NCBI RefSeq assembly: GCF_900215325.1
Contig: NZ_OCMS01000001.1
Location: 558,001-622,000 of the forward strand
Direction: 5' to 3'
From: Fibrobacter sp. UWB16
GTDB lineage: Bacteria > Fibrobacterota > Fibrobacteria > Fibrobacterales > Fibrobacteraceae
Length of the DNA: 64,000 nt
The position numbers were made by a program, and so were the translations under genes. Shown here one piece after another: positions 1-64,000 of the stretch. Under the pieces are notes generated by a model that made no database searches, had not been told where the DNA came from, and saw only the letters and a program-made list of their open reading frames with translations. Position 1 is the stretch's first letter. Every line of letters begins with the position of its first letter.

Positions 1-1018
1 CATCCTTCATGCTTTCACGAATTTTCTGTTCAATTTCGTTGCAGAGGTCCGTATTGTCCTTCAAGAAAAGGCGAGTATTTTCACGGCCCTGACCGATGCG
101 TTCGTTGTTGTAGCTGAACCAAGAACCGCTCTTCTGAATGATGTCCAGTTCGCAGGCAAGGTCGAGAATGGAGGCTTCACGAGAAATACCCACACCGTAA
201 AGAATGTCGAATTCGCACTGAGTAAACGGAGCAGCGACCTTGTTCTTCACGATCTTCACGCGAGTACGGTTACCGATAACTTCTTCACCGTTCTTGATAG
301 CGGCGATACGGCGGATGTCAATACGCTGGGTCGCATAGAACTTCAAGGCATTACCGCCGGTGGTCGTTTCCGGGTTGCCAAACATCACGCCAATCTTCAT
401 ACGGAGCTGGTTGATGAACAACATGCAGGTGTTCGACTTGGAGAGAATGCCGGTAAGCTTGCGGAGAGCCTGGGACATGAGTCGAGCCTGAAGACCCACG
501 TGGTTATCCCCCATTTCACCGTTGATTTCGGCCTGCGGCACAAGGGCTGCCACCGAGTCCACAACAATGATGTCGATAGCGCCAGAACGTACGAGCGTTT
601 CGGCAATGTCGAGAGCCTGCTCGCCGGTATCCGGCTGGGACACGAGGAGCGATTCGATATCGACACCGAGCTTACGAGCATAAACCGCATCAAAAGCGTG
701 TTCTGCGTCGATGAAGGCTGCAACGCCGCCAAGCTTCTGAGCTTCTGCAATAGCATGCAGAGCAAGCGTTGTCTTACCGGAAGATTCCGGTCCATAAATT
801 TCAATGATACGTCCGCGAGGGAAACCGCCTACGCCAAGTGCCATGTCGAGCTGAATGCAACCCGTCGGAATGACCGGGATATCTTCGACCGGCTGTTGAC
901 CGAGGGCCATGATGGAACCTTTACCGTAATTCTTTTCGATCTGGGCGATAGCCGCCTCGACTGCTTTTGCTTTTTCGCTGGAAAGGTTGCTAGTAGGGGT
1001 TGTAGTTTTCTTAGCCAT
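1..1018 (-). CDS. recA: Recombinase RecA (3' end outside window)
   Basis: RecA binds single-stranded DNA, drives homologous strand exchange and activates LexA-type self-cleavage. Reading the minus strand from the ATG at 1018 gives 339 uninterrupted codons with no stop before the window edge. The Walker A motif GPESSGKT falls at residues 76-83, followed by family segments such as [22 protein letters not shown] and [12 protein letters not shown]. RecA is usually about 350 residues, so only a short C-terminal tail is missing. GGAG lies 6 nt before the ATG. It follows cinA by 40 bp on the same strand, the common cinA-recA order. No clear SOS box was found. Confidence 0.97.
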
Positions 1019-1058
1019 ATAGGACTCCGTTTTTTATCTTTTTTTGTTAATATACTAA

Positions 1059-1592
1059 TTAGTGAACTTTTGTGCAAGTGCTTTTTTGGCTATTCAGCAA
1101 AAAAAGAAGCCTGCCCATAATCTTATACACGCTTTTTTTACGGATTTGTTCACGGTTTCCTGCAAAAATTTCGCAAAAGGCTTCATTTTGCAAACTACTG
1201 GCGACACACATCCATACCGTTCCGACAGGTTTTCCCGGTTCTGCACCAGTAGGCCCTGCAATTCCCGACGTAGCAACCGCCCATTCGCAATTGAATTTTT
1301 GGCGGGCACCTTCTGCCATGGCTTTTACGGTCTGTTCGCTAACAGCGCCGTATTTTTCAAGAATTTCCTCGTCAACGCCCAGCAAGTCATGTTTGACTTC
1401 GTTCTGGTAGGCGACAATTCCACCCTTCAAAATCGCAGAAGAACCAGCTTCGTTGACGATGCTCGATGCGATAAGCCCGCCCGTGCAGGATTCCGCCGTC
1501 GCCATCATCTCACCGCGCTTGATTAGCTCTTCCTTGATTTTCATGGCAAGTTCGTGAATTTCGTGTTCGATATTGATTATTTCGTTCATCAT
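1059..1592 (-). CDS. pncC: CinA C-terminal domain protein (nicotinamide-nucleotide amidase type)
   Basis: This is a stand-alone CinA C-terminal domain of 177 aa. The family deamidates nicotinamide mononucleotide to nicotinate mononucleotide in pyridine nucleotide salvage. Visible motifs are TAESCTGG (residues 32-39, holding the proposed catalytic serine), the YQNEVKHDLLGV segment and ATSGIAGPTGAEPGKPVGTVW. The N-terminal molybdopterin-binding-like domain of full-length CinA is absent, as in E. coli PncC. Two adjacent ATG codons (1592 and 1589) could both serve as the start. It lies immediately upstream of recA and is probably cotranscribed with it. Confidence 0.9.
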   Translation of the reverse strand: MMNEIINIEHEIHELAMKIKEELIKRGEMMATAESCTGGLIASSIVNEAGSSAILKGGIVAYQNEVKHDLLGVDEEILEKYGAVSEQTVKAMAEGARQKFNCEWAVATSGIAGPTGAEPGKPVGTVWMCVASSLQNEAFCEIFAGNREQIRKKSVYKIMGRLLFLLNSQKSTCTKVH

Positions 1593-1736
1593 TACGCCTA
1601 TAAGTTAAAAACATTAAATGTCAAAAACAGACATTTTCTTAAAAACTGGAAATTTTTCTTTTTTTTTCGCGAAAAAATTAAATAAATTCCACCCATTGCA
1701 ACTTCACCTTCCAGTACCACATCCAAATTCTTTTTC

Positions 1737-1744
1737 TATATTCG
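1737..1744 (+). promoter_or_regulatory. Promoter -7 box candidate, TATATTCG
   Basis: The sequence matches the Bacteroidetes-like TAnnTTTG element at all but one position. It ends 6 nt before the ATG at 1751, so the transcript would begin at or near the start codon. No ribosome binding site fits in the gap. Confidence 0.4.
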
Positions 1745-1750
1745 CCGCAA

Positions 1751-2872
1751 ATGACTCTAAAATCCACCATAACGGCAATTTTGGTGATATGCGCGTCCCT
1801 TTTTGCAGAGACGGCCACTCCAGTTGCAGTCCCGGACTCGGCAAAGGGGAACACCGCGGTATCCGCCGGTGCCAATAGCAGCGCACCCGAAACAGATGCC
1901 GAAGACGATTCCGACGACGATGACGTTTCGGAAGCACCTTCCGATGTGGATTTTGAAATGTCCTCCACTCCGCTTTTAAAGGGCAAGACCGGGATCCCCG
2001 CAATCGACACGCTCCCTGTAAACGAATGGGACATTCCGACAAAACGCAATTCGCTCAAATACGCCATGTTGTTCAGCCTTTTACCGGGTGGCGGCCAGTA
2101 TTATACAGAACACTATGTCCGTGGCGGATTTTTAACAGGCATTGAAGGCTTGCTTATTTACGATGTATTCTTCAACAGATCGTACCAGCGAGAGAGACTT
2201 TTGGATCGCGCCCGTCCCTTCCAGGATTCTGTGCTCTACTTTACAACAAAGGTCCTAGAAGCCCGTCGAAACAACGCACCGCTTGATAGCATCACCGAAT
2301 ACCAAAGCAAGCGACAAGAATTTCTGGAACGCGTAAGAGCCCAGAGCGACAAAAAAATGGAACAGGAAGACGTCCGCAAAGCTGAAGTCGCATGGCTTAT
2401 CGGTGTACATCTCTATGGAATGTTCGACACCTTCGGCATTTGGTACAACAACAACCACCGAAGCACAGAATATCGGGATATGAAAACAGCCGTTCTTTGG
2501 GCTTTACTACCTGGAGGCGGACAAATTTTCAACCGTGATTTCGGCAAGGCAGGCTTAGTTTATATGGGCATACTTGGTGCAGCGGCCAGCGTTTCCACAT
2601 CACAGAACACGATCAACTATTACCTTGATCGTAAGCACCTGGTCGAAAAAGAAAATCCGAAATCAGAAGAATACGACCGCATAGTCGAACGCGTGACTTA
2701 CTACAGAAAGAACCGCAATACCTACATTTGGGGCGGAGTCTTGATTTACCTGTACGCTATAGCCGATGCCGCCGTAGACGCGCTTTTAAGCGATTTCGAC
2801 AGTCCTATGCACATGGCCCTAGTCCCCAATTTTAACGGTGGCGCTCAAGCCGTATTTTCACTTGATTTCTAA
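1751..2872 (+). CDS. DUF5683-like secreted or membrane protein
   Basis: The 373-aa product starts with a signal peptide (about residues 1-19, ending FAE). An acidic low-complexity stretch rich in D, E and S follows at about residues 40-65. Two related segments come next: one begins FSLLPGGGQYYTEHYVRGG and the other WALLPGGGQIFNRDFGKAG. Each is followed by hydrophobic stretches, so the protein appears to carry an internal duplication of the LLPGGGQ unit seen in DUF5683 proteins. The function of the family is unknown to me. It is transcribed divergently from cinA, with a candidate leaderless promoter directly upstream. Confidence 0.7.
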   Translation: MTLKSTITAILVICASLFAETATPVAVPDSAKGNTAVSAGANSSAPETDAEDDSDDDDVSEAPSDVDFEMSSTPLLKGKTGIPAIDTLPVNEWDIPTKRNSLKYAMLFSLLPGGGQYYTEHYVRGGFLTGIEGLLIYDVFFNRSYQRERLLDRARPFQDSVLYFTTKVLEARRNNAPLDSITEYQSKRQEFLERVRAQSDKKMEQEDVRKAEVAWLIGVHLYGMFDTFGIWYNNNHRSTEYRDMKTAVLWALLPGGGQIFNRDFGKAGLVYMGILGAAASVSTSQNTINYYLDRKHLVEKENPKSEEYDRIVERVTYYRKNRNTYIWGGVLIYLYAIADAAVDALLSDFDSPMHMALVPNFNGGAQAVFSLDF

Positions 2873-2965
2873 CACAATCGCCAAGTATTCAATCCTAGAA
2901 TTCTTGTTTAATCGTCCAGTTTTTTTTGTAGATTAAAAAAGAGTCCCTTAAAAGAAGGAGGAAAT

Positions 2966-3934
2966 ATGAAGCGTTTATTGTTACTTATCGCGATGACGCT
3001 TGCGCTTCCGCTAATGGCAAATGCCCAGACCCGTTACACGCCGGCAGAACTGGACACCCTAGTCTCAACCATCGCCCTTTACCCAGACCCCTTGCTCGTT
3101 CATGTTCTGAACGCCACAACGCATGGGGACGATCTTCCGAGTGCATACGCATTCGCCAAGGCACACCGCAACCAGAAAGGCGATGACTTAGCCAAATCGA
3201 TCGAAAAAGCAGAACTCGATTACGACGAATCCGTGATAGCGCTGATTCCATTCCCCGACGTACTCTACAAGCTTGCAAAATACGCCACATGGGCACACCA
3301 GCTAGGCGAAGCCATCGACATGCAGAAAGCCGATGTCATGGACGCCGTACAGAGAATGCGCAAGGTCGCCCACCAAAACGGCTACTTGCAAAGCGATGAC
3401 AAAATCGAAATTAAAGTTGATGACAACATAACAATCCAGCCAATACAAGAAGAATACGTATACGTCCCTGAATACGATCCTCGTGTAATTTATTACGTTG
3501 TTTCAGATAACAATGTTCGCATCCGTTATATAAATGGGACATGGACCGGGGCAGGTCTTGTCTATTGGGGATGGGACCCATTTGTCTATGATTGGGTTCA
3601 CCGTAGGCCGCACTACCGCCATCCACATCGTTACGCACCGCCACCTCCGCGTCACCATCCAAAACGTACGCATTATATACGTTACAAAAACACGCCTCCC
3701 CCTCCACCACCTCGTTCTAATACAACGTGGGATCGCCGGCCGCCAGCCCCTCAACCGCAATCCAACAATTTGAGAAAACCAGCGCCGCCACCGCCGCAGC
3801 AGCCAAATTACAAGCGCCCAGCTCCGCCACCGCCACCCCAATATTCTGACGATGAGGACAAAAAAACACATAGGGCTGAACGTCACCATAATTCACACAA
3901 TGCACCTCCTCCGCCATCTCGTCGAAGAAGGTAA
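2966..3934 (+). CDS. DUF3300 family exported protein with proline-rich tail
   Basis: The 322-aa protein has a clear signal peptide (MKRLLLLIAMTLALPLMANA) followed by a DUF3300-type domain: TPAELDTLVSTIALYPDPLL, then IPFPDVLYKLAKYATWAHQLGEA and a YVYVPEYDPRVIYY segment, to about residue 180. The remaining third is basic and rich in Pro, His and Arg with runs of 4-6 prolines, so it is probably extended. DUF3300 proteins are exported and have no settled function. An AGGAGG site 6 nt before the ATG is among the strongest ribosome binding sites in this window. Confidence 0.8.
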   Translation: MKRLLLLIAMTLALPLMANAQTRYTPAELDTLVSTIALYPDPLLVHVLNATTHGDDLPSAYAFAKAHRNQKGDDLAKSIEKAELDYDESVIALIPFPDVLYKLAKYATWAHQLGEAIDMQKADVMDAVQRMRKVAHQNGYLQSDDKIEIKVDDNITIQPIQEEYVYVPEYDPRVIYYVVSDNNVRIRYINGTWTGAGLVYWGWDPFVYDWVHRRPHYRHPHRYAPPPPRHHPKRTHYIRYKNTPPPPPPRSNTTWDRRPPAPQPQSNNLRKPAPPPPQQPNYKRPAPPPPPQYSDDEDKKTHRAERHHNSHNAPPPPSRRRR

Positions 3935-3989
3935 AAGATATTTTCAAAAAAAATCACAAACACCCCTTTACAAGAATAAACATTTAAAC

Positions 3990-3997
3990 TAAATTTG
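3990..3997 (+). promoter_or_regulatory. Promoter -7 box TAAATTTG of tRNA-Leu copy 1
   Basis: Exact match to TAnnTTTG, 21 nt before the mature tRNA 5' end. The second copy of the tRNA has its own, differently sequenced box. Confidence 0.5.
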
Positions 3998-4018
3998 TGC
4001 CGTTCCGCTAAGGACCAC

Positions 4019-4102
4019 GCGGTCGTGGTGGAATTGGTAGACACGCTAGCTTGAGGTGCTAGTGGGAGCAATCTCATGACAGTTCAAGTCTGTCCGACCG
4101 CA
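4019..4102 (+). tRNA. tRNA-Leu(GAG), copy 1
   Basis: Acceptor arms GCGGTCG and CGACCGC pair perfectly, with discriminator A at 4102. The anticodon stem GCTAGC/GCTAGT encloses the loop TTGAGGT, giving anticodon GAG. The long variable arm and the D-loop GGTAGAC pattern fit a class II leucine tRNA. The T arm loop is TTCAAGT. CCA is not encoded. Confidence 0.96.
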
Positions 4103-4103
4103 G

Positions 4104-4134
4104 AAAAAGACTCGATGAAAATCGAGTCTTTTTT
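4104..4134 (+). terminator. Intrinsic terminator of tRNA-Leu copy 1
   Basis: A perfect stem AAAAAGACTCGAT / ATCGAGTCTTTTT closes on a GAAA loop and runs into six T, directly after the tRNA. Confidence 0.93.
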
Positions 4135-4172
4135 ATTTCTCGCATGGAATCGAGCATAAAATCCACTCTATA

Positions 4173-4207
4173 AAAAAGGAACCCCGATAATTTCCCGAGG
4201 TTCCTTG
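4173..4207 (-). terminator. Terminator of the GH5 gene
   Basis: On the minus strand AGGAACCTCG and CGGGGTTCCT form a stem followed by a T run, about 25 bp beyond the GH5 stop codon. Confidence 0.75.
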
Positions 4208-4228
4208 GTATGATTTACGAAATGCCGA

Positions 4229-6187
4229 TTACTTAACGACAACAAAACCCTTCTCGAAAGCGCCTTCGCCTAAGCGAATTCTATTTTCGCCTTTAGACAA
4301 ACGCACCGTCTTTGAAGTAAGAACCTTGCCAAGCGCGTCAGTCACGACAAACTTGCGCACGCAATTCCGATCGGAGACCACCGTGAAATTGCCGAAACCT
4401 TCATCCCGGATGACGAATCCACGGGAGAAATTAGCCCTGCGAGCAGGAATCAAGCCCGAAGGCGTTTCACTATAAGGCAAGAGTTCCAGCTTGGTCACCG
4501 CCCCATCTTTATTGGCAAGGCCGGAATTAAAGGAATAAAGGGTATCCGCAGTACCGTCTGCCTTGTTGAACGCAATATAGTCTATGGCGACAGAGCCCTT
4601 GAAATACTGCAGGTAAGACTGAATACCAATGAAGACAATCTTCTTGGGATTGTAACTGATAAGCGCCGTTGCCGAATCCGCGATGTTTTGGGATAGCGGA
4701 ACTTTATATTCATGCCATTTGCCCCAAACTGGGTCCTTGCCCCCCAGGATAGAGAATTCTCGCCACTGCCATTCCGCCTTTTCATCGGAGGACATCGTAA
4801 CGACATTGAATCCGGTGTAGCCGTACTTGCCATCGCTAGACGTTGTCCCCGAAATGTTCGCCTTAATGGAAATGGATGTGTATGGAGTAATATCGGACTT
4901 GACGACATCAAAACTGATTTGTCCGTACGTAGAAGAGTCCCCCTTGGCAGCCTCGGTCGCAAAGTAGTCGTAAGTAGCCACAAGCATTTTATTGGTCTCG
5001 GCGCCCTTGGTTAGCTCCGGAAGGCCATAAGCGGTGCGAATGGCGTTCATCACTGGGTAATCAAAGACCGTATAGTCCGCCGTAGAAATCGTCGTCATGG
5101 TACCCGGTCCCGTTCCACCGGTTTCCCAGGTGATGGGAATCATTCCGCGATCTTTGGCGGCCTTCGCTACATATCCGTAGAACTGGGCGCGCCCCTTGAT
5201 GTGCAGTTCCAAATCGGCCCCGGAGAGAATATTAGAACGGCTCATCGCCCCAAATTCACCGATAACCACAGGGATACCCTTGGAGGTGAACTTTTCCTTC
5301 ATCTTGTCGAAGTTTTCATCTACGAATTCCTTGCCGCACCACGTAGCATTGCGTTCCGGATCTGTCGTGGAAAGGTAGTCACCCCAATAGTAGCTCGCCT
5401 TGCCCCAATCAGCATCCCCATCCATCAAAGTAAAAGTGTAAGGATAGAAATGGACTTCAGCCATCAAGCGGTCCGAAATTTTATCGGTCGGCATCACCAT
5501 CTTGCTGTACGCGAGATCAAAGGATGTACTCGCCGCCTGGATAATCAAGGAACGACTAGCGTTGTTTCCGCCCGTCTCGCGAACGGCATCCACAAATGTC
5601 TGATGGTAAAGAAGAAGAGTCTGATGGGCTTCGTCGCCCGCCTGATCGTTTACGTCAGGTTCGTTCGCGCTTGCAAAAAGGAGATGCTCGTCGTATTCCT
5701 TAAAGGCTGTCGCGATTTGCGTCCAAAAGGCTTTCTGACGGGCGTTCACGCGATCCTTGGTGGCGGCATCCACTTTATCGATATGCTTTTCGAGCCAGCC
5801 AAAATCCCAGTGAATATTGATGATGGTATAGAGTCCAGCATTGACGCAAAGATCCACAACCGTTTTCACGGAATCCATCCAACTTTGGTGAATAACGTTG
5901 TTCACAGTGTCGGCATGGGCATACCAAGAAACTGGAATGCGGACTGTGGAATAGCCAGCATTTTTGATGGCCGTGATAAATTCCTTGTTCGGGTACTTGC
6001 CACCCCACGCTTCAGGACCGGCCGATGTGATAACACCTGTATCCGTGTTGCCGGAGATGGCCTCCATGGTGTTTCCGATATTGATGCCAAAGCCCATTTT
6101 GGCGGCAAGGTCCTTGGCGGTGGGAAGTTCCGCAAAAGCGGATACGCCTAGAAAAAAAAGGGGAAGAAGAAAACTTCTTATATTCAT
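4229..6187 (-). CDS. Secreted GH5 endoglucanase with C-terminal binding-type domain and sorting-like tail
   Basis: The enzyme would cleave internal beta-1,4-glucan bonds outside the cell. The chosen ATG (6187) has GGAG 6 nt upstream and begins a signal peptide (MNIRSFLLPLFFLGVSAFA). An upstream in-frame TTG overlaps the promoter box and is rejected. The GH5 catalytic domain spans about residues 20-390: acid/base Glu176 in SANEP and nucleophile Glu311 in VIGEFGA. A beta-sandwich-like module (about 400-570) ends in VAIDYIAFNK. The last 70 residues resemble a T9SS type A tail. Length (652 aa) is close to what I recall for F. succinogenes endoglucanase 3. The gene lies between two identical tRNA-Leu units. 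Confidence 0.93.
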   Translation of the reverse strand: MNIRSFLLPLFFLGVSAFAELPTAKDLAAKMGFGINIGNTMEAISGNTDTGVITSAGPEAWGGKYPNKEFITAIKNAGYSTVRIPVSWYAHADTVNNVIHQSWMDSVKTVVDLCVNAGLYTIINIHWDFGWLEKHIDKVDAATKDRVNARQKAFWTQIATAFKEYDEHLLFASANEPDVNDQAGDEAHQTLLLYHQTFVDAVRETGGNNASRSLIIQAASTSFDLAYSKMVMPTDKISDRLMAEVHFYPYTFTLMDGDADWGKASYYWGDYLSTTDPERNATWCGKEFVDENFDKMKEKFTSKGIPVVIGEFGAMSRSNILSGADLELHIKGRAQFYGYVAKAAKDRGMIPITWETGGTGPGTMTTISTADYTVFDYPVMNAIRTAYGLPELTKGAETNKMLVATYDYFATEAAKGDSSTYGQISFDVVKSDITPYTSISIKANISGTTSSDGKYGYTGFNVVTMSSDEKAEWQWREFSILGGKDPVWGKWHEYKVPLSQNIADSATALISYNPKKIVFIGIQSYLQYFKGSVAIDYIAFNKADGTADTLYSFNSGLANKDGAVTKLELLPYSETPSGLIPARRANFSRGFVIRDEGFGNFTVVSDRNCVRKFVVTDALGKVLTSKTVRLSKGENRIRLGEGAFEKGFVVVK

Positions 6188-6238
6188 CCGATACTCCATT
6201 TTGATACAATCAATACGCTTATTCACGTATATCGAAAA

Positions 6239-6246
6239 CAAATATA
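6239..6246 (-). promoter_or_regulatory. Promoter -7 box TATATTTG of the GH5 gene
   Basis: Exact TAnnTTTG match on the minus strand, 51 nt before the ATG at 6187. It sits on top of the longest possible in-frame start, which argues for the downstream ATG. Confidence 0.55.
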
Positions 6247-6433
6247 CTTTTTTTGAAAAATTTTAGCTATAATTATTTAATTTACCATATTGACAATTTA
6301 TCCATCAAGATTTAAGACACTTTTAATTTTTGTCAAAGACAGGGCAAGACGAAAATAAAAGACCGAGGTGACACCCTCGGAAAAAAAATTCAATTATTTT
6401 TGAATTTGAGTTTCCAAAATCAAAAAATTATAC

Positions 6434-6441
6434 TATCTTTG
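6434..6441 (+). promoter_or_regulatory. Promoter -7 box TATCTTTG of tRNA-Leu copy 2
   Basis: Exact TAnnTTTG match 22 nt before the tRNA. The surrounding context TACTATCTTTG also recurs upstream of sufB (29502-29512). Confidence 0.6.
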
Positions 6442-6463
6442 TGTTCGTTCCGCTAAGGACCAC

Positions 6464-6547
6464 GCGGTCGTGGTGGAATTGGTAGACACGCTAGCTTGAG
6501 GTGCTAGTGGGAGCAATCTCATGACAGTTCAAGTCTGTCCGACCGCA
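6464..6547 (+). tRNA. tRNA-Leu(GAG), copy 2
   Basis: Every base matches copy 1 (4019-4102), including anticodon GAG, the variable arm and the uncoded CCA. The duplicate is therefore recent or kept identical by gene conversion. Confidence 0.96.
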
Positions 6548-6548
6548 G

Positions 6549-6579
6549 AAAAAGACTCGATGAAAATCGAGTCTTTTTT
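6549..6579 (+). terminator. Intrinsic terminator of tRNA-Leu copy 2
   Basis: Same GAAA-capped hairpin and T run as copy 1. Confidence 0.93.
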
Positions 6580-6613
6580 ATTTGCTGTGGCTCCCTTCCA
6601 CACTACCCCATAA

Positions 6614-7771
<1,158 letters not shown>

Positions 7772-7784
7772 AAGGTGTTAAAAA

Positions 7785-7847
7785 GGCGACCCCGGAATAA
7801 ATCCGGGGTGACAGCCTGTGCCCTTCCGCCTTCGGCGTCAGGATGAC
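7785..7847. repeat. Two adjacent short palindromic repeats (types B and A)
   Basis: 7785-7813 is a type B element (GGCGACCCCGG, a 5-nt loop, then a CCGGGG-containing arm and TGACA). 7821-7847 is a type A element ending TCAGGATGAC. Both families recur through the window, mostly between genes. Confidence 0.8.
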
Positions 7848-7852
7848 GAAAC

Positions 7853-7890
7853 AAAAAAACGCCCCGGACTAAATGTCCGGGGCGTTTTTG
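7853..7890. terminator. Bidirectional terminator between tgt and the second GH5
   Basis: ACGCCCCGGAC and GTCCGGGGCGT form an 11-bp stem flanked by A7 and T5, so it can stop transcription from both convergent genes. Confidence 0.9.
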
Positions 7891-7929
7891 ATGGTTACTT
7901 AAGCGCTCCGCGAGGGAGCGCGTCAGTCT

Positions 7930-10656
7930 TTACTTGATGGAGATACGAGCAGTCTTTGCTGCACCGTTCATCATCACACGCACAACGTAGTTGCCGTTAG
8001 CAACGTTCTTGAGAGAGAACTGGTTTGCACCGGCAGAAACGCTAGCAATGCGGCTTTCAACAACGTGACCCATCATGTCGAATACCTGGATACGTGCTGT
8101 ACCGGCCTTTGCGAAGTTCACATTGAGCATGTCACCCTTGAAGCCAACCTTGATGCCGCTAGCTACGCGAGCGACAGTCTTGATGCCGACCTTCGGATTT
8201 TCGACGCACTTGAGATCATCAACATAGAGGTAGTTGATCGTCGGCTGGTAAACAATGCCCTTGTAGCCAACCACTTCCCAGGCCATCTTCTTGATAGCAG
8301 CCCAGTTAAGGTCCTTCGGGTCATTGGTCCAGTTCGGCTGAGCAATGTCATCGAGACTGATGACCATGGTCTTCCAAACCTGGGAATCATCCAACACATA
8401 TTCGTGGTAAGCATAGTCCGTCACAGAGCCATCCTGAACCTTGAAGGTATGAGCGGAGCCCTTGTAACGGTAGCTGATAGCACCGCACTTGCTCAAGTCA
8501 ATACCCTTGGAGGTATCGGCATTCGTATTGAGGCCGAGTGCCACAAACGGAGCTTCGGTATAGGTTCCCTGATCCCAATTGACATCCTTCAAGCCAACAA
8601 AGCCCTTCGTGCCATTCGTCGGATCTTCAGTACCCGGGAAGGCAACCACATAGCCACCAAGCTTCTGGTCATAGACGTTAGAAATAGTGGACTTTCCACC
8701 CGGTTCCTTATCCGTGTAAGCATACCAGGTACCCTTTGTCTTGAGAACTTCATCAAGATCTTCAACGTCGTCGATATCGACAACAGTCTTGTAGGTAACC
8801 GTAGCAGAAGAACCCGGAACGATTGCACTAGAAGAAGAGACTGCCTTTGCGCTGCTAGAAGAACCAGCAACAACAGAAGAAGAGCTCTGACCCACTGCAG
8901 CACTAGAAGAGGACTTCGGAGTTTCGCTAGCACCACCGCTAACAGCAGTGAAGGAAAGACCGTCGCACTTCACGTCATCCACATAGAGGTACGGATACTT
9001 GGGCTGGTTCATATCGTCCGGAACCTTTTCGAGGCCCTTGATTTCCCAAGAAAGACGAGTTGCGTTTTCCATCTTGATCGGCTTAGAGCGAGAATCATCA
9101 CCCCAAGTTTCCTGCTTCAACATGTCCGTCGTAATTTCGACTTCCTTCCAACCTTCAGAAGCGTCCTTGTTCACGCGATGATAGTTGTAGTCAGTAACGT
9201 CGGTCGTTTCGATAGCGAAGTTGTGGCTTGCACCCTTGTACTTGTACTTGATGGTCTTGCACTTGGAGAAGTCTGCATAAGCCTTCGGAGAATCCTTAGC
9301 CGGTTCCTTCAAAAGCGTGAGGAACATCTTGATGTACGGACCGTAAGTAAGGGAACCCTTACCGATCTTAACATCCTTAAGGGCAGCTACATACTTAGAC
9401 GTATTCTTGGTGTCGCCGCTAACCGGGTAGACAACCTTATAGGTCGTGTTGCCAAAGTCATCTTCGATCTTTTCGTTAGAAATAGAGCTTGCGCCACCAT
9501 TTTCCTGGTCTTCAACAGCAGCCCATGCACCACCGAGGTAACCGTAACGGTCGCCATCTTCCATGTCATCGAGAATGGAAGTAGAAGCGCCATTGGCAAC
9601 GCCAGCAGAGAAGCCACTTTCTTCAGAAGCAGAACCATTCTGGAGGCCGCAATCCTTATAAGTTGCACCACCGAGCTTGCCCTTCACATACTTACCAGAG
9701 TTGGTGTAAGTGAAACCGTTTTCGAACACGGCGTTAGCAAATGCAGCAGAAGTTTCGTTCATGGCAGATGCGTTCCAGTTCGTCCAGGACACGCCCTTCT
9801 GAGCCATCCATTCTACCCACTGGTTACTGGAGCCTTCATCCGGCTGGCCATCACCGTTAGCATTGACGGTACCCCATTCGGTAGCGAACACGGGAACGCC
9901 CTTGCCCATTGCAGATTCGGCAGCCTTGTTATAGCCGCCATCGCCCATTCTGTGCGTTGCTGCGTAGAAGTGGAGCGTGCAACCATAGTTCTTGTCGTTG
10001 ATACCTGCGTTAGCGCAGTTATCCGGCTGGCTAGACCATCCCGGGCTACCCACGAGGATGAGGTTATCAGAATACTTACGAATTACCGGAATAACCTGAT
10101 CGGCATGCTGCTTCACGGCTTCCATGCTTCCGGTCGGTTCGTTCCAAATTTCGAAAATCACGTTGTTATACTGGCCATATTCCTGAGCTGCGTATTCAAA
10201 GAACTTGACAGCGTCAGACGTAAAACCGTCAGAGCTTTCGATGTGCCAGTCGATAATCACGTAAATGTCTTTGTCAATAGCTGCATTCACCACAGACTTG
10301 AGCAAAGCCTTCTGGAAGCCTTCGCCACCCGTCGTGTAAGAACGGCCCGAGCTGTTGAACTTTTCGTCAGCGGCACCGAGAGCAAAACGCACAACTTCGA
10401 TACCCATGTCGTCAACCAAGCGGTTGATGCCCTTTTCAGAGTAGAAGTCGGTAGAATAGGTGTTGCCCGAGCTCCAGAAGAGGCTCATACCCTTGACCTG
10501 AACAGCCTTTTGAGAGTATTCCGGGCAAGAACCAGAAAGCTTGCCACCATTAGCCTTAAGTTCACCGTACGTGCTTACGGGGCCAACACGGCTAGCACTA
10601 ACTGCCATAGCAGACGTTACGGCAGCGCACATCAGAAATGCGAAGACTTTTTTCAT
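7930..10656 (-). CDS. Secreted GH5 cellulase with two CBM11-like modules and sorting-like tail
   Basis: This multidomain endoglucanase has 908 aa from the ATG at 10656, which has AAGG 6 nt upstream and starts a signal peptide (MKKVFAFLMCAAVTSAMA). The GH5 domain covers about residues 22-330, with acid/base Glu173 in IFEIWNEP and nucleophile Glu260 in FATEWG. Two related modules follow (about 360-575 and 635-815). Both end in YLYVDDxKC and contain a GxWxA(Y/V) segment, as in CBM11-type glucan-binding domains. A polyserine linker separates them. The last 80 residues (QVFDMMGHVVES, then NYVVRVMMNG) resemble a T9SS type A signal. A long antisense frame across it is a shadow. Confidence 0.93.
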   Translation of the reverse strand: MKKVFAFLMCAAVTSAMAVSASRVGPVSTYGELKANGGKLSGSCPEYSQKAVQVKGMSLFWSSGNTYSTDFYSEKGINRLVDDMGIEVVRFALGAADEKFNSSGRSYTTGGEGFQKALLKSVVNAAIDKDIYVIIDWHIESSDGFTSDAVKFFEYAAQEYGQYNNVIFEIWNEPTGSMEAVKQHADQVIPVIRKYSDNLILVGSPGWSSQPDNCANAGINDKNYGCTLHFYAATHRMGDGGYNKAAESAMGKGVPVFATEWGTVNANGDGQPDEGSSNQWVEWMAQKGVSWTNWNASAMNETSAAFANAVFENGFTYTNSGKYVKGKLGGATYKDCGLQNGSASEESGFSAGVANGASTSILDDMEDGDRYGYLGGAWAAVEDQENGGASSISNEKIEDDFGNTTYKVVYPVSGDTKNTSKYVAALKDVKIGKGSLTYGPYIKMFLTLLKEPAKDSPKAYADFSKCKTIKYKYKGASHNFAIETTDVTDYNYHRVNKDASEGWKEVEITTDMLKQETWGDDSRSKPIKMENATRLSWEIKGLEKVPDDMNQPKYPYLYVDDVKCDGLSFTAVSGGASETPKSSSSAAVGQSSSSVVAGSSSSAKAVSSSSAIVPGSSATVTYKTVVDIDDVEDLDEVLKTKGTWYAYTDKEPGGKSTISNVYDQKLGGYVVAFPGTEDPTNGTKGFVGLKDVNWDQGTYTEAPFVALGLNTNADTSKGIDLSKCGAISYRYKGSAHTFKVQDGSVTDYAYHEYVLDDSQVWKTMVISLDDIAQPNWTNDPKDLNWAAIKKMAWEVVGYKGIVYQPTINYLYVDDLKCVENPKVGIKTVARVASGIKVGFKGDMLNVNFAKAGTARIQVFDMMGHVVESRIASVSAGANQFSLKNVANGNYVVRVMMNGAAKTARISIK

Positions 10657-10805
10657 AAACATCCTTTTGGGTTCACCCAATCTCCGCAATCACAAATCCC
10701 AAGCGAAAGATATATAATATGGGGTTACTATAGTTGTAATTAATTTGGAAACATTCGAAAACGATCAAAAAACGGCATTTTGATTAAAAATGTTTACCAA
10801 AATGG

Positions 10806-10834
10806 AAGATGCCCGCACAGAGGCGGGCATGACA
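10806..10834. repeat. Type B short palindromic repeat
   Basis: GATGCCCGC and GCGGGCATGACA arms separated by 5 nt, lying between the GH5 and pectate lyase genes. Confidence 0.8.
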
Positions 10835-10856
10835 GGCCGGGGAGACCGTGTAAAAC

Positions 10857-12953
10857 TTAGTTTTTCACGAATTTCATTGTCCGCAAGCCAAGAGGTGTCC
10901 TGAAGCGTACAATGTAGACGCCTGCACGGAGCGAGCTCATGTCAACAACTCGGGCGTCGCCTACACTCTTGAGGCCTGCAATTTGGACTCTGCGGCCATC
11001 GATACCGACAACATCCAGACGAGTAACGTCGGAAGTTCCAATGACAAGGCTTGCAGATCGAGCGTCATAGAATACTTCGCGAGACACCGTAGGCATCACA
11101 TTTGCGAGACCGATAGTCCCTTCCGAAGAGCTCGAGGATTCAACCTTTTCGCTGCTAGAACTGTCACTGGATTCTTCGCTCGATGAGCTCAGAATGACGT
11201 TGGAAGAAGAAGAGCTCTGGTTGACACTGGAAGAAGAAGAGCTCTGGGCGATACTGGAAGAGGATGAGCTCTGGGCGATACTGCTAGAGGATGGATATTC
11301 CATCACTTCGCCGTTACTTCCCTTATAAGCCATAAGAGCGTCTTTGAGTTTCTGGTTCACATCAGAAGAAGCGTCATCGACAGAATTGTCAAAGGTCCAC
11401 TTGAAATCGCCACCCTGCAAACGGCCTGCATAGGCAAGCACATTAGCCACAGCCTGTTCCGGAGAATCGGCCGTGTAGCTGTACATGATAGACTTGTCCG
11501 TATCAAAATTATTATAGGTATTTTCGCCCGAATAGGACTTTACGCTAGATGGCACCTGATCATTGCGCGAGGTCACCACGTAGGCATCGAAATCGACCTT
11601 AGAATCAATATCGCCAATTGCAGTTTCTTTACCCTTCAAAATGTATTTGCTTGCTCCATACGGAATGAACGTATAAGAGCCTTCCATGTGGTTGTTGTAA
11701 GCCTTGATTGTACCGCCCGCTTCCTTGCTGAACGTACCGTTGTTCGTCGGATCGCGCTTAGTGCCGCTCGCATAGACGTCGGTACCCTGCAACGAGGTCA
11801 TCATCGGATATTTGCAATTGCGGAAATAGTTTGCTTCCATGAACACGGAAGAGCCCAGCGTAGAGCCTGCGCCGTACTTGGCATTGCCATCGTAATAGTT
11901 GTTGTATACGTGGGCGCTGTAGTAACGCACACGCGGATGACGGCTATCGGAATGATCGTACCAGTTATGGTGATACGTGATGTAATAGCCCCCATCGGCA
12001 CCTTCCTTAAGGCCGAGCAAATTTGACTTGCCATTATCCCAGAAATGGTTGTAGCTAAAAGTCACATAAGTCGATAGCTTGCAATCCAAGGCGCCATCGC
12101 CCTTGACCTGGTCCTTGTCGCTACCCGCATGGCCGTAGAAAAAGTCATTGTTGTGGACCCAGATATACTGGTTATCCTGCTGGAGCGTGATGTTGTCGCC
12201 TTCGTCGGAATCAACATTCATGATGCCGATGTTTCGGATTTCCAAATTCTGGGTTCCTTTGACGCGGAAACCCCAGCCATTTGCAGTCGCATCATTACCG
12301 ATGCCTTCAACAGTCATCGAAAGGCCCTCTTTTTTGCCCATATCGATGGTGATGTCGCCCTTGTCGGTCACTTCGGGGTCCGTCACATTTCCCAGGAGAC
12401 GAATCACCAGCGGGCGCTTATCATAGCCCTTCTTGAACGAAGTTAAGATATTTTGGAGGCCCACACTTTCCGTAACGGCGCCCTTGTTGCTCGTGACGAC
12501 ATCCAGCTTGACCGTGTTCTTTGTCGATTCCGAGACGTAAAGAACAACCGCGCCATCCTTGAGCGTACCATCAGTCTTGTAGGCGCCCGGAACATGTCCG
12601 TTGCTAAACGCAAAACCGGCTCGGTCATGCGCTTTGACCGTCAAAGACTTGGATGTCGTCGATGCAGTTTCCTTGCCGCCTTTTACAGATGCGACCTTAA
12701 GCGTGTAGTTACCCGCCTTGAGGCCAACCACATCGACACGGTACTTGGAACCGTATTTGCGGATGAGCGGAGCATCCACCTTGACGTCACTAGCACCAGC
12801 GCCCGAATAATAGACGTTGTAGCTATCGGAACCATCAGATGCCCATTCGGCATAGGCCGATTCTAAAGCACCAGAGGCTGTCTGAAGAGAAACTTGTGCG
12901 TTGGCCATAACAAAAAGGCCTGCACACGCAAAAACAGAAACGACGTGTTTCAT
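10857..12953 (-). CDS. Secreted pectate lyase (PL1) with polyserine linker
   Basis: The 698-aa enzyme would cleave polygalacturonate by beta-elimination. The signal peptide is MKHVVSVFACAGLFVMANA, and a GGGATG stretch upstream supports this ATG. An N-terminal Ig-like module (about 20-105) precedes the parallel beta-helix domain (about 110-480). PL1 hallmarks are IWVHNNDF, GDGALDCKLSTYVTFSYNHF, YHHNWYDHSDSRHPRVRYYSAHVYNN. The short runs around DHSDSRHPR hold the catalytic Arg region. Repeated SSSSS blocks joined by IAQ or VNQ form the linker (about 575-625). The final 70 residues resemble a T9SS tail (LDVVGIDGRRVQIAG, AGVYIVRF). Confidence 0.94.
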   Translation of the reverse strand: MKHVVSVFACAGLFVMANAQVSLQTASGALESAYAEWASDGSDSYNVYYSGAGASDVKVDAPLIRKYGSKYRVDVVGLKAGNYTLKVASVKGGKETASTTSKSLTVKAHDRAGFAFSNGHVPGAYKTDGTLKDGAVVLYVSESTKNTVKLDVVTSNKGAVTESVGLQNILTSFKKGYDKRPLVIRLLGNVTDPEVTDKGDITIDMGKKEGLSMTVEGIGNDATANGWGFRVKGTQNLEIRNIGIMNVDSDEGDNITLQQDNQYIWVHNNDFFYGHAGSDKDQVKGDGALDCKLSTYVTFSYNHFWDNGKSNLLGLKEGADGGYYITYHHNWYDHSDSRHPRVRYYSAHVYNNYYDGNAKYGAGSTLGSSVFMEANYFRNCKYPMMTSLQGTDVYASGTKRDPTNNGTFSKEAGGTIKAYNNHMEGSYTFIPYGASKYILKGKETAIGDIDSKVDFDAYVVTSRNDQVPSSVKSYSGENTYNNFDTDKSIMYSYTADSPEQAVANVLAYAGRLQGGDFKWTFDNSVDDASSDVNQKLKDALMAYKGSNGEVMEYPSSSSIAQSSSSSSIAQSSSSSSVNQSSSSSNVILSSSSEESSDSSSSEKVESSSSSEGTIGLANVMPTVSREVFYDARSASLVIGTSDVTRLDVVGIDGRRVQIAGLKSVGDARVVDMSSLRAGVYIVRFRTPLGLRTMKFVKN

Positions 12954-12974
12954 AAAACATCCCACCACAAAAAC

Positions 12975-12990
12975 GGGCTAAAATTAGCCC
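12975..12990 (-). promoter_or_regulatory. 5' UTR inverted repeat of the pectate lyase gene
   Basis: GGGCTAA and TTAGCCC arms flank a 2-nt centre, 22 nt before the pectate lyase ATG. In RNA it would form a small hairpin. It could equally be an operator shared with the divergent GH9 gene. Confidence 0.35.
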
Positions 12991-13179
12991 CACACCAGTA
13001 ACTAATATACAGTGATTGTCAATTTTTCGCAACATATTTTTTCATTGCACTGAAAAAATTACATAAAAGGCGCTTTTTGACGTATTTTCCAAAGGTGAAT
13101 TTTATTTTGCGTGAAAAATTTCGATAAAATTTTATATTGTGGACGCTAGAGTGTGGATGGGAAACCTTAGAGGATGACA

Positions 13180-15000
13180 ATGTTGAAAAAGACTTTTTTG
13201 GCAAGCCTTGCCATTTGCGGATTTGCATTCACCAATAGCTTCGCCGCTTTAAGCACAGACGATTTTATCGAAGCGGCTTGGATGACCACACGATTCTTTG
13301 GCGCCCAGCGTTCTGGCCAGGGCCCGAACTGGATCTTGGACGGCACGAATAATCCGACCAGCTTTACAAAGGATAGCTACAACGGCAAAGACGTGAGCGG
13401 TGGTTGGTTCGACTGCGGCGACCACGTGATGTACGGTCAGTCTCAGGGCTACGCCTCTTACGTTTTGGCTCTTGCATATGCCGAATTCACAAAGGGTTTT
13501 TACGACCTCTACACCGGGGATTATACCGACTACAAGGCAAGCAAGGATTACTCCCGCAAGGGCGGCAAGCCAAACGACGTGCGCGACCTCCTCGAAGAAC
13601 TCCGCTACGAAGCCGATTTCTGGGTCAAAGCCGCCATTGACGAAAACAACTTCGTGACCGTGAAGGGCAACGGCAACCAGGACCACATGAAGTGGGTTAC
13701 AGCTGGAGCCATGAGCAAGCTCGGCACAGGTGACGGTGGCGAACCGCGCTCCATTACAGGTAATGCAAACGACGCTTACACTCCGGGTATGGCCGCAGCA
13801 ATGCTTGCTGTGATGGCCCGCGTCGAACCAGACGAAAGCGCTCGCGAAAAATACCTGAAGGCAGCTAAGACCGCGTTCGCCTACGCTAAAAAGCACAAGG
13901 GAGTCACACACTCTGAAGGTTTCTACGACAGTGGTTGGTGGGGAGGCGTTTGGCAAGATGGTCCGTTCCTCGCCGCAACGGAACTCTACCGCACGACTAA
14001 GGACGAATCCTACAAGAGCGACGCTAAAAAATATTACGACGACATTGACTTTGACAAAAACAGCTATTCTCGCTTTAGCTATTCTGATGCAAGTCCGCTC
14101 TCAAACATCATGGGTGAATACGTTTTCAATTTCCATCCGCAGGGCGACTTTTCTGGGTCTGTAGGCTACCTCGACAGAATGTACATGGATCAGGCCGACA
14201 AAAACGGAATTTACAACAAGGAAACATCATCCAAGGAACATTTCCATGTCCGTACTCCGTCGGGCGGCGCATTCCTTTACGCTCTTTATGCAAAATATTT
14301 CAAGGACAATTCATACGATGAAGCCATCGAAAAGAATATCGCATTCCTTCTCGGTGACAACAGCTACAAGAAGTCTTACGTGGTAGGCTTTGACCGCAAT
14401 GGAGCAAAAGCTCCGACAAGACCGCACCATCGTGGTTACTACGGCAACGAAGACGCAGGTCGTGACGTCAACGGAGCAGGCAATCCTCCTGAAAAGAACA
14501 AGCTTCTGGGTGGCATGATTGCAGGCGACTTTAACAACAGCAACCACAACGGCTCAACCGCCGACTGGCAAGTGAACGAAGTGTGCGTTGACATGAACGC
14601 TCCGCTCGTTGGCGCTCTCGGCTACATCTTAAGCAAGAAGGCTCCAGTCGAATCCGTCGGAAGCGACGTTGAATCTGAAGAAGACAAGAAGAAGAGAGAA
14701 GAGGAAGAAGAAAAGAAGCGCAAGGAAGAAGAAGAGAAAAAGAAACAAGAAGGCATCATTGCTGGACGCGTTTTGAATACAAACACCTTCAGCATCGTCC
14801 AAGGCTCCTCTTCGATCACAGTTAATAGTGCAAATTCCGCTCCGTTCAAGGTTCAGGTATTCGGCCTCAACGGCAAACTTGAACAGGAATTCACAAGCAA
14901 GGGTGCAAGCCTGAATGTAAGCCTCAAGAATAAGGGCATGCAGATTATCAAGGTTAGCTCCAAGAGCGCCACCAAGACATTCAAGGTGAATAATTACTAG
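13180..15000 (+). CDS. Secreted GH9 cellulase with charged helical linker
   Basis: The 606-aa inverting endoglucanase acts on cellulose. AGAGG lies 6 nt before the ATG at 13180; an ATG at 13174 abuts that site and is less likely. A signal peptide ends about residue 22 (TNSFA). The (alpha/alpha)6 catalytic domain follows directly, without the usual N-terminal Ig module. GGWFDCGDHV supplies the catalytic aspartates (Asp78, Asp81), HFHVRTPSGG and APTRPHHRG are family segments, and Glu467 in NEVCVDMNAPLVGAL is the acid. Residues 497-525 are almost only K, R and E, predicting a stiff single helix. A sorting-type tail ends the protein. Confidence 0.95.
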   Translation: MLKKTFLASLAICGFAFTNSFAALSTDDFIEAAWMTTRFFGAQRSGQGPNWILDGTNNPTSFTKDSYNGKDVSGGWFDCGDHVMYGQSQGYASYVLALAYAEFTKGFYDLYTGDYTDYKASKDYSRKGGKPNDVRDLLEELRYEADFWVKAAIDENNFVTVKGNGNQDHMKWVTAGAMSKLGTGDGGEPRSITGNANDAYTPGMAAAMLAVMARVEPDESAREKYLKAAKTAFAYAKKHKGVTHSEGFYDSGWWGGVWQDGPFLAATELYRTTKDESYKSDAKKYYDDIDFDKNSYSRFSYSDASPLSNIMGEYVFNFHPQGDFSGSVGYLDRMYMDQADKNGIYNKETSSKEHFHVRTPSGGAFLYALYAKYFKDNSYDEAIEKNIAFLLGDNSYKKSYVVGFDRNGAKAPTRPHHRGYYGNEDAGRDVNGAGNPPEKNKLLGGMIAGDFNNSNHNGSTADWQVNEVCVDMNAPLVGALGYILSKKAPVESVGSDVESEEDKKKREEEEEKKRKEEEEKKKQEGIIAGRVLNTNTFSIVQGSSSITVNSANSAPFKVQVFGLNGKLEQEFTSKGASLNVSLKNKGMQIIKVSSKSATKTFKVNNY

Positions 15001-15054
15001 TAGAAAATGTCATTGCGAGAGTGCGCGGCACTCGAAACAATTTGATCGAATTTA

Positions 15055-15079
15055 GAAGCCCGTGCAGATGCGCGGGCTT
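15055..15079. terminator. Terminator between GH9 and the convergent aminotransferase
   Basis: AGCCCG and CGGGCT arms with an intervening loop, followed by four T. It ends where the aminotransferase stop codon begins. Confidence 0.65.
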
Positions 15080-16456
15080 TTACTTTATAATGCGTTCAAT
15101 CGCTTCTTTGAAAATCGCGGGGTCTTGCAACAAGCTCATGACCACCCAGCCGTCTTCGTCAAAATCAAAGAAGAAGCCCGGCTGCACAAGCACATGCTTT
15201 TCGCGAAGCAAGCGAAGCGTGAGTTCTTCATCGTCTTCACCAAGACGCACAACGGCGTACCAGCCGCCGAGAACTTCGGGGCAATACTTGGACGGGAACG
15301 CTTCGCGAAGCGTCTGCCAATTCTGTTGCAAGCGGTCAAGAACTTTAGATTCGTAAGCTTCGGAATGTTTGAGCAGGGATGCGCCGAGAGCCTGCGCAGG
15401 TGCCGAGACGCTCAAGTATGCGTCTTCAACGAATTCAAGAGCCGCGCGAATTTCTTCGAAATTTTCGCGCGGAGCGTAGAACGCCATCCAGCCGAGCTTT
15501 AGCTGCGGCGAACCCACAGCTTTGCTGAGACCATTCAACCAGAAAATCGGGCACTTCGGACCGTCTTCGGGAAGGTTGATGAAGTCTCCCCCACCCGCGT
15601 CCCAGAGATCCTGCTCCTTCGAACCTAACTCAACTAAGTCAACAAGTTGACTAGTTTCGTATATCGACTCCACTTCGTTTCGCTCAGGATGACAAGGCGC
15701 GAAAACATATTGCCAAGTGCGCGAGACTTTATCCGTGAATGCGTAATCGCCAAAGACTTCATCGACGACAAGAATCATGTTGTTCTCTTCGCAGAAGCGA
15801 ACTGCCTCGTTCCATTCTTCACGCGAGACACAATGACCCGTCGGGTTATGCGGCGAGACGAGCAACAAGATTTTCGCATGTTCCGGCGCGGCAAGCAAGC
15901 TGTCGGAATCCAGGACAAAGCGGAACGCGTTCACTTCGGCTGGCGCAGAGCGCCGCTCTGTGACCTTTTTAAGGTCGGTGAGCTTGTCGAACCGCTCACG
16001 TTTCAACTTCAAAAAGTACGGAGCGCATTCCAAATGTTCGAGCTGCGCAAGTGTATCGAGCAAAGGGTAGCCCGGCATCGGCGTTAAAATCACATCGCCC
16101 GGATCGCAGAAGGTCTTGAACAAAACGGAATAAGCTTCACTCGTGCTTGCGGTAAGGATTATCTGTCCTGCCGTAAAATTACCACCGCGTTCACGGTAAT
16201 ACTCCACCACCGCCTCGCGAGCTGATTTCCAACCCGAAGCATCGGGATTCCAATTGCCAAAAGCTTTACGACCTTCATCGACCGCATCATCCAAATCCAC
16301 CGGCAAGCCAGCCTTCACAGGCGAGCTCACCGTCATGTCGATAAACGGAAGCGAGTTTGCTTCGGCGCACTCTGCAAGAACATCGGCCTTGGCGCGTTCC
16401 AGTTCAGCAAAGAACGGCGACGGAGAAAGATCTTTAGGAAGTCGAGATGAAAGCAT
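15080..16456 (-). CDS. Class I/II PLP-dependent aminotransferase with repeat-derived insertion
   Basis: This 458-aa fold-type I aminotransferase has unknown substrate. The PLP contacts are recognisable: STSEAYSVL (phosphate side), SPHNPTGHCV, VDEVFGDYAF, and NGLSKAVGSPQLKLGW, whose Lys forms the internal aldimine. Between YAF and the Lys motif it carries about 45 extra residues starting CHPERNEVESIY. These are the translation of a type A intergenic repeat (15661-15694) plus the next segment, QLVDLVELGSKEQDLWDAGGGD. The insert would lie on a loop. Neighbours on the same strand are unrelated, and its 3' end overlaps the GH9 terminator. Confidence 0.85.
   Translation of the reverse strand: MLSSRLPKDLSPSPFFAELERAKADVLAECAEANSLPFIDMTVSSPVKAGLPVDLDDAVDEGRKAFGNWNPDASGWKSAREAVVEYYRERGGNFTAGQIILTASTSEAYSVLFKTFCDPGDVILTPMPGYPLLDTLAQLEHLECAPYFLKLKRERFDKLTDLKKVTERRSAPAEVNAFRFVLDSDSLLAAPEHAKILLLVSPHNPTGHCVSREEWNEAVRFCEENNMILVVDEVFGDYAFTDKVSRTWQYVFAPCHPERNEVESIYETSQLVDLVELGSKEQDLWDAGGGDFINLPEDGPKCPIFWLNGLSKAVGSPQLKLGWMAFYAPRENFEEIRAALEFVEDAYLSVSAPAQALGASLLKHSEAYESKVLDRLQQNWQTLREAFPSKYCPEVLGGWYAVVRLGEDDEELTLRLLREKHVLVQPGFFFDFDEDGWVVMSLLQDPAIFKEAIERIIK
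15661..15694 (-). repeat. Type A repeat inside the aminotransferase frame
   Basis: The plus strand shows the usual type A end, CGCTCAGGATGACA. On the coding strand it reads CHPERNEVESI with no stop. The frame is the same as for the type A repeat in topoisomerase III. Confidence 0.85.
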
Positions 16457-16542
16457 GGTGAACGGCTAGTGGTTAGGAGTGAGGCTATTGGAGTTAGTAG
16501 AAATTTAGAAACAAAATCGATTCACCATGTAGTGTACAAGCA

Positions 16543-17352
16543 CTAGTCCTTTATGCAACGGACTGAGAACGCTTCGTTGTCATCCCACCAATATGAAGTT
16601 ACGAAAAAAGTATCATACGACATATCAATCGCGATGCGCAGCCCTTCGCTATGATCGTCGCGACACCAGAAATAGGTTTCACGGCCCGCATTCTTAAATC
16701 CTGGACCCGACATACGATAGCCCGCAGGCAATGCCGTAAAACAGGTCGCATTGGTCGAAGCCGGCAAATAGACATCTCCGTGAAAAGGCTTGGTATAAGG
16801 TTCCCAGCCTTCGGTGGCCTTTAACGCAAATGGAGCCATGTAGTAAGACCAATCTTCGCTTTTTTCGTTTATCCTTTCGGACAAGGGCCTCATGAGAATG
16901 GCAAATTCTTCCCTGGTAGGCAGATGGTATCCAGCAGGGCACGCTTCGTCAGCAGTATAGTAGGTATAGAGCCGTCCGTATTTTTCACAGCTATCCAAAC
17001 TGTTCATGTAACAGAAACTGGAATCCATCTCATAGTTCAGATTTTCAGCCATCCATACCTGGTCACCGATTTTTATTGTCTTGTAGGTCTGTCCGTCACG
17101 CTCGTCAAGCAAAGTTCCAAATTCGCATTCGGTCGGATTCTGTGACAACACCGTCCGGGAGTTCGACGAAACTTTCGAGCTGCTACTGGATTTCGCGAAA
17201 GAACTGCTGCTAAATTTCACAATAGAACTGCTGCCAGTCACTTCAACGGGTTCGCTTAGTCCCTGTTCTATGCCAGCAGATGTCTCGCTGTCACCGCAAG
17301 CGCCGAAGAAGAACGTCAAAAAAAGGAAAGCAAACGAAATATGCTTATGCAT
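16543..17352 (-). CDS. Lipoprotein with Fibrobacter major paralogous domain (FISUMP)
   Basis: The 269-aa protein starts at the ATG at 17352, just after AAGGTGG, and has a lipoprotein signal with cysteine 19 in FFGAC. A short serine-rich spacer (about 35-70) is followed by a complete FISUMP domain (TIGR02145): DGQTYKTIKIGDQVWMAENL, YGRLYTYYTA, CPAGYHLPTREEF, FTALPAGYR and a final FSVRCIKD. The domain is expanded in Fibrobacter and is cysteine-rich. Its function is not established; a surface-exposed binding role is my inference. A longer frame with an upstream start would place 25 polar residues before the signal and is rejected. Confidence 0.88.
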   Translation of the reverse strand: MHKHISFAFLFLTFFFGACGDSETSAGIEQGLSEPVEVTGSSSIVKFSSSSFAKSSSSSKVSSNSRTVLSQNPTECEFGTLLDERDGQTYKTIKIGDQVWMAENLNYEMDSSFCYMNSLDSCEKYGRLYTYYTADEACPAGYHLPTREEFAILMRPLSERINEKSEDWSYYMAPFALKATEGWEPYTKPFHGDVYLPASTNATCFTALPAGYRMSGPGFKNAGRETYFWCRDDHSEGLRIAIDMSYDTFFVTSYWWDDNEAFSVRCIKD

Positions 17353-17383
17353 AAGATCCACCTTCTCAATGAGCTTAACGAAG

Positions 17384-17728
17384 TTATTTTTTGCGTTTTT
17401 TGATAAAGTTTGCAAGCCCGACGGCAATCAAGATTCCCGCCGGGAGTACAACGGCAATTGTCAAGAGAATAAGTTTTTGAGCATCGCTCAAGCCTTTGAG
17501 CGATTGCTTGAAATTTTTCAGCTTGGCGAGCAACCCGGGCTTTTTTCCTCCCGAAGTGGAGCCGTCGGCTTCTTCGCCCAAATCCTCGGAACCAGCGAAA
17601 GATTTGAATCCGGGAATCAGAGCGAACAACTTTGACGCCGAATCCTTGACGGGTCCGACAAAACGGCTGACATAGGAGCGCACCTTGCCGTAAACTTTTT
17701 TGAAAGGGCGTTTCAGTTGTTCTAACAT
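17384..17728 (-). CDS. Small single-pass membrane protein, unknown
   Basis: The product is 114 aa and not recognised. An amphipathic, basic N-terminus (MLEQLKRPFKKVYGKVRSYV) precedes a Gly/Ser/Lys-rich middle. A hydrophobic segment (about residues 85-107, LILLTIAVVLPAGILIAVGLANFI) follows, then a terminal KKRKK. This predicts one membrane helix with a positive cytoplasmic end. AAAGGAG lies 5-6 nt before the ATG. It is 75 bp downstream of leuA and 31 bp upstream of the FISUMP lipoprotein gene, so it may be in their transcript. Confidence 0.65.
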   Translation of the reverse strand: MLEQLKRPFKKVYGKVRSYVSRFVGPVKDSASKLFALIPGFKSFAGSEDLGEEADGSTSGGKKPGLLAKLKNFKQSLKGLSDAQKLILLTIAVVLPAGILIAVGLANFIKKRKK

Positions 17729-17756
17729 ATTTTCTCCTTTATTCCCTCAACAAGAA

Positions 17757-17785
17757 GGCGATGGCGGATCAAGTCCGCCATGACA
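17757..17785. repeat. Type B short palindromic repeat
   Basis: GATGGCGGA and TCCGCCATGACA arms, lying between leuA and the small membrane gene. It is the only stem-loop there and could double as a terminator. Confidence 0.75.
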
Positions 17786-17803
17786 TTTCAATTGCGCGTA
17801 ACG

Positions 17804-19360
17804 TTATGCTTTCTTGTAAATCAGGTTCACACCGCCGAAGAGAGCGCGCATGTTTGCCTTGAGCGTATCGCTCGAGACACCGCGACCTTCAACTTCTTCG
17901 CCGTTAGCCTTCAAGACAATGCGGCTTAAGCCACGACCAGCCCACAACTTGTCCTTTTCAGGAACGACGAGCTGGCGGTACTTCACAAGCTCGACCGGCA
18001 TGCCGATTTCACGCATGAGCATGAGGGCTGCTTCGATCGGACCTTCTGCCGTCACGGACTTCACAAGCGCTTCGCCATCCTTCTTGAAGTGGAAAATGAA
18101 GCGGTTTTCGTCCGGGATAACTTCGATGTTGTTGAACACCAGGCGACCGTTCACGTTGACGAACTGTTCGCGGAACACGTCGAGCACGCGTTCGGCACTG
18201 AGTTCGCCTTCGGCTTCGCTCAAGCGCTTCAGCACCGGCTGCAACTTGGAAGCTTCCTGCAAGGTCATCTTGTAGCCGAACTTCGTGATGATTTCGTACA
18301 CGGCGGTGCGACCGCTCTGGCTCGTGAAGCTGAGCGTATCGTTCTGGTTACGGCCAATGATCGAGTAATCAATCGGACGATAAGCGCCCTTCTTCATGTC
18401 CTTTGTCTTGGAGGCACCATCCTGATGAATGCCGCTGCGGTGCACGATGGCTTCGGTTCCGATCAACGGAGCGCGGATGTATATAGGCACGCCGCTCCAG
18501 TGGCTCACGAGAATTGCAGTTTCGTAAATGCGTTCGAGGTGGAGTCCCGTATTGACGCCGGAGTTATGCAGACCAATCGCGACTTCATAGAAGTTCGTAT
18601 TGCCGCAACGTTCGCCGAGACCGTTCAAAGCGACTTCGAGCTGAGTTGCACCAACGAAGAAGCTTTCGACGGTTGCTGCAGTCGCCATGCCGAGGTCGTT
18701 ATGGCAGTGGACAGAAATCGTGATATTCTTGGGCAGAGCTTCATAGACCTGCTTGACCTGATCCACATAGAGCTTCGGGCGATAGCGTTCCACCGTGTTC
18801 GGCAAGTTGATCGTCGTAGCACCCGCTTCGACAACAGCCTTCAGAACATCAATCACAAAATCCATGTTTTCGAGGCAGTCGCCAAAATGTTCAGCGCTAA
18901 ATTCCACATCACCCTTGTCGCCGACGAGCGACTTTGCAAACTTCACGCACTTCACAGCCTTTTCCTTGACCTGTTCAGGCGTCATGTGCAGCACGTTTTC
19001 CATGGACAAGGGGCTTGTGGCAAGGAACGTATGGATGCGCGGATGCGGAGCGTACTGGACAGCTTCCCAGCAGCGCTGGATATCGCTTTCGATGCAGCGA
19101 GCGAGGCCAGAAACCACGACGTTCTTTGCAGTTTCGTCGCCTTCTGCCGCCATCTGCGCGGTGAGCTTTGCAAGTTCCATGACCGACTCAAAATCCATTT
19201 CGCTAGACGCAGGGAAACCGACTTCGGCACCTTGCACACCGAGCTTCAAGAGCAACAGATAAACATCTTTTTTCTGGGCATTGTTCCAGGGCTTCGGAAG
19301 AGCCTGGTTACCATCACGCAGTGTTACGTCATAGAAGAATGGTTTTCTCGTTTCAGTCAT
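17804..19360 (-). CDS. leuA: 2-isopropylmalate synthase (LeuA family)
   Basis: LeuA condenses acetyl-CoA with 2-oxoisovalerate, the first committed step of leucine synthesis. The 518-aa protein starts at the ATG at 19360, preceded by AAGGAG at 6-7 nt. A longer frame begins right after the attenuator T run and is rejected. The HMGL-like TIM barrel shows YDVTLRDGNQAL, the metal-site SVHCHNDLGMA, GLGERCGNTNF, and GIHQDGASK. A C-terminal allosteric-type domain follows from about residue 400. Homocitrate or citramalate synthase cannot be fully excluded by sequence alone. The leucine-rich leader upstream strongly supports the leucine assignment. Confidence 0.92.
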   Translation of the reverse strand: MTETRKPFFYDVTLRDGNQALPKPWNNAQKKDVYLLLLKLGVQGAEVGFPASSEMDFESVMELAKLTAQMAAEGDETAKNVVVSGLARCIESDIQRCWEAVQYAPHPRIHTFLATSPLSMENVLHMTPEQVKEKAVKCVKFAKSLVGDKGDVEFSAEHFGDCLENMDFVIDVLKAVVEAGATTINLPNTVERYRPKLYVDQVKQVYEALPKNITISVHCHNDLGMATAATVESFFVGATQLEVALNGLGERCGNTNFYEVAIGLHNSGVNTGLHLERIYETAILVSHWSGVPIYIRAPLIGTEAIVHRSGIHQDGASKTKDMKKGAYRPIDYSIIGRNQNDTLSFTSQSGRTAVYEIITKFGYKMTLQEASKLQPVLKRLSEAEGELSAERVLDVFREQFVNVNGRLVFNNIEVIPDENRFIFHFKKDGEALVKSVTAEGPIEAALMLMREIGMPVELVKYRQLVVPEKDKLWAGRGLSRIVLKANGEEVEGRGVSSDTLKANMRALFGGVNLIYKKA

Positions 19361-19432
19361 TTTTATCTCCTTGCCGGCTTCAAGACCGCAAAGTTCCTTT
19401 AATTTTTCAATCCAAAAATAGAATTTCGCCAT

Positions 19433-19463
19433 AAAAAAGAACCCGCTTCGTTCTCGAAGCGGG
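19433..19463 (-). terminator. Attenuator terminator upstream of leuA
   Basis: CCCGCTTCG and CGAAGCGGG form a perfect 9-bp stem with an AGAA loop, followed by TTCTTTTTT. It lies 72 nt before the leuA start and after the leader peptide stop, so it must be read through for leuA expression. Confidence 0.9.
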
Positions 19464-19521
19464 CGCTTTTAGGTTGAAATTCGTTTGAAAATCTTTGAAA
19501 AATCCCTAAAACCTCGCTTCG
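19455..19521 (-). promoter_or_regulatory. Leucine attenuator: antiterminator pairing region
   Basis: Leader bases 19521-19506 (CGAAGCGAGGTTTTAG, covering the leader stop codon) can pair with 19472-19455 (CTAAAAGCGCCCGCTTCG) as 6 bp plus 7 bp around an internal loop. The second arm contains the whole 5' half of the terminator stem apart from its loop, so the two structures exclude each other. A weaker TCGCT/AGCGA hairpin (19528-19524 with 19518-19514) could act as the protector arm. Confidence 0.82.
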
Positions 19522-19565
19522 GTAGCGATGCTAAGTAGAAGTAGAAGGTTCAAAGTTTTTCTCAT
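19506..19565 (-). CDS. Leucine leader peptide (leuL-like)
   Basis: The 19-codon frame encodes MRKTLNLLLLLSIATEARF, with six leucines, five in a row (CTT CTA CTT CTA CTT). It is followed by an antiterminator and terminator ahead of leuA. An in-frame ATG at 19571 would add MH. A ribosome stalled on the Leu codons for lack of charged tRNA-Leu leaves the 3' part of the leader free to form the antiterminator. The gene product itself is presumably not functional. This is the classical leu/trp attenuation design, seen directly in sequence; the regulation is inferred. Confidence 0.88.
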   Translation of the reverse strand: MRKTLNLLLLLSIATEARF

Positions 19566-19570
19566 GTGCA

Positions 19571-19578
19571 TGAATATA
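19571..19578 (-). promoter_or_regulatory. Promoter -7 box candidate TATATTCA for the leu leader
   Basis: Matches TAnnTTTG except at the last two positions and lies immediately before the leader peptide ATG, so the leader would be translated from its extreme 5' end. Confidence 0.4.
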
Positions 19579-19645
19579 CAAAGATTCGAGGGGAATGGCA
19601 AGGGGGGAGCAAGCCCAATTGTTGGTCATTTCACACAAAATAATG

Positions 19646-19653
19646 TATATTGA
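19646..19653 (+). promoter_or_regulatory. Promoter candidate TATATTGA with upstream TTG
   Basis: A TAnnTTTG-like box 43 nt before the TPR gene start. A TTG at 19622-19624 lies 21 nt upstream, in keeping with the -33 element of Bacteroidetes promoters. Confidence 0.4.
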
Positions 19654-19695
19654 AAAAGTCGATTTTTACAGAAGAGTTTTTCAAGCGTAAATAAA

Positions 19696-21096
19696 ATGAT
19701 GTTGCGTACTAGTTTCGTCAAAGCGTCCGCTATCGGACTTGCCGTAGCCAGCACATCCTTGTTTGCAAAGGCCATCGACACGCCGAATCAGTATCAGCAG
19801 GATGAGTGGTCTCCCGAATATGGTAGTAGCACCTGGATGTACGAGAACTCGGCAGGATTATTTGAAACGGGTCCGCTCGACGACTACCGCGCCGCTAAGC
19901 GTCTTTACTTGAACCGTCAGTTTTTGGACGCTGCATACGCCTTCGGTGAAATCCAGACCAAGTACCCGACATTCCGCCTTGTCGATCAGGCTGCTTTCTA
20001 CGAGGCAAAATCTTTCGAAAAACTCCGTATGCACAAGGCTGCTAGGGTAATTTACCGAGATGCCATCAAGCGCTATCCGCAAAGTGACCAACTTGCCAAG
20101 TATCACTTCCAGTTGATGAACATCGACTATAAGGAAGGAAAATATACAGAAGCAATGAATAAGTACCAGTACATTGCTCAGAAGTTCGGCAAAAGCGATG
20201 CGAAGGCTGACGCCGACTACGTTGCCGGCCAGATTAAGCTCGAACAGGGTCTCTATCAGGAATCCATTGACCTGCACGCTTCCATCCTTCCGGGTAATGC
20301 GAACTACCTCTACGCCCGCTATACCATGGGTATCGCTTACAGCCGTCTCTACAAATTCGACGAAGCCGAAAACTGCTTCCGCGCTATTACGGAACAGCCG
20401 GTTTCCAACAAGTCCGAACGTGACATACAGAATGCGGCTAAGGTGAAGCTCGGTCACATTTTCTCCTCTGCTGAAAAGCCGGATCTCGCAGCTGCCGCTC
20501 AGATGTACGGTCTGGTTCAAAAGGAATCTCCGGTGTTTGACGAAGCTATGCTTGGTATTGCATGGGCATTTCTTAAGGTTTACAAGATAGATGAAGCAAT
20601 CAAATATGCCAAGTGGATTATCAACAACCTTCCGGAATCCTTCATCGTGTCCGAAGCTTACCTCATAATCGGTTACTGTTACTTCATGAAGAAAGATTAC
20701 AAGAACGCTTTCGACGCCTTGATTCAGACTGAAAAGCTCACGGAACAGCCGTTTGTGTCCGTAGCTTCTCGTGATAGCGCACGTCTGGCTTATGATGCAA
20801 TGCAGAGCCAGCTCGACTCCGTCCAAGTTTTTGCCTTAGATCTTGCAAACCAGTTACCGACGCCGCGTGTGGAAAACAAGCGTAAAGCATTTCGCTCGAC
20901 TTTCGACAAGGTTTACAAGGTTATTGAAGATTACGCAACGTTTATGCAGAGGGTAATCGAGAGTGATCGCTTTGAATCTAACCGCAAGCGTATTTTGGAT
21001 GATGCAGGCTTTACATTGAGTCCTCCTCGAGTACATCCTGGGCCTTATCGACCTTATGATAATCCGCCCCTCGAAGATTTAAGCGATTTAGAATAA
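19696..21096 (+). CDS. Exported tetratricopeptide repeat protein
   Basis: The 466-aa protein has a signal peptide (to about residue 25, SLFAKA). It contains at least six TPR-like helix pairs between about residues 55 and 340, for example YLNRQFLDAAYAFGEIQTKYP, EGKYTEAMNKYQYIAQKF and KKDYKNAFDALIQTE. The remainder is helical with a proline-rich tail. Periplasmic TPR proteins of this size often act as scaffolds in envelope assembly; no specific partner can be named. The gene stands alone with its own promoter and terminator, diverging from the leuA leader. Confidence 0.82.
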   Translation: MMLRTSFVKASAIGLAVASTSLFAKAIDTPNQYQQDEWSPEYGSSTWMYENSAGLFETGPLDDYRAAKRLYLNRQFLDAAYAFGEIQTKYPTFRLVDQAAFYEAKSFEKLRMHKAARVIYRDAIKRYPQSDQLAKYHFQLMNIDYKEGKYTEAMNKYQYIAQKFGKSDAKADADYVAGQIKLEQGLYQESIDLHASILPGNANYLYARYTMGIAYSRLYKFDEAENCFRAITEQPVSNKSERDIQNAAKVKLGHIFSSAEKPDLAAAAQMYGLVQKESPVFDEAMLGIAWAFLKVYKIDEAIKYAKWIINNLPESFIVSEAYLIIGYCYFMKKDYKNAFDALIQTEKLTEQPFVSVASRDSARLAYDAMQSQLDSVQVFALDLANQLPTPRVENKRKAFRSTFDKVYKVIEDYATFMQRVIESDRFESNRKRILDDAGFTLSPPRVHPGPYRPYDNPPLEDLSDLE

Positions 21097-21121
21097 AGCG
21101 GAAAGAAAGCCAAAAAGAAAA

Positions 21122-21147
21122 CCCGACTTAGTCGGGCTAGATTTTTC
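21122..21147 (+). terminator. Terminator of the TPR gene
   Basis: CCCGAC TTA GTCGGG stem followed by CTAG and five T. Confidence 0.75.
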
Positions 21148-21165
21148 ACTTAATAAGAAAAGCAA

Positions 21166-21420
21166 TCACCGATTTCTTGGTAAGATTTCCTTTTTAGGAA
21201 CCTTGAAAAGTTCAGCCGCTTTCTCTGGGGTCAATATTCCGGCATCGACCATTAACTGAGCATCTTCTTTATGGGCATCGTCATGTCCTTGAGCATAGGC
21301 CCCTTGTCTCTCGTAAAGCAAGTCTGTCATACCGTCAACCTCGTTCAAAAGAATTTCGTCGGTGTACCCTGTCAAAGATACATCTTTGATGAAATCCTTG
21401 TCAAGTAGGCTTTTTAACGC
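21166..21420 (-). pseudogene. Gene remnant, possibly the C-terminal end of an Rpn-like protein
   Basis: An open frame of 84 codons starts directly after a stop at 21421-21423 and has no ATG at its head. It contains YERQGAYAQGHDDAHKEDAQLMVDAGILTPEKAAELFKVPKKEI. That layout (charged helix, then a small helix-turn-helix-like end) resembles the C-terminus of PD-(D/E)XK Rpn nucleases, including the one at 52511-53440. A TTG at 21375 is the only usable start. I read it as a 5'-truncated remnant; a short real gene is possible. Confidence 0.4.
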
Positions 21421-21525
21421 TCATCATAAAAGTTCAACCATCTGCAAAAAACGAAATATACCCCAAAGTAACAGTTCTGTCAAGTTCAATCATTGTGATA
21501 TTACGTAAAACCAACCCAGATTTTG

Positions 21526-21533
21526 TATATTCT
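21526..21533 (+). promoter_or_regulatory. Promoter -7 box candidate TATATTCT
   Basis: Box 9 nt before the ATG at 21543. It lies inside the longest in-frame extension (GTG at 21495), which argues against that upstream start. Confidence 0.4.
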
Positions 21534-21542
21534 ATCTGTTAT

Positions 21543-22124
21543 ATGCAAATAACTAAGATAAAAGTATCACAAGCGGTTCAGTTTTTTAAAAAGAATGATT
21601 TGTGGGCGAAAATCGCCTTTACCATAATCTTTCTTTCGTATTTGTCTTTGTGTCACTCCTGTTTTAATCCAATTGAGGGTGGGACTTTTCCCATATATGA
21701 GAATAACTATCCTGGAGATGTTTATGGCTTTCGAGTGAAAAATAAAGGAGCCAAGCAATGCGAATTGAATGGCAAAAGGATTTTCCTAGAACGGGAGAAT
21801 CAAAACGAATCATTTTGGTACGATTTCTTTGTTGATTCTAGGGCCTATTATGTTTGGCATCTCCTGTATCAGGACGATGATGGTGCAAGAAAAAATATTT
21901 TGACTTACAGGTTTGCGCCACATGGAGGTATTGGGGCTGTTGTTCAGGGGACGGGAATCGGAATTGATGAACGAAAGGATTCTATCGTAATTATTTATGA
22001 TGCAGAGCCATTGGATGGCTTTACAATAGAGCCTAGTCCGTTCAGTGATAAAATTGTACTTCAGAAAGCCGTTCCTGGCAAGAGCGTTATTTCATATCAT
22101 TGCGCTATGGAGTGGTTCAATTGA
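21543..22124 (+). CDS. Membrane-anchored protein of unknown function
   Basis: The 193-aa product is not recognised. An N-terminal hydrophobic helix (about residues 25-42, IAFTIIFLSYLSLCHSC) is followed by a soluble domain rich in aromatic residues and beta-prone stretches. The cysteine after the helix could be a lipobox, although the preceding segment is long for one. Its stop codon overlaps the probable start of the next gene, so the two are likely translated together. AT content is higher than in neighbouring housekeeping genes. Confidence 0.6.
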   Translation: MQITKIKVSQAVQFFKKNDLWAKIAFTIIFLSYLSLCHSCFNPIEGGTFPIYENNYPGDVYGFRVKNKGAKQCELNGKRIFLERENQNESFWYDFFVDSRAYYVWHLLYQDDDGARKNILTYRFAPHGGIGAVVQGTGIGIDERKDSIVIIYDAEPLDGFTIEPSPFSDKIVLQKAVPGKSVISYHCAMEWFN

Positions 22125-22471
22125 TCAAGAAACTAATAGATAAACTCTTTACCTTGACTGCTTTTATTTCTGCAGTGTGCTTGGCAGTTCATTATACGCC
22201 GGCAGCCTTGATAAAAGGAACCTATAGCTTTTGGTCGGATTACATTGTACTGTTACTATTCCCTTTAGTAATGCTTGTTTCGGCTATTTTGCTGTTACTT
22301 GATTTGTTTTCGTTGAAAATAGAGGTTGTCCAAAGAAAGGTATGGATGTTTTTTGCAGCAATCGGAGTTGTTCCAATTCTGCCTATAGCCTCGTTTGGGT
22401 TAATCTTGTTCGTATTTGATATCATCTACTATATAAAACATTTTTTCGAATTTTTAGTCGGTTTGTTTTAG
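22121..22471 (+). CDS. Small polytopic membrane protein, unknown
   Basis: About 116 aa with three hydrophobic segments: LFTLTAFISAVCLAVHYTP, YIVLLLFPLVMLVSAILLLL, and a pair of short helices near the C-terminus (MFFAAIGVVPILPIASFGLILFVF, read as one or two helices). The start is uncertain. TTG at 22121 overlaps the upstream stop as TTGA and has GGAG 8 nt before it; GTG at 22112 or TTG at 22100 would extend it slightly. The overlap suggests translational coupling with the preceding gene. No family recognised. Confidence 0.55.
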   Translation: MIKKLIDKLFTLTAFISAVCLAVHYTPAALIKGTYSFWSDYIVLLLFPLVMLVSAILLLLDLFSLKIEVVQRKVWMFFAAIGVVPILPIASFGLILFVFDIIYYIKHFFEFLVGLF

Positions 22472-22538
22472 CGGGTATATTAAAAAAGATTGATAGTCCA
22501 CAAGTAGACTAAAATCCCTTAAAAACTGAAAAATTTTA

Positions 22539-22546
22539 TATCTTTT
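22539..22546 (+). promoter_or_regulatory. Promoter -7 box candidate TATCTTTT of topB
   Basis: One mismatch to TAnnTTTG, 8 nt before the ATG at 22555; there is no Shine-Dalgarno sequence. Confidence 0.4.
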
Positions 22547-22554
22547 CGGCAATT

Positions 22555-25500
22555 ATGATTTTACTCGTCGCCGAAAAACCTTCTGTCGCCAATCAACATT
22601 ACAAGCCGATGCTGGAGCGTATTGAGGGTGAAAAGTTTACGCAAGGCGACGGGTGTCTAATCGGCAAGAACCATTGCATCACGTGGTGCGTTGGTCACTT
22701 GATTACGCTTGCTCCGCTGGACGCCTACCCCGGATTTGAGGGCGGTTGGCGACTTTCGAATTTGCCGCTTTTGCCCGAAAAATTCAAGTTGATGGAAATC
22801 GAGAGCACGCGAAAGCAGCTCGCGGTGGTGCGCGACATGATGTCGAAGGCGGACGTGCTTGTGAACGGCGCAGACGCGGGCCGTGAAGGTAATTTGATTT
22901 TCGACCTGATTCTCGACTACACGCCGGACTTCCGCAAAAAGCAGATCAAGCGTTTGTGGGTGAACAGCTATGTGGCGAAAGATTTGGACAAGGCTTGGAA
23001 GAATCTGGAAGACGCGACCGAGCGTTTGAACTTGAGCTATGCGGCAAGGCTCCGCCAGCGTGCCGACTGGATGGTCGGGCTGAATGCGACGCGAGCTTAC
23101 ACGCTTACCGCCGGGCGCGGAAAGATGATTTCGGTGGGGCGCGTGCAAACGCCGACGCTGAATCTGGTCGTGGAACGCGATGCAATTGTCGAGCAATTCA
23201 AGGAACTGTTTTATTACAGCGTTGTGGGAACGTGGAAAGGGTTCCAAGCGCAATTATTAGACGAAAGACGAGAGACGAAAGACGAAAGGGGACAACGTCA
23301 TCCTGAACAACGTGAAGGATCCAGTGACAGTCAAGGAGATTCCCGGTCGGAGCCGGGAATGACAAGTGAGGCAGAAACAGCCGCGGAAGCGAAGGTCGCG
23401 GCGGACAAACAAAGCAATTTAAAAGTTGCGATTTTCGAGAAAGAAGAGCCGGCGCAAGCTGTTATAGACAAATGTTCGCCGCCGGAAGAAGCGACAATTG
23501 CAAAGATTGACATCCAGCAAAAAAAGCAGTTCCCACAAAAACCGTTCGACTTGACGGAGCTGCAAAAAGAGGGCAACAAGCGTTTTAAATACAGCGCCCA
23601 GCAAGTTCTCGACTGCGCCCAAAACTTGTACGAAAAGAAGTTGCTCACCTACCCACGTACGGACTCGCAATACCTGCCGGATACGATGCAGCAAGAAGCA
23701 TACGCGCTTGCACAAAGACTTGCCACAGCGCAAGAAAAATCCGTCATGCGCGATGGCAATGAAAACTTTGTCTTCATCAACTCTAGCAAAGTCACAGACC
23801 ACTTTGCCATTATCCCCACGGGAGAAGAACCACAAAATCTCCCAGAGATGGAAGAGAACATCTACAAGCTTGCCAAGGAACGCTTTGTGCAAGCATGGCT
23901 CAAGCCGTATGTCTGGAGCGAAATGGAAGTTCTGCTAGAGGCAGGCAACGAAAATGGAGATTCCCGCTCAGAGGCGGGAATGACAGCTGAGGCGAGAGTC
24001 GCGCCAGAACTGTTCCGCCTAAAGCTCAAGCGGAATGAGGATTTGGGATTCCGGGCGCTCGCCAAGGAAGAAAAGAAGAAACCGTCGAAAAAGAAAAAAG
24101 GCGATGCCGGAACAGAGTCCGGCATGACAAGTGATGCGAAGGGTGCAGATGCCGAAGGCAAAGGCGATGGCGATGATATCACGAATATCGTCGAGACGTT
24201 CCCGGAATGGAATGTCGGCGACCACGCGCCTTTCGACAGCCTGGAACAGCAAAAGAAAAAGAAGAGCAAGCCCAAGTACTTCACCGAAGCGACGCTCCTT
24301 GCCGCGATGAAAACAGCAGGCAAGCAAATCGAAAATGAAGAACTTGCCGAAGCCATGAAAGAACGCGGTCTCGGAACTCCAGCCACGCAAGCAGGCATCA
24401 TCGAGACGCTCAAAAAGCGCGGATTCATCGAAGCGCAAAAGAATTATCTTGTTAGCACCCAGCGCGGACGCGAAGTCATCGCGCTCATGGACGAAAAAGT
24501 CAAATCGCCCGAAATGACCGGCGAATGGGAATTCAAGCTTTCGCAAGTCGAGAAAGGCAAGCTCACGCCGATTGAATTCCGCGACGGCATCGTGAATTAC
24601 GTCAAGGAACTCTTCGAACATCTGCGTCAAAAATACGGCAGCCAGTTCGAACGCGAAACTGTCACCGACGCGATTCCATGCCCGAAATGTTCTAGCCCGC
24701 TCGAAATTGCGCCGTGGGGCTACGTTTGCAAAAATGAGGAATGCGGCTTTAAGGCTGGCCACACCATTGCAGGCCGCACACTGAGCCACGCCGAAATGGC
24801 GACACTCCTGAAAACCGGCAAGTCCGATTTGCTCAGCGGTTTCAAGAGCAAAAAAGGAACGACATTCAGCGCCACGCTCACATTAGGCGATGACGGCAAC
24901 ATCGGCTTTGAATTTTCTGATGACGCTCGCGCCAAAACGCCAACCAATTATAAATGCCCCAAGTGCGGCAAGACGCTTTTGGATTCCGGCAACCGCCTCA
25001 TCTGCGAAGGGAACGACGTCACCACTTCGAACAACGAAAATGGCGACCCCACACTCACACCGGACACAGCCCCGACTTGCGACTTCGTTTTCTACAAGAC
25101 AATTGCCGGGCATGTCATGAGCGACACGGAAATTGCGGAACTTTTCAACAACGGCACGACAGAAATCATCAGCGGATTCTTGACCAAGAAAGGCACAACT
25201 TTCAACGCCAAAGTCGTCTGGGACAAGGATTTCAAGGCGACATTCGCCTTCGAGAACGACGGTCATTTCCACGGCACCGAAACCAAGTTCAACTGCCCGC
25301 TCTGCAAAAAGAAACTCGAAGAAAACAAGAACGCCATTTTCTGTCCGGCTTGCAACTTTACCTTGTTCAAATCTGTTGCTGGCAAAAAGCTCCGCGTTGC
25401 TGACATCAAGGCGCTCCTCACCGGCGGCAAGACAGAACTGTTGACCGGATTCAAAAGCAAGAAAGGGACGGAATTCGACGCTTATCTAAAGCTCGGTGAA

Positions 25501-25848
25501 GACGGCCGCACAAGCTTTGAATTCGTCCATAGAGACCTTCCCTGCCCTTGCTGCGGCGACCAACTGCGATTCCGTAGCGGCACGACCACGCAAACGCCAA
25601 ACGGAGAAGTGCAAACGCTCGCGGCATACGTGTGCATGAACCCCGCCTGCAATTACGGGATTCCCAAAACATTCTTCAAGCGTGAATTTTCCGACGAAGA
25701 AGTCGAAACGCTCCTCAAGAACAAATCCACGCCTATCCTTGAACCATTCAAAAAGAACGATACGACATTCAGGGCTGCGCTAGAACTGCGCGAAGGCGGC
25801 AAGATAGCGTTTAATAAGTTGACTGTGGAAGTGATTTCTAAAAAGTAG
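22555..25848 (+). CDS. topB: DNA topoisomerase III with four C-terminal zinc-ribbon repeats and repeat insertions
   Basis: This type IA topoisomerase (1097 aa) relaxes negative supercoils and decatenates DNA through a 5'-phosphotyrosine intermediate. The Toprim domain starts MILLVAEKPSVA, with NGADAGREGNLIF as the acidic metal site. The active-site motif LTYPRTDSQYL holds Tyr366. The C-terminal third has four repeats of a zinc ribbon (CPKC or CPLC with a second Cys pair) followed by a GFKSKKGTxFxAxLxLxxDG unit. Three type B and one type A intergenic repeats are translated in frame at about residues 248-270, 468-477 and 516-525. E. coli TopB is about 650 aa, so this version is much enlarged. 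Confidence 0.95.
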   Translation: MILLVAEKPSVANQHYKPMLERIEGEKFTQGDGCLIGKNHCITWCVGHLITLAPLDAYPGFEGGWRLSNLPLLPEKFKLMEIESTRKQLAVVRDMMSKADVLVNGADAGREGNLIFDLILDYTPDFRKKQIKRLWVNSYVAKDLDKAWKNLEDATERLNLSYAARLRQRADWMVGLNATRAYTLTAGRGKMISVGRVQTPTLNLVVERDAIVEQFKELFYYSVVGTWKGFQAQLLDERRETKDERGQRHPEQREGSSDSQGDSRSEPGMTSEAETAAEAKVAADKQSNLKVAIFEKEEPAQAVIDKCSPPEEATIAKIDIQQKKQFPQKPFDLTELQKEGNKRFKYSAQQVLDCAQNLYEKKLLTYPRTDSQYLPDTMQQEAYALAQRLATAQEKSVMRDGNENFVFINSSKVTDHFAIIPTGEEPQNLPEMEENIYKLAKERFVQAWLKPYVWSEMEVLLEAGNENGDSRSEAGMTAEARVAPELFRLKLKRNEDLGFRALAKEEKKKPSKKKKGDAGTESGMTSDAKGADAEGKGDGDDITNIVETFPEWNVGDHAPFDSLEQQKKKKSKPKYFTEATLLAAMKTAGKQIENEELAEAMKERGLGTPATQAGIIETLKKRGFIEAQKNYLVSTQRGREVIALMDEKVKSPEMTGEWEFKLSQVEKGKLTPIEFRDGIVNYVKELFEHLRQKYGSQFERETVTDAIPCPKCSSPLEIAPWGYVCKNEECGFKAGHTIAGRTLSHAEMATLLKTGKSDLLSGFKSKKGTTFSATLTLGDDGNIGFEFSDDARAKTPTNYKCPKCGKTLLDSGNRLICEGNDVTTSNNENGDPTLTPDTAPTCDFVFYKTIAGHVMSDTEIAELFNNGTTEIISGFLTKKGTTFNAKVVWDKDFKATFAFENDGHFHGTETKFNCPLCKKKLEENKNAIFCPACNFTLFKSVAGKKLRVADIKALLTGGKTELLTGFKSKKGTEFDAYLKLGEDGRTSFEFVHRDLPCPCCGDQLRFRSGTTTQTPNGEVQTLAAYVCMNPACNYGIPKTFFKREFSDEEVETLLKNKSTPILEPFKKNDTTFRAALELREGGKIAFNKLTVEVISKK
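23297..23365 (+). repeat. Type A and type B repeats inside topB
   Basis: 23297-23330 is type A and encodes RHPEQREGSSDS. 23335-23365 is type B (GATTCCCGG and CCGGGAATGACA arms) and encodes GDSRSEPGMTS. Neither introduces a stop or frameshift. Confidence 0.85.
23956..23985 (+). repeat. Type B repeat inside topB
   Basis: GATTCCCGC and GCGGGAATGACA arms, encoding GDSRSEAGMT in the same reading frame as the other two type B copies. Confidence 0.85.
24100..24130 (+). repeat. Type B repeat inside topB
   Basis: GATGCCGGA and TCCGGCATGACA arms, encoding GDAGTESGMTS after a lysine-rich stretch. Confidence 0.85.
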
Positions 25849-25877
25849 GGAGATGCCCGATCGGAGTCGGGCATGAC
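25849..25877. repeat. Type B repeat directly after topB
   Basis: Begins at the base after the topB stop codon (GATGCCCGA and TCGGGCATGACA arms) and separates topB from the convergent surface-protein gene. Confidence 0.8.
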
Positions 25878-25887
25878 AAGAAAATCC

Positions 25888-28467
25888 CTATTTTACATCG
25901 ATTCTGTGCACTTGGCGCCCCACCTGAACTAGATAACTGCCGGCAAGGCTCATTTCAAGTGCAACGTTTCCGGCATCATTTACCAATCCACTGGCAATTA
26001 CTCGGCCCTGCATGTCGAACACACTTACCTTTGCCCCCACTTGGGCCCCATAGACTTGCAGCATACGACCCGCGGCTTTGACACCAAACGAAGGCATCTT
26101 GGGAATCGCGCGAAGCGATATCTTCGCATTCGACCAGATGGTACCATTATTTGTGTTTACGCAACTATTCACAAAATTTGGGAAGGAGCCGGCATCATCC
26201 GGATGCCAGAAAAATTCTTCCCATACGGATTGGCTGTAATAATCGTTGATAAACAGTCCCGAAATACTATGGTTGTTGGCATAGTAAACAGGAGTCGTTT
26301 CGCCTCTGCTCAGCACACCAATGGGCTGCCACAGTACAATTCCGTCCACCCAATTGCCGTTGGCATCTACAAGGGCTTCATTGACGACAATGTCGTTTTT
26401 CTGCCAGGCGCAGGGGTGGTTTTCCATGACCTTGATGCCATCGAGTTTGTCGCTCGTGTACAAAGCAAACCAGTACAATTCATTGCGATCTGAGATGATG
26501 TAGCAACCATTTTCGTTTGTGGCAGGTTTCTTAGGTTCGGGGTACCAATGTGCATAAAGGTCGAAATCGCGGCTGAAGTAGTCCGTTTGCGGGAAATCTT
26601 TTATTTCATTAGCATAGGTGAGTTTATCAAACCAGCCTACAAAAACAAAGCCTTCACGAGTTGGTTCTTTTAAGGTGACAGTGGTGTCGAAATTAAATGT
26701 CGCCGGATTTCCGGGATTGTTCACACCGCCGTTCAAGTGGTAGGTAATTTTATAGTTGTTCGTTATCCACTTTGCATATAATGTAATGTCGTCATGACGA
26801 TCCTTAGTAAGTTCTTTCACAGGCGTTTTAAACGTAGAATCGGCGTACCAGCCGTCAAAAGTGTAGCCTACTTTTTCTAATCCCTTAAGCGTATAGGCGG
26901 CGGAATCCGAGGACCAGCGCGAAGGATTGGTTTCGGAATCTGTGCCGCCATAGGCAACATAGGTCACAAAATATTCGCTTTCCCACTTGGCGTAAAGAGT
27001 GTAGTATTTTTTTGTCCCGACCTTGATGGTATCGATTCTTTCTTTATAAAGGCTATCGGTAAACCACCCTTCAAAGGTGTCGCCTGCCTTTGTGGGGCTT
27101 GCCAAAATAATGGTGGTATCGCTTGTGTAGTACTTGGGATTTTGATCGCTGTTTTTGCCACCGTTCAGTTTATAGTCAAGATAATACTTCACTTTGGAAG
27201 TTAAAACCGGGTGCGAATTCGTGCCTATGTTTTGTTCCCATGCGGCACCATAGGAACCCTCCTGTAATTTGCCTAGAACGGTCCCGTCCTTGAATTCGTT
27301 CGCTGTCGCTTTTGATCCACCGTATTTGGCAGTCGCATCGCCGGCATAGTAGGCGTTCTTGATTTCAACATGGTGGCGGGAACTGTCGTAGAAACACCAA
27401 TCAAGATCATGGTAGCCAAAAATGGCATCGCCAGAAACAGTTCCGACGTTGAAAGCGTTCTCGAGGATAAAATCCTGCGCTTCCCCGACAATACCTCCGG
27501 TTCCGGCCCAATCGTTAGAAGCTCCTGTAATGCGGCCAGCATTGTACGCATTGATAATTTTTGCCACGTTATTCGGGGCCATTGTTGGCCATTCGGACAA
27601 TGCCGGTGCACGCTTTGTCAGAGCAGGCGGAGCACTAAGGCATGACCAGTCTTTGTGGCTTACGATTGTACCGACAATGCCTCCGGCGCTGCTACCGGAA
27701 ACAACCGTTGCTTTGCTAAAAACATCGACCAAAAGTGCCGACTGGTCTATATGTGCGGCAATACCTCCCGCATAAGAACTTCCCTCAAAATAGGAATCTT
27801 TAATGCCCAAGTTCCTTACAACAGGGGGCTTGCCGGCTACTATATAGAGCTTAGAAAAAAAGCCTGCTTCTCCAGCTGTTTTGGAATAAAGTCCCGAAAT
27901 GGTGTGACCGTTGCCCTCAAATATCCCGCCAAATTCAAATGGCTGCCAGAACATGATGTCTTTGCGGGTGGAGTCCGGATTCCCGTCCGCATCCAGCAGA
28001 TTTTCATTGACCACGATATCATTCTGGAGTTCTATACAAGCAAAGGCGGAAAGATCGGGAACGGCATAAAGTTCCTCCTTGGTGGTGATCTGGTAACAGC
28101 TGTCATCATTTAACTGAGGCTTCTTGATTTCGGGAGCCCAAAGCGCAACCAACGTGTATTTGCTTCCACTGCAACGGGATATAGTTTTTTTAGGTGTGGA
28201 GTAAAAACCATAAGAAGATTCCTCAAACCACCCCAGAAACCGAGAACCTTCGCGAGTCGGCTCGAGGAGTGTAATCTTGCATGTGTCAGATATTACGGAT
28301 GAGTAAAAGTCGCTACTCGTGTCCTTTACGACAACGTAGCTATCCGGGTTCGCAGGGTTGTTTACACCTCCGTTTAGGTGGTAAGTGATAGTCCGCGTGT
28401 CACCTACTGCAGCAAAGCAGTAGCTCCCCAAAGACAACAGCAATAATATTGAATACAAACACTTCAT
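25888..28467 (-). CDS. Large secreted protein with InlB B-repeat (Flg_new) modules and sorting-like tail
   Basis: The 859-aa protein has a signal peptide (MKCLYSILLLLSLGSYCFA). Five modules follow the Listeria-Bacteroides InlB B-repeat pattern (YHLNGGxNNPxNP, LxEPTREGxxFxGWF, TLYAKW). One lies at about residues 28-112 and three in tandem at about 420-645. Between them, segments such as FEGNGHTISGLYSKTAGEAGFFS and GGIVGTI resemble GLUG-type adhesin motifs, with a second partial copy near residue 740. The tail AKVSVFDMQGRVIASG, then AGSYLVQVG fits T9SS export. An adhesive or surface role is likely but unproven. Confidence 0.85.
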   Translation of the reverse strand: MKCLYSILLLLSLGSYCFAAVGDTRTITYHLNGGVNNPANPDSYVVVKDTSSDFYSSVISDTCKITLLEPTREGSRFLGWFEESSYGFYSTPKKTISRCSGSKYTLVALWAPEIKKPQLNDDSCYQITTKEELYAVPDLSAFACIELQNDIVVNENLLDADGNPDSTRKDIMFWQPFEFGGIFEGNGHTISGLYSKTAGEAGFFSKLYIVAGKPPVVRNLGIKDSYFEGSSYAGGIAAHIDQSALLVDVFSKATVVSGSSAGGIVGTIVSHKDWSCLSAPPALTKRAPALSEWPTMAPNNVAKIINAYNAGRITGASNDWAGTGGIVGEAQDFILENAFNVGTVSGDAIFGYHDLDWCFYDSSRHHVEIKNAYYAGDATAKYGGSKATANEFKDGTVLGKLQEGSYGAAWEQNIGTNSHPVLTSKVKYYLDYKLNGGKNSDQNPKYYTSDTTIILASPTKAGDTFEGWFTDSLYKERIDTIKVGTKKYYTLYAKWESEYFVTYVAYGGTDSETNPSRWSSDSAAYTLKGLEKVGYTFDGWYADSTFKTPVKELTKDRHDDITLYAKWITNNYKITYHLNGGVNNPGNPATFNFDTTVTLKEPTREGFVFVGWFDKLTYANEIKDFPQTDYFSRDFDLYAHWYPEPKKPATNENGCYIISDRNELYWFALYTSDKLDGIKVMENHPCAWQKNDIVVNEALVDANGNWVDGIVLWQPIGVLSRGETTPVYYANNHSISGLFINDYYSQSVWEEFFWHPDDAGSFPNFVNSCVNTNNGTIWSNAKISLRAIPKMPSFGVKAAGRMLQVYGAQVGAKVSVFDMQGRVIASGLVNDAGNVALEMSLAGSYLVQVGRQVHRIDVK

Positions 28468-28641
28468 ATCTTTAATATAATCATTAAAAAGTTTTATCGA
28501 GCACTAATAATGTACAAATTAAAGAGAACAATAGAATCACTGTACGCTCATTTCAAAACAAGCGGATGACGATTTTGTTGCATGCGTTGCATATAAGCCC
28601 CAAAAGCAACAAAGCTCACAAGCAAACAATCGTATGCATAT

Positions 28642-29181
28642 TTATTTTTTCTTCAAAGCTTCAAACGTTTGAGGATAGAGAGCCTTGGCCTTTTCCCAAA
28701 CAGCTCGGTGTATCGAATCGGTCAAATCACATCTCAAATAAAAATCATCATTTTCGACAACATTAAATAACATTTTCCCATAAATTGTCACAATACCTTT
28801 TTCAGTTTTCCAAGGAACGCAGTATTCAAAGCCACCTCTATCCTTAGATTCTTCAGAAATTAAAGGACGACTTTTATAATAAGAACTTGACAAAGATGAC
28901 TCATAATTATAGTCCAAGCCGCGAAATACGCATTCACCCTCATCCAAAGCCAGCGAATAAAGGTGAGAACCTTTTTTTAGAGACAATTTAGACATAAAAG
29001 AATTTGCACTATTCATTATATTAACCGTTGCAGAATCACGTCCCTCTAAAGAAATTTCAACAAAAGTGATTCCCTTATCAGCCGGCCAATCAGACGAATC
29101 AGACCAATCAGCAGACCTAAAAAAAGAGCAACTCGTCAAAAGCAATACACAAACAGAACTAAGCAATTTTATCATTTTCAT
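28642..29181 (-). CDS. Small lipoprotein, unknown
   Basis: About 179 aa from the ATG at 29181. The signal is MKMIKLLSSVCVLLLTSC with lipid-anchor cysteine 18. The remainder is a mostly polar domain (TFVEISLEGRDSATVNIMNSA, GGFEYCVPW) with no family that I recognise. The reading frame stays open for 70 further codons upstream, but these are translated type A and B repeats (CHPGLVPGSPS and similar) and are not part of the gene. A TATATTTTG promoter-like box lies about 25 nt before the ATG. Confidence 0.6.
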   Translation of the reverse strand: MKMIKLLSSVCVLLLTSCSFFRSADWSDSSDWPADKGITFVEISLEGRDSATVNIMNSANSFMSKLSLKKGSHLYSLALDEGECVFRGLDYNYESSLSSSYYKSRPLISEESKDRGGFEYCVPWKTEKGIVTIYGKMLFNVVENDDFYLRCDLTDSIHRAVWEKAKALYPQTFEALKKK

Positions 29182-29229
29182 CAGCAATACCACTTTAGAC
29201 AAAATATAAAATTTTCCATCAAAAAAGAC

Positions 29230-29426
29230 TGATGTCGGGCATGACAAGAAAGGCGATCCCGGCACAAGGCCGGGGTGACAAAGGCAATAAGTTCTGTCAC
29301 TGGATCCTTCACGCTTCGCGTTCAGGATGACGCGCAAGGATGGCGACCCCGGAACAAGTCCGGGGTGACAAGCACTCAAAAAACAAAGCACTGGATTCTT
29401 CGTGGCTATTCGCCACTCAGAATGAC
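29230..29426. repeat. Cluster of alternating type B and type A repeats
   Basis: A partial type B copy (29230-29246) is followed by B (29252-29280), A (29298-29331), B (29342-29370) and A (29389-29426). The second pair resembles the first, as if a B-A unit had duplicated. Confidence 0.8.
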
Positions 29427-29504
29427 GTGCAAGGAAAACCTACCACATCTATAGGTTAAACCAGAATTGGGGACATTTCCTTTGGAATCGCTCCCACATT
29501 TTAC

Positions 29505-29512
29505 TATCTTTG
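29505..29512 (+). promoter_or_regulatory. Promoter -7 box TATCTTTG of sufB
   Basis: Exact TAnnTTTG match, 23 nt before the sufB ATG. The context TACTATCTTTG is the same as before tRNA-Leu copy 2. Confidence 0.6.
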
Positions 29513-29535
29513 CACTCGTTTAAAGCGGGTTAAAG

Positions 29536-30951
29536 ATGAGCGAAAATTACAAATATGGATTTGTCACTGATATTGAAAACGAAGCCTTCGAAAAAGGCCT
29601 TAACGAGGATATCATCCGCAGGGCGTCAGCGCTTCGCGGCGAACCACAGTTCATGCTCGATTTTCGCTTGAGAGCCTACGAAAAGCTCAAGACGATGGAA
29701 CAGCCCAACTGGGGCGAGCTCCACTTCAATCCTGTCGATTTGCAGGACATCGTTTACTATTCCGCACCGAAAACCAAGAAGAGCCACGAAAAAATCGAAG
29801 ATGTAGATCCGGAACTCTTGGCGACTTTTGAAAAGCTCGGCATCCCGCTCGACGAACAGAAGCGACTCGCGAACGTCGCCGTCGATGCCGTGTTCGATTC
29901 CGTCAGCATTTACACAAGCCACAAGAAGAAGCTCATGGAAATGGGCATCATCTTCTGCTCTATCAGCGACGCCATCAAGGAATACCCCGAACTTATCGAG
30001 GAATATCTCGGGAGCGTGGTCCCCGCTGGCGACAACTACTTTGCGGCCCTCAACAGTGCAGTCTTTGGCGACGGAAGCTTCGTCTATATTCCGCCTGGAG
30101 TCAAGTGCCCAATGGACCTTTCCACCTACTTCCGCATCAACAACAAGGAAGCAGGCCAGTTCGAACGCACATTGATCATCGCCGATGACGACGCGAGCGT
30201 GAGCTACCTCGAAGGCTGCACCGCGCCGGAATTTTCAAGCAAGCAGTTGCACAGCGCTATCGTGGAACTCGTGGCCAAGGAAAACGCAAGCATCAAGTAT
30301 TCTACCGTGCAGAACTGGTACGCAGGCGACCGCGAAACGGGCGCAGGCGGCGTGTACAACTTCGTCACGAAGCGTGGCAAGTGCGCAGGCAAGAACAGCC
30401 GCATCAGCTGGACGCAGGTCGAAACGGGTTCCGCCATCACGTGGAAGTACCCGAGCTGCATCTTGCAGGGCGACAATTCCGTTGGCGAATTCTACAGCGT
30501 GGCCCTCACGAACGGCCACATGCAAGCAGACACCGGCACGAAGATGATCCACATCGGCAAAAATACCAAGAGCACGATCATTTCGAAGGGCATCAGCGCC
30601 GACTACTCCAGCAACGCCTACCGTGGCGAAGTGAGCATCCGCAAGTCCGCTACAGGCGCCCGCAACTACACCCAGTGCGATAGCATGCTCGTCGGCACCA
30701 AGAGCGCCGCCCACACGTTCCCCTACATCACCGTAGCAAACGCAAGCGCCCAGACCGAGCACGAAGCTACGACCAGCCGTATCAGCGAAGACCAGCTATT
30801 CTACTTCGAAAGCCGCGGCATCAAGCGCGAAGACGCTATACAAGCGATGGTGGGCGGATTCTGCAAGGACGTTTTCAAGGAACTCCCGGGCGAATTTGCC
30901 ACCGAAGCACGCCAGCTCCTCACCCTCAAGCTCGAGCACAGCGTCGGTTAA
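29536..30951 (+). CDS. sufB: Fe-S cluster assembly scaffold SufB
   Basis: SufB is the beta-helical scaffold on which the SUF system builds Fe-S clusters, normally with SufC and SufD. The 471-aa protein has the usual length and family segments: [15 protein letters not shown]-type N-terminus, [41 protein letters not shown] (read in parts), [10 protein letters not shown], and a C-terminal [14 protein letters not shown] and VGGFCKDVF. No sufC, sufD or sufS lies next to it; a terminator follows directly and the next gene is convergent. The partner genes must be elsewhere in the genome. Confidence 0.96.
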
Positions 30952-30994
30952 CACCCCAAATACACAACTGTGGACTTTTAATTCAAAAAGGAAA

Positions 30995-31022
30995 GGGCCG
31001 GAAATTTTAGTTTCCGACCCTT
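30995..31022 (+). terminator. Terminator of sufB
   Basis: GGGCCGGAAA and TTTCCGACCC arms (one mismatch) with a TTTTAG loop, 40 bp after the stop. Confidence 0.7.
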
Positions 31023-31111
31023 ATTGGTGTATATGGAGTACTTTATATATAGCATTTTTTACAATATAATGTGTCACCTAAATTCAATTTTTAATAAAAA
31101 AATATTTTATC

Positions 31112-31126
31112 GTACAAACATTGTAC
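31112..31126. promoter_or_regulatory. Perfect palindrome GTACAA-ACA-TTGTAC
   Basis: A 6-bp inverted repeat with 3-nt spacer in sequence without genes. It has the look of a repressor half-site pair, but no promoter is obvious beside it. Confidence 0.25.
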
Positions 31127-31175
31127 TTATTGACTAACAACTTAAGAATGAATAAACAAATTATAAACCGTCTAT

Positions 31176-31205
31176 AAAAAAATTCCCCTACAAAATTGCA
31201 GGGAA
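31176..31205 (-). terminator. Terminator of the DJ-1 family gene
   Basis: On the minus strand TTCCCTGCAA and TTGTAGGGGAA arms precede a run of seven T, about 85 bp beyond the stop. Confidence 0.6.
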
Positions 31206-31290
31206 ATCACAATTACATTTTGCTTAAAAAGCCTTTATTTATGGGAAATCATGAGCAAATCAGCCATGATACGTCCATAATACAAATAAG

Positions 31291-31836
31291 CTAGCGCGCA
31301 ACGATTTGTTTTTGGATTTGTTCAGAAAGTTCAGCGCTGTTCATTTCAGCAATGCACTTTAGAGCAAATTCCTCAGCCGTACCCGGGCCACGGCTTGTAA
31401 TGATATTACCGTCAACAACAACGCGATCTTCGGAAAATTCACGGCATACAAGATCCGTTTCGCATCCAGGGTAGCAAGTTGCCTTACGATCTACGAGGAT
31501 TCTAGCCTTGCTGAGGACTGTCGGAGCAGCACAAATGGCAAGCACCCACTTATTGTCATCATTGAGGCTGCAAATAGTATTTTCAACCGCAGCGCTGGCC
31601 TTGAGATTCTGCACGCCAACACCGCCACCCGGCAAGAAAACAGCATCGAAATCGGTCGGTTCCAGTTTGCTCAACGCCACATCGGACTGAATTTTAAGCC
31701 CACGAAGGCCTTCAACTATGTCGGTTCCCGAAACAGAAGCTACCGTTACCTTGAATCCGGCACGGCGCCACAAATCTACAGGAACCACGAATTCAATTTC
31801 TTCAAATCCATCTGCCAACAGGACGAGAATTTGCAT
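31291..31836 (-). CDS. DJ-1/PfpI family protein
   Basis: The 181-aa protein belongs to the DJ-1/ThiJ/PfpI superfamily of glutamine-amidotransferase-like folds, members of which act as glyoxalases or protein chaperones. The start at 31836 has GGAGG 4 nt upstream. Motifs include VLLADGFEEIEFVVPVDLWRRAGF (holding the conserved Glu) and AICAAPTVL with the reactive cysteine in the nucleophile elbow. A conserved His-type region is ITSRGPGTAEEFAL, which matches the YajL/DJ-1 subgroup. Substrate unknown. It is transcribed divergently from hslO with an 85-bp gap. Confidence 0.9.
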   Translation of the reverse strand: MQILVLLADGFEEIEFVVPVDLWRRAGFKVTVASVSGTDIVEGLRGLKIQSDVALSKLEPTDFDAVFLPGGGVGVQNLKASAAVENTICSLNDDNKWVLAICAAPTVLSKARILVDRKATCYPGCETDLVCREFSEDRVVVDGNIITSRGPGTAEEFALKCIAEMNSAELSEQIQKQIVAR

Positions 31837-31909
31837 AATACCTCCATTTATGTACTTAGTTATTATAGCTTTTTTCAATCTATCTAGGGTCAATAAATCC
31901 ACTAAATTC

Positions 31910-31917
31910 TATATTTG
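31910..31917 (+). promoter_or_regulatory. Promoter -7 box TATATTTG directly before hslO
   Basis: Exact TAnnTTTG match ending 4 nt before the ATG at 31922; a leaderless transcript is expected. Confidence 0.55.
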
Positions 31918-31921
31918 AGGC

Positions 31922-32809
31922 ATGAATTTCAAAGATAGAATCATCCGCGCGACGGGCAAAAAAACGCCCTTCCGCCTTATCGTGGTCGATTTGACAGAGA
32001 CCATGAACGAAATCGGCCGTCACCACAACGCCAAGGGTTTTGCCCTCAAGTTGCTTGCTGAAAACTCCATTGCAAGCATATTCCTTAGTGCAGGCCTCAA
32101 GTTCGCAGGAACAGTTTCTTACACCACTACATACGGTGGCGAGATCACGAAGATTCAAACAGACTCGACCCCGATGGGTCTTGTCCGCGCCATGATTCCG
32201 CAGGCAGAACTCCAGGCCATCGGAGCCAACGAACCGGCCCTCGTGCCGCAGCACGTCAGCGTCGTCAAGCTGAACGAACAGGGCAAGCGAGTCCACGAAA
32301 GCATTATCGAGGCTCCTTCCGTTTCAATGGGCCAAAACCTCGCCATGTACCTCCTGCAGTCCGAACAGATTCGTTCTGCCGTGGGTATCGAAGCCAGGTT
32401 CAATGCACAGGACCCGAGCGTTCTCGATTATGCCGCAGGCTTCTACATCGAAGCATTCCCTGACCTCGAGGACAAGGACATTAACCTGATCGAAGTCATC
32501 GTGCAAAATCTCCCGAAGTTCTGCGACATGTACAAAGCAGACAAGGGATTTGACCTTGACGAACTTTTGGACCAGCTCCGCGGCCCGTACGACATCGAAG
32601 TGGTGCGCGAAATCGACCCGAAGCCGTTCTGCCCGTGCAGCAAGGACCGCATGCTAGCTACACTTGCAACGCTCCCGCTCAAGGATTTGCAAGAACTCAG
32701 CAGCGAAAACAAGGACTTGAACGTTGTCTGCGACTTCTGCCGCACGAACTACACGATTACACCTGCCGACATGCAAGAAATTATAGACGAGAGAAATAAG
32801 AAAATATAG
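31922..32809 (+). CDS. hslO: Redox-regulated chaperone Hsp33
   Basis: Hsp33 is a cytoplasmic holdase switched on by oxidation of its zinc-binding cysteines. The 295-aa product has the expected length. The zinc site is complete: Cys237-x-Cys239 (FCPC) and Cys270-xx-Cys273 (CDFC), a CXC-X30-CXXC arrangement. The N-terminal domain carries the typical RLIVVDLTETMNEI and LSAGLKFAG segments. No ribosome binding site fits between the promoter box and the ATG, so it is a strong leaderless candidate. Confidence 0.95.
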   Translation: MNFKDRIIRATGKKTPFRLIVVDLTETMNEIGRHHNAKGFALKLLAENSIASIFLSAGLKFAGTVSYTTTYGGEITKIQTDSTPMGLVRAMIPQAELQAIGANEPALVPQHVSVVKLNEQGKRVHESIIEAPSVSMGQNLAMYLLQSEQIRSAVGIEARFNAQDPSVLDYAAGFYIEAFPDLEDKDINLIEVIVQNLPKFCDMYKADKGFDLDELLDQLRGPYDIEVVREIDPKPFCPCSKDRMLATLATLPLKDLQELSSENKDLNVVCDFCRTNYTITPADMQEIIDERNKKI

Positions 32810-32812
32810 TGC

Positions 32813-32945
32813 TAGGTCAATAGTCATTAGTCAATGGTCTTTAGTTTTTTAAAGTTTGGTGCCGTAAGCACAATTATCTACTAACAACTAATGACTAATA
32901 GCTAAAGACCCTTAAGCCACAACCACCTAAAACCTACAACCTAAC
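32813..32945. repeat. GTCATTAGT-type intergenic repeat with inverted arms
   Basis: Tandem short units (GTCAATAGTCATTAGTCAATG) are followed about 60 nt later by their reverse complement (ACTAATGACTAATAG). GGTCTTTAG/CTAAAGACC forms the inner stem. The right side degenerates into ACCTAAAACCTACAACCTAAC units up to the thrH start. Similar units recur at 33631-33713 and 38315-38340. Confidence 0.6.
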
Positions 32946-32955
32946 ACCTAAAATC

Positions 32956-33573
32956 ATGTTTACTAAGCAATGTGTTGTCACTCTTGACCTGGAAGGCGTT
33001 CTTGCACCAGAAATCTGGATTGCCGTCGCCGAAAAGACGGGCATCAAGGACCTCCGCCTCACCACTCGCGACATTCCCGACTACGATGTGCTCATGAAGG
33101 GCCGCATCAAGATTCTCGAACGCGAAAACATCAAGCTCTCTGACATCCAGAACGTTATTGCAAATCTCGGTCTCCTCGACGGCGCCCGCGACTTTATGGA
33201 CACGCTCCGCGACGAAGCCCAGGTAATCATCCTCTCGGATACATTCCAGGAATTCGCCTACCCCATCATGAAGAATCTCGGATTCCCGACAATTTTCTGC
33301 CACAATCTCGTGGTCGAAAACGACATGATCAAGGGTTATCACTTGCGCATGAGCGACCAGAAGACGAAGGTCGTAAAGCACTTGCAGGAACTCAACTTCA
33401 AGGTGTTTGCCTCGGGCGATTCCTTCAACGACACGGGCATGCTCAAGCAGGCCGACAAGGGCTGTTTCTTCTGCGCTCCGGATTCCATCGTGGCACAGTT
33501 CCCGCAGCTCGAAGCCACAAAGACCTACGCAGAACTTTTGGACAAATTCCATAAGTTCCAGAATTCGCTGTAA
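32956..33573 (+). CDS. thrH: ThrH-type phosphoserine phosphatase / homoserine phosphotransferase
   Basis: A HAD-superfamily enzyme of 205 aa. ThrH in Pseudomonas dephosphorylates phosphoserine and can pass the phosphate to homoserine. The catalytic LDLEGVLAPEIWIA motif has the ThrH-specific Glu after the Asp nucleophile pair. TTRDIPDYDVLMKGRI, ILSDTFQEFAYPIMK, and GDSFNDTGML (motif IV acids) also match. No serine or threonine gene lies adjacent. The start follows a repeat-rich leader with no clear ribosome binding site. Confidence 0.9.
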   Translation: MFTKQCVVTLDLEGVLAPEIWIAVAEKTGIKDLRLTTRDIPDYDVLMKGRIKILERENIKLSDIQNVIANLGLLDGARDFMDTLRDEAQVIILSDTFQEFAYPIMKNLGFPTIFCHNLVVENDMIKGYHLRMSDQKTKVVKHLQELNFKVFASGDSFNDTGMLKQADKGCFFCAPDSIVAQFPQLEATKTYAELLDKFHKFQNSL

Positions 33574-33594
33574 AAAAAGCACAAAGTATACAAA

Positions 33595-33626
33595 AACCGT
33601 CGACACAATGTCGGCGGTTATTTTTT
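33595..33626 (+). terminator. Terminator of thrH
   Basis: AACCGTCGAC and GTCGGCGGTT pair over 10 bp with one G-U, followed by A and six T. Confidence 0.85.
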
Positions 33627-33630
33627 ATAA

Positions 33631-33713
33631 TCAGTCAATGGTCAATAGTCATTAGAAAAAACAACCAATAACTAATAACCAATGACTAACAACTAACGAC
33701 TAATAACTACTTC
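33631..33713. repeat. GTCATTAGT-type intergenic repeat
   Basis: CAATGGTCAATAGTCATTAG is followed by AACTAATAACCAATGACTAA-type units, again an inverted arrangement, ending at the stop codon of the CE15 gene. Confidence 0.6.
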
Positions 33714-35317
33714 AAGCTAGGCGTTTCCCAATCAATCCATTCAGACTTTTTGAAGTTGATGGTTTGAGTATTCTTGGAATAGTCAATCTTACCCGTCTTG
33801 GCATCCTTGCCGAGCAAGAACTTGTTCATAAAGTCCTTGACTTCGTCAAACTGCCCGTTCGGAAGCTGGCAGTGACCATGACCGCCTTCCTGGCTGTAGG
33901 TGTAATTTTCCGTTGCACCGAGAGCGTCATAAACTTCCTTAGAAGCTTGTCCGCAATAGTTCGACGGAACTTCGCCCAACCATTCCTGACCAGCATTGTC
34001 GAGAATGAGGAGCGCACGCGGAGCCACCATAGCCACCAACATGTGCTGGTCAAACGGGAGCGTATTTTCCTTGCCATCGTAATTCTTGAAACTAGAAATC
34101 ATCCACTTGCCTTCGGTACCGGCACTGCTCAAGCCCTGAACGAACTGCTTACCCTTCTGCTTGTTCACCTGAGCGCCCACACGCCAAAGCGATGCGCCAC
34201 CGGAACCGGATTCCTGCGGAATCGTGAGGGCAATACGTTCATCGAATGCACCAACAGCAAGCGTTCCCTTGCCCCAGCGAGAGCAACCCGTCATAGCGAG
34301 GTGCTTCACATCGATACCCGCTTCAGGAGTCTTTTCGAGAGCGTCGATAATGCGGCTTACGCCCCAAGCCCATGCAATGATGGTGCCCTGTCCCTGGTTA
34401 TAAAGCTGGAAGAACATACCGCCACCGCTTTCTGGAGCGACGTCATCCGGGTTAAACGTAATCTGAGCGATGTCAAGACCGTTCGTTGCGTTGCCGAGGC
34501 TTCCGCAACCGCCCATCATGCCACCGCCAAAACCGATCATCGCAGGCTTCGGCTTGTCCTTGGTACCGGCGTTGCTGATTTTCACGGAGAACGAACCGGA
34601 TTTGCCCTTGTCCGTGACCTTAATGGTGAGCTTTCCGCCAGAATACGAGCCTTCGACTTTTTCAGGATTGCGCGGCTTTGTACCGAACATGAGCTTTTCG
34701 TACATGGCGCCGATTTCTTCACGACGGCATTTCCAATCCGCCTTCGAAGAAATGCGCGTGCCATCGAGCTTTTTGAACGGATCCGGAAGTTTTGCGTTGT
34801 TCACGCTAGTCGGAATATCTCCAATTTGGCATTCACTGCGATGGTCTTCAACAAATTCATTTACCGGAGTCGGAGGCGTTGATTCGCTAGAGCTAGAGAC
34901 TTCCGGCTTTGTTGCAGACGAACTAGAATGATGATGTCCACGGCTAGAACTAGAGACAGCATCGCTGCTACTTCCAGGCAAAGCATCGCTACTCGACGAA
35001 AGCTGAGGTCCAAGGACACTACTACTAGATGCACCGCTAGAAATAGCGACATCAGAACTACTCGTCGGAGATTGTGCATCTGCAGAAGAATCAGGTCCCT
35101 GACTGCCAGAACCGTCATCAGAACTTGATTCTACGCTATTTTCGGCGTACGAACTGGAGCTAGATTCTCCACCAGAAATAATTCCAGCGGATTGCCCGAC
35201 CTGTTCCAAGCATTCTTTTGTTGTACATTGCGCAGCAGAAGTCATAGCTTCATCGCCGCACGCCCATAAGCCAAAGGCAGCAACTGCCACTGGCATTACT
35301 TTCATCCACTTATTCAT
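33707..35317 (-). CDS. CE15 glucuronoyl esterase, lipoprotein with polyserine linker
   Basis: CE15 enzymes hydrolyse the ester bond between lignin alcohols and 4-O-methylglucuronic acid on xylan. The 536-aa protein has a lipoprotein signal with Cys20 (FGLWAC), a serine-rich linker with repeated SSSS blocks (about residues 52-155), and then the alpha/beta-hydrolase domain. GCSRWGKG carries nucleophile Ser346, and GGHGHC near the C-terminus supplies the His. QESGSGGASLWR and VAPRALLILDN are CE15 segments. Lipid anchoring suggests it stays on the cell surface or in the periplasm. The 17-bp palindrome at 35416-35432 lies upstream. Confidence 0.9.
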   Translation of the reverse strand: MNKWMKVMPVAVAAFGLWACGDEAMTSAAQCTTKECLEQVGQSAGIISGGESSSSSYAENSVESSSDDGSGSQGPDSSADAQSPTSSSDVAISSGASSSSVLGPQLSSSSDALPGSSSDAVSSSSRGHHHSSSSATKPEVSSSSESTPPTPVNEFVEDHRSECQIGDIPTSVNNAKLPDPFKKLDGTRISSKADWKCRREEIGAMYEKLMFGTKPRNPEKVEGSYSGGKLTIKVTDKGKSGSFSVKISNAGTKDKPKPAMIGFGGGMMGGCGSLGNATNGLDIAQITFNPDDVAPESGGGMFFQLYNQGQGTIIAWAWGVSRIIDALEKTPEAGIDVKHLAMTGCSRWGKGTLAVGAFDERIALTIPQESGSGGASLWRVGAQVNKQKGKQFVQGLSSAGTEGKWMISSFKNYDGKENTLPFDQHMLVAMVAPRALLILDNAGQEWLGEVPSNYCGQASKEVYDALGATENYTYSQEGGHGHCQLPNGQFDEVKDFMNKFLLGKDAKTGKIDYSKNTQTINFKKSEWIDWETPSLK

Positions 35318-35415
35318 TGTATACCAACCCCAACAACAGCCGTGAATTCGGCGGAATTGTTGTCCTTTAAATTAATCTATTCTAAAAATTTTGGGCGAGG
35401 TGTAATAACTTTTTT

Positions 35416-35432
35416 GTTGTAACAGTTACAAC
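35416..35432. promoter_or_regulatory. 17-bp perfect palindrome GTTGTAAC-A-GTTACAAC
   Basis: Two 8-bp arms around one base, in the 259-bp divergent region between the CE15 and rel genes, 99 bp before the CE15 start. Likely a dimeric regulator site; which gene it serves is not decided by the sequence. Confidence 0.45.
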
Positions 35433-35576
35433 GCACTCATTCAGATGCATCTACCCGCAAACTGGAAATTTTCCATTTTTCCTTTTTTCTAGTCAAGTCG
35501 ATGCTTTTTTCGTCTTATTTTTGGCATATTTTCGAAAAAAAGCCGCATAAGTATCAAATTATTAGATAAATTGAGA

Positions 35577-37724
35577 ATGATGGATCAGGCTAAATTTACA
35601 ACGAACCAAGAGCACATTGTAAGTGTGCTCCTTAAGAAGAATCCCAAACTTGACGAAGGGATTCTCAGAAAAGCTATAGCCTTTATTGCCGATGCCCACG
35701 ATGGTCAATACCGCAAGAGCGGCATGCCCTACACAGAACACCCTTACGAAGTGGCCAAGATTCTTGCAGACCTCAAGCAAGACCAGGCAACGGTACTCGC
35801 AGGCTTATTGCACGACGTGGTGGAAGACACCCCGCATACCCTCAGTGAAATTTCTGAACTTTTTGGCGAAGACACGGCGTTCATGGTCGATGCGGTGACA
35901 AAGATTACCGCAGTCCAGGAAGCAAGCAAGACGGCGCAAAAGGCAAGTACCTACCGTAAGCTCATTACGGCCATGGCCAAAGACCCGCGCGTCATCATGA
36001 TCAAAATCGCAGACCGCATCCACAACATGCGCACCATGCGATACATGAAGCCCGAAAAGCGTAAGATTATCGCCCAGGAAACTCTTGACATTTACGTACC
36101 GCTCACCCATAGATTCGGTCTATACAAGCTGAAAACCGAACTCGAAGACTTGAGCTTCAAGTACGTGAACCCGGATGAATACCAAAAGCTCGTCGACGCC
36201 CTTATCGAAAATAAGGAAAAGCGCGAAAACTACGTGCAATCCGTGATTGGTCCGCTTCAGATCAAGATGGCGCTCGAAGACTTCGACTGCACCATCCAGG
36301 GGCGCACCAAGAACATATACAGCATCTATAACAAGATGATTGCCCGCGGTTGCGGATTCGAAGACATCTTCGACATTTTCGCCATCCGCATTATCGTCGA
36401 AACGATTCCGGAATGCTACCTCGCTCTGGGTTACGTGCACAACCTCTGGACACCGCTTCAAAGCCGCTTCAAGGACTACATCGCCACCCCGAAGCCTAAC
36501 CTTTACCAGAGTATCCATACAACCGTCATCGGTCCCGAAAACAAGATGGTCGAAGTCCAGATCCGCACAAAGGACATGGACTTAACCGCCGAAAAGGGAT
36601 TTGCCGCCCACTGGGCCTACAAGATGGAAACGCAGCACGAAGGTGAAGAACTCGCCTGGCTCGACCACATGGTCAAGCTGCAATCCGAAATCTCGGACTC
36701 CAAGGAATACCTCGACTTCTTGAAGGTGGACTTGAAGCCCGAAGGCATGACGGTGTTCACCCCGAAAGGAGCATCCGTTGAACTCCCCGAAGGCGCCATC
36801 GTTTTGGACTTTGCATTCGCAGTACACACGGAGCTTGGCCTGCACTGCATCGGCGCACGCATTAACGACAAGGTCGTGAGCCTCGATGAACCTGTGCCGC
36901 ACGGTGCCACAATTCAGATTTTAAAGAGCCCAAATCAGGAACCGAGCCCGGAATGGCTTGAAATGGTCAAGACCATCAAGGCAAAGCAGGAACTCCGCAA
37001 GTGGATGAAGACAAGCATCATCATCCAGTCCCGCAGCCTCGGTAAAGAAATCTGGACTCGCGAACTGCGCCTCCTGAAAATTGAAAAGGACAAACGCCCG
37101 AAGGAAGAGGACATCCTCAAGAACTTCGGCATGACAAGCCTCAACGAATTTTTTGAAAAGATCGGTCAGGGCGAACTGCCGCTCCAGGACATCCACCGTT
37201 TCTTGAACGGCGGAAACGACATATCCAAGGAAACCGCAGCCATCCGCTTCTACCCGAAATTCGGCAAGGACATGGACAACACGCTCACCGACGAAATGCC
37301 GTTGATGATTGGTCACGAAACCAGTCTCCTCATCCATTTCGCAAGCTGCTGCGGCCCTGTCCCGGGCGATAAGATTGTCGGCGTGATGCGCCCGCAAATC
37401 GGTATAGAAGTCCACAAGAGCGACTGCCCTTGTCTCAAGGACTTGCCGAACGACCAGCGCCTCCCCGTCGATTGGAGCGCCGATGTTTCGAAGCCATTTA
37501 CAACGCACCTCACGATTGAAACAGACAACCGCAGAAACTTGCCTTTAAGCATCCTGATGGTTCTGAAAGACGAGAACTTGTCGTTGGATAGAATGAGTAT
37601 CGCCAGTGCCCAGTACACGGGACGCATCCGTATGGAATTCAAGGCGTTCCGCAAGGACCAGGTCGATGCCATTGTGACCAAGATAAGGCAAGTCGAGGGC
37701 GTCAGAGGGGTTGAAAAAGCATGA
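35577..37724 (+). CDS. Bifunctional (p)ppGpp synthetase/hydrolase, Rel/SpoT family
   Basis: Rel/SpoT proteins make and degrade the stringent-response alarmone. The protein is about 715 aa, with ATG at 35577 or 35580. The HD hydrolase domain is intact (LLHDVVEDTPHT, KIADRIHNMRTM). The synthetase domain shows RTKNIYSIYNKM, DIFDIFAIRIIVE and DYIATPKPNLYQSIHTT. A TGS domain (MTVFTPKGASVELPEGAIVLDFAFAVH, read in parts) and a C-terminal ACT domain follow. Both activities are therefore expected. Its stop overlaps the next ATG (ATGA). Confidence 0.94.
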   Translation: MMDQAKFTTNQEHIVSVLLKKNPKLDEGILRKAIAFIADAHDGQYRKSGMPYTEHPYEVAKILADLKQDQATVLAGLLHDVVEDTPHTLSEISELFGEDTAFMVDAVTKITAVQEASKTAQKASTYRKLITAMAKDPRVIMIKIADRIHNMRTMRYMKPEKRKIIAQETLDIYVPLTHRFGLYKLKTELEDLSFKYVNPDEYQKLVDALIENKEKRENYVQSVIGPLQIKMALEDFDCTIQGRTKNIYSIYNKMIARGCGFEDIFDIFAIRIIVETIPECYLALGYVHNLWTPLQSRFKDYIATPKPNLYQSIHTTVIGPENKMVEVQIRTKDMDLTAEKGFAAHWAYKMETQHEGEELAWLDHMVKLQSEISDSKEYLDFLKVDLKPEGMTVFTPKGASVELPEGAIVLDFAFAVHTELGLHCIGARINDKVVSLDEPVPHGATIQILKSPNQEPSPEWLEMVKTIKAKQELRKWMKTSIIIQSRSLGKEIWTRELRLLKIEKDKRPKEEDILKNFGMTSLNEFFEKIGQGELPLQDIHRFLNGGNDISKETAAIRFYPKFGKDMDNTLTDEMPLMIGHETSLLIHFASCCGPVPGDKIVGVMRPQIGIEVHKSDCPCLKDLPNDQRLPVDWSADVSKPFTTHLTIETDNRRNLPLSILMVLKDENLSLDRMSIASAQYTGRIRMEFKAFRKDQVDAIVTKIRQVEGVRGVEKA

Positions 37725-38314
37725 TAACATCCCTACACCATTGCGACTACACACAAAAAAACCGTGCGTTCAACTGCCGCATGAGGAACCGCTATTACGA
37801 AGAAGTGTATTACGCGTTCCGTGCGCTGTTCCCGAACGAAATCGCCGAAGCCAAGGAATCTACACCCGAAGAGAACAACGCCTGGTACCAGCATTTGAGC
37901 AAGGACATCAAGCGTTACGAACGTCTCTTGATGACATGCCTCGAATATGCGCAGGCAGCCATCTTTTACGGCAAGGCCGAAAATTCTTCGCTTTACTCCA
38001 AGGACAAGCGCTGGGGTATTTTGCAAGAAGAAATTTTCCTCGTGCACTTTTTGCAGGAACTGCTCTCGACGACGCGATACGTTATCGCAAGAATTGATAC
38101 GGATAAAGTGTTGCAACAATGGAGTGGGGAAATGCAGGGCATGAAATCGAGTCCTGTCGTTTACGGCTTCGTGAGTGATATTCAAGGCAAATTGAATACC
38201 ATGAACGCAGGCACCATTGATGAATTTAAGGACTTGCTGAAACACGTTCTGGACCGCTTCCAGATTGGCAATACGCTATTCGGAACCGTCCAGGACTTGC
38301 AGAATTTCTACTAA
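37721..38314 (+). CDS. Unknown protein coupled to Rel/SpoT
   Basis: The 197-aa protein is not recognised. It is soluble and mostly helical by composition, rich in Tyr, Glu and Lys (RMRNRYYEEVYYAFRALFPNE, WYQHLSKDIKRYERLL), without signal or membrane segments. Its ATG overlaps the rel stop codon as ATGA, so its translation is probably coupled, which suggests a related role. It is followed after 26 bp by nuoA. Confidence 0.75.
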   Translation: MITSLHHCDYTQKNRAFNCRMRNRYYEEVYYAFRALFPNEIAEAKESTPEENNAWYQHLSKDIKRYERLLMTCLEYAQAAIFYGKAENSSLYSKDKRWGILQEEIFLVHFLQELLSTTRYVIARIDTDKVLQQWSGEMQGMKSSPVVYGFVSDIQGKLNTMNAGTIDEFKDLLKHVLDRFQIGNTLFGTVQDLQNFY

Positions 38315-38340
38315 TGACCATTGACTAAAAACTAACGACT

Positions 38341-38721
38341 ATGTCTGAATACATCATACTTTCAATATTCCTTTTTCTGGGCGCGTTTATCGCGGCGGCG
38401 GCAACCGTCACAGGCCTATTGCTAGGCTACCGCACCAAGAATACAAAGAACAAGATGGCACCGTACGAATGCGGTATGGAAACCATCGGCAACGCAAGAA
38501 TTCAGTTCAAGGTGGGCTACTACTTGTTCGCCTTGCTCTTCCTCGTGTTTGATATCGAAGCGCTGTTCCTCTTCCCCGTCATGATGAACTTCAAGGAAAT
38601 CATGGCTGGCCACACGGCGCTCCCGCCATCAGTCGTCGTTATCGACCTTATCATCTTCATTGCGATTCTCGTTTCAGGTCTCGCCTATGCCTGGAAGAAA
38701 GGAATTCTCAAATGGGAATAA
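38341..38721 (+). CDS. nuoA: Complex I subunit NuoA
   Basis: A membrane subunit of the proton-pumping quinone oxidoreductase, 126 aa with three transmembrane helices. The conserved loop [38 protein letters not shown] is easily recognised in pieces ([16 protein letters not shown]). It opens an operon reading to nuoN at 48509. The 26 bp before its ATG consist of GACTAAAAACTAACGACT-like repeat, with no evident ribosome site. Its 3' end overlaps the nuoBC start by 10 bp. Confidence 0.95.
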
Positions 38722-39971
38722 TTAATTTAGCTCCGAAGATTCTTGACCCGATTCCCGGTGGAAAGTACGTTGTCAATGCAATCGACTACGTAGTCAACTG
38801 GGCTCGTGCTAATTCTATTTGGCCGCTTACATACGGTACAAGTTGCTGCGCTATCGAAATGATGTCGAGTTCCATGGCTCGCTACGATATCGCCCGTTTT
38901 GGCTCTGAAGTGTTCCGCTCGTCCCCGCGACAGGCGGACTTGTTTATTTTGGCAGGTACAATTACCCGCCGCATGGCACCCGCCATCCAGATGCTTTGGG
39001 AACAAATTCCCGGTCCGAAATACGTCATCGCCATGGGCGCCTGCACGATTAGCGGTGGCCCGTTCATCTACGACAACTATTCTGTTGTTCGTGGCGCACA
39101 GAACTTGATTCCGGTCGATGTGTTCGTTCCCGGCTGCCCGCCGCGCCCCGAAGCACTCTTCCACGGACTTTTGACGCTCCGCGAAAAGATTCTCAAGGAA
39201 ACATGCCGCAACCCGTGGCACGAAGGCGAACCGAAGGACGTTTCGACGATGGACCGCTATCGCGAAGCCGCAAAGACTTGGGCCGCTCTCGAAGAAATGA
39301 AAGACGAGCAGATGGCCGAAGCCCGCGCGAAGTTCAAGGAAGAAAATCCGGACTACAAGAGTGCATTCAAGCCAATTCGCGTCAAGAAGCCGGATTTCCC
39401 GGAAGTGGAACGTGTGCCGTTCAAGCGCTTTGGCATGACGCAACTTGAACTTTTCACAAAGCTCCGCGCCAAGTTCCCGAACGTGACAGTGCATACACGT
39501 GGTGAAGACACTCCTGAAGATGTCGTCGCCAAGATGCCTGCGGACTGCCCGCTCGAAGTCATGCTCGAAAAGGAAGACTACCTGAACGTCGTTGAATTTG
39601 TCAAGAATGATCCTGAATTCAAGATGGATTACCTAATTGACGTGACCGCCATTGACTACGACGACCACTTCGACATGGTCACAATGCTCAGAAGCCTTGA
39701 AATCGGCCACAAGATTTTCCTTTGCGTGCAGCTCAAGAAAGACTTCTCGATTGACGAAGAAAAACGCCCAACATCGCTCCTCGCTAGCGTCCCAACAATC
39801 TCGCACCTCTACCCCGGTGCAGAAATCAAGGAACGCGAAGTTTACGACATGTTCGGCATCAAGTTTGAAAACCACCCCGACCTTCGCCGCATCTTCTTGG
39901 ACAAGGACTTCGTGGGTTACCCGCTCCGTAAAGACTTTACTCACCCGGAAATGATTAGGAGGCCTATATGA
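38712..39971 (+). CDS. nuoBC: Complex I NuoB-NuoC fusion
   Basis: The 419-aa protein joins two normally separate subunits. NuoB (about 1-165) carries the N2 [4Fe-4S] ligands Cys45, Cys46, Cys111 and Cys142 ([29 protein letters not shown]). A charged linker (about 166-235) leads to NuoC (about 236-419), recognised by [17 protein letters not shown] and HPDLRRIFL. NuoCD fusions are common in other bacteria; B-C is less familiar to me. No frameshift or stop is seen at the junction. It overlaps nuoD by 4 bp. Confidence 0.94.
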
Positions 39972-41107
39972 GTCATCAGTTACCTCCGGGATTTCGCCTC
40001 GAACGCAAATCGAATACTGAAGAATTTTTTATCAACATGGGTCCGCAGCACCCGAGTACTCATGGTGCTTTGCGACTCACGCTCCGCATGGACGGTGAGA
40101 CCATTGTAGAAGTTGTCCCGCACTTTGGCTATATCCACCGCGGTATGGAAAAGCAAGCGGAATCAATGAGCTACTTGCAGTACATCGCCATGTCGGACCG
40201 TCAGGACTATTTGACCGCCATCCAGAACAACTTGGGCGTCGTGATTGCTCTTGAAAAGGGCATGAACGTGGGCGTTCCGCTCCGTGGCGAATACATCCGC
40301 GTGATGCTCCAAGAACTTGGCCGCATTGCCTCGCACTTGGTGTTCTACGGTTGCTTTGGCGGTGACCTTGGCGGACAGACTTGCCTCTTGTTCGGTTTCA
40401 AGGAACGTGAAATGATTCACGACATCCTCGAAGAAGTCACAGGCTCCCGCCTTACGACGAACTTCTTTAGACCGGGCGGAAGCCGCTATGACGTGCCGGA
40501 TACGTTTATCCCGCGCGTAAAAGCATTCCTCGACCACATGGAAGATACGATGAAGGACTACGAAAGATTCCTTTCGAAAAACATCATCGTGTTGGAACGC
40601 AGCATCGGCATTGGAGTTCTTTCCAAGGAAGATGCGATCGCTTACGGTTGCTCTGGCCCTGTGCTCCGCGCTAGCGGCGTGAACTTTGACGTGCGCCGTG
40701 CAAACCCGTATAGCATTTACGACCAGCTCGACTTTGACGTGCCCGTATTCCATAACGGCGACTGCTACGACCGCTACAAAATCCGCATTGCAGAAATTCA
40801 TCAATCGCTCAAGATTCTGCGCCAGTGCGTCGAAAAGTTTCCGACCGAAGGTCCGTGGCGCAGCAAGGAAAAGCCAGTGCGACTCCCCGTGGGCCGCTAC
40901 TACAGCGAAATTGAAACAGCCAAGGGTCTTTACGCCACATACGTTGTCGCCGCAACGACCGGCGAAAAGCCGTACCGCATCCACACACGCGGCCCAAGCT
41001 TCCCGCATATTGCAGCGATTAACAAGATGGCTCAAGGTCACAAGATTTCGGACCTCGTGACCATCATGGCAACGTTAGACCCCGTGATTCCGGAAATTGA
41101 CAGGTAG
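39968..41107 (+). CDS. nuoD: Complex I subunit NuoD
   Basis: The 49-kDa type subunit, 379 aa, forms the quinone-binding cavity together with NuoB. Family segments include [41 protein letters not shown] and the C-terminal DPVIPEIDR. The start overlaps the nuoBC stop (ATGA). nuoE, nuoF and nuoG, which normally lie between nuoD and nuoH, are absent: nuoH begins 3 bp after the nuoD stop. Confidence 0.96.
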
Positions 41108-41110
41108 TTT

Positions 41111-42232
41111 ATGTTTGTACCTTCAGTAACACATCCTATTGGCGACTTTGTCCGTGAATGGGTTCCGCGCTTGGCAGAATATCTGCCCGCAAACATCCAG
41201 TCCGAAGACCTCAACAGCGTCGTCGCCTTCCTCATCAACGCTGTGATTTGCATTATCGCCGTCTGTGTGGTGAACATCGGCTCTGCCCCGATTCTCATTT
41301 ACATGGAACGCAAGGTTTGCGCTCACGTGCAATGCCGTTTGGGACCGATGCGCCTTGGCTGGCACGGAACGCTCCAGACCATCGCGGACGTGATCAAAAT
41401 GCTCTTCAAGGAAGTGTACGCTCCGAGTGGCGCTGACAAGCTCATGTTCTACTTGGCTCCGCTAATCGTCTTGATTGCACCGTTTATCGTCTGCGCCTTG
41501 ATTCCGTTCGACAAGAACCTTGTCGTGGCCGACGTCTCGATGGGCATCCCGCTCATCATCGCGGTGAACGGCTTTGGCGTGCTCGGCATTTTGCTTGGCG
41601 GCTGGAGCAGTAACAACAAGTATTCCTTGCTCGGTGCGCTCCGCAGTGGCGCCCAGATGATCAGCTACGAAATCTCGTTTGCGATGATTCTCCTGTTCGT
41701 CGTCATGATTTCTGGTTCTACGAACCTCATGAGCATTACGATGGGCCAGGAAGGAACGATTTTTGACTGGTGGATTTTCAAGATTCCAGTCCTCGGTTTC
41801 ATCGCTTTCATCTTGTTCTTTATTTCGAGCACCGCCGAAATGAACCGCGCTCCGTTCGACATTGCTGAAGCGGAACAGGAACTTACCGGTGGTTACCACA
41901 CGGAATACAATGGCACCCCGTTTGCCATGTTCTACCTTGCCGAATACATCGCCCTCATCACGAACTCCGCCCTTGCAACCACATGCTTCCTCGGTGGATT
42001 CTTCCCGCCGTGCGTGGGCATTGACGCTATCGACAACGTTTTGAAGATGGTGCCTGGCGTCGTGTGGTTCTTCGCCAAGATTTACTTTATGGTCTGGTGC
42101 TACATGATGGTCCGCTGGACGTTTGTGCGCCCGCGTGTCGACCAGCTCATGGACTTTGAATGGAAATTCCTTTTGCCGGTAAACCTAGTGTTGCTCGTCG
42201 CTGGCGCAGCCTTTATCGCAATTGGTGGTTAG
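41111..42232 (+). CDS. nuoH: Complex I subunit NuoH
   Basis: The 373-aa membrane subunit links the quinone site to the pumping arm. About eight hydrophobic helices are visible. Signature segments are YMERKVCAHVQCRLGP, LQTIADVIKMLFKE and the STAEMNRAPFDIAEAEQELTGGYHTEYNG loop, cited here in parts (NRAPFD, EAEQEL). An N-terminal extension of about 40 residues precedes the first helix. Confidence 0.96.
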   Translation: MFVPSVTHPIGDFVREWVPRLAEYLPANIQSEDLNSVVAFLINAVICIIAVCVVNIGSAPILIYMERKVCAHVQCRLGPMRLGWHGTLQTIADVIKMLFKEVYAPSGADKLMFYLAPLIVLIAPFIVCALIPFDKNLVVADVSMGIPLIIAVNGFGVLGILLGGWSSNNKYSLLGALRSGAQMISYEISFAMILLFVVMISGSTNLMSITMGQEGTIFDWWIFKIPVLGFIAFILFFISSTAEMNRAPFDIAEAEQELTGGYHTEYNGTPFAMFYLAEYIALITNSALATTCFLGGFFPPCVGIDAIDNVLKMVPGVVWFFAKIYFMVWCYMMVRWTFVRPRVDQLMDFEWKFLLPVNLVLLVAGAAFIAIGG

Positions 42233-42235
42233 TTT

Positions 42236-42709
42236 ATGCAAGAAAAAATTTCAACATTACAATATATCAAGCGCTACTTGAAGCGTTGCATTACGGGTCC
42301 GTGGAGCCTTATTTGCGGATTGTCCGTGACACTCAAGTATTTTTTCAATCCTAAGCGCATCGTTACGGAACAGTACCCCGAAAACAGGAAGACGCTCAAG
42401 ATGCACGACCGTTACCGCGGCCGCCTCGAGATGATCGAAGATGCAGACGGCAACAACCACTGCACCGCTTGCGGCATGTGCGAACGCGCCTGCCCGAACG
42501 CATCCATCAACGTGCTTGCCACAAAGAACATTGCAGGCAAGAAGGTTCTCGGACGTTACGTGTACCACTTCGCCAGCTGCACCCAGTGCGGCCTCTGCGT
42601 AGAAGCCTGCCCGTTTGGAGCCATCCGCATGAGTCCCGCATTCGAGGTTGCGACAACTGACCCGAACGATCTTGAAATGATTTTAAATAAGAAGGAGGGA
42701 CAAGGTTAA
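42236..42709 (+). CDS. nuoI: Complex I subunit NuoI
   Basis: The 157-aa ferredoxin-like subunit carries clusters N6a and N6b. Two [4Fe-4S] motifs are complete: Cys76, 79, 82 with Cys86, and Cys115, 118, 121 with Cys125. With NuoEFG missing, this subunit is a plausible docking point for an external electron donor. Its last base overlaps the nuoJ start. Confidence 0.96.
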   Translation: MQEKISTLQYIKRYLKRCITGPWSLICGLSVTLKYFFNPKRIVTEQYPENRKTLKMHDRYRGRLEMIEDADGNNHCTACGMCERACPNASINVLATKNIAGKKVLGRYVYHFASCTQCGLCVEACPFGAIRMSPAFEVATTDPNDLEMILNKKEGQG

Positions 42710-43281
42710 TGTTCCCGGATTTGCCTTTATCATTCCCGATGGGTGGCATGGACATTGCGTTCTATGTCGTCGCATTCGTGATTTTAATGACGGCGGTTTG
42801 TTGCGTTGCCGTGAAAAACATCCTGCAAAGCGCCGTGTTCCTCATCTTTAGCTTTGTCACGACCGCCATTCTCTACATGCTCATGCACGCAGAATTCATT
42901 GCGCTTGCCCAGGTGATGGTTTACGTGGGCGGCGTCGTGATTTTCGTGGTGTTTACAATTCTTCTCACAAGCCATTTGGGAGAAGACGCTTTCACGACAA
43001 AGATTCCGCGAGTGTTTACCGCATTTGCGCTTTCCATCGCGTTTGTGTTCGTGATGGTCAAATGCGTGCTGCCGACTCCGGACTTGGCAAGCGGCATCGT
43101 AAACTCCCCCGCCGACTATTCTTCACTCCAGAACTTCGCCTTGCGCTTGCTCGGTAACGATCCAAACGGATTCATCATCCCGTTTGAAATCGTGAGCGTG
43201 CTCCTCTTGATGACGCTCATTTGCGCTATCACGGTCGCCCGCCGCACCAAGGAAGATGCCGAAGAGGAGGCTAGCAAATGA
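42709..43281 (+). CDS. nuoJ: Complex I subunit NuoJ
   Basis: A 190-aa membrane subunit with five hydrophobic helices. The conserved MHAEFIALAQVMVYVGGVVIFVVF segment (recognised by EFIALAQVMVYVGG) belongs to helix 3, which contains the pi-bulge in known structures. AAGGAGG lies 8 nt upstream of the ATG. It overlaps nuoK by 4 bp. Confidence 0.94.
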   Translation: MFPDLPLSFPMGGMDIAFYVVAFVILMTAVCCVAVKNILQSAVFLIFSFVTTAILYMLMHAEFIALAQVMVYVGGVVIFVVFTILLTSHLGEDAFTTKIPRVFTAFALSIAFVFVMVKCVLPTPDLASGIVNSPADYSSLQNFALRLLGNDPNGFIIPFEIVSVLLLMTLICAITVARRTKEDAEEEASK

Positions 43282-43583
43282 ACCTTTTGAATTGCTTGAT
43301 TCTCGCATTTTTGCTGTTCGGGATTGGCGTCTGGGGCCTGATGCGCCGCCGCCATCTCATCGGCATGCTCATTTCCATTGAGCTCATGCTGAATGCCGCA
43401 AACATCAACTTTATCAGTTTTGCCTACTTCACCGCACACGATGCGACCGCAGGCGCACTGTTCAGTATCTTTGTCATTGCCGTGACGGCTTGCGAAATGG
43501 CCATCGCCCTTGCGATTATCGTGACCATGTACCGCCGCCATAAGAGTCTTGACGTTGACCAGTTGAGGGACCTCCATGATTGA
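43278..43583 (+). CDS. nuoK: Complex I subunit NuoK
   Basis: A 101-aa, three-helix antiporter-like subunit. GMLISIELMLNAANINF holds one conserved membrane glutamate of the pumping pathway and AVTACEMAIALAI the other. It overlaps nuoJ by 4 bp and nuoL by 8 bp. Confidence 0.95.
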   Translation: MNLLNCLILAFLLFGIGVWGLMRRRHLIGMLISIELMLNAANINFISFAYFTAHDATAGALFSIFVIAVTACEMAIALAIIVTMYRRHKSLDVDQLRDLHD

Positions 43584-45531
43584 TGATATCACTCTCGGCT
43601 ATTTGATTCTATTGTTCCCGCTCATCACGTTCGTCGTGAACGGGCTTTTCCTCGGAAACAAGTGCGCGAAAGCAGCTGCGATTTTCGCAGTCGTCTGCAA
43701 CGGCCTTGCCTTTGCCGCCGCAGGCACACTCGCATTCCACTACTTCAGCTCGGACTTTGCACCGCAAAAGGCAATTCTGTTCGACCATACGTTTATCCCG
43801 TTCATCGGGGACCTGGTCGCAAGAATCGGTATGCTCGTAGACCCGCTCTCCGTAATGATGCTCGTGGTTGTCACGTTCATCAGCTTCATGGTGAATATCT
43901 ACAGCATCGGCTACATGCGCGAAGACCGCGCCGCCGGGCGTTTCTTTGCACTGCTCTCGTTGTTCAGCTTTAGCATGCTCGGACTCGTCATTGCGACAAA
44001 CCTTTTCCAGATGTTCATCTTCTGGGAACTCGTCGGCGTTTCGAGTTACCTGCTCATCGGTTTCTGGTACCACAAGCCAAGTGCCGTAAGCGCCTCCAAG
44101 CAGGCGTTCATCCTCACCCGCTTTGCCGATAGCTTCTTCTTGCTCGGCATTGTGCTCGTGAGCTACGTCGTCGGCAGTTTCGACTTTTCGACGCTCAATT
44201 CGCTCAGCCTCATTGACTTCCAGAAGCAGTTCATCAACCTCGGCCTTGTGACAATCCCGAAATCCGAAGCACTCGTTCTCGGTTCCATATTGATTTTCAC
44301 CGGTGGCTGGGGCAAGTCCGCCATGTTCCCGATGCATATTTGGCTCCCGAACGCCATGGAAGGTCCGACGCCCGTCAGCTCTATCATTCACAGTGCAACG
44401 ATGGTCGTCGCAGGCGTTTACCTTGTCGCTCGACTCTTCCCGTTCTTTGCCATTTGCGATAACGCCCTCACGCTCATCATGTGGGTCGGCGCATTCACGA
44501 TGGTATTCGCCGCCGTCATCGCCTGCACGCAAAAGGACATCAAGCGCATCCTCGCCTATTCCACGCTTTCGCAGCTCGGTTACATGATGTTTGCGCTTGG
44601 CGCTTGCAAGATTGGCCAGGTCATCGCCGTTACCGGTTGGACCGCTTCGACGTTCCACATCTTCACGCACGCCTTCTTCAAGTGCAGCTTGTTCCTCATC
44701 GCCGGTAGCTTAATCCATCAGGTCGGCACGAACGACCTCGATGCCATGGGCGGTCTCGGAAAGAAGATGAAGCTCACTTACGCTTGCACGCTTATTTCGA
44801 TTCTCGCGATTTCGGGCATTCCGCCGTTCTCCGGATTCTTCTCCAAGGACGAAATCATTCTCGCCGCATTCCAGGGGCATCATTACGTCGTCTTTGGTCT
44901 TGCACTCCTCACGAGCGGTCTCACAACATTCTACATGTTCCGTCTGTTCTTCCTGGCGTTCCATGGCGCACCGCGTCACGAAGGCGTCAAGGCAGGCCAT
45001 GTGCATGAAGATTTCGCGATGACACTCCCGATTGCCATCCTTGCGATTCCGGCACTTTTGAGCGGTATCCTCGGCAAGGGCATTTTTGAAAAGTTCTTTG
45101 TTCCGGGCCAGTTGAATGTTCCGCAGCTCGTCAAGCTCGAACATGCTGAATGGCTCCCGTTTGTCGCCGTCGGCATTGCCGTTATCGCTCTCGTGATTGC
45201 CTGGGTGCTTTACGCAAGCCCGTGGGCAAAAGTCCAGCGCGCACTCGATGAATCCAACCGCAGTGGCATCTACAAAGTCATTTACCACAAGTTCTATTTC
45301 GATGAAATGTACTACGCCGTCGTCCGCCAGTTTATCTTTGGCGGTATCGCCCGCGTTGCCCGCGCATTCAACGATTACGTGATTGAAGGACTCCTCGCCT
45401 TTACGGTCTGGTTTGTCCACAAGCTCGGTGACTTGGTCCGTTTTGCCCAGGCCGGCTACCTGCCGTTCTACTTGGGTACTTTGATTGTTGGCGTTCTCCT
45501 TTGGCGATTCTTCGGCCAGCTTCCCCTGTAA
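43576..45531 (+). CDS. nuoL: Complex I subunit NuoL
   Basis: The largest antiporter-like subunit, 651 aa, with about 16 hydrophobic helices and a long C-terminal lateral helix region. Recognisable segments are FIFWELVGVSSYLLIGFW, GKSAMFPMHIWLPNAMEGPTPVS, CTQKDIKRILAYSTLSQLGYMM and HAFFKCSLFLIAGS. The length is normal for the subunit. Confidence 0.96.
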   Translation: MIDDITLGYLILLFPLITFVVNGLFLGNKCAKAAAIFAVVCNGLAFAAAGTLAFHYFSSDFAPQKAILFDHTFIPFIGDLVARIGMLVDPLSVMMLVVVTFISFMVNIYSIGYMREDRAAGRFFALLSLFSFSMLGLVIATNLFQMFIFWELVGVSSYLLIGFWYHKPSAVSASKQAFILTRFADSFFLLGIVLVSYVVGSFDFSTLNSLSLIDFQKQFINLGLVTIPKSEALVLGSILIFTGGWGKSAMFPMHIWLPNAMEGPTPVSSIIHSATMVVAGVYLVARLFPFFAICDNALTLIMWVGAFTMVFAAVIACTQKDIKRILAYSTLSQLGYMMFALGACKIGQVIAVTGWTASTFHIFTHAFFKCSLFLIAGSLIHQVGTNDLDAMGGLGKKMKLTYACTLISILAISGIPPFSGFFSKDEIILAAFQGHHYVVFGLALLTSGLTTFYMFRLFFLAFHGAPRHEGVKAGHVHEDFAMTLPIAILAIPALLSGILGKGIFEKFFVPGQLNVPQLVKLEHAEWLPFVAVGIAVIALVIAWVLYASPWAKVQRALDESNRSGIYKVIYHKFYFDEMYYAVVRQFIFGGIARVARAFNDYVIEGLLAFTVWFVHKLGDLVRFAQAGYLPFYLGTLIVGVLLWRFFGQLPL

Positions 45532-45540
45532 GGCGCACCC

Positions 45541-47055
45541 ATGAATACAATACTTTTTAACTCCATTTGGGTCCTCCCCCTCTTAACGGTTCTCGCCTGC
45601 GTACTGATCCCTGCCACATACGAAAAGACGCTCCGAACCATCCACGTCACGTCAGCAACGATTGTCCTTGCAATTGTCTGCTACTTGACTTACGCCATCT
45701 ACGCTCTCTCGGGAACTCCGACAGATCCGGCAGCTGCACCGCTTGCGCTCCGATTCTTCACGGACATCCCGTGGCTCTCGATGTTCAACGCCCACTACAT
45801 TGTTGGCGCCGACGGTCTCAACATGCTATTGCTTGCACTCACGGCGTTTATCGTCTGGGCAGGCGTACTTGTAAGCCTCAAGATCAAAGGGAATCAGAAG
45901 ATTTTCTTTGCGCTTATCCAGCTTTTGGCAACAAGCGTTTACGGCGTGTACATGAGCTTTGACTTGGTGCTCTTCTTCGTGTTCTACGAAATGGAAGCAC
46001 TCTGCATGTACTTGATGATTGCCTGCTACGGCAGTGGCAAGCGCGACTACGGTGGTAAAAAGCTCACGTTGACGCTTGCGTTTGGCTCTTCGATGATTCT
46101 AGCAACGCTCTTCGGACTTTACTTCGAAAGTGGCGCCACAAGCTGGAACCTCATTGAAATTGCAAAGACGACGCTCCCGATGGATTTCCAGATGTGGGCA
46201 TTCCCGCTCATGTTCATGGGATTCGCCGTTTCGAGTTCACTCTTCCCGTTCCACTTCTGGAGTCCGGACGGTCACTCCGCCGCACCGACTGCCGTTTCAA
46301 TGCTCGCCGCCGGCGTGATGATGAAAATGGGTGCCTACGGATGCCTCCGCGTTGCGATGTTCCTCATGCCCGAAGCCGCCAAGATTTGGCTCCCGTACGT
46401 TGTAGCGCTCCTCATCTTTAACGTGGTTCTCGGCCCGTTTATTGCCATCCGCCACAAAGACCTCAAGTACATCACCGCTTACAGTTCCATCAGCCACTTG
46501 GGCCTCATCTTCCTCGGACTTGCAGCCCTCACGCCGATTGGACTTCGCGGCGCTAGCCTCCAGATGATTTCTCACGGTTTCTTGACTGGGCTTTTCTTCG
46601 CGACTATCGGCATGATTTACGAACGCACCCACACCCGCGACATCACGGAAATGGGCGGTATCATGCGCAAGATGCCGTTCCTCGGCGTTGGCTTTGTGCT
46701 TGCCGGTTTTGCAGGTCTTGGCCTCCCGGGCTTTAGCGGATTCATTGCCGAAAGCACCATCTTCATTGGCGCGTTCCAGCAAGATTCTACGCTCACTCGC
46801 ATCGTGACGATTCTCGCGATTCTCTCCATCACGACGACCGCCGTCTACATTTTGCAAACCGCGAACCGCATGCTTCACGGCCCGCTCCCGCAGAAGTACG
46901 AAGACCTCACCGATGGATGCTTCCGCGAAAAGTTGGTCATTGTCGTTCTCGTTGCCTGCTTGTTGTTCATCGGTGTTTGCCCCGGCTGGATTTCGGAACT
47001 CTTAGACCAGAGCATTGCACCTATCTTTGAAAAGATTTCATCGGCAGGTTTATAG
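45541..47055 (+). CDS. nuoM: Complex I subunit NuoM
   Basis: The second antiporter-like subunit, 504 aa. Motifs include FYEMEALCMYLMIACYG, SLFPFHFWSPDGHSAAPTAVS (recognised by FPFHFW) and the conserved KDLKYITAYSSISHLGLI helix. GFAGLGLPGFSGFIAE is a further family segment. It begins 9 bp after nuoL. Confidence 0.96.
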   Translation: MNTILFNSIWVLPLLTVLACVLIPATYEKTLRTIHVTSATIVLAIVCYLTYAIYALSGTPTDPAAAPLALRFFTDIPWLSMFNAHYIVGADGLNMLLLALTAFIVWAGVLVSLKIKGNQKIFFALIQLLATSVYGVYMSFDLVLFFVFYEMEALCMYLMIACYGSGKRDYGGKKLTLTLAFGSSMILATLFGLYFESGATSWNLIEIAKTTLPMDFQMWAFPLMFMGFAVSSSLFPFHFWSPDGHSAAPTAVSMLAAGVMMKMGAYGCLRVAMFLMPEAAKIWLPYVVALLIFNVVLGPFIAIRHKDLKYITAYSSISHLGLIFLGLAALTPIGLRGASLQMISHGFLTGLFFATIGMIYERTHTRDITEMGGIMRKMPFLGVGFVLAGFAGLGLPGFSGFIAESTIFIGAFQQDSTLTRIVTILAILSITTTAVYILQTANRMLHGPLPQKYEDLTDGCFREKLVIVVLVACLLFIGVCPGWISELLDQSIAPIFEKISSAGL

Positions 47056-47066
47056 TAGGTTTAATT

Positions 47067-48509
47067 ATGACAAATTTTGCAATTCCAAACTTCATTCTAC
47101 CTGACGTTTTGCTGCTGATTTTCCCGTTCGTCGTGATTGGGATACGCCTTTTCGTGACTACACAATCCAAAGTCCCTTGGCGCATGGCAAACATCGGCTT
47201 TATCGCCATTTTCTTCTTGCTGAACTTCATCCCGCTCGCGAGCGGCAACGGAAGATTATTTATCTGTAACTGGAAGGTCGATGACTTTGGCGTGCTCATG
47301 CGCGAAGTGCTCATGGTGAGCGCATTGCTTGGCATGTGGCTTTCCAAGGATTACTTTGAACACGGCGCCGACAAGAAGCCGCCTATGCACCAGATTGCCG
47401 AATTCATCGGCGCCATTGCATTTGCGACATTCGGCGGATTCACGGTCGTGAGTGCTTGCGACTTGCTCACATTCTTCCTCGGCCTCGAAATCGCAACCAT
47501 CCCGATGTACGCCCTTGCCGCTTGGAACAAGCGCGACCAATACGGCTCTGAAGCCGCTACCAAGTACATCTTGATGGGATCTGTCGCCACAGCATTTGAA
47601 CTGTTTGGCTTCAGCTACCTCTATGGTTTCTCAGGGAGCCTCCACTTCAACGAGATCCAGGCCGCTGTCGCAAGCGGTTCTAGCCCGCTCCTCTGGATTG
47701 CCGTGCTGTTCCTCTTCTGCGGAATCGGATTCAAGCTCACGCTGTTCCCGTTCTACACCTGGGCTCCGGACGTTTACGAAGGCGCTCCGACGCCGGTAAC
47801 CGCCGTGCTTTCCGTCACCTCGAAAGCAACCGCCATTGCGTTCCTCGTCGTGCTCGTCTATGGCCCGCTCTCCCCAATTCAAGACAAGATAGCACCGCTC
47901 ATTGCGCTCCTCGCAGGCGTCACGCTCTTTGTCGGAAACCTCGGCGCACTCAAGCAAAGCCGCCTCCGCCGCTTCATGGCTTACAGCTCCATCGCTCAGG
48001 CAGGCTACATCATGATTGCCTTGCTTGGTCCTGCAACAACCGCAAAGACAGCAATCATCTATTACCTCTTTGTCTATGCCGTTTCAAACTACCTCGCATT
48101 CTTCGTGTTCGGCATCATTGGTCATCACCGAGAAGAAACATTCCAGTCGCTCCGCGGACTTTCAAAGCAAAACCCGAGCCTCGCCATCGCCCTTGCGATT
48201 TCGATGTTCAGCTTGGCCGGCATTCCGCCTCTCGCCGGTTTCTTTGGCAAGTTCCACCTGTTCTTCAGCGGAGCCTCGACAGGCCATTACGCACTCGTTG
48301 CATTCGCAGTCTTGAACAACGTCATTGCGCTCTTCTACTACTTGCAGCTCATCAAGGCCGCCTGGGTCGATGAACCTGACGGACATTTGAACCCTCTCCG
48401 CCTCACCAAGCGCCAGCGCGAAGTCATCATTTTGCTGAGCATCGCGGTAATCCTCCTCGGCTTTGTTCCTTTCCTGAGCAACAACATCTTTGCCGGGTTT
48501 ATGAATTAA
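47067..48509 (+). CDS. nuoN: Complex I subunit NuoN
   Basis: The third antiporter-like subunit, 480 aa, ends the operon. FFLGLEIATIPMYALAAW, LTLFPFYTWAPDVYEGAPTPV and RLRRFMAYSSIAQAGYI are diagnostic. A strong terminator follows 50 bp later. Confidence 0.96.
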   Translation: MTNFAIPNFILPDVLLLIFPFVVIGIRLFVTTQSKVPWRMANIGFIAIFFLLNFIPLASGNGRLFICNWKVDDFGVLMREVLMVSALLGMWLSKDYFEHGADKKPPMHQIAEFIGAIAFATFGGFTVVSACDLLTFFLGLEIATIPMYALAAWNKRDQYGSEAATKYILMGSVATAFELFGFSYLYGFSGSLHFNEIQAAVASGSSPLLWIAVLFLFCGIGFKLTLFPFYTWAPDVYEGAPTPVTAVLSVTSKATAIAFLVVLVYGPLSPIQDKIAPLIALLAGVTLFVGNLGALKQSRLRRFMAYSSIAQAGYIMIALLGPATTAKTAIIYYLFVYAVSNYLAFFVFGIIGHHREETFQSLRGLSKQNPSLAIALAISMFSLAGIPPLAGFFGKFHLFFSGASTGHYALVAFAVLNNVIALFYYLQLIKAAWVDEPDGHLNPLRLTKRQREVIILLSIAVILLGFVPFLSNNIFAGFMN

Positions 48510-48558
48510 ACAAGGGGAAACGCCTTGATTCTCCTAACGGAGAATGACATTACAATTT

Positions 48559-48587
48559 CGCCTCCGACTAAGTCGGAGGCGTTTTTT
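48559..48587. terminator. Terminator of the nuo operon
   Basis: CGCCTCCGAC and GTCGGAGGCG pair perfectly over 10 bp with a TAA loop, followed by six T. The opposite strand has no comparable T run, so it mainly serves nuoN. Confidence 0.92.
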
Positions 48588-48619
48588 ATTTTTAGTTTAT
48601 TGTTACTAGAATTTTAGGC

Positions 48620-50443
48620 TTAGTCCTGCAAGCAACGTATAGAGTAGGCATAGTCCTTTTGGAAGTAGCCACCATTGTTCACGCTGTTGCTGCTGGATTT
48701 CATAGTCCTGGTGTAGCCGTAACTCCTATTTTCATCCCACTGTTTGGCACCCCAGAAGCCTGCGTGATTGCCATCAGTGGTGAAGGCAAAATTGACATAC
48801 TTAAAGCCTGCAGGGAGCGCCGAGAAACCGTACGCATCCTCGTTCTCGATGCCATCAACCGCTTTCCAAAGAGTCTGGGCCTTGAGTTTCTGACCCGCCG
48901 TGGAAATCCCGCCCACAGCGTCGATCAGGGTATCCCATTCCACATCGCTCGGCACATGCCAGCCGTCCGGGCAAATGCCCTGAACGTAGCCCGTGCCAAG
49001 GTCGCAGTCATGATTGCTACCGCACTCGTTCTCAGGCTTGCCCATGGCAGTGGCCCAGGTGTACAAGCGACCGTAGGTGTCGCAGTCGCCTCCATCAAAA
49101 TCACCACTTTTGCGATTGCCACCGCACCAGCTGTCTTCAATTTCATAGTTCAGGTTTTCAGCCATCCAGATCTGTTTGCCGATTTTCACCATCTTGTAGA
49201 CTCGTTCCACAACATCGCCTCGCTTTGCGCAGAACTGCGTTTCAAGGTCATATTCACTTTCTCCACAAGTATATTTCTGTAATTCGTTTTCTACGCATTC
49301 AAACTTCATAGGGTTGTAATCCTTGCCGTCGCATAGGTCATACACAACCTTAGCATAACAGAACTGAGCATCCATGTCATAGAGACGATCTTCGCAATCT
49401 TCAGAATTGCATTCCGAAGGGCACGACTTCAGTCGTTTTCCGTCCTTACAGATGACTTCGCTCGGATTATAGGCCTTTCCGCCACACAGTTCAAGGACAG
49501 CAAAGACTCCTTCTTTTTCATTGAAATTGCAGAAGTGGGTTTCCGGATCAAAAGGTTCATTGTTGCATGTGCCCTTGTAGAACTTTTCAATCTGGACATT
49601 CTCACCCTTGCCGCACTCAAGCGTAACGACACCAGCCTTGTCGCCAACAACCCTGCAAGCATCGTCACTGGCATCTTTTCCATTTGAGCCGTCCTTGATG
49701 ACGACCGGTTCGGATTTGCCACAGGTTATTTCAACGCCGCCTTCGACCGACTTGGTCGAGCAGCTTTCGCCCGCAGGGCCGGTAACGCTTTCGCCGTCTT
49801 TTCCATTCGTAATCGTAACGGTTTTATCACCGCAAGTCAAGTCGTAGCCGTTCTTTTGTTCATTGACTTTGATGGAGCAACTTGAACCCTGTGCGCCCGC
49901 CAGCGAAGCAAGCCACTCGGCTTCAGTTCCCTTGAAACCGTTTTCCTTTGCAATTTCGTAAGCAGACTTGCCGTTTGAGCCATTCGAGCCATTGGTTCCG
50001 TTTTTACCATCGGCTCCTTTAGCACCGTCCTTACCATTCAAGAGAGTCCCGACCTTTTTGCCACCGCATAGCACGTCATACCCGGAACCGTCTTTCAGCG
50101 CCTCTACAGTACAGGATGTTCCATCCTTACCGTCTTTGCCATCAGCACCATTTTTGCCATCCTTGCCATTGGCTCCATCCTTACCGTCAGAACCTTTGAC
50201 TTCAGAGAGATTCACCTCTTTCCAGACGCTGTCGGCACAGAAGTAAATAGCATCGGAACTATCGACATAAACCATGCGGCCTTTGTTCTTGGAATTGCAA
50301 TCGCCCAGGTCTTTAAACGATGCAACCGTATTTAAATCGGCATTTGTAAGTTGGTCAAGTTCTTCACCGCAAGCGGTCAAAAGAGCCGTTGCAGATAATG
50401 TACCTGCAAGCGAGATGAACAACTTTTTAGTTTTCGTATTCAT
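48620..50443 (-). CDS. Collagen-like lipoprotein with FISUMP domain, copy 1
   Basis: The 607-aa lipoprotein has Cys25 in LLTAC and AAAGGA 8 nt upstream. After a short N-terminal domain, three collagen-like Gly-X-Y blocks (GKDGKNGADGKDGKDG and similar) alternate with small Cys-containing modules of the kind DGSGYDVLCGGKKVG. One block includes AYEIAKENGFKGTEAEWLASL, a motif that accompanies bacterial collagen-like repeats. A cysteine-rich region precedes the C-terminal FISUMP domain (MVKIGKQIWMAENLNYE, CPDGWHVPSD, FSALPAGFKY, YSIRCLQD). Likely surface-exposed; function unknown. It follows its paralogue by 35 bp. Confidence 0.88.
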   Translation of the reverse strand: MNTKTKKLFISLAGTLSATALLTACGEELDQLTNADLNTVASFKDLGDCNSKNKGRMVYVDSSDAIYFCADSVWKEVNLSEVKGSDGKDGANGKDGKNGADGKDGKDGTSCTVEALKDGSGYDVLCGGKKVGTLLNGKDGAKGADGKNGTNGSNGSNGKSAYEIAKENGFKGTEAEWLASLAGAQGSSCSIKVNEQKNGYDLTCGDKTVTITNGKDGESVTGPAGESCSTKSVEGGVEITCGKSEPVVIKDGSNGKDASDDACRVVGDKAGVVTLECGKGENVQIEKFYKGTCNNEPFDPETHFCNFNEKEGVFAVLELCGGKAYNPSEVICKDGKRLKSCPSECNSEDCEDRLYDMDAQFCYAKVVYDLCDGKDYNPMKFECVENELQKYTCGESEYDLETQFCAKRGDVVERVYKMVKIGKQIWMAENLNYEIEDSWCGGNRKSGDFDGGDCDTYGRLYTWATAMGKPENECGSNHDCDLGTGYVQGICPDGWHVPSDVEWDTLIDAVGGISTAGQKLKAQTLWKAVDGIENEDAYGFSALPAGFKYVNFAFTTDGNHAGFWGAKQWDENRSYGYTRTMKSSSNSVNNGGYFQKDYAYSIRCLQD

Positions 50444-50478
50444 AATATCATTCCTTTATGAGAGATTGCGGTAAAAAC

Positions 50479-52278
50479 CTACGGTTCATCCTTCAAGCAG
50501 CGAACCGAAATAGCATAACTCTTGATCAATTCATCAAGTGAACCCTTGTCAGATCCAGAGAACAAACTGAAAAAGTGCACATAGCTGCCAAAACCGGACT
50601 CTAAAGTACTCCAAAAGTATGCGCCGTCATCTTCGTTTACATAACGCCCCAAGTCGGTTCTTGCGCCAGCAGGCAAAGCCGAGAACAAATAAGTCACCCC
50701 GCCTTCGCTTGACTTAAGATTCTTACAGACTTCGTTATCTTCCCTCCAATCTGTAAAAGTCGGATCCACGCTAGAAGCAAGAGTCTTAAACTCATCCGCA
50801 TCCGGCAGATGCCAGCCATCGGGGCATGCACCCTGCACGTAGCCCGAACCCAAGTCGCAAGATTCATCACCGCCACACTCTTCTTCAGTCTTGCCCATAG
50901 CGGCAGCCCAAGTATACACGCGGCCGTACTTCGCGCAATCGCCATCTGTCGTTCCCGATCCGCCACCACACCAGCTATTTTCTGTTTCATAGTTCAGGTT
51001 CTCGGCCATCCAGGTCTGCTCGCCGATTTTCACAATATTGTAGGCACGTTCTTCCACGCCGCCTCTCGTTGCACAGAACTGCTTCTCTAGGTCTAATTTG
51101 CTTCCTCCGCAAACAATTTTTTCCAACTTGTTATTCTTGCACCTGTACATCGTGGGGTCGTAATCCTTGCCGTCGCACAGGTCATACAAATCAATACCAT
51201 AGCAGAACTGGACATCTACATCATAACGGTGATAAGTGCATCCTTCAGAATTACATTCCAAATGGCACAACTTCTGCAGCTTACCTTCTTCACAGAGGTC
51301 ATCGCCTGGAATATAGGTCCTTCCACCGCACAGTTCCACGACAGAAAAGGTTCGTTCTTCTTCATTGAAATAGCAGAAATGGGTTTCCGGATCAAAAGGC
51401 TCGTTGTTGCATGTGGCCTTGTAGAGTTTTTTAGTCCGAACGTCCTCGCCCTCGCGGCACTCAAACGTAACAACTCCACCCTTGTCGCTAACGATCTTGC
51501 AGCCATCATCACTTGCGTCTAATCCGTTCGTGCCATTCTGAATTACGACCGGTTCCGAATCGCCACAGGTAATTACAACGCTACCTTCAATAGATCTAGC
51601 CGAGCAACTTTCACCCGCAGGTCCGGTAACGCTTTTGCCGTCTTTTCCATTCGTAAGCGTAACGGTTTTATCACCGCAAACCAAATCAAAGCCATTCTTT
51701 TCTTCATTGGCTTTGACGGAACAACTTGAACCCTGCGCACCCGTCAGCGAAGCAAGCCAATCAGCTTCTGTACCCTTGAAGCCGTTTTCCTTGGCTATTT
51801 CGTATGCAGACTTGCCATTTGAGCCGTTAGTGCCATTCTTGCCGTCAGCACCTTTTGCGCCGTCCTTACCGTTCGTGATTGTTCCGACCTTTTTGCCAGC
51901 ACATAGTACGTCATACCCAGAGCCGTCTTTCAGAGCCTCTACAATACAGGATGTTCCATTTGTCCCATCCTTGCCGTTAGTTCCATTCTTGCCGTCGGCG
52001 CCGTTTTTGCCATCCTTGCCGTCAACACCCTTGGCTTCCGAGAAATTCACCTCTTTCCAGACACTGTCGGCACAGAAGTAAATAGCATCGGAACTATCAA
52101 CATAAACCATACGACCTTTGTTTTTAGAATTACAATTGCCCAGGTCCTTAAGCGATGCGACCGTATTTAAGTCGGAATTTGTAAGTTGAGCGAGTTCTTC
52201 GCCGCAAGAGGTCAAAAGAGCCGTTGCAGACAGCGCACCTGCAAGCGCGACCAGCATCTTTTGGGTTCTGGTTTTCAT
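50479..52278 (-). CDS. Collagen-like lipoprotein with FISUMP domain, copy 2
   Basis: The 599-aa paralogue has the same order of parts: lipoprotein signal (Cys25 in LLTSC), DSSDAIYFCADSVWKEV domain, Gly-X-Y blocks with Asn-Gly-Thr and Lys-Asp-Gly units, a cysteine-rich region and a FISUMP domain ending YAISVRCLKDEP. The first half is nearly identical to copy 1. The C-terminal FISUMP halves differ much more, as expected if they bind different partners. The promoter is probably the TATATTTTG box near 52362 on the minus strand; both copies are likely in one transcript. Confidence 0.88.
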   Translation of the reverse strand: MKTRTQKMLVALAGALSATALLTSCGEELAQLTNSDLNTVASLKDLGNCNSKNKGRMVYVDSSDAIYFCADSVWKEVNFSEAKGVDGKDGKNGADGKNGTNGKDGTNGTSCIVEALKDGSGYDVLCAGKKVGTITNGKDGAKGADGKNGTNGSNGKSAYEIAKENGFKGTEADWLASLTGAQGSSCSVKANEEKNGFDLVCGDKTVTLTNGKDGKSVTGPAGESCSARSIEGSVVITCGDSEPVVIQNGTNGLDASDDGCKIVSDKGGVVTFECREGEDVRTKKLYKATCNNEPFDPETHFCYFNEEERTFSVVELCGGRTYIPGDDLCEEGKLQKLCHLECNSEGCTYHRYDVDVQFCYGIDLYDLCDGKDYDPTMYRCKNNKLEKIVCGGSKLDLEKQFCATRGGVEERAYNIVKIGEQTWMAENLNYETENSWCGGGSGTTDGDCAKYGRVYTWAAAMGKTEEECGGDESCDLGSGYVQGACPDGWHLPDADEFKTLASSVDPTFTDWREDNEVCKNLKSSEGGVTYLFSALPAGARTDLGRYVNEDDGAYFWSTLESGFGSYVHFFSLFSGSDKGSLDELIKSYAISVRCLKDEP

Positions 52279-52432
52279 GTCATTGTTCCCTTTGGTTAAA
52301 CTTGTAACAAAACCGCATAAAAATAAGTGTTTTGTAAGAATAAAAACATCACGGACAAAATATAGCTATACCAATGAAATTGTCAAGGATTTTGACAACA
52401 AATTGCCACAGTCGCAAGTGGCAGAATCAATG

Positions 52433-52475
52433 AAAAAAAACATCCGAGGTCTTTGATTGACCTCGGATTAGTTTT
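52433..52475 (-). terminator. Terminator of the Rpn-family gene
   Basis: Minus-strand arms AATCCGAGGTC and GACCTCGGATG enclose a short loop, followed by a T run. Confidence 0.75.
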
Positions 52476-52510
52476 ACTGTCATTGGCTTTTTTAATGCCT
52501 AGAGCATTAA

Positions 52511-53440
52511 TTACTTTTGATCGATTTCCGCTTTAATCGCTAAGACATCAGCTTCAGAAAGCTTTGAAACGCGTACGACCTTTTCTACAGAATCACCTTC
52601 AATAAGCAAATCTTTTGCCACTTCGCGAGCCTTTTGATTACGGCCTCGATCAAGGGCGGCCTTGTTGATTGCATATTCATCCCATTTGGCTTTCTGCGCT
52701 TCATCAATCATTTTCTGTTCCTCTTTCGATAATTTAGCCAAATATGCACTTGAAAACAAGAGCTCAAATGCCGTATTGGCATACTGCTTGGGCATTTGCG
52801 TCATGTTTTTCATGTTCTTGAGCGCGTAAAGCCCCCTGTCTAGCGTTGTTTCAAGTTGGTCCAGAGGCTTGTTGAACTTCGGAAGTTCCACAAAAGCGAA
52901 AGAAAGGACATCGCTAACGCTAGCCCCATTGATTTCACGGATCTTGGCACGGCGGATATAGCGGTCATCGACAAATACATTGAATTCCATAAAAACTACT
53001 GTAACAACAGGTTTCAGCTCATAATTGTACTTTTGTCCACGTTCGCCCTGCGCAATGACAGTCTGCGATGCGTAATAAATCGCACGGTTGACAATGTTTT
53101 CTTGCATAAGGAGCTGCACTTCGATAATAAAGCGTCGCTGTGCCGAATCGATGCAGTACAAGTCAAAGACTGTTGTCCGGTTTTCATTTGACCCATTATT
53201 GAATTCCTTATCGCGGGACTGAACGTCCACAATCGGCGATGATATTTCTCCTTCAAGCACAGCATTCAAGAGCGCTATCAGACAAACCTTGTTCTTAGTG
53301 TCGGGATTGAAGGCTTTCTTGAATGTCCTGTCCGTAAGAAGGTCTGCAAAGACTCCCGCTCCCCTATATTCCTCATAAGTTCTTGCCTCGCTAATTGTTT
53401 TTCCCCAATGGGCTTCTGTAATGTTATTGTTGTTTTCCAT
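52511..53440 (-). CDS. Rpn-family PD-(D/E)XK nuclease / putative transposase
   Basis: The 309-aa protein belongs to the family annotated as PD-(D/E)XK nuclease family transposase or Rpn (recombination-promoting nuclease). GVFADLLTDRTFKKAFN and LLNAVLEGEI open the domain. The active site is TVFDLYCIDSAQRRFIIEVQ (Asp, then Glu-x-Gln), followed by RAIYYASQTVIAQGERGQKYNYELKPVVTV (typical in parts). A helical tail ends the protein. Such genes are multicopy in Bacteroidetes and Fibrobacter. No terminal repeats were found, so mobility of this copy is not shown. Confidence 0.85.
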   Translation of the reverse strand: MENNNNITEAHWGKTISEARTYEEYRGAGVFADLLTDRTFKKAFNPDTKNKVCLIALLNAVLEGEISSPIVDVQSRDKEFNNGSNENRTTVFDLYCIDSAQRRFIIEVQLLMQENIVNRAIYYASQTVIAQGERGQKYNYELKPVVTVVFMEFNVFVDDRYIRRAKIREINGASVSDVLSFAFVELPKFNKPLDQLETTLDRGLYALKNMKNMTQMPKQYANTAFELLFSSAYLAKLSKEEQKMIDEAQKAKWDEYAINKAALDRGRNQKAREVAKDLLIEGDSVEKVVRVSKLSEADVLAIKAEIDQK

Positions 53441-53566
53441 AGATATCCATTATTAAATTCCGAAAATGTCGGCTCATAGACAGAAAATTGCTCCCCATCC
53501 ATTATATTAACACGCATTTTTCGCGATTTTAGACCACAAATTTATTGTAAAATTGCGATTTATAAA

Positions 53567-53605
53567 AAAACACCCGAGGTCTTTGGTAGACTTCGGGTGA
53601 GTTTT
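53567..53605 (-). terminator. Terminator of the Phd-type gene
   Basis: Minus-strand arms CACCCGAAGTC and GACCTCGGGTG with a short loop, followed by a T run. Confidence 0.75.
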
Positions 53606-53626
53606 TTAGTTTAATTGTGTTTATAA

Positions 53627-53827
53627 CTATTCGTTCCAGATGTCGTTGGGCAACTTGCCGATATCGCGAAAGTCCAGCTTGCCACTTGTGGCAGAATTCA
53701 TGCTCACGAGGCGTGCCAAAGGCTTGCCAGCGCGTTCAATGACGATTTCTTCGTCCTTGATGGCGACCTGGTTCAAGAGCGTCCCAAAATTCTGACGCAT
53801 ATCCATTGCAGAAACTACTTTCGACAC
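53627..53827 (-). CDS. Phd/YefM-type antitoxin without adjacent toxin
   Basis: The 66-aa protein starts at GTG (53827), supported by AAGGA 6 nt upstream. The fold is recognised by MDMRQNFGTLLNQVAIKDEEIVIERAGKPLARLVSM, cited as MDMRQNFG and IERAGKPLARLV. Phd/YefM proteins bind DNA and neutralise a Doc or YoeB/RelE toxin encoded next to them. Here a terminator follows the stop, and the next gene (Rpn-family) has its own promoter, so it appears to be an orphan. A toxin in trans or an entirely regulatory role is possible. Confidence 0.8.
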   Translation of the reverse strand: MSKVVSAMDMRQNFGTLLNQVAIKDEEIVIERAGKPLARLVSMNSATSGKLDFRDIGKLPNDIWNE

Positions 53828-53848
53828 GGCGAGTCCTTTTCCCTCTAC

Positions 53849-53871
53849 GTCATCCTCCGCTAGGAGGATCC
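53849..53871. repeat. Minimal type A repeat upstream of the Phd-type gene
   Basis: ATCCTCC and GGAGGAT arms within the type A frame GTCATCC to GGATCC, 21 bp before the GTG start. Confidence 0.65.
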
Positions 53872-53928
53872 ATAATTTTTCATACAGAATTTAATTATTA
53901 TTATAATTAACGTCAAAATGTTTGAAAG

Positions 53929-54010
53929 GAGATGCCCGCCTTCGCGGGCATGACAATGCAAAAGGTGACCCCGTCCCGGAACAAGTCCGGGATGACAGTC
54001 CGGGGTGACA
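53929..54010. repeat. Type B repeats, one apparently nested in another
   Basis: A type B copy (53929-53955) is followed by 53963-54010. In the latter, a complete inner copy (TCCCGG arm, AACAA loop, CCGGGATGACA arm) sits between the two halves of an outer copy (GGTGACCCCG and GTCCGGGGTGACA). The outer copy ends 7 bp before the xseA ATG. Confidence 0.7.
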
Positions 54011-54017
54011 TCAAAAA

Positions 54018-55316
54018 ATGGATCAAGAAGTTCGCACATTTTCGGTCACGCAGTACATGCGTTCGCTCAAGAACACCGTAGAATCAACACCTGCGGTGTG
54101 GGTGCATGGGGTCATTTCGCAAATTGCGGAAAAGCCGTCGGGCGTTTACCTGAGCATTGCGGACTTTGCCGATGGCGACGTGAAGCCCAAGGCCACCCTC
54201 GCCCTTTACTGCTACACCGCCAAGTACGATGCGATTCTCGCCAAGATTTCAAGCCTTTCGCAACCGTTTACGCTAAAGCACGATTTGAAAGTCAATTTTC
54301 TCGTGCGCGCAGAACTGTACATCCCGTACGGAAAGTTGCAAGCGCAAATTCTGGACATCGATCCGGTTTACACGATTGGCGAACTTGCACTCACCAAAAG
54401 CGCCATTTTGAAGCGCCTTGCGATGGAAGGCCTGCTCGAAAAGAACAAGCAACTCGAACTTGCCGACGTTCCGCTCCGCGTGGGGCTTATCACCGGCGAA
54501 AATACGGCCGCGTACAAGGACTTCACCACGCGACTTGAAGCGTCTCCGTTCGCATTCGAAGTCACGACGGTCTATGCGCGGATGCAAGGGAACGAAACAG
54601 AAGGGAGCATCATCGCCGCACTGGAACAGCTCCAAAGCGACCCCAATTTAGACGTTGTCTGCATTGTGCGCGGTGGCGGTGCAAAAACTGATTTGAACTT
54701 CTTTGATAGCGAAGCGCTTTGCCGAGCGGTAGCAAACTACCCCACCCCCGTCTTTACGGGAATCGGTCACGAAATCGACCGCTGCCTTTTGGACGAAGTC
54801 GCTTACCTCTCGTGCATCACGCCCACGGACTGCGCGAAGCGTCTCGTGGAACGCGTCACGGATAGCTGGAACCGAATGACTGAAGCGATGGCAAGCATTG
54901 CCGATGGCGCACGCGATTTGCTCACCGAAAGCAACAAGCAACTCGGCACGATGGGGAACCAGCTCCAGCAAAAAGTTTTCGGGCTCATCCAAAACGAGAA
55001 ATCGAAACATGTGCTCATCGCCGCCTCCATAAAAAAAGACACCGCATTTTATATAAAGTCTGAGCACGAGCGTTTAGACCGCAACCATGAAGGTTTAAAG
55101 CAAGGTTCCCGAAAAATTCTCGACCTCGCAAAATCGAAGTTCGAACTCGTCAACGAAAAAGTCAAAAATGCAGACCCGCAAACAACGCTTGCCAAGGGCT
55201 ATTCGCTCACGCTAGACGAAAACGGAAAATTCATCCGCAAGGCAAGCCAGCTCAAGAGCGGCGACACCATCAAAACACGACTCGCCGACGGGGACGTCCT
55301 ATCCGTGGTGCAATAA
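54018..55316 (+). CDS. xseA: Exodeoxyribonuclease VII large subunit
   Basis: XseA is the catalytic subunit of exonuclease VII, which degrades single-stranded DNA from both ends. At 432 aa it has the family length. The OB-fold region (TPAVWVHGVISQIAEKPSGVYLSIAD, in parts), VGLITGENTAAYKDF, VVCIVRGGGAKTDLNFFDSEALCRAV and FTGIGHEIDRCLLDEVA are conserved. The C-terminal coiled region ends with TLAKGYSLTLDENG. No xseB small-subunit gene is found beside it. A palindromic repeat abuts the start, leaving no room for a ribosome binding site. Confidence 0.95.
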   Translation: MDQEVRTFSVTQYMRSLKNTVESTPAVWVHGVISQIAEKPSGVYLSIADFADGDVKPKATLALYCYTAKYDAILAKISSLSQPFTLKHDLKVNFLVRAELYIPYGKLQAQILDIDPVYTIGELALTKSAILKRLAMEGLLEKNKQLELADVPLRVGLITGENTAAYKDFTTRLEASPFAFEVTTVYARMQGNETEGSIIAALEQLQSDPNLDVVCIVRGGGAKTDLNFFDSEALCRAVANYPTPVFTGIGHEIDRCLLDEVAYLSCITPTDCAKRLVERVTDSWNRMTEAMASIADGARDLLTESNKQLGTMGNQLQQKVFGLIQNEKSKHVLIAASIKKDTAFYIKSEHERLDRNHEGLKQGSRKILDLAKSKFELVNEKVKNADPQTTLAKGYSLTLDENGKFIRKASQLKSGDTIKTRLADGDVLSVVQ

Positions 55317-55319
55317 CTA

Positions 55320-55360
55320 GATCCTTCGACTTCGTGCTGCGCACTCCGCTCAGGATGACA
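55320..55360. repeat. Type A repeat between convergent xseA and the HsdR_N-like gene
   Basis: GATCCTTCGACTTCGTG then CGCTCAGGATGACA, the canonical type A ends. Confidence 0.8.
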
Positions 55361-55375
55361 AGCTCCGCACAGCAC

Positions 55376-55792
55376 CTAGCCAAACACCGGCAAGCTTTCG
55401 ATTTTCTTGAAACGGTGCGTCACGGAGTCCAGCTCAAAATAGCGCACGCAATCGCCAAGCGCAAGCATCACGTAATTCGGTGTCAGCACTTGCAAATACT
55501 TGTTCAATTGCTGTTGCAACACTGGCCACGTGTATTCACCCGGAGCCTTGCACTCCACCAGGAGCCATGGCTTGTTCAGAGGCGCCCCCGCCCTAAAATT
55601 ATGCACCAAGATATCCACGCGGTCCGACGTCTTTACATCAATCGACGAAAGCGGAAATTCCACCGCGATCAAGTGCTCCGGAACCTTTACTACATCGACC
55701 AAATAGCGCACCGTCGCCTGGCGAACATGTTCTTCGGGCGTTGCAGGGACATCCTTTTTGCGAATCGGGTCAAATAGCGTATCGTGGGTCAT
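55376..55792 (-). CDS. Small HsdR_N-like PD-(D/E)XK protein
   Basis: The 138-aa protein resembles the N-terminal nuclease domain of type I restriction R subunits (PF13588-like), standing alone. TPEEHVRQATVRYLVDV leads to the core: Asp in RVDILVHNF and Glu-x-Lys in LLVECKAPG, then QLNKYLQVL. Those residues match the D...ExK metal site. No helicase domain, HsdM or HsdS is nearby, so a restriction role is not indicated. Similar short proteins occur in Bacteroidetes with unknown function. Confidence 0.75.
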   Translation of the reverse strand: MTHDTLFDPIRKKDVPATPEEHVRQATVRYLVDVVKVPEHLIAVEFPLSSIDVKTSDRVDILVHNFRAGAPLNKPWLLVECKAPGEYTWPVLQQQLNKYLQVLTPNYVMLALGDCVRYFELDSVTHRFKKIESLPVFG

Positions 55793-55938
55793 TGGCGTGA
55801 ATATAAAAAAACGTGAGGAAAATCACCCCATTTCAAAGCGAAATTACAAAAAAAGTTAAACAAGTCAACCCAACTTGCGTGTTTCATATTATCTTTATAA
55901 TGACTTTTTATTTACAAAAAGCCTACGAAGGAGCAAAT

Positions 55939-57351
55939 ATGGATTTACAGGAATATGTCAATCAGTTCGATTCGATGACCTGCATCATGTCCGTCGAAAA
56001 AAAGCCGAACGGCTACGGCAAGATGCGTATCGAAGTCGGGAACAAGGCATATATCGATTCCTTCGAAAAAAATAGTGGCAATCTTATCGACATGCCGTTT
56101 GGCAAAAGGTTTGTCCCAGGTCAGGAATACACTGCGTATATTCCCAAGGACCTGAACTTCGAACATTTTATCTATAGCAGCGCCGTCCTCAAAAAGCCGA
56201 TGCACGCCTACATTCACCCAGAAAGGTTCGATGTTTGGTTCAATATCTTCAGCCTGCCCCTCGATTTTGAAGACCCGTTCAAGTGCTACTGCACCTACAC
56301 GCAAGAACTGTCGACCGATATGAACACGGATTCCTTGCAAGGCCTTTCGGCAAAGACAACTGCCGATGTGCTCAAGACCTGCATCAAGCTCCGCAGCACC
56401 AAGAACTTCCTCAAGACCATGGACGAGGTGATGGCCGACATCCGTAACATCTGCAAGGCAAATTACTGCTGCATCATGTTGACGGACTTCAAGGCACGCA
56501 AATGCTCCTTGCTCAGCGAAAATTCCGCCCCCGAAATCGGCAGGCACACGCTTGCAGACTTTTTGAACGATGAATTTATCGACTACGCCAAGTCCTGGCT
56601 AGACATCATCAACGGGAGCACTTGCTTGCTCATCAAGAACGAACAAGACAAGGAAGATATCAAGGCCCGTCACCCGGCTTGGTATAAGTCCTTGCGGTCA
56701 GCAAACATTGAAAGGCTTGCGCTGTTCCCGCTCAAGTACAACGATGACATCATCGGATTCATCTGGGCAACCAACTTTGCTCTCGAAGAAACGGACCACA
56801 TCAAGGAAACGCTCGAACTTTCGACGTACTTTATCGCATCGGAAATAGCCAACTACCAGCTGCTGCAAAAACTCGAAAAGCTGAGTTCTACGGACCTCTT
56901 GACCGAAGTCAAGAACCGCAACGCAATGAACAACCGCATTCTCAAGATATTATCCGGCCGCGAAAGAGTTCCAAACAGCTATGGGATTGTCTTTGCCGAC
57001 TTGAACAACCTCAAATACGTCAACGACAGCGAAGGCCACGGTGCAGGCGACCAGTTGCTAAAAGACGGTGCAGAAATTCTCAAGTCGACTTTCGAAAATT
57101 CAGAGATTTACCGCGCCGGTGGCGACGAGTTCCTGATTATCGACATGGAGAACACCAAAGAAACTCTAAGCCACAAAGTTGAGACGCTCCGAAAGAAATC
57201 GGACGACCCGAACAAAATCAGTTTTGCCGTCGGATTCTATTACGAAGAAAATGGTGGCGACATCCGAAAAGCCATGCGCGAAGCCGACGCTAACATGTAC
57301 AACGATAAAAAAGCTTTTTATGAAAGGCACCCTGAGTGCAGGAATCGTTAA
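55939..57351 (+). CDS. GGDEF diguanylate cyclase with sensor domains, copy 1
   Basis: The 470-aa protein would make cyclic di-GMP. The ATG at 55939 has AAGGAG 6 nt upstream; an in-frame extension to 55813 is rejected. A PAS-like N-terminal part (about 1-115) and a GAF-like middle (about 140-300) precede the GGDEF domain. FADLNNLKYVNDSEGHGAGDQLLKDG and RAGGDEFLII (intact GGDEF) support activity. No RxxD inhibitory site precedes the GGDEF motif. No signal or membrane segment is seen, so it should be cytoplasmic. Confidence 0.9.
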   Translation: MDLQEYVNQFDSMTCIMSVEKKPNGYGKMRIEVGNKAYIDSFEKNSGNLIDMPFGKRFVPGQEYTAYIPKDLNFEHFIYSSAVLKKPMHAYIHPERFDVWFNIFSLPLDFEDPFKCYCTYTQELSTDMNTDSLQGLSAKTTADVLKTCIKLRSTKNFLKTMDEVMADIRNICKANYCCIMLTDFKARKCSLLSENSAPEIGRHTLADFLNDEFIDYAKSWLDIINGSTCLLIKNEQDKEDIKARHPAWYKSLRSANIERLALFPLKYNDDIIGFIWATNFALEETDHIKETLELSTYFIASEIANYQLLQKLEKLSSTDLLTEVKNRNAMNNRILKILSGRERVPNSYGIVFADLNNLKYVNDSEGHGAGDQLLKDGAEILKSTFENSEIYRAGGDEFLIIDMENTKETLSHKVETLRKKSDDPNKISFAVGFYYEENGGDIRKAMREADANMYNDKKAFYERHPECRNR

Positions 57352-58770
57352 ATGATGGATTTGCAGAAATTTGTAGATAACTTCCACACGATGACAAGCA
57401 TCTTGTCGGTCGAAAAACGCGATGATGACAGAATCGGCACCATCCGTATCGAGGCCGCAAATGACCTGTATATCCGCGCCATGGAAAATGTCGACAAAGA
57501 TGGCAATGTCGTCTTTAAGGAAAAGTTTGTCCCCGGCAGTAGCTACGAACGCTACATGAAGAAGGAACTCAACTTCGAGAACTTCTGCTACGAATGTGCC
57601 ATCAAAAAGAAACCTGTACACGCCTACATCCGCCCCGAGCGCTACACCTTCAGCATCAACCTGTACATGATGCCACTCGCTATTGACGACCCGAAAAAGG
57701 CGTATTGTAGCTACTCCCAGGAAATTACGTTCGAAGAAAATGTCGACGCGATGTCGAACATTTCGGCTAAGACTTCATCCAACGTATTGCGGACTTGTAT
57801 CAAGTTGTGCAGTACTAAAAACTTGCAAAAGACCATGGACGAAGTCATCGAGGACATCCGCAAAATCTGTGATGCAAGCTATTGCTGCGTGATGCTGACG
57901 GACTTCAATGACAACACGTGGTCCGTATTTAGCGATGCCTTAAAGCCGGATTCCGAGATCCGTTCCATTCGTGAACTCAAATCCGAGAACTTTGTCGATT
58001 ACGCAAGGTCCTGGATAAAGACACTGAACGGAAGCAATTGCCTGATGATCAAGAACAAGGACGACCTCGAAGTCATCCATCTGGAAAACCCGGCATGGTA
58101 CAATTCGCTTGTAGCCGCTAACGTCCGTAGCCTTGTCCTCTTGCCACTCGAATACAACGGCCTTACTCTAGGCTTTTTCTGGGCCACGAATTTCGACACG
58201 TCGAACACGCTCTACATACGTGAAACACTTGAGCTTTCGGCATTCTTTGTCGCCTCGGAAATTGCGAACTACCAGCTTTTGAACCAGCTAGAACTACTCA
58301 GCAGCATGGACCTCTTGACGGGCGTCATGAACCGTAATTCCATGAACAATCGCGTGACGCAGTTTTTGAATGGCGAAGTGCAGTACAAGTCGCTCGGTAT
58401 CATCTTTGCAGACTTGAACGGCCTCAAGCCAGTCAACGACAACAAAGGTCACGACGCTGGCGACAAGCTTTTAAAAGACGCCTCACAGCTTTTAAAATTC
58501 ACGTTCGACGGTTGCGAATTCTACCGCGCAGGTGGCGACGAATTCTTGATTATCGCACTCGACAAGTCGAAAGAAGAGCTCGAAGCCAAAGTCAAAGCTC
58601 TCCGCGAAAAATCGATGATTCCGGGCAAGGTCAGTTTTGCCGTCGGATTCTACTACGATGCAAACGGTGGAGACATCCGCACAGCCATGCACGAAGCCGA
58701 TGTCCGCATGTACGAAGACAAGAAGCGTTACTATGACCGGTTCCCCGCCAACAGAAAGCGCTTTTTATAA
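57352..58770 (+). CDS. GGDEF diguanylate cyclase with sensor domains, copy 2
   Basis: The 472-aa paralogue starts at the base after the stop codon of copy 1 and shares its whole architecture (MDLQKFVDNFHTMTSILSVEK matches MDLQEYVNQFDSMTCIMSVEK; both shown to the conserved core only). The GGDEF motif RAGGDEFLIIA and FADLNGLKPVNDNKGHDAGD are intact, again without an RxxD I-site. The sensor halves are more diverged than the catalytic ones, suggesting different signals. Translation is probably coupled. Confidence 0.9.
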   Translation: MMDLQKFVDNFHTMTSILSVEKRDDDRIGTIRIEAANDLYIRAMENVDKDGNVVFKEKFVPGSSYERYMKKELNFENFCYECAIKKKPVHAYIRPERYTFSINLYMMPLAIDDPKKAYCSYSQEITFEENVDAMSNISAKTSSNVLRTCIKLCSTKNLQKTMDEVIEDIRKICDASYCCVMLTDFNDNTWSVFSDALKPDSEIRSIRELKSENFVDYARSWIKTLNGSNCLMIKNKDDLEVIHLENPAWYNSLVAANVRSLVLLPLEYNGLTLGFFWATNFDTSNTLYIRETLELSAFFVASEIANYQLLNQLELLSSMDLLTGVMNRNSMNNRVTQFLNGEVQYKSLGIIFADLNGLKPVNDNKGHDAGDKLLKDASQLLKFTFDGCEFYRAGGDEFLIIALDKSKEELEAKVKALREKSMIPGKVSFAVGFYYDANGGDIRTAMHEADVRMYEDKKRYYDRFPANRKRFL

Positions 58771-58785
58771 AGTCACAAAACGCTC

Positions 58786-58814
58786 TTGACATTTGCACTA
58801 GGCGGAACTATATT
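58786..58814 (+). promoter_or_regulatory. Near-consensus sigma-70 promoter of the Ala-rich leader
   Basis: TTGACA (58786-58791), 17-bp spacer, TATATT (58809-58814). The -10 also extends as TATATTTTTG. The start site would fall within a few bases of the leader ATG at 58822. It is the best -35/-10 pair seen in the window. Confidence 0.75.
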
Positions 58815-58821
58815 TTTGCAC

Positions 58822-58956
58822 ATGAATATCTTTGGACAGAACAACATCGCAATAGCAGATGCAAGATTTGCAGCTAACGCAGCAAAGGCAGCAAGCCCGG
58901 CAGCAGCCCGAGCTATTATGGGGCTGTCCAAAGAAACCAAAATCTGTAAAGCTTAA
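58822..58956 (+). CDS. Alanine-rich leader peptide, 44 codons
   Basis: The frame begins MNIFGQNNIAIADARFAANA and ends GLSKETKICKA. Fourteen of 44 codons specify Ala, including pairs at 17-18, 20-21 and 23-24 and a triplet at 27-29 (GCA GCA GCC). It is preceded by a near-consensus promoter with almost no 5' leader. Its 3' half forms part of an attenuator, with a terminator after the stop codon. It was too short for ordinary gene finding. I interpret it as a sensing leader for alanyl-tRNA; a functional small protein remains possible. Confidence 0.65.
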   Translation: MNIFGQNNIAIADARFAANAAKAASPAAARAIMGLSKETKICKA

Positions 58957-59016
58957 CGCAAAAAACTCAGATTAAAAGTTTCAAGGGCAGCCCCGAAAAA
59001 GGCAGCCCTATTTTTT
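58900..59016 (+). promoter_or_regulatory. Four-segment attenuator upstream of the alanine-type aminotransferase
   Basis: Segment 1, CAGCCC (58904-58909), lies in the Ala triplet codons and pairs with GGGCTG (58921-58926). Segment 2, GGGGCTGTCC (58920-58929), pairs alternatively with segment 3, GGGCAGCCCC (58985-58994). That pairing is 10 bp with one G-U, and it is extended inward by GAAAC/GTTTC (58933-58937 with 58978-58982) and AATCTG/CAGATT (58941-58946 with 58968-58973). Segments 3 and 4 form the terminator. The 2:3 and 3:4 structures exclude each other. Pairing is read directly from sequence; regulation is inferred. Confidence 0.72.
58985..59016 (+). terminator. Attenuator terminator after the Ala-rich leader
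   Basis: GGGCAGCC (58985-58992) pairs with GGCAGCCC (59001-59008), seven pairs around one A-A mismatch, loop CCGAAAAA, then TATTTTTT. Confidence 0.78.
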
Positions 59017-59084
59017 ATATCCAAACTTTTATACCCAAAACTTTAACCATAAAACAAGGAATCGAAAGTTCTTACCGAATAATA

Positions 59085-59152
59085 CACTGGATCCTTCGCC
59101 CTTTACAGGGCTCAGGATGACATTGGAATAAGATTCAAGGCTCTGGATGACG
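59085..59152. repeat. Type A repeat and partial copy between attenuator and aminotransferase
   Basis: 59085-59121 is a full type A element (CACTGGATCCTTCGCC to CTCAGGATGAC). 59136-59152 repeats its end (CTCTGGATGACG). They account for a good part of the distance between terminator and gene. Confidence 0.75.
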
Positions 59153-59234
59153 CAGGCATAACATTACAGAATGAATATTATTCTATAATTACGCAGTAAA
59201 ATGTGAATTTTCGATACCGCTATAGGAGTCAAAA

Positions 59235-60536
59235 ATGCGTAGAAGATTGTTGAGCGAAGGTGCTAAGGAACTTTCTTACGAAATCCGCGAGATCGTGAAG
59301 AAGGCGAACCAGCTCAAGGCACTCGGCTTGCCAATCCATTGGGAAAACATCGGCGACCCGATTGAAAAGAAATGCCAGGTTCCCGACTGGATCAAGGACA
59401 TTGTTGTGGACCTCGTCCGCACAAACCGCAGCTACGGCTACTGCCCCTCCAAGGGCATGCTCGAGACCCGCGAATTCCTGGTGAAGGAGAACAACAAGCT
59501 CGGCGGTGCACAGATCAACGTCGATGACATCCTGTTCTTCAACGGCCTCGGTGACGCCATCGCCACCATCTATGGCCTGCTCTCGATGAACACCCGTATC
59601 ATCGGACCGGCCCCGGCCTACTCTACGCATAGCTCTGCCGAAGCCGCCCATGCTCACACGGCACCGATTACCTACCGTCTGCAGCCGGAAAACCACTGGT
59701 ACCCGGACCTCGAAGAACTCGAGAACAAGGTGAAGTACAACCCGAGCATCGCGGGCATCTTGATTTTGAACCCGGACAATCCGACCGGCATGGTCTACCC
59801 GCTCGAAATCCTCCAGAAGATTGTTGACATTGCCAAGCGCTACGGCCTCTTCATCATCTGCGACGAAATCTATAACAAGATTACGTACAATGGCGCCCAT
59901 GCTTATGCGCTCGCTGAATACATCGGCGATGTCCCGGGCATTGCGCTCAAGGGCATTTCCAAGGAATACCCGTGGCCGGGTGCTCGTTGCGGCTGGGCAG
60001 AATACTACAACCGTGACAAGGACGAACAGTTCGACGCCTTCTGCCGCGCTATCGACAACGCCAAGATGGTCGAAGTTTGCTCCACGACGCTCCCGCAGAT
60101 GACGATTCCGCGCGTTCTCGGCGACAAGCGTTTTATGGAACACCGCAAGGCCTTGAACGAAAAGATCGGCCGCAGGAGCGCCATCATCAACGAAATCCTC
60201 TCCGACATTCCGGAGCTGTATTTCAACCCGACTTACGGCGCATTCTACAACACCATCATCTTCCGCGAAGGGACTCTCAACAATCACCAGACACTGAAGA
60301 TCGACAATCCGATTATCAAGAAGAAAGTCGAAGAATGGTGCAGCAAGACGACGAATCTCGACTATCGTTTCGTGTACTATCTCTTGGGCGCAAAGGGCAT
60401 CTGCGTTGTGCCGAGTACAAGCTTCTGCACGGACCTCAAGGGCTTCCGCGTGACGCTCTTGGAAGAAGACGAAGACGAGCTCAGAAGCGTGTTCACCACG
60501 ATTCACGACGCCATCATCGAATACCTGCATAGTTAG
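59235..60536 (+). CDS. Alanine-type PLP-dependent aminotransferase
   Basis: The 433-aa fold-type I aminotransferase resembles the AlaA (YfbQ) group, which interconverts pyruvate plus glutamate and alanine plus 2-oxoglutarate. Key segments are ENIGDPIEKK, GLGDAIATIYGLL (PLP phosphate side), LNPDNPTGMVYP, ICDEIYNKITYNGA and KGISKEYPWPGARCGW, with Lys243 as the PLP lysine. AGGAG lies 7 nt before the ATG. The substrate is inferred from similarity; aspartate or another amino acid is possible. The Ala-rich leader and attenuator end 219 bp upstream. A weak TATAATTA box near 59191 might also supply a promoter. Confidence 0.85.
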   Translation: MRRRLLSEGAKELSYEIREIVKKANQLKALGLPIHWENIGDPIEKKCQVPDWIKDIVVDLVRTNRSYGYCPSKGMLETREFLVKENNKLGGAQINVDDILFFNGLGDAIATIYGLLSMNTRIIGPAPAYSTHSSAEAAHAHTAPITYRLQPENHWYPDLEELENKVKYNPSIAGILILNPDNPTGMVYPLEILQKIVDIAKRYGLFIICDEIYNKITYNGAHAYALAEYIGDVPGIALKGISKEYPWPGARCGWAEYYNRDKDEQFDAFCRAIDNAKMVEVCSTTLPQMTIPRVLGDKRFMEHRKALNEKIGRRSAIINEILSDIPELYFNPTYGAFYNTIIFREGTLNNHQTLKIDNPIIKKKVEEWCSKTTNLDYRFVYYLLGAKGICVVPSTSFCTDLKGFRVTLLEEDEDELRSVFTTIHDAIIEYLHS

Positions 60537-60582
60537 TTGTTGGTCATTAATTATTTATCGACCAATAGTTATAAGTTCAAAG

Positions 60583-60616
60583 ATCCTGACACACAAAGTG
60601 CCAGGATTTTTATTTT
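60583..60616 (+). terminator. Terminator of the aminotransferase gene
   Basis: ATCCTGACAC and GTGCCAGGAT arms (one mismatch) with an ACAAA loop, then TTTTATTTT. Confidence 0.75.
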
Positions 60617-60651
60617 GTATATTGTACCAAAACAAATAAAAGAAGGAATGT

Positions 60652-61413
60652 ATGATAAAAAAATTAATCACCGGTTTTGCCTTATTGGCAACTTTGTCTC
60701 ACGCATCATGGGACAACCTTCCCATCCAAGAAAAAGGATCTATCCAAGTTGCAGGTCAAATTAGCTACATGACCATGGATCCAATTTCAGGTCCGATGCT
60801 TGCTGTGGGCGCTCGTTTTTCACCGTTTAGCTGGCTTGAACTTTCTACAATTGTTCCTTTTGGATTCTTCAGCATCGACGGCACCCACAAGGGGATTGAC
60901 GAGTCCAATCTGAGCGGTATCATGAACCCTCAATTCGGTTTGAAATTTCAGCTTTCAACGGGATTCAGCCTCTACGTAGACGGTTACCTGCCAAGCAGTA
61001 ACGATATGGGACAAGATAATTTCGCTGTTGATTTTGGTCTGCAGCACTCAAACATTTTCACAAGCGTTATATGGGCCAAGTACATTGGCTATATGCTGGG
61101 CGACGCCTGGAATAATCAATACCTCCACTTTGGTACGGAAGTCGACGTCTTGTTCAGCAACTTTACTATTTATGCAGCCCTCAACATCATCAAGGGCGAA
61201 GAAGCCAGCGTCAGTAACTGTTACGGCGGCACCTGTTCCTCTGACGACGTAGGCGGAAACAACGGTGTTATCTTTGATATAGGTGCAAAGTTCAAGCTTT
61301 CTGATAATGTGACTCTGGATGCATCCGTAGAGATTACTGGAGGCGACCGTTACAATATTGAAGGTATCGATGAACCGACCATATTCAACGTCACTGTTTT
61401 CTATAACTTCTAA
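60652..61413 (+). CDS. Secreted beta-rich protein, probable outer-membrane barrel
   Basis: The 253-aa product has a signal peptide (MIKKLITGFALLATLSHA) and then alternating hydrophobic and aromatic strands, such as LAVGARFSPFSWLELSTIVPF, FGLKFQLSTGFSLYVDGYL and a terminal FNVTVFYNF. A C-terminal strand ending in Phe is typical of outer-membrane beta-barrels. One Cys pair (SNCYGGTCSS) lies in a predicted loop. No named family is recognised. AGAAGG precedes the ATG, and a TATATTGT box lies about 30 bp upstream. Confidence 0.65.
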   Translation: MIKKLITGFALLATLSHASWDNLPIQEKGSIQVAGQISYMTMDPISGPMLAVGARFSPFSWLELSTIVPFGFFSIDGTHKGIDESNLSGIMNPQFGLKFQLSTGFSLYVDGYLPSSNDMGQDNFAVDFGLQHSNIFTSVIWAKYIGYMLGDAWNNQYLHFGTEVDVLFSNFTIYAALNIIKGEEASVSNCYGGTCSSDDVGGNNGVIFDIGAKFKLSDNVTLDASVEITGGDRYNIEGIDEPTIFNVTVFYNF

Positions 61414-61431
61414 TTAGATTTTTTCTCTAAA

Positions 61432-61472
61432 AAAAAGAACTCCCGGCACATCAGTGTCGGGAGCTCTTTTTT
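61432..61472. terminator. Bidirectional terminator between two barrel genes
   Basis: AACTCCCGGCAC and GTGTCGGGAGCTC arms flanked by A and T runs, between convergent genes. Confidence 0.88.
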
Positions 61473-61488
61473 AAGTACAAGTCTTAGA

Positions 61489-62334
61489 TTACATGAACCA
61501 GAAGGTCACACCGAGATGGAAACGCATGTTCTTGAAGCCGAAACTTGTAGAAGAGTCTTCATCTTCTTCATCTTCTTCGTCTTCTTCATCGAAGCCATAG
61601 TAGCTAGAACCATAGCTGGAGGCGTTGCTAGCAAAGTTTACAGCAGAAGAACCGACCTTATCCATGTCAATCATATTCGTCAAGCCAAATACAGCACGGA
61701 AATTGATATCAATCTTATCCGTAATAGAATAGCCAAGACCCGCAATAAGACCAAAGTCCACAGTGCTCTTCATATCACCATCGATATCTTCAGTATCTTC
61801 CATACCAAGCGATTCGACTTCTCTCGTTGCGCTAGCACTTACGTTAATACCCAAATAAGCACCGGCATCAATAAAGAAATTCGGGACCGGATTAATACGG
61901 GCTACCACAGGAATATCGATGTACAGGAAAGAGAACGTAACTTTCATGCTATAAAACATATCCATCACCTTTTCTGCTTGAGCTCTATTAATTCCACTAT
62001 ATCCACTAAATTGGCTATAAAATTCAATTTGGCTATATAAATCATCTTCATCCATAAACGCACCAAACGTTTTCTTCATCATTTCGCCATAATCCCAAGA
62101 AATTCGGCGATAATCAATACCAAGACCAGCCACAACAGAGAACATCGGGTTCACAACATACTTAGCTTCAGCACCGACATTAAAACCAGCGCCCCAGCCA
62201 ATTTCGAGCAAGTCGGTATTGTCGCCCCAAGCTGTACCAAAACTACCGGCAGCATGAGCACCAAACTTAAAGTTATTCTGTGCAAATACAGCACTCGTCA
62301 CAACAAGAGCTGCCAAAATGAGCTTTTTAAGCAT
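61489..62334 (-). CDS. Outer-membrane beta-barrel protein with acidic loop
   Basis: The 281-aa protein has a signal peptide (MLKKLILAALVVTSAVFAQ) and follows the PorT/OmpA-like PF13568 barrel pattern: KFGAHAAGSFGTAWG, VGAEAKYVVNPMFSVVAGLGIDYR, YIDIPVVARINPVPNFFIDAGAYLGINVS (all in part), and a final MRFHLGVTFWFM strand. A run of DEEDEEDEEDED (about residues 248-260) sits before the last strand and would be an exposed acidic loop. Binding of cations or basic surfaces is conceivable. It is flanked by an AT-rich promoter region and the shared terminator. Confidence 0.78.
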   Translation of the reverse strand: MLKKLILAALVVTSAVFAQNNFKFGAHAAGSFGTAWGDNTDLLEIGWGAGFNVGAEAKYVVNPMFSVVAGLGIDYRRISWDYGEMMKKTFGAFMDEDDLYSQIEFYSQFSGYSGINRAQAEKVMDMFYSMKVTFSFLYIDIPVVARINPVPNFFIDAGAYLGINVSASATREVESLGMEDTEDIDGDMKSTVDFGLIAGLGYSITDKIDINFRAVFGLTNMIDMDKVGSSAVNFASNASSYGSSYYGFDEEDEEDEEDEDSSTSFGFKNMRFHLGVTFWFM

Positions 62335-62503
62335 ATATTTTCTCCTTTCTAGAGTTTAAAAACTTACCGTCAATGTAGTTTAAAAAGCGTTTAAAAACAA
62401 GTTATTTTTTTCATATGTTAGAATTTTTTTGTTGTAAAGGACCAAAACGTTATAGCAATTCTTATAGACAAAAACTTACAACCAAATTTTTCGTCTTGCG
62501 TCC

Positions 62504-62536
62504 AAAAAAAGAATCCCGCTCTTTTGTGCGGGATTC
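62504..62536 (-). terminator. Terminator of the exonuclease III gene
   Basis: Minus-strand GAATCCCGC and GCGGGATTC pair over 9 bp with an 8-nt loop, followed by seven T. Confidence 0.9.
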
Positions 62537-62548
62537 TCGAGAAACAAA

Positions 62549-63355
62549 CTAGATGTCTTCCGATTTCTTGATGGGGATTGGGAGGAACGGCGGTTCCAGT
62601 TCCAAGCAAATCGGGCAATGGTCCGAACCTTTGACATCGCTCAAAATTTCGGAGCTCACCACATTAGGCATGAGCGCTGCATCGACAAAGCCGTAATCCA
62701 AACGCCAACCGACATTGCGTTCACGGGCGCCAAAGCGATTTGACCACCAGGAATAGGCATCGCGGGTATCCGGATGCAACGTGCGGAATGTATCGACAAA
62801 GCCGTTTTCGACGTACTTGTCCATCCAGGCGCGTTCAATCGGCAAGAAACCGCTCACGTTCTCGTTTTCCTTCGGACGTGCAATATCGATTTCCTTGTGG
62901 CAGGTATTGTAATCCCCTACGGTCACCACATGCTTGCCATCGGCCAACCATTGTTTACAGTTTTCAAGGAATGCGTCATAAAAGCGGAGCTTGTAATCCA
63001 GGCGATCGTCCCCTTGGCCACCATTCGGGAAGTAAATGCAATTAAGCACCCAATCCGGGAACACCAGCTGGAGCACACGGCCTTCAACATCGAATTCCTC
63101 GATATCAAAGCCGTAGTTGACCGCATCCGGTTCAATCTTTGAATACACGGCCACACCACTGTAACCCTTCTTGCGCTTGCAAGCGTTCCAGTAGGTATAA
63201 TAGCCTTCACGGCTTGCAACTTCAGCGACCTGGCTTTTTTCAGCGCGGACTTCCTGAAGGCAAAGCACATCGGGATCGGTCGCAGTGAACCAATCTTCAA
63301 AGCCTTTTTTCAGTACGGAACGAATACCGTTGACGTTCCAGCTGTAGATCTTCAT
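62549..63355 (-). CDS. xth: Exodeoxyribonuclease III
   Basis: A DNA-repair AP endonuclease/3'-exonuclease of 268 aa. The ATG at 63355 begins the conserved MKIYSWNVNGIRSVLKKGF; a 16-codon longer frame runs into the promoter box and is rejected. Catalytic motifs are LCLQEVRAEKSQ (Glu), GDYNTCHKEIDIARPKEN (Asp/Asn), YSWWSNRFGARERNVGWRLDY (in part) and SDHCPICLEL (Asp-His). It stands alone with its own promoter and terminator. Confidence 0.95.
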   Translation of the reverse strand: MKIYSWNVNGIRSVLKKGFEDWFTATDPDVLCLQEVRAEKSQVAEVASREGYYTYWNACKRKKGYSGVAVYSKIEPDAVNYGFDIEEFDVEGRVLQLVFPDWVLNCIYFPNGGQGDDRLDYKLRFYDAFLENCKQWLADGKHVVTVGDYNTCHKEIDIARPKENENVSGFLPIERAWMDKYVENGFVDTFRTLHPDTRDAYSWWSNRFGARERNVGWRLDYGFVDAALMPNVVSSEILSDVKGSDHCPICLELEPPFLPIPIKKSEDI

Positions 63356-63381
63356 TTTGACCCCAATCTCAATTTTCACGC

Positions 63382-63389
63382 CAAAGATA
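63382..63389 (-). promoter_or_regulatory. Promoter -7 box TATCTTTG of the exonuclease III gene
   Basis: Exact TAnnTTTG match on the minus strand, 26 nt before the ATG at 63355. Confidence 0.55.
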
Positions 63390-63535
63390 GAATATTTTTT
63401 CAAACTCCAAAGGGTAGAAAGCTATCATCCCCTCCATAAAGTTAATAAAACTTTACAATTTTGTCTTTATGAGCAAAAAACTACATCGATTTCGTTCATT
63501 TTCAAAAAAATTTACGCAATATTGTTTAATAATCT

Positions 63536-63543
63536 TATATTTG
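63536..63543 (+). promoter_or_regulatory. Promoter -7 box TATATTTG before the terminal lipoprotein gene
   Basis: Exact TAnnTTTG match ending 5 nt before the ATG at 63549; a leaderless transcript is expected. Confidence 0.55.
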
Positions 63544-63548
63544 ATAGC

Positions 63549-64000
63549 ATGAAGAATAAATTTTTGTTGTCCTCTTGCCTCCTTGCCGTTTCATTCCTGA
63601 TTGGTTGCGCAGGTTCCTCTGCCCAGAACGGCGAAGAACTCGAAGTTCCGACCGACCTTCCGCCAATTTGCCGCGATATCGACTTTGTCGCGAACCCTGA
63701 CATGCGCGAAGTCTGCGGAGTCCGCAAGGCAAGCCGTCACAACATCGCTTATAAGAACATTCCTCAACAACGCTACTTGATCAAGCCGTCCGAGACGTCC
63801 ATCGTCAAGACAAACGACAAGCTCGAGCTCCGCTTCCAGAACTCCCTGCCGATCACGCTTGACGGTCCGATTACTGAGGAACTCGTCTTTAACCAGGAAA
63901 AGCGCCTCGAACGTATCAAGAACACTTACGATTATTTTGAAATCACGAATCCTGGTACCGAACGCCTCCGCATTTTCAAGATGGGCATCCCGACCGACCG
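63549..64000 (+). CDS. Lipoprotein, unknown, truncated by the window end
   Basis: An open frame of 150 codons runs off the window. It starts MKNKFLLSSCLLAVSFLIGC, a lipoprotein signal with Cys20, followed by AGSSAQNGEEL. The visible mature part (DLPPICRDIDFVANPDMREVCG, then RYLIKPSETSIVKTNDKLELRF) is soluble and mixed alpha/beta, with no family I recognise. The uninterrupted frame, lipobox and promoter box support a real gene. Confidence 0.7.
   Translation, partial: MKNKFLLSSCLLAVSFLIGCAGSSAQNGEELEVPTDLPPICRDIDFVANPDMREVCGVRKASRHNIAYKNIPQQRYLIKPSETSIVKTNDKLELRFQNSLPITLDGPITEELVFNQEKRLERIKNTYDYFEITNPGTERLRIFKMGIPTD

Follow-up and report, generated by a model that had tools for sequence, protein, structure and literature searches.

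Probable repeated in-frame landing of short hairpin-forming repeats in shared loops of Fibrobacter housekeeping enzymes

The locus described here raises the question of how a conserved aminotransferase comes to carry dispersed repeat DNA, read as codons, between two of its active-site motifs. We analyzed a window of 64,000 nt from Fibrobacter sp. UWB16, in which the gene lies on the minus strand (Table 1); the closest fold to its product is 1xi9, an alanine aminotransferase. Short hairpin-forming repeats, which are normally intergenic, appear to have landed repeatedly in certain loops of Fibrobacter housekeeping enzymes while keeping the reading frame, and this aminotransferase is one of them. 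As judged from sequence, two stacked repeats lie between Asp232 and Lys312, namely a type A element and, nested within it, a module termed B. We consider it probable that the insert consists of two stacked non-autonomous repeats, a CGTC-REP-like palindrome in a surface loop and a nested 51-bp hairpin module, that are read as codons, and that loops of this enzyme and of MnmE have repeatedly gained, lost or swapped repeat families.

Table 1. Features of the window, with coordinates counted from its first nucleotide.
Feature	Position	Strand	Basis
Class I/II aminotransferase gene, host of two insertion loops	15080-16456	minus	458 aa; PF00155, E 1.6e-35; open frame
Insertion loop 1, residues 155-177; filled in the window by FDKLTDLKKVTERRSAPAEVN, another repeat type	15926-15994	minus	Weak own-genome matches (E 4.5e-4, 1.6e-3); 2-62 residues in 78 loci; pLDDT <50 at 156-176
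Insertion loop 2, residues 252-297, between PLP Asp232 and Lys312	15566-15703	minus	2-148 residues in 78 loci; pLDDT <50 at 254-281
Type A element, left part; TGTC tag at 15694, encodes CHPERNEVES	15664-15694	minus	53 genome places at ≤1 mismatch
Type A element, right part; AGGATC, closes 5-bp stem ATCCT/AGGAT	15607-15612	minus	Sequence; uninterrupted in L016
Module B, nested, 51 bp (17 codons), encodes YETSQLVDLVELGSKEQ	15613-15663	minus	Own-genome copies; 62/80 genomes; covariation; +51 vs. L016
topB; holds a type A-like repeat plus three CGTC hairpins, all in frame	22555-25848	plus	Pfam Topoisom_bac

A sequence-only reading of this DNA had proposed a repeat-derived, in-frame insertion between the PLP aspartate and lysine motifs, and the proposal is borne out by copies elsewhere in the same genome, by repeat-free outgroups and by Fibrobacter orthologs found both with and without each repeat piece, the ortholog comparison having been suggested as a check. 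HPERNEVESI (residues 256-265; 15662-15691, minus strand) is read in the same frame as HPEQREGSS of topB on the opposite strand, as had been noticed. Other type A copies within genes use a second frame (VILSE/TKDPV), so that one frame is preferred but not exclusive, and the idea that type A copies have a single reading frame is ruled out. The unusual stretch that follows, QLVDLVELGSKEQ, had been suspected of being a second repeat type. It is indeed a separate repeat, module B, with copies in its own genome, which rule out a unique sequence, and in 62 of 80 Fibrobacter genomes; QLVDLVELGSKEQDLW occupies residues 270-285 (15602-15649, minus strand). The estimate of about 45 added residues holds as a total, Asp232 and Lys312 being 80 residues apart, whereas four outgroups have 32 residues there and the shortest Fibrobacter orthologs 36; only about 30 codons, however, belong to repeats. 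Within loop 2, LWDAGGGDFINLPE is a conserved non-repeat segment common to many Fibrobacter orthologs, whether repeats are present or absent. The span first given for the insert, 15640-15700, was too short, as the composite repeat covers approximately 15607-15694. Finally, unrelated phyla had been named as the place where the same insert should not occur: the outgroup loci L131-L134 (46% identity) lack it, which leaves the proposal unrefuted and rules out a general aminotransferase feature, and other phyla were viewed as PDB alignments only.

The head of the type A element, GTCATCCTGAGCGNANCGNAG, was counted across the whole 3.56-Mb genome (Table 1), where the reversed pattern gave no matches. 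In most copies GGATCCAG comes next, and CCAG follows within 26 nt of the head in 46 of the 53; the window copy reads GGATCTC. The base 5′ of GTC is C in 42 copies and T in nine, the window copy having TGTC. The window element has AT at the base of its stem, but this perfect stem is only 5 bp and the loop is long. Inverted pairs among repeat copies were noticed by eye. A stricter type A pattern occurred in 40 of 167 genomes of the phylum and in two of 40 genera, Fibrobacter and another of the same family. Among IMG/VR viral-contig stretches, 62 (L264-L325) hold the exact type A pattern, so that the repeat may extend past Fibrobacter chromosomes, or many of these stretches may be host DNA. A search of plasmids gave a single match, which lies on a plasmid of Acidobacteriota, is weak (E 0.05) and is given no weight here.

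Module B is itself dispersed. Four near-full-length copies of 15607-15666, at 85-90% identity, and additional partial ones are found elsewhere in the genome, and the 62 matching Fibrobacter genomes were obtained with a 132-bp query that contains the module. Among copies with distinct flanks, collected by sequence pattern from fetched loci, 39 of 42 are 51 bp long. GA precedes 38 of these 39 and AGGAT comes after 31, indicating that module B sits mostly inside type A elements. In an alignment of 30 copies (26 distinct), both partners vary in nine of the 12 hairpin pairs. The covariation score was 0.343, vs. 0.093 for shuffled sequences and at most 0.058 for slid partners; the structure was drawn from the very sequences scored, which gives it an advantage over the slid versions. 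At columns 12 and 13, pairing is seen in just one of the 26 distinct copies. There, opposite columns 39-40 of alignment A1, most copies have a tandem G.A/A.G between covarying pairs; copy L163 has Watson-Crick pairs at these positions. We ruled out that module B is maintained as an open coding frame, as 22 of the 39 51-bp copies are open in the window's frame.

That the hairpin of module B covaries and is constant in length would be compatible with removal or skipping at the RNA level, by excision or ribosome bypassing, which would leave the protein unchanged. Such a process is extremely improbable here. One open frame runs through the inserts in 77 of the 78 aminotransferase loci of the genus, and the frame is open in all MnmE matches, which would be needless if the hairpin were skipped. 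Moreover, when the window and six further sequences (loci) were scanned with Rfam, tRNAs alone were detected, and no self-splicing RNA. The window also holds two identical 138-bp copies (4001-4138 and 6446-6583); both contain a terminator-like hairpin as well as a tRNA gene, at 4019-4102 in one and at 6464-6547 in the other.

The phenomenon is wider than the sequence-only reading assumed, extending to a second loop of the aminotransferase, loop 1, which it did not mention, and to several other proteins. We compared 78 orthologous loci from the 76 of 80 Fibrobacter genomes that carry the gene. Both loops vary widely in length (Table 1), and the segment between them has 74 residues in 76 loci and 78 residues in the other two. 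At least eight repeat signatures were found at each loop, with translations including CHPERNEVES, VILSEAKNPV, VIARNEATKQS, VILDPGVRST, RDSRLRGND and SHPREGEDL, among others. Of 133 loop segments 24 nt or longer, 70 matched dispersed DNA within a 425-kb sample, vs. eight of 133 control segments from the same gene; the other 63 loop segments had no dispersed match in this sample, and the inserted sequence is therefore only partly accounted for as repeat. The two loops have GTCAT/ATGAC densities of 8.5 and 8.8 per kb, vs. 1.6 per kb for the gene outside them. By hand-made signatures, a named element was present at loop 1 in 38 of 82 rows and at loop 2 in 52 (the rows leave out the broken locus L086 and include L123 and four outgroups). 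The fewest label changes on the gene tree were 33 for loop 1 and 36 for loop 2, rough counts because 31 of the 79 inner branches of this weak tree are starred. A tandem GAGACGAGAGACGA-type repeat (RRETRDERR), which has no CGTC hairpin, fills loops of L021, L027, L040, L047, L054, L063 and L071, and is also found at the MnmE loop of L237 and L242. In L086 (G068:C148:4526-6350, an incomplete genome), the aminotransferase is split into two frames at a repeat-bearing loop 1. This break could reflect an out-of-frame insertion or an assembly error; unless it is the latter, it is what would be expected if landing is not frame-aware.

Structure prediction had been proposed as a way of seeing whether the insert is a solvent loop, and low model confidence at the insert is consistent with one. 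In a model built from 26 sequences (mean pLDDT 77.4, pTM 0.80), pLDDT fell below 50 in both loops and at three residues elsewhere (202-204). Both loops are thus likely to be disordered according to the model, with the qualification that a thin alignment at the inserts adds to the low pLDDT. It might be supposed that the inserts were recruited and kept for a function of the loop peptide, such as partner binding or substrate access, given that they occur in many species and that loop 2 has a conserved neighboring segment. However, close relatives differ in the sequence, length and frame of the inserts, and several species have no repeats at the loop, which makes such a role very unlikely.

Repeats in frame are also found in other genes of the window's genome, including those for UvrB (two copies), a DEAH helicase (about three, by eye), TrpCF, FeoB, a glycosyltransferase, the C-terminus of a TolC-like protein and TopB, and Pfam matches support the repeat-bearing ORFs as real genes. 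In topB, the type A-like repeat lies at 23302-23326 and the CGTC hairpins, which have 8-bp stems with AT, at 23339-23364, 23960-23985 and 24104-24129. The DEAH helicase gene (L002 and L170; window genome) holds several repeat-derived stretches, e.g., SFAALRMTN, VILNPERVKNPVKSKD and SSLSLSKGNESKD, and the C-terminal end of the TolC-like protein L188 (G000:C1:1120293-1123361) is made of three tandem HPEQS(V/E)..SSE repeats. MnmE, with orthologs in 77 of the 80 Fibrobacter genomes, varies at a single place, flanked by SKSDL and SSKTG, where GTCAT or ATGAC was counted by eye in 14 of 30 loci read. The MnmE of L236 is 98% identical to that of the window's genome, yet the element is absent.

Length differences of exactly one module were observed in three contexts. 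Loop 2 measures 87 nt in L016 vs. 138 nt in the window's genome, and loop 1 measures 45 nt in L037 vs. 96 nt in L038; in MnmE, the difference between L249 and L262 amounts to 17 residues, which correspond to the same module B. L037 and L038 belong to one well-supported clade of four, and there module B lies outside a type A context, which suggests that it is able to enter genes alone. These steps also bear on the possibility that an old insertion has been followed by gene conversion, i.e., short homologous recombination between the loops and intergenic repeats, in which case the different families would represent swaps and not fresh insertions. The elements do have GTCAT ends in common and neighboring families share parts, which could provide the short homology. 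On the other hand, whole modules with flush ends appear in all three contexts, one of them (L037/L038) outside type A, and unrelated families replace each other; we therefore regard gene conversion as unlikely.

A more specific suggestion, which we put forward tentatively and would not favor over its negation, is that module B constitutes a very small mobile element in its own right, of 51 bp with a covarying hairpin. It would insert flush, with no target duplication, into loops of CGTC-REP-like elements and into genes as a 17-codon cassette, it would be moved by an enzyme other than Y1, and a few enzyme loops would be long-lived landing sites with continual peptide turnover. Flush insertion without target duplication is the mode of IS200/IS605 elements, which the inserts resemble in showing no visible duplication, and a Y1_Tnp match is present in 27 of 80 Fibrobacter genomes. 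Even so, it is doubtful that RAYT/Y1 transposases of the REP type mobilize the elements: Y1_Tnp is absent from the window's genome, and none of ten fetched Y1 loci of the genus is flanked by a CGTC hairpin or module B. Thus, neither the Y1_Tnp search of the window's genome nor these ten loci linked a transposase to the elements.

Taking the insertion of two stacked repeats as the preferred explanation, the course of events can be sketched from what was observed, namely the identity of the repeats, their in-frame state, their concentration in two loops, the differences in family from one ortholog to another and the +51 steps. A CGTC-REP-like palindromic element would have landed in a surface loop of the aminotransferase, module B would have come to sit nested within the type A element, and both would be translated as ordinary codons. 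Movement would occur by transposition-like insertion, with broad landing followed by purifying selection against all but the in-frame copies in tolerant loops, and the encoded peptide would be a neutral, disordered extension. The same two aminotransferase loops and one MnmE loop would thus repeatedly receive, lose or swap elements of different families. By in-frame landing in the same loops, the aminotransferase would come to carry repeat-encoded peptides beside its active-site motifs. No filled/empty pair within one species was found among the compared loci, and we accordingly infer movement between species.

To our knowledge, in-frame repeats in proteins have been described mainly from Rickettsia, with scattered REP cases. 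Here, one genus offers two enzymes, dozens of species and many separate fillings of the same loops, which makes it testable how repeat DNA makes new protein segments and how fast loops turn over. It likewise makes testable what moves CGTC-type REPs, for which one survey reports no transposase (Di Nocera et al., 2013; PMC3733652).

Literature searches that named Fibrobacter, with most subscription journals outside their scope, returned no description of such repeats, and an exact-sequence search gave no match. The nearest counterparts in the literature are the CGTC REPs, which Di Nocera et al. (2013; PMC3733652) defined in five phyla and which also occur in frame within genes. As described there, they have a stem of 8-9 bp starting with AT, a loop of 4-5 nt, a CGTC/TGTC tag and a CCA tail, and head-to-head dimers predominate. 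The Fibrobacter elements share the GTC tag after C or T and the AT at the stem base, and the CCAG after the head in most copies may correspond to the CCA tail; both are dispersed and mostly intergenic with in-frame gene copies, including uvrB, and, in that paper as in our data, both are without a dedicated transposase. In contrast, type A has a 5-bp stem, a long loop and a nested 51-bp module. Although the window copy fits the tag, it departs from the stem and loop lengths, and we therefore call it CGTC-REP-like and not a member; in topB, by contrast, all three hairpins reach a stem length of 8 bp and include the AT. Many families occupy one loop across Fibrobacter orthologs, whereas the main text of PMC3733652, where Fibrobacter is not named, gives one such coincidence, recB of two Xanthomonas.

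GTAG REPs and RAYTs also involve short tagged palindromes that are dispersed and form hairpins, but the Fibrobacter tag is GTC, not GTAG, and the window's genome has no Y1 transposase, which sets the elements apart from GTAG REPs. The Rickettsia palindromic elements (RPEs; Ogata et al., 2000, as described in PMC3767692 and PMC2229807) are palindromic repeats in frame inside conserved proteins; PMC3767692 describes solvent-exposed insertions and ATGAC motifs for RPE-4, -6, and -7, and PMC2229807 reviews RPEs with a guanylate kinase test. The Fibrobacter repeats are similarly palindromic, in frame and stop-free in conserved proteins and carry ATGAC, and their solvent exposure is suggested by pLDDT below 50. 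Unlike RPEs, they belong to free-living gut bacteria of another phylum, and several families turn over in the same loops; the likeness is one of description and the ATGAC motif only. In-frame REPs in genes are already known from Rickettsia RPEs and CGTC REPs. What is new is the Fibrobacter host, the nested 51-bp module and the recurrent landing loops in which several families turn over.
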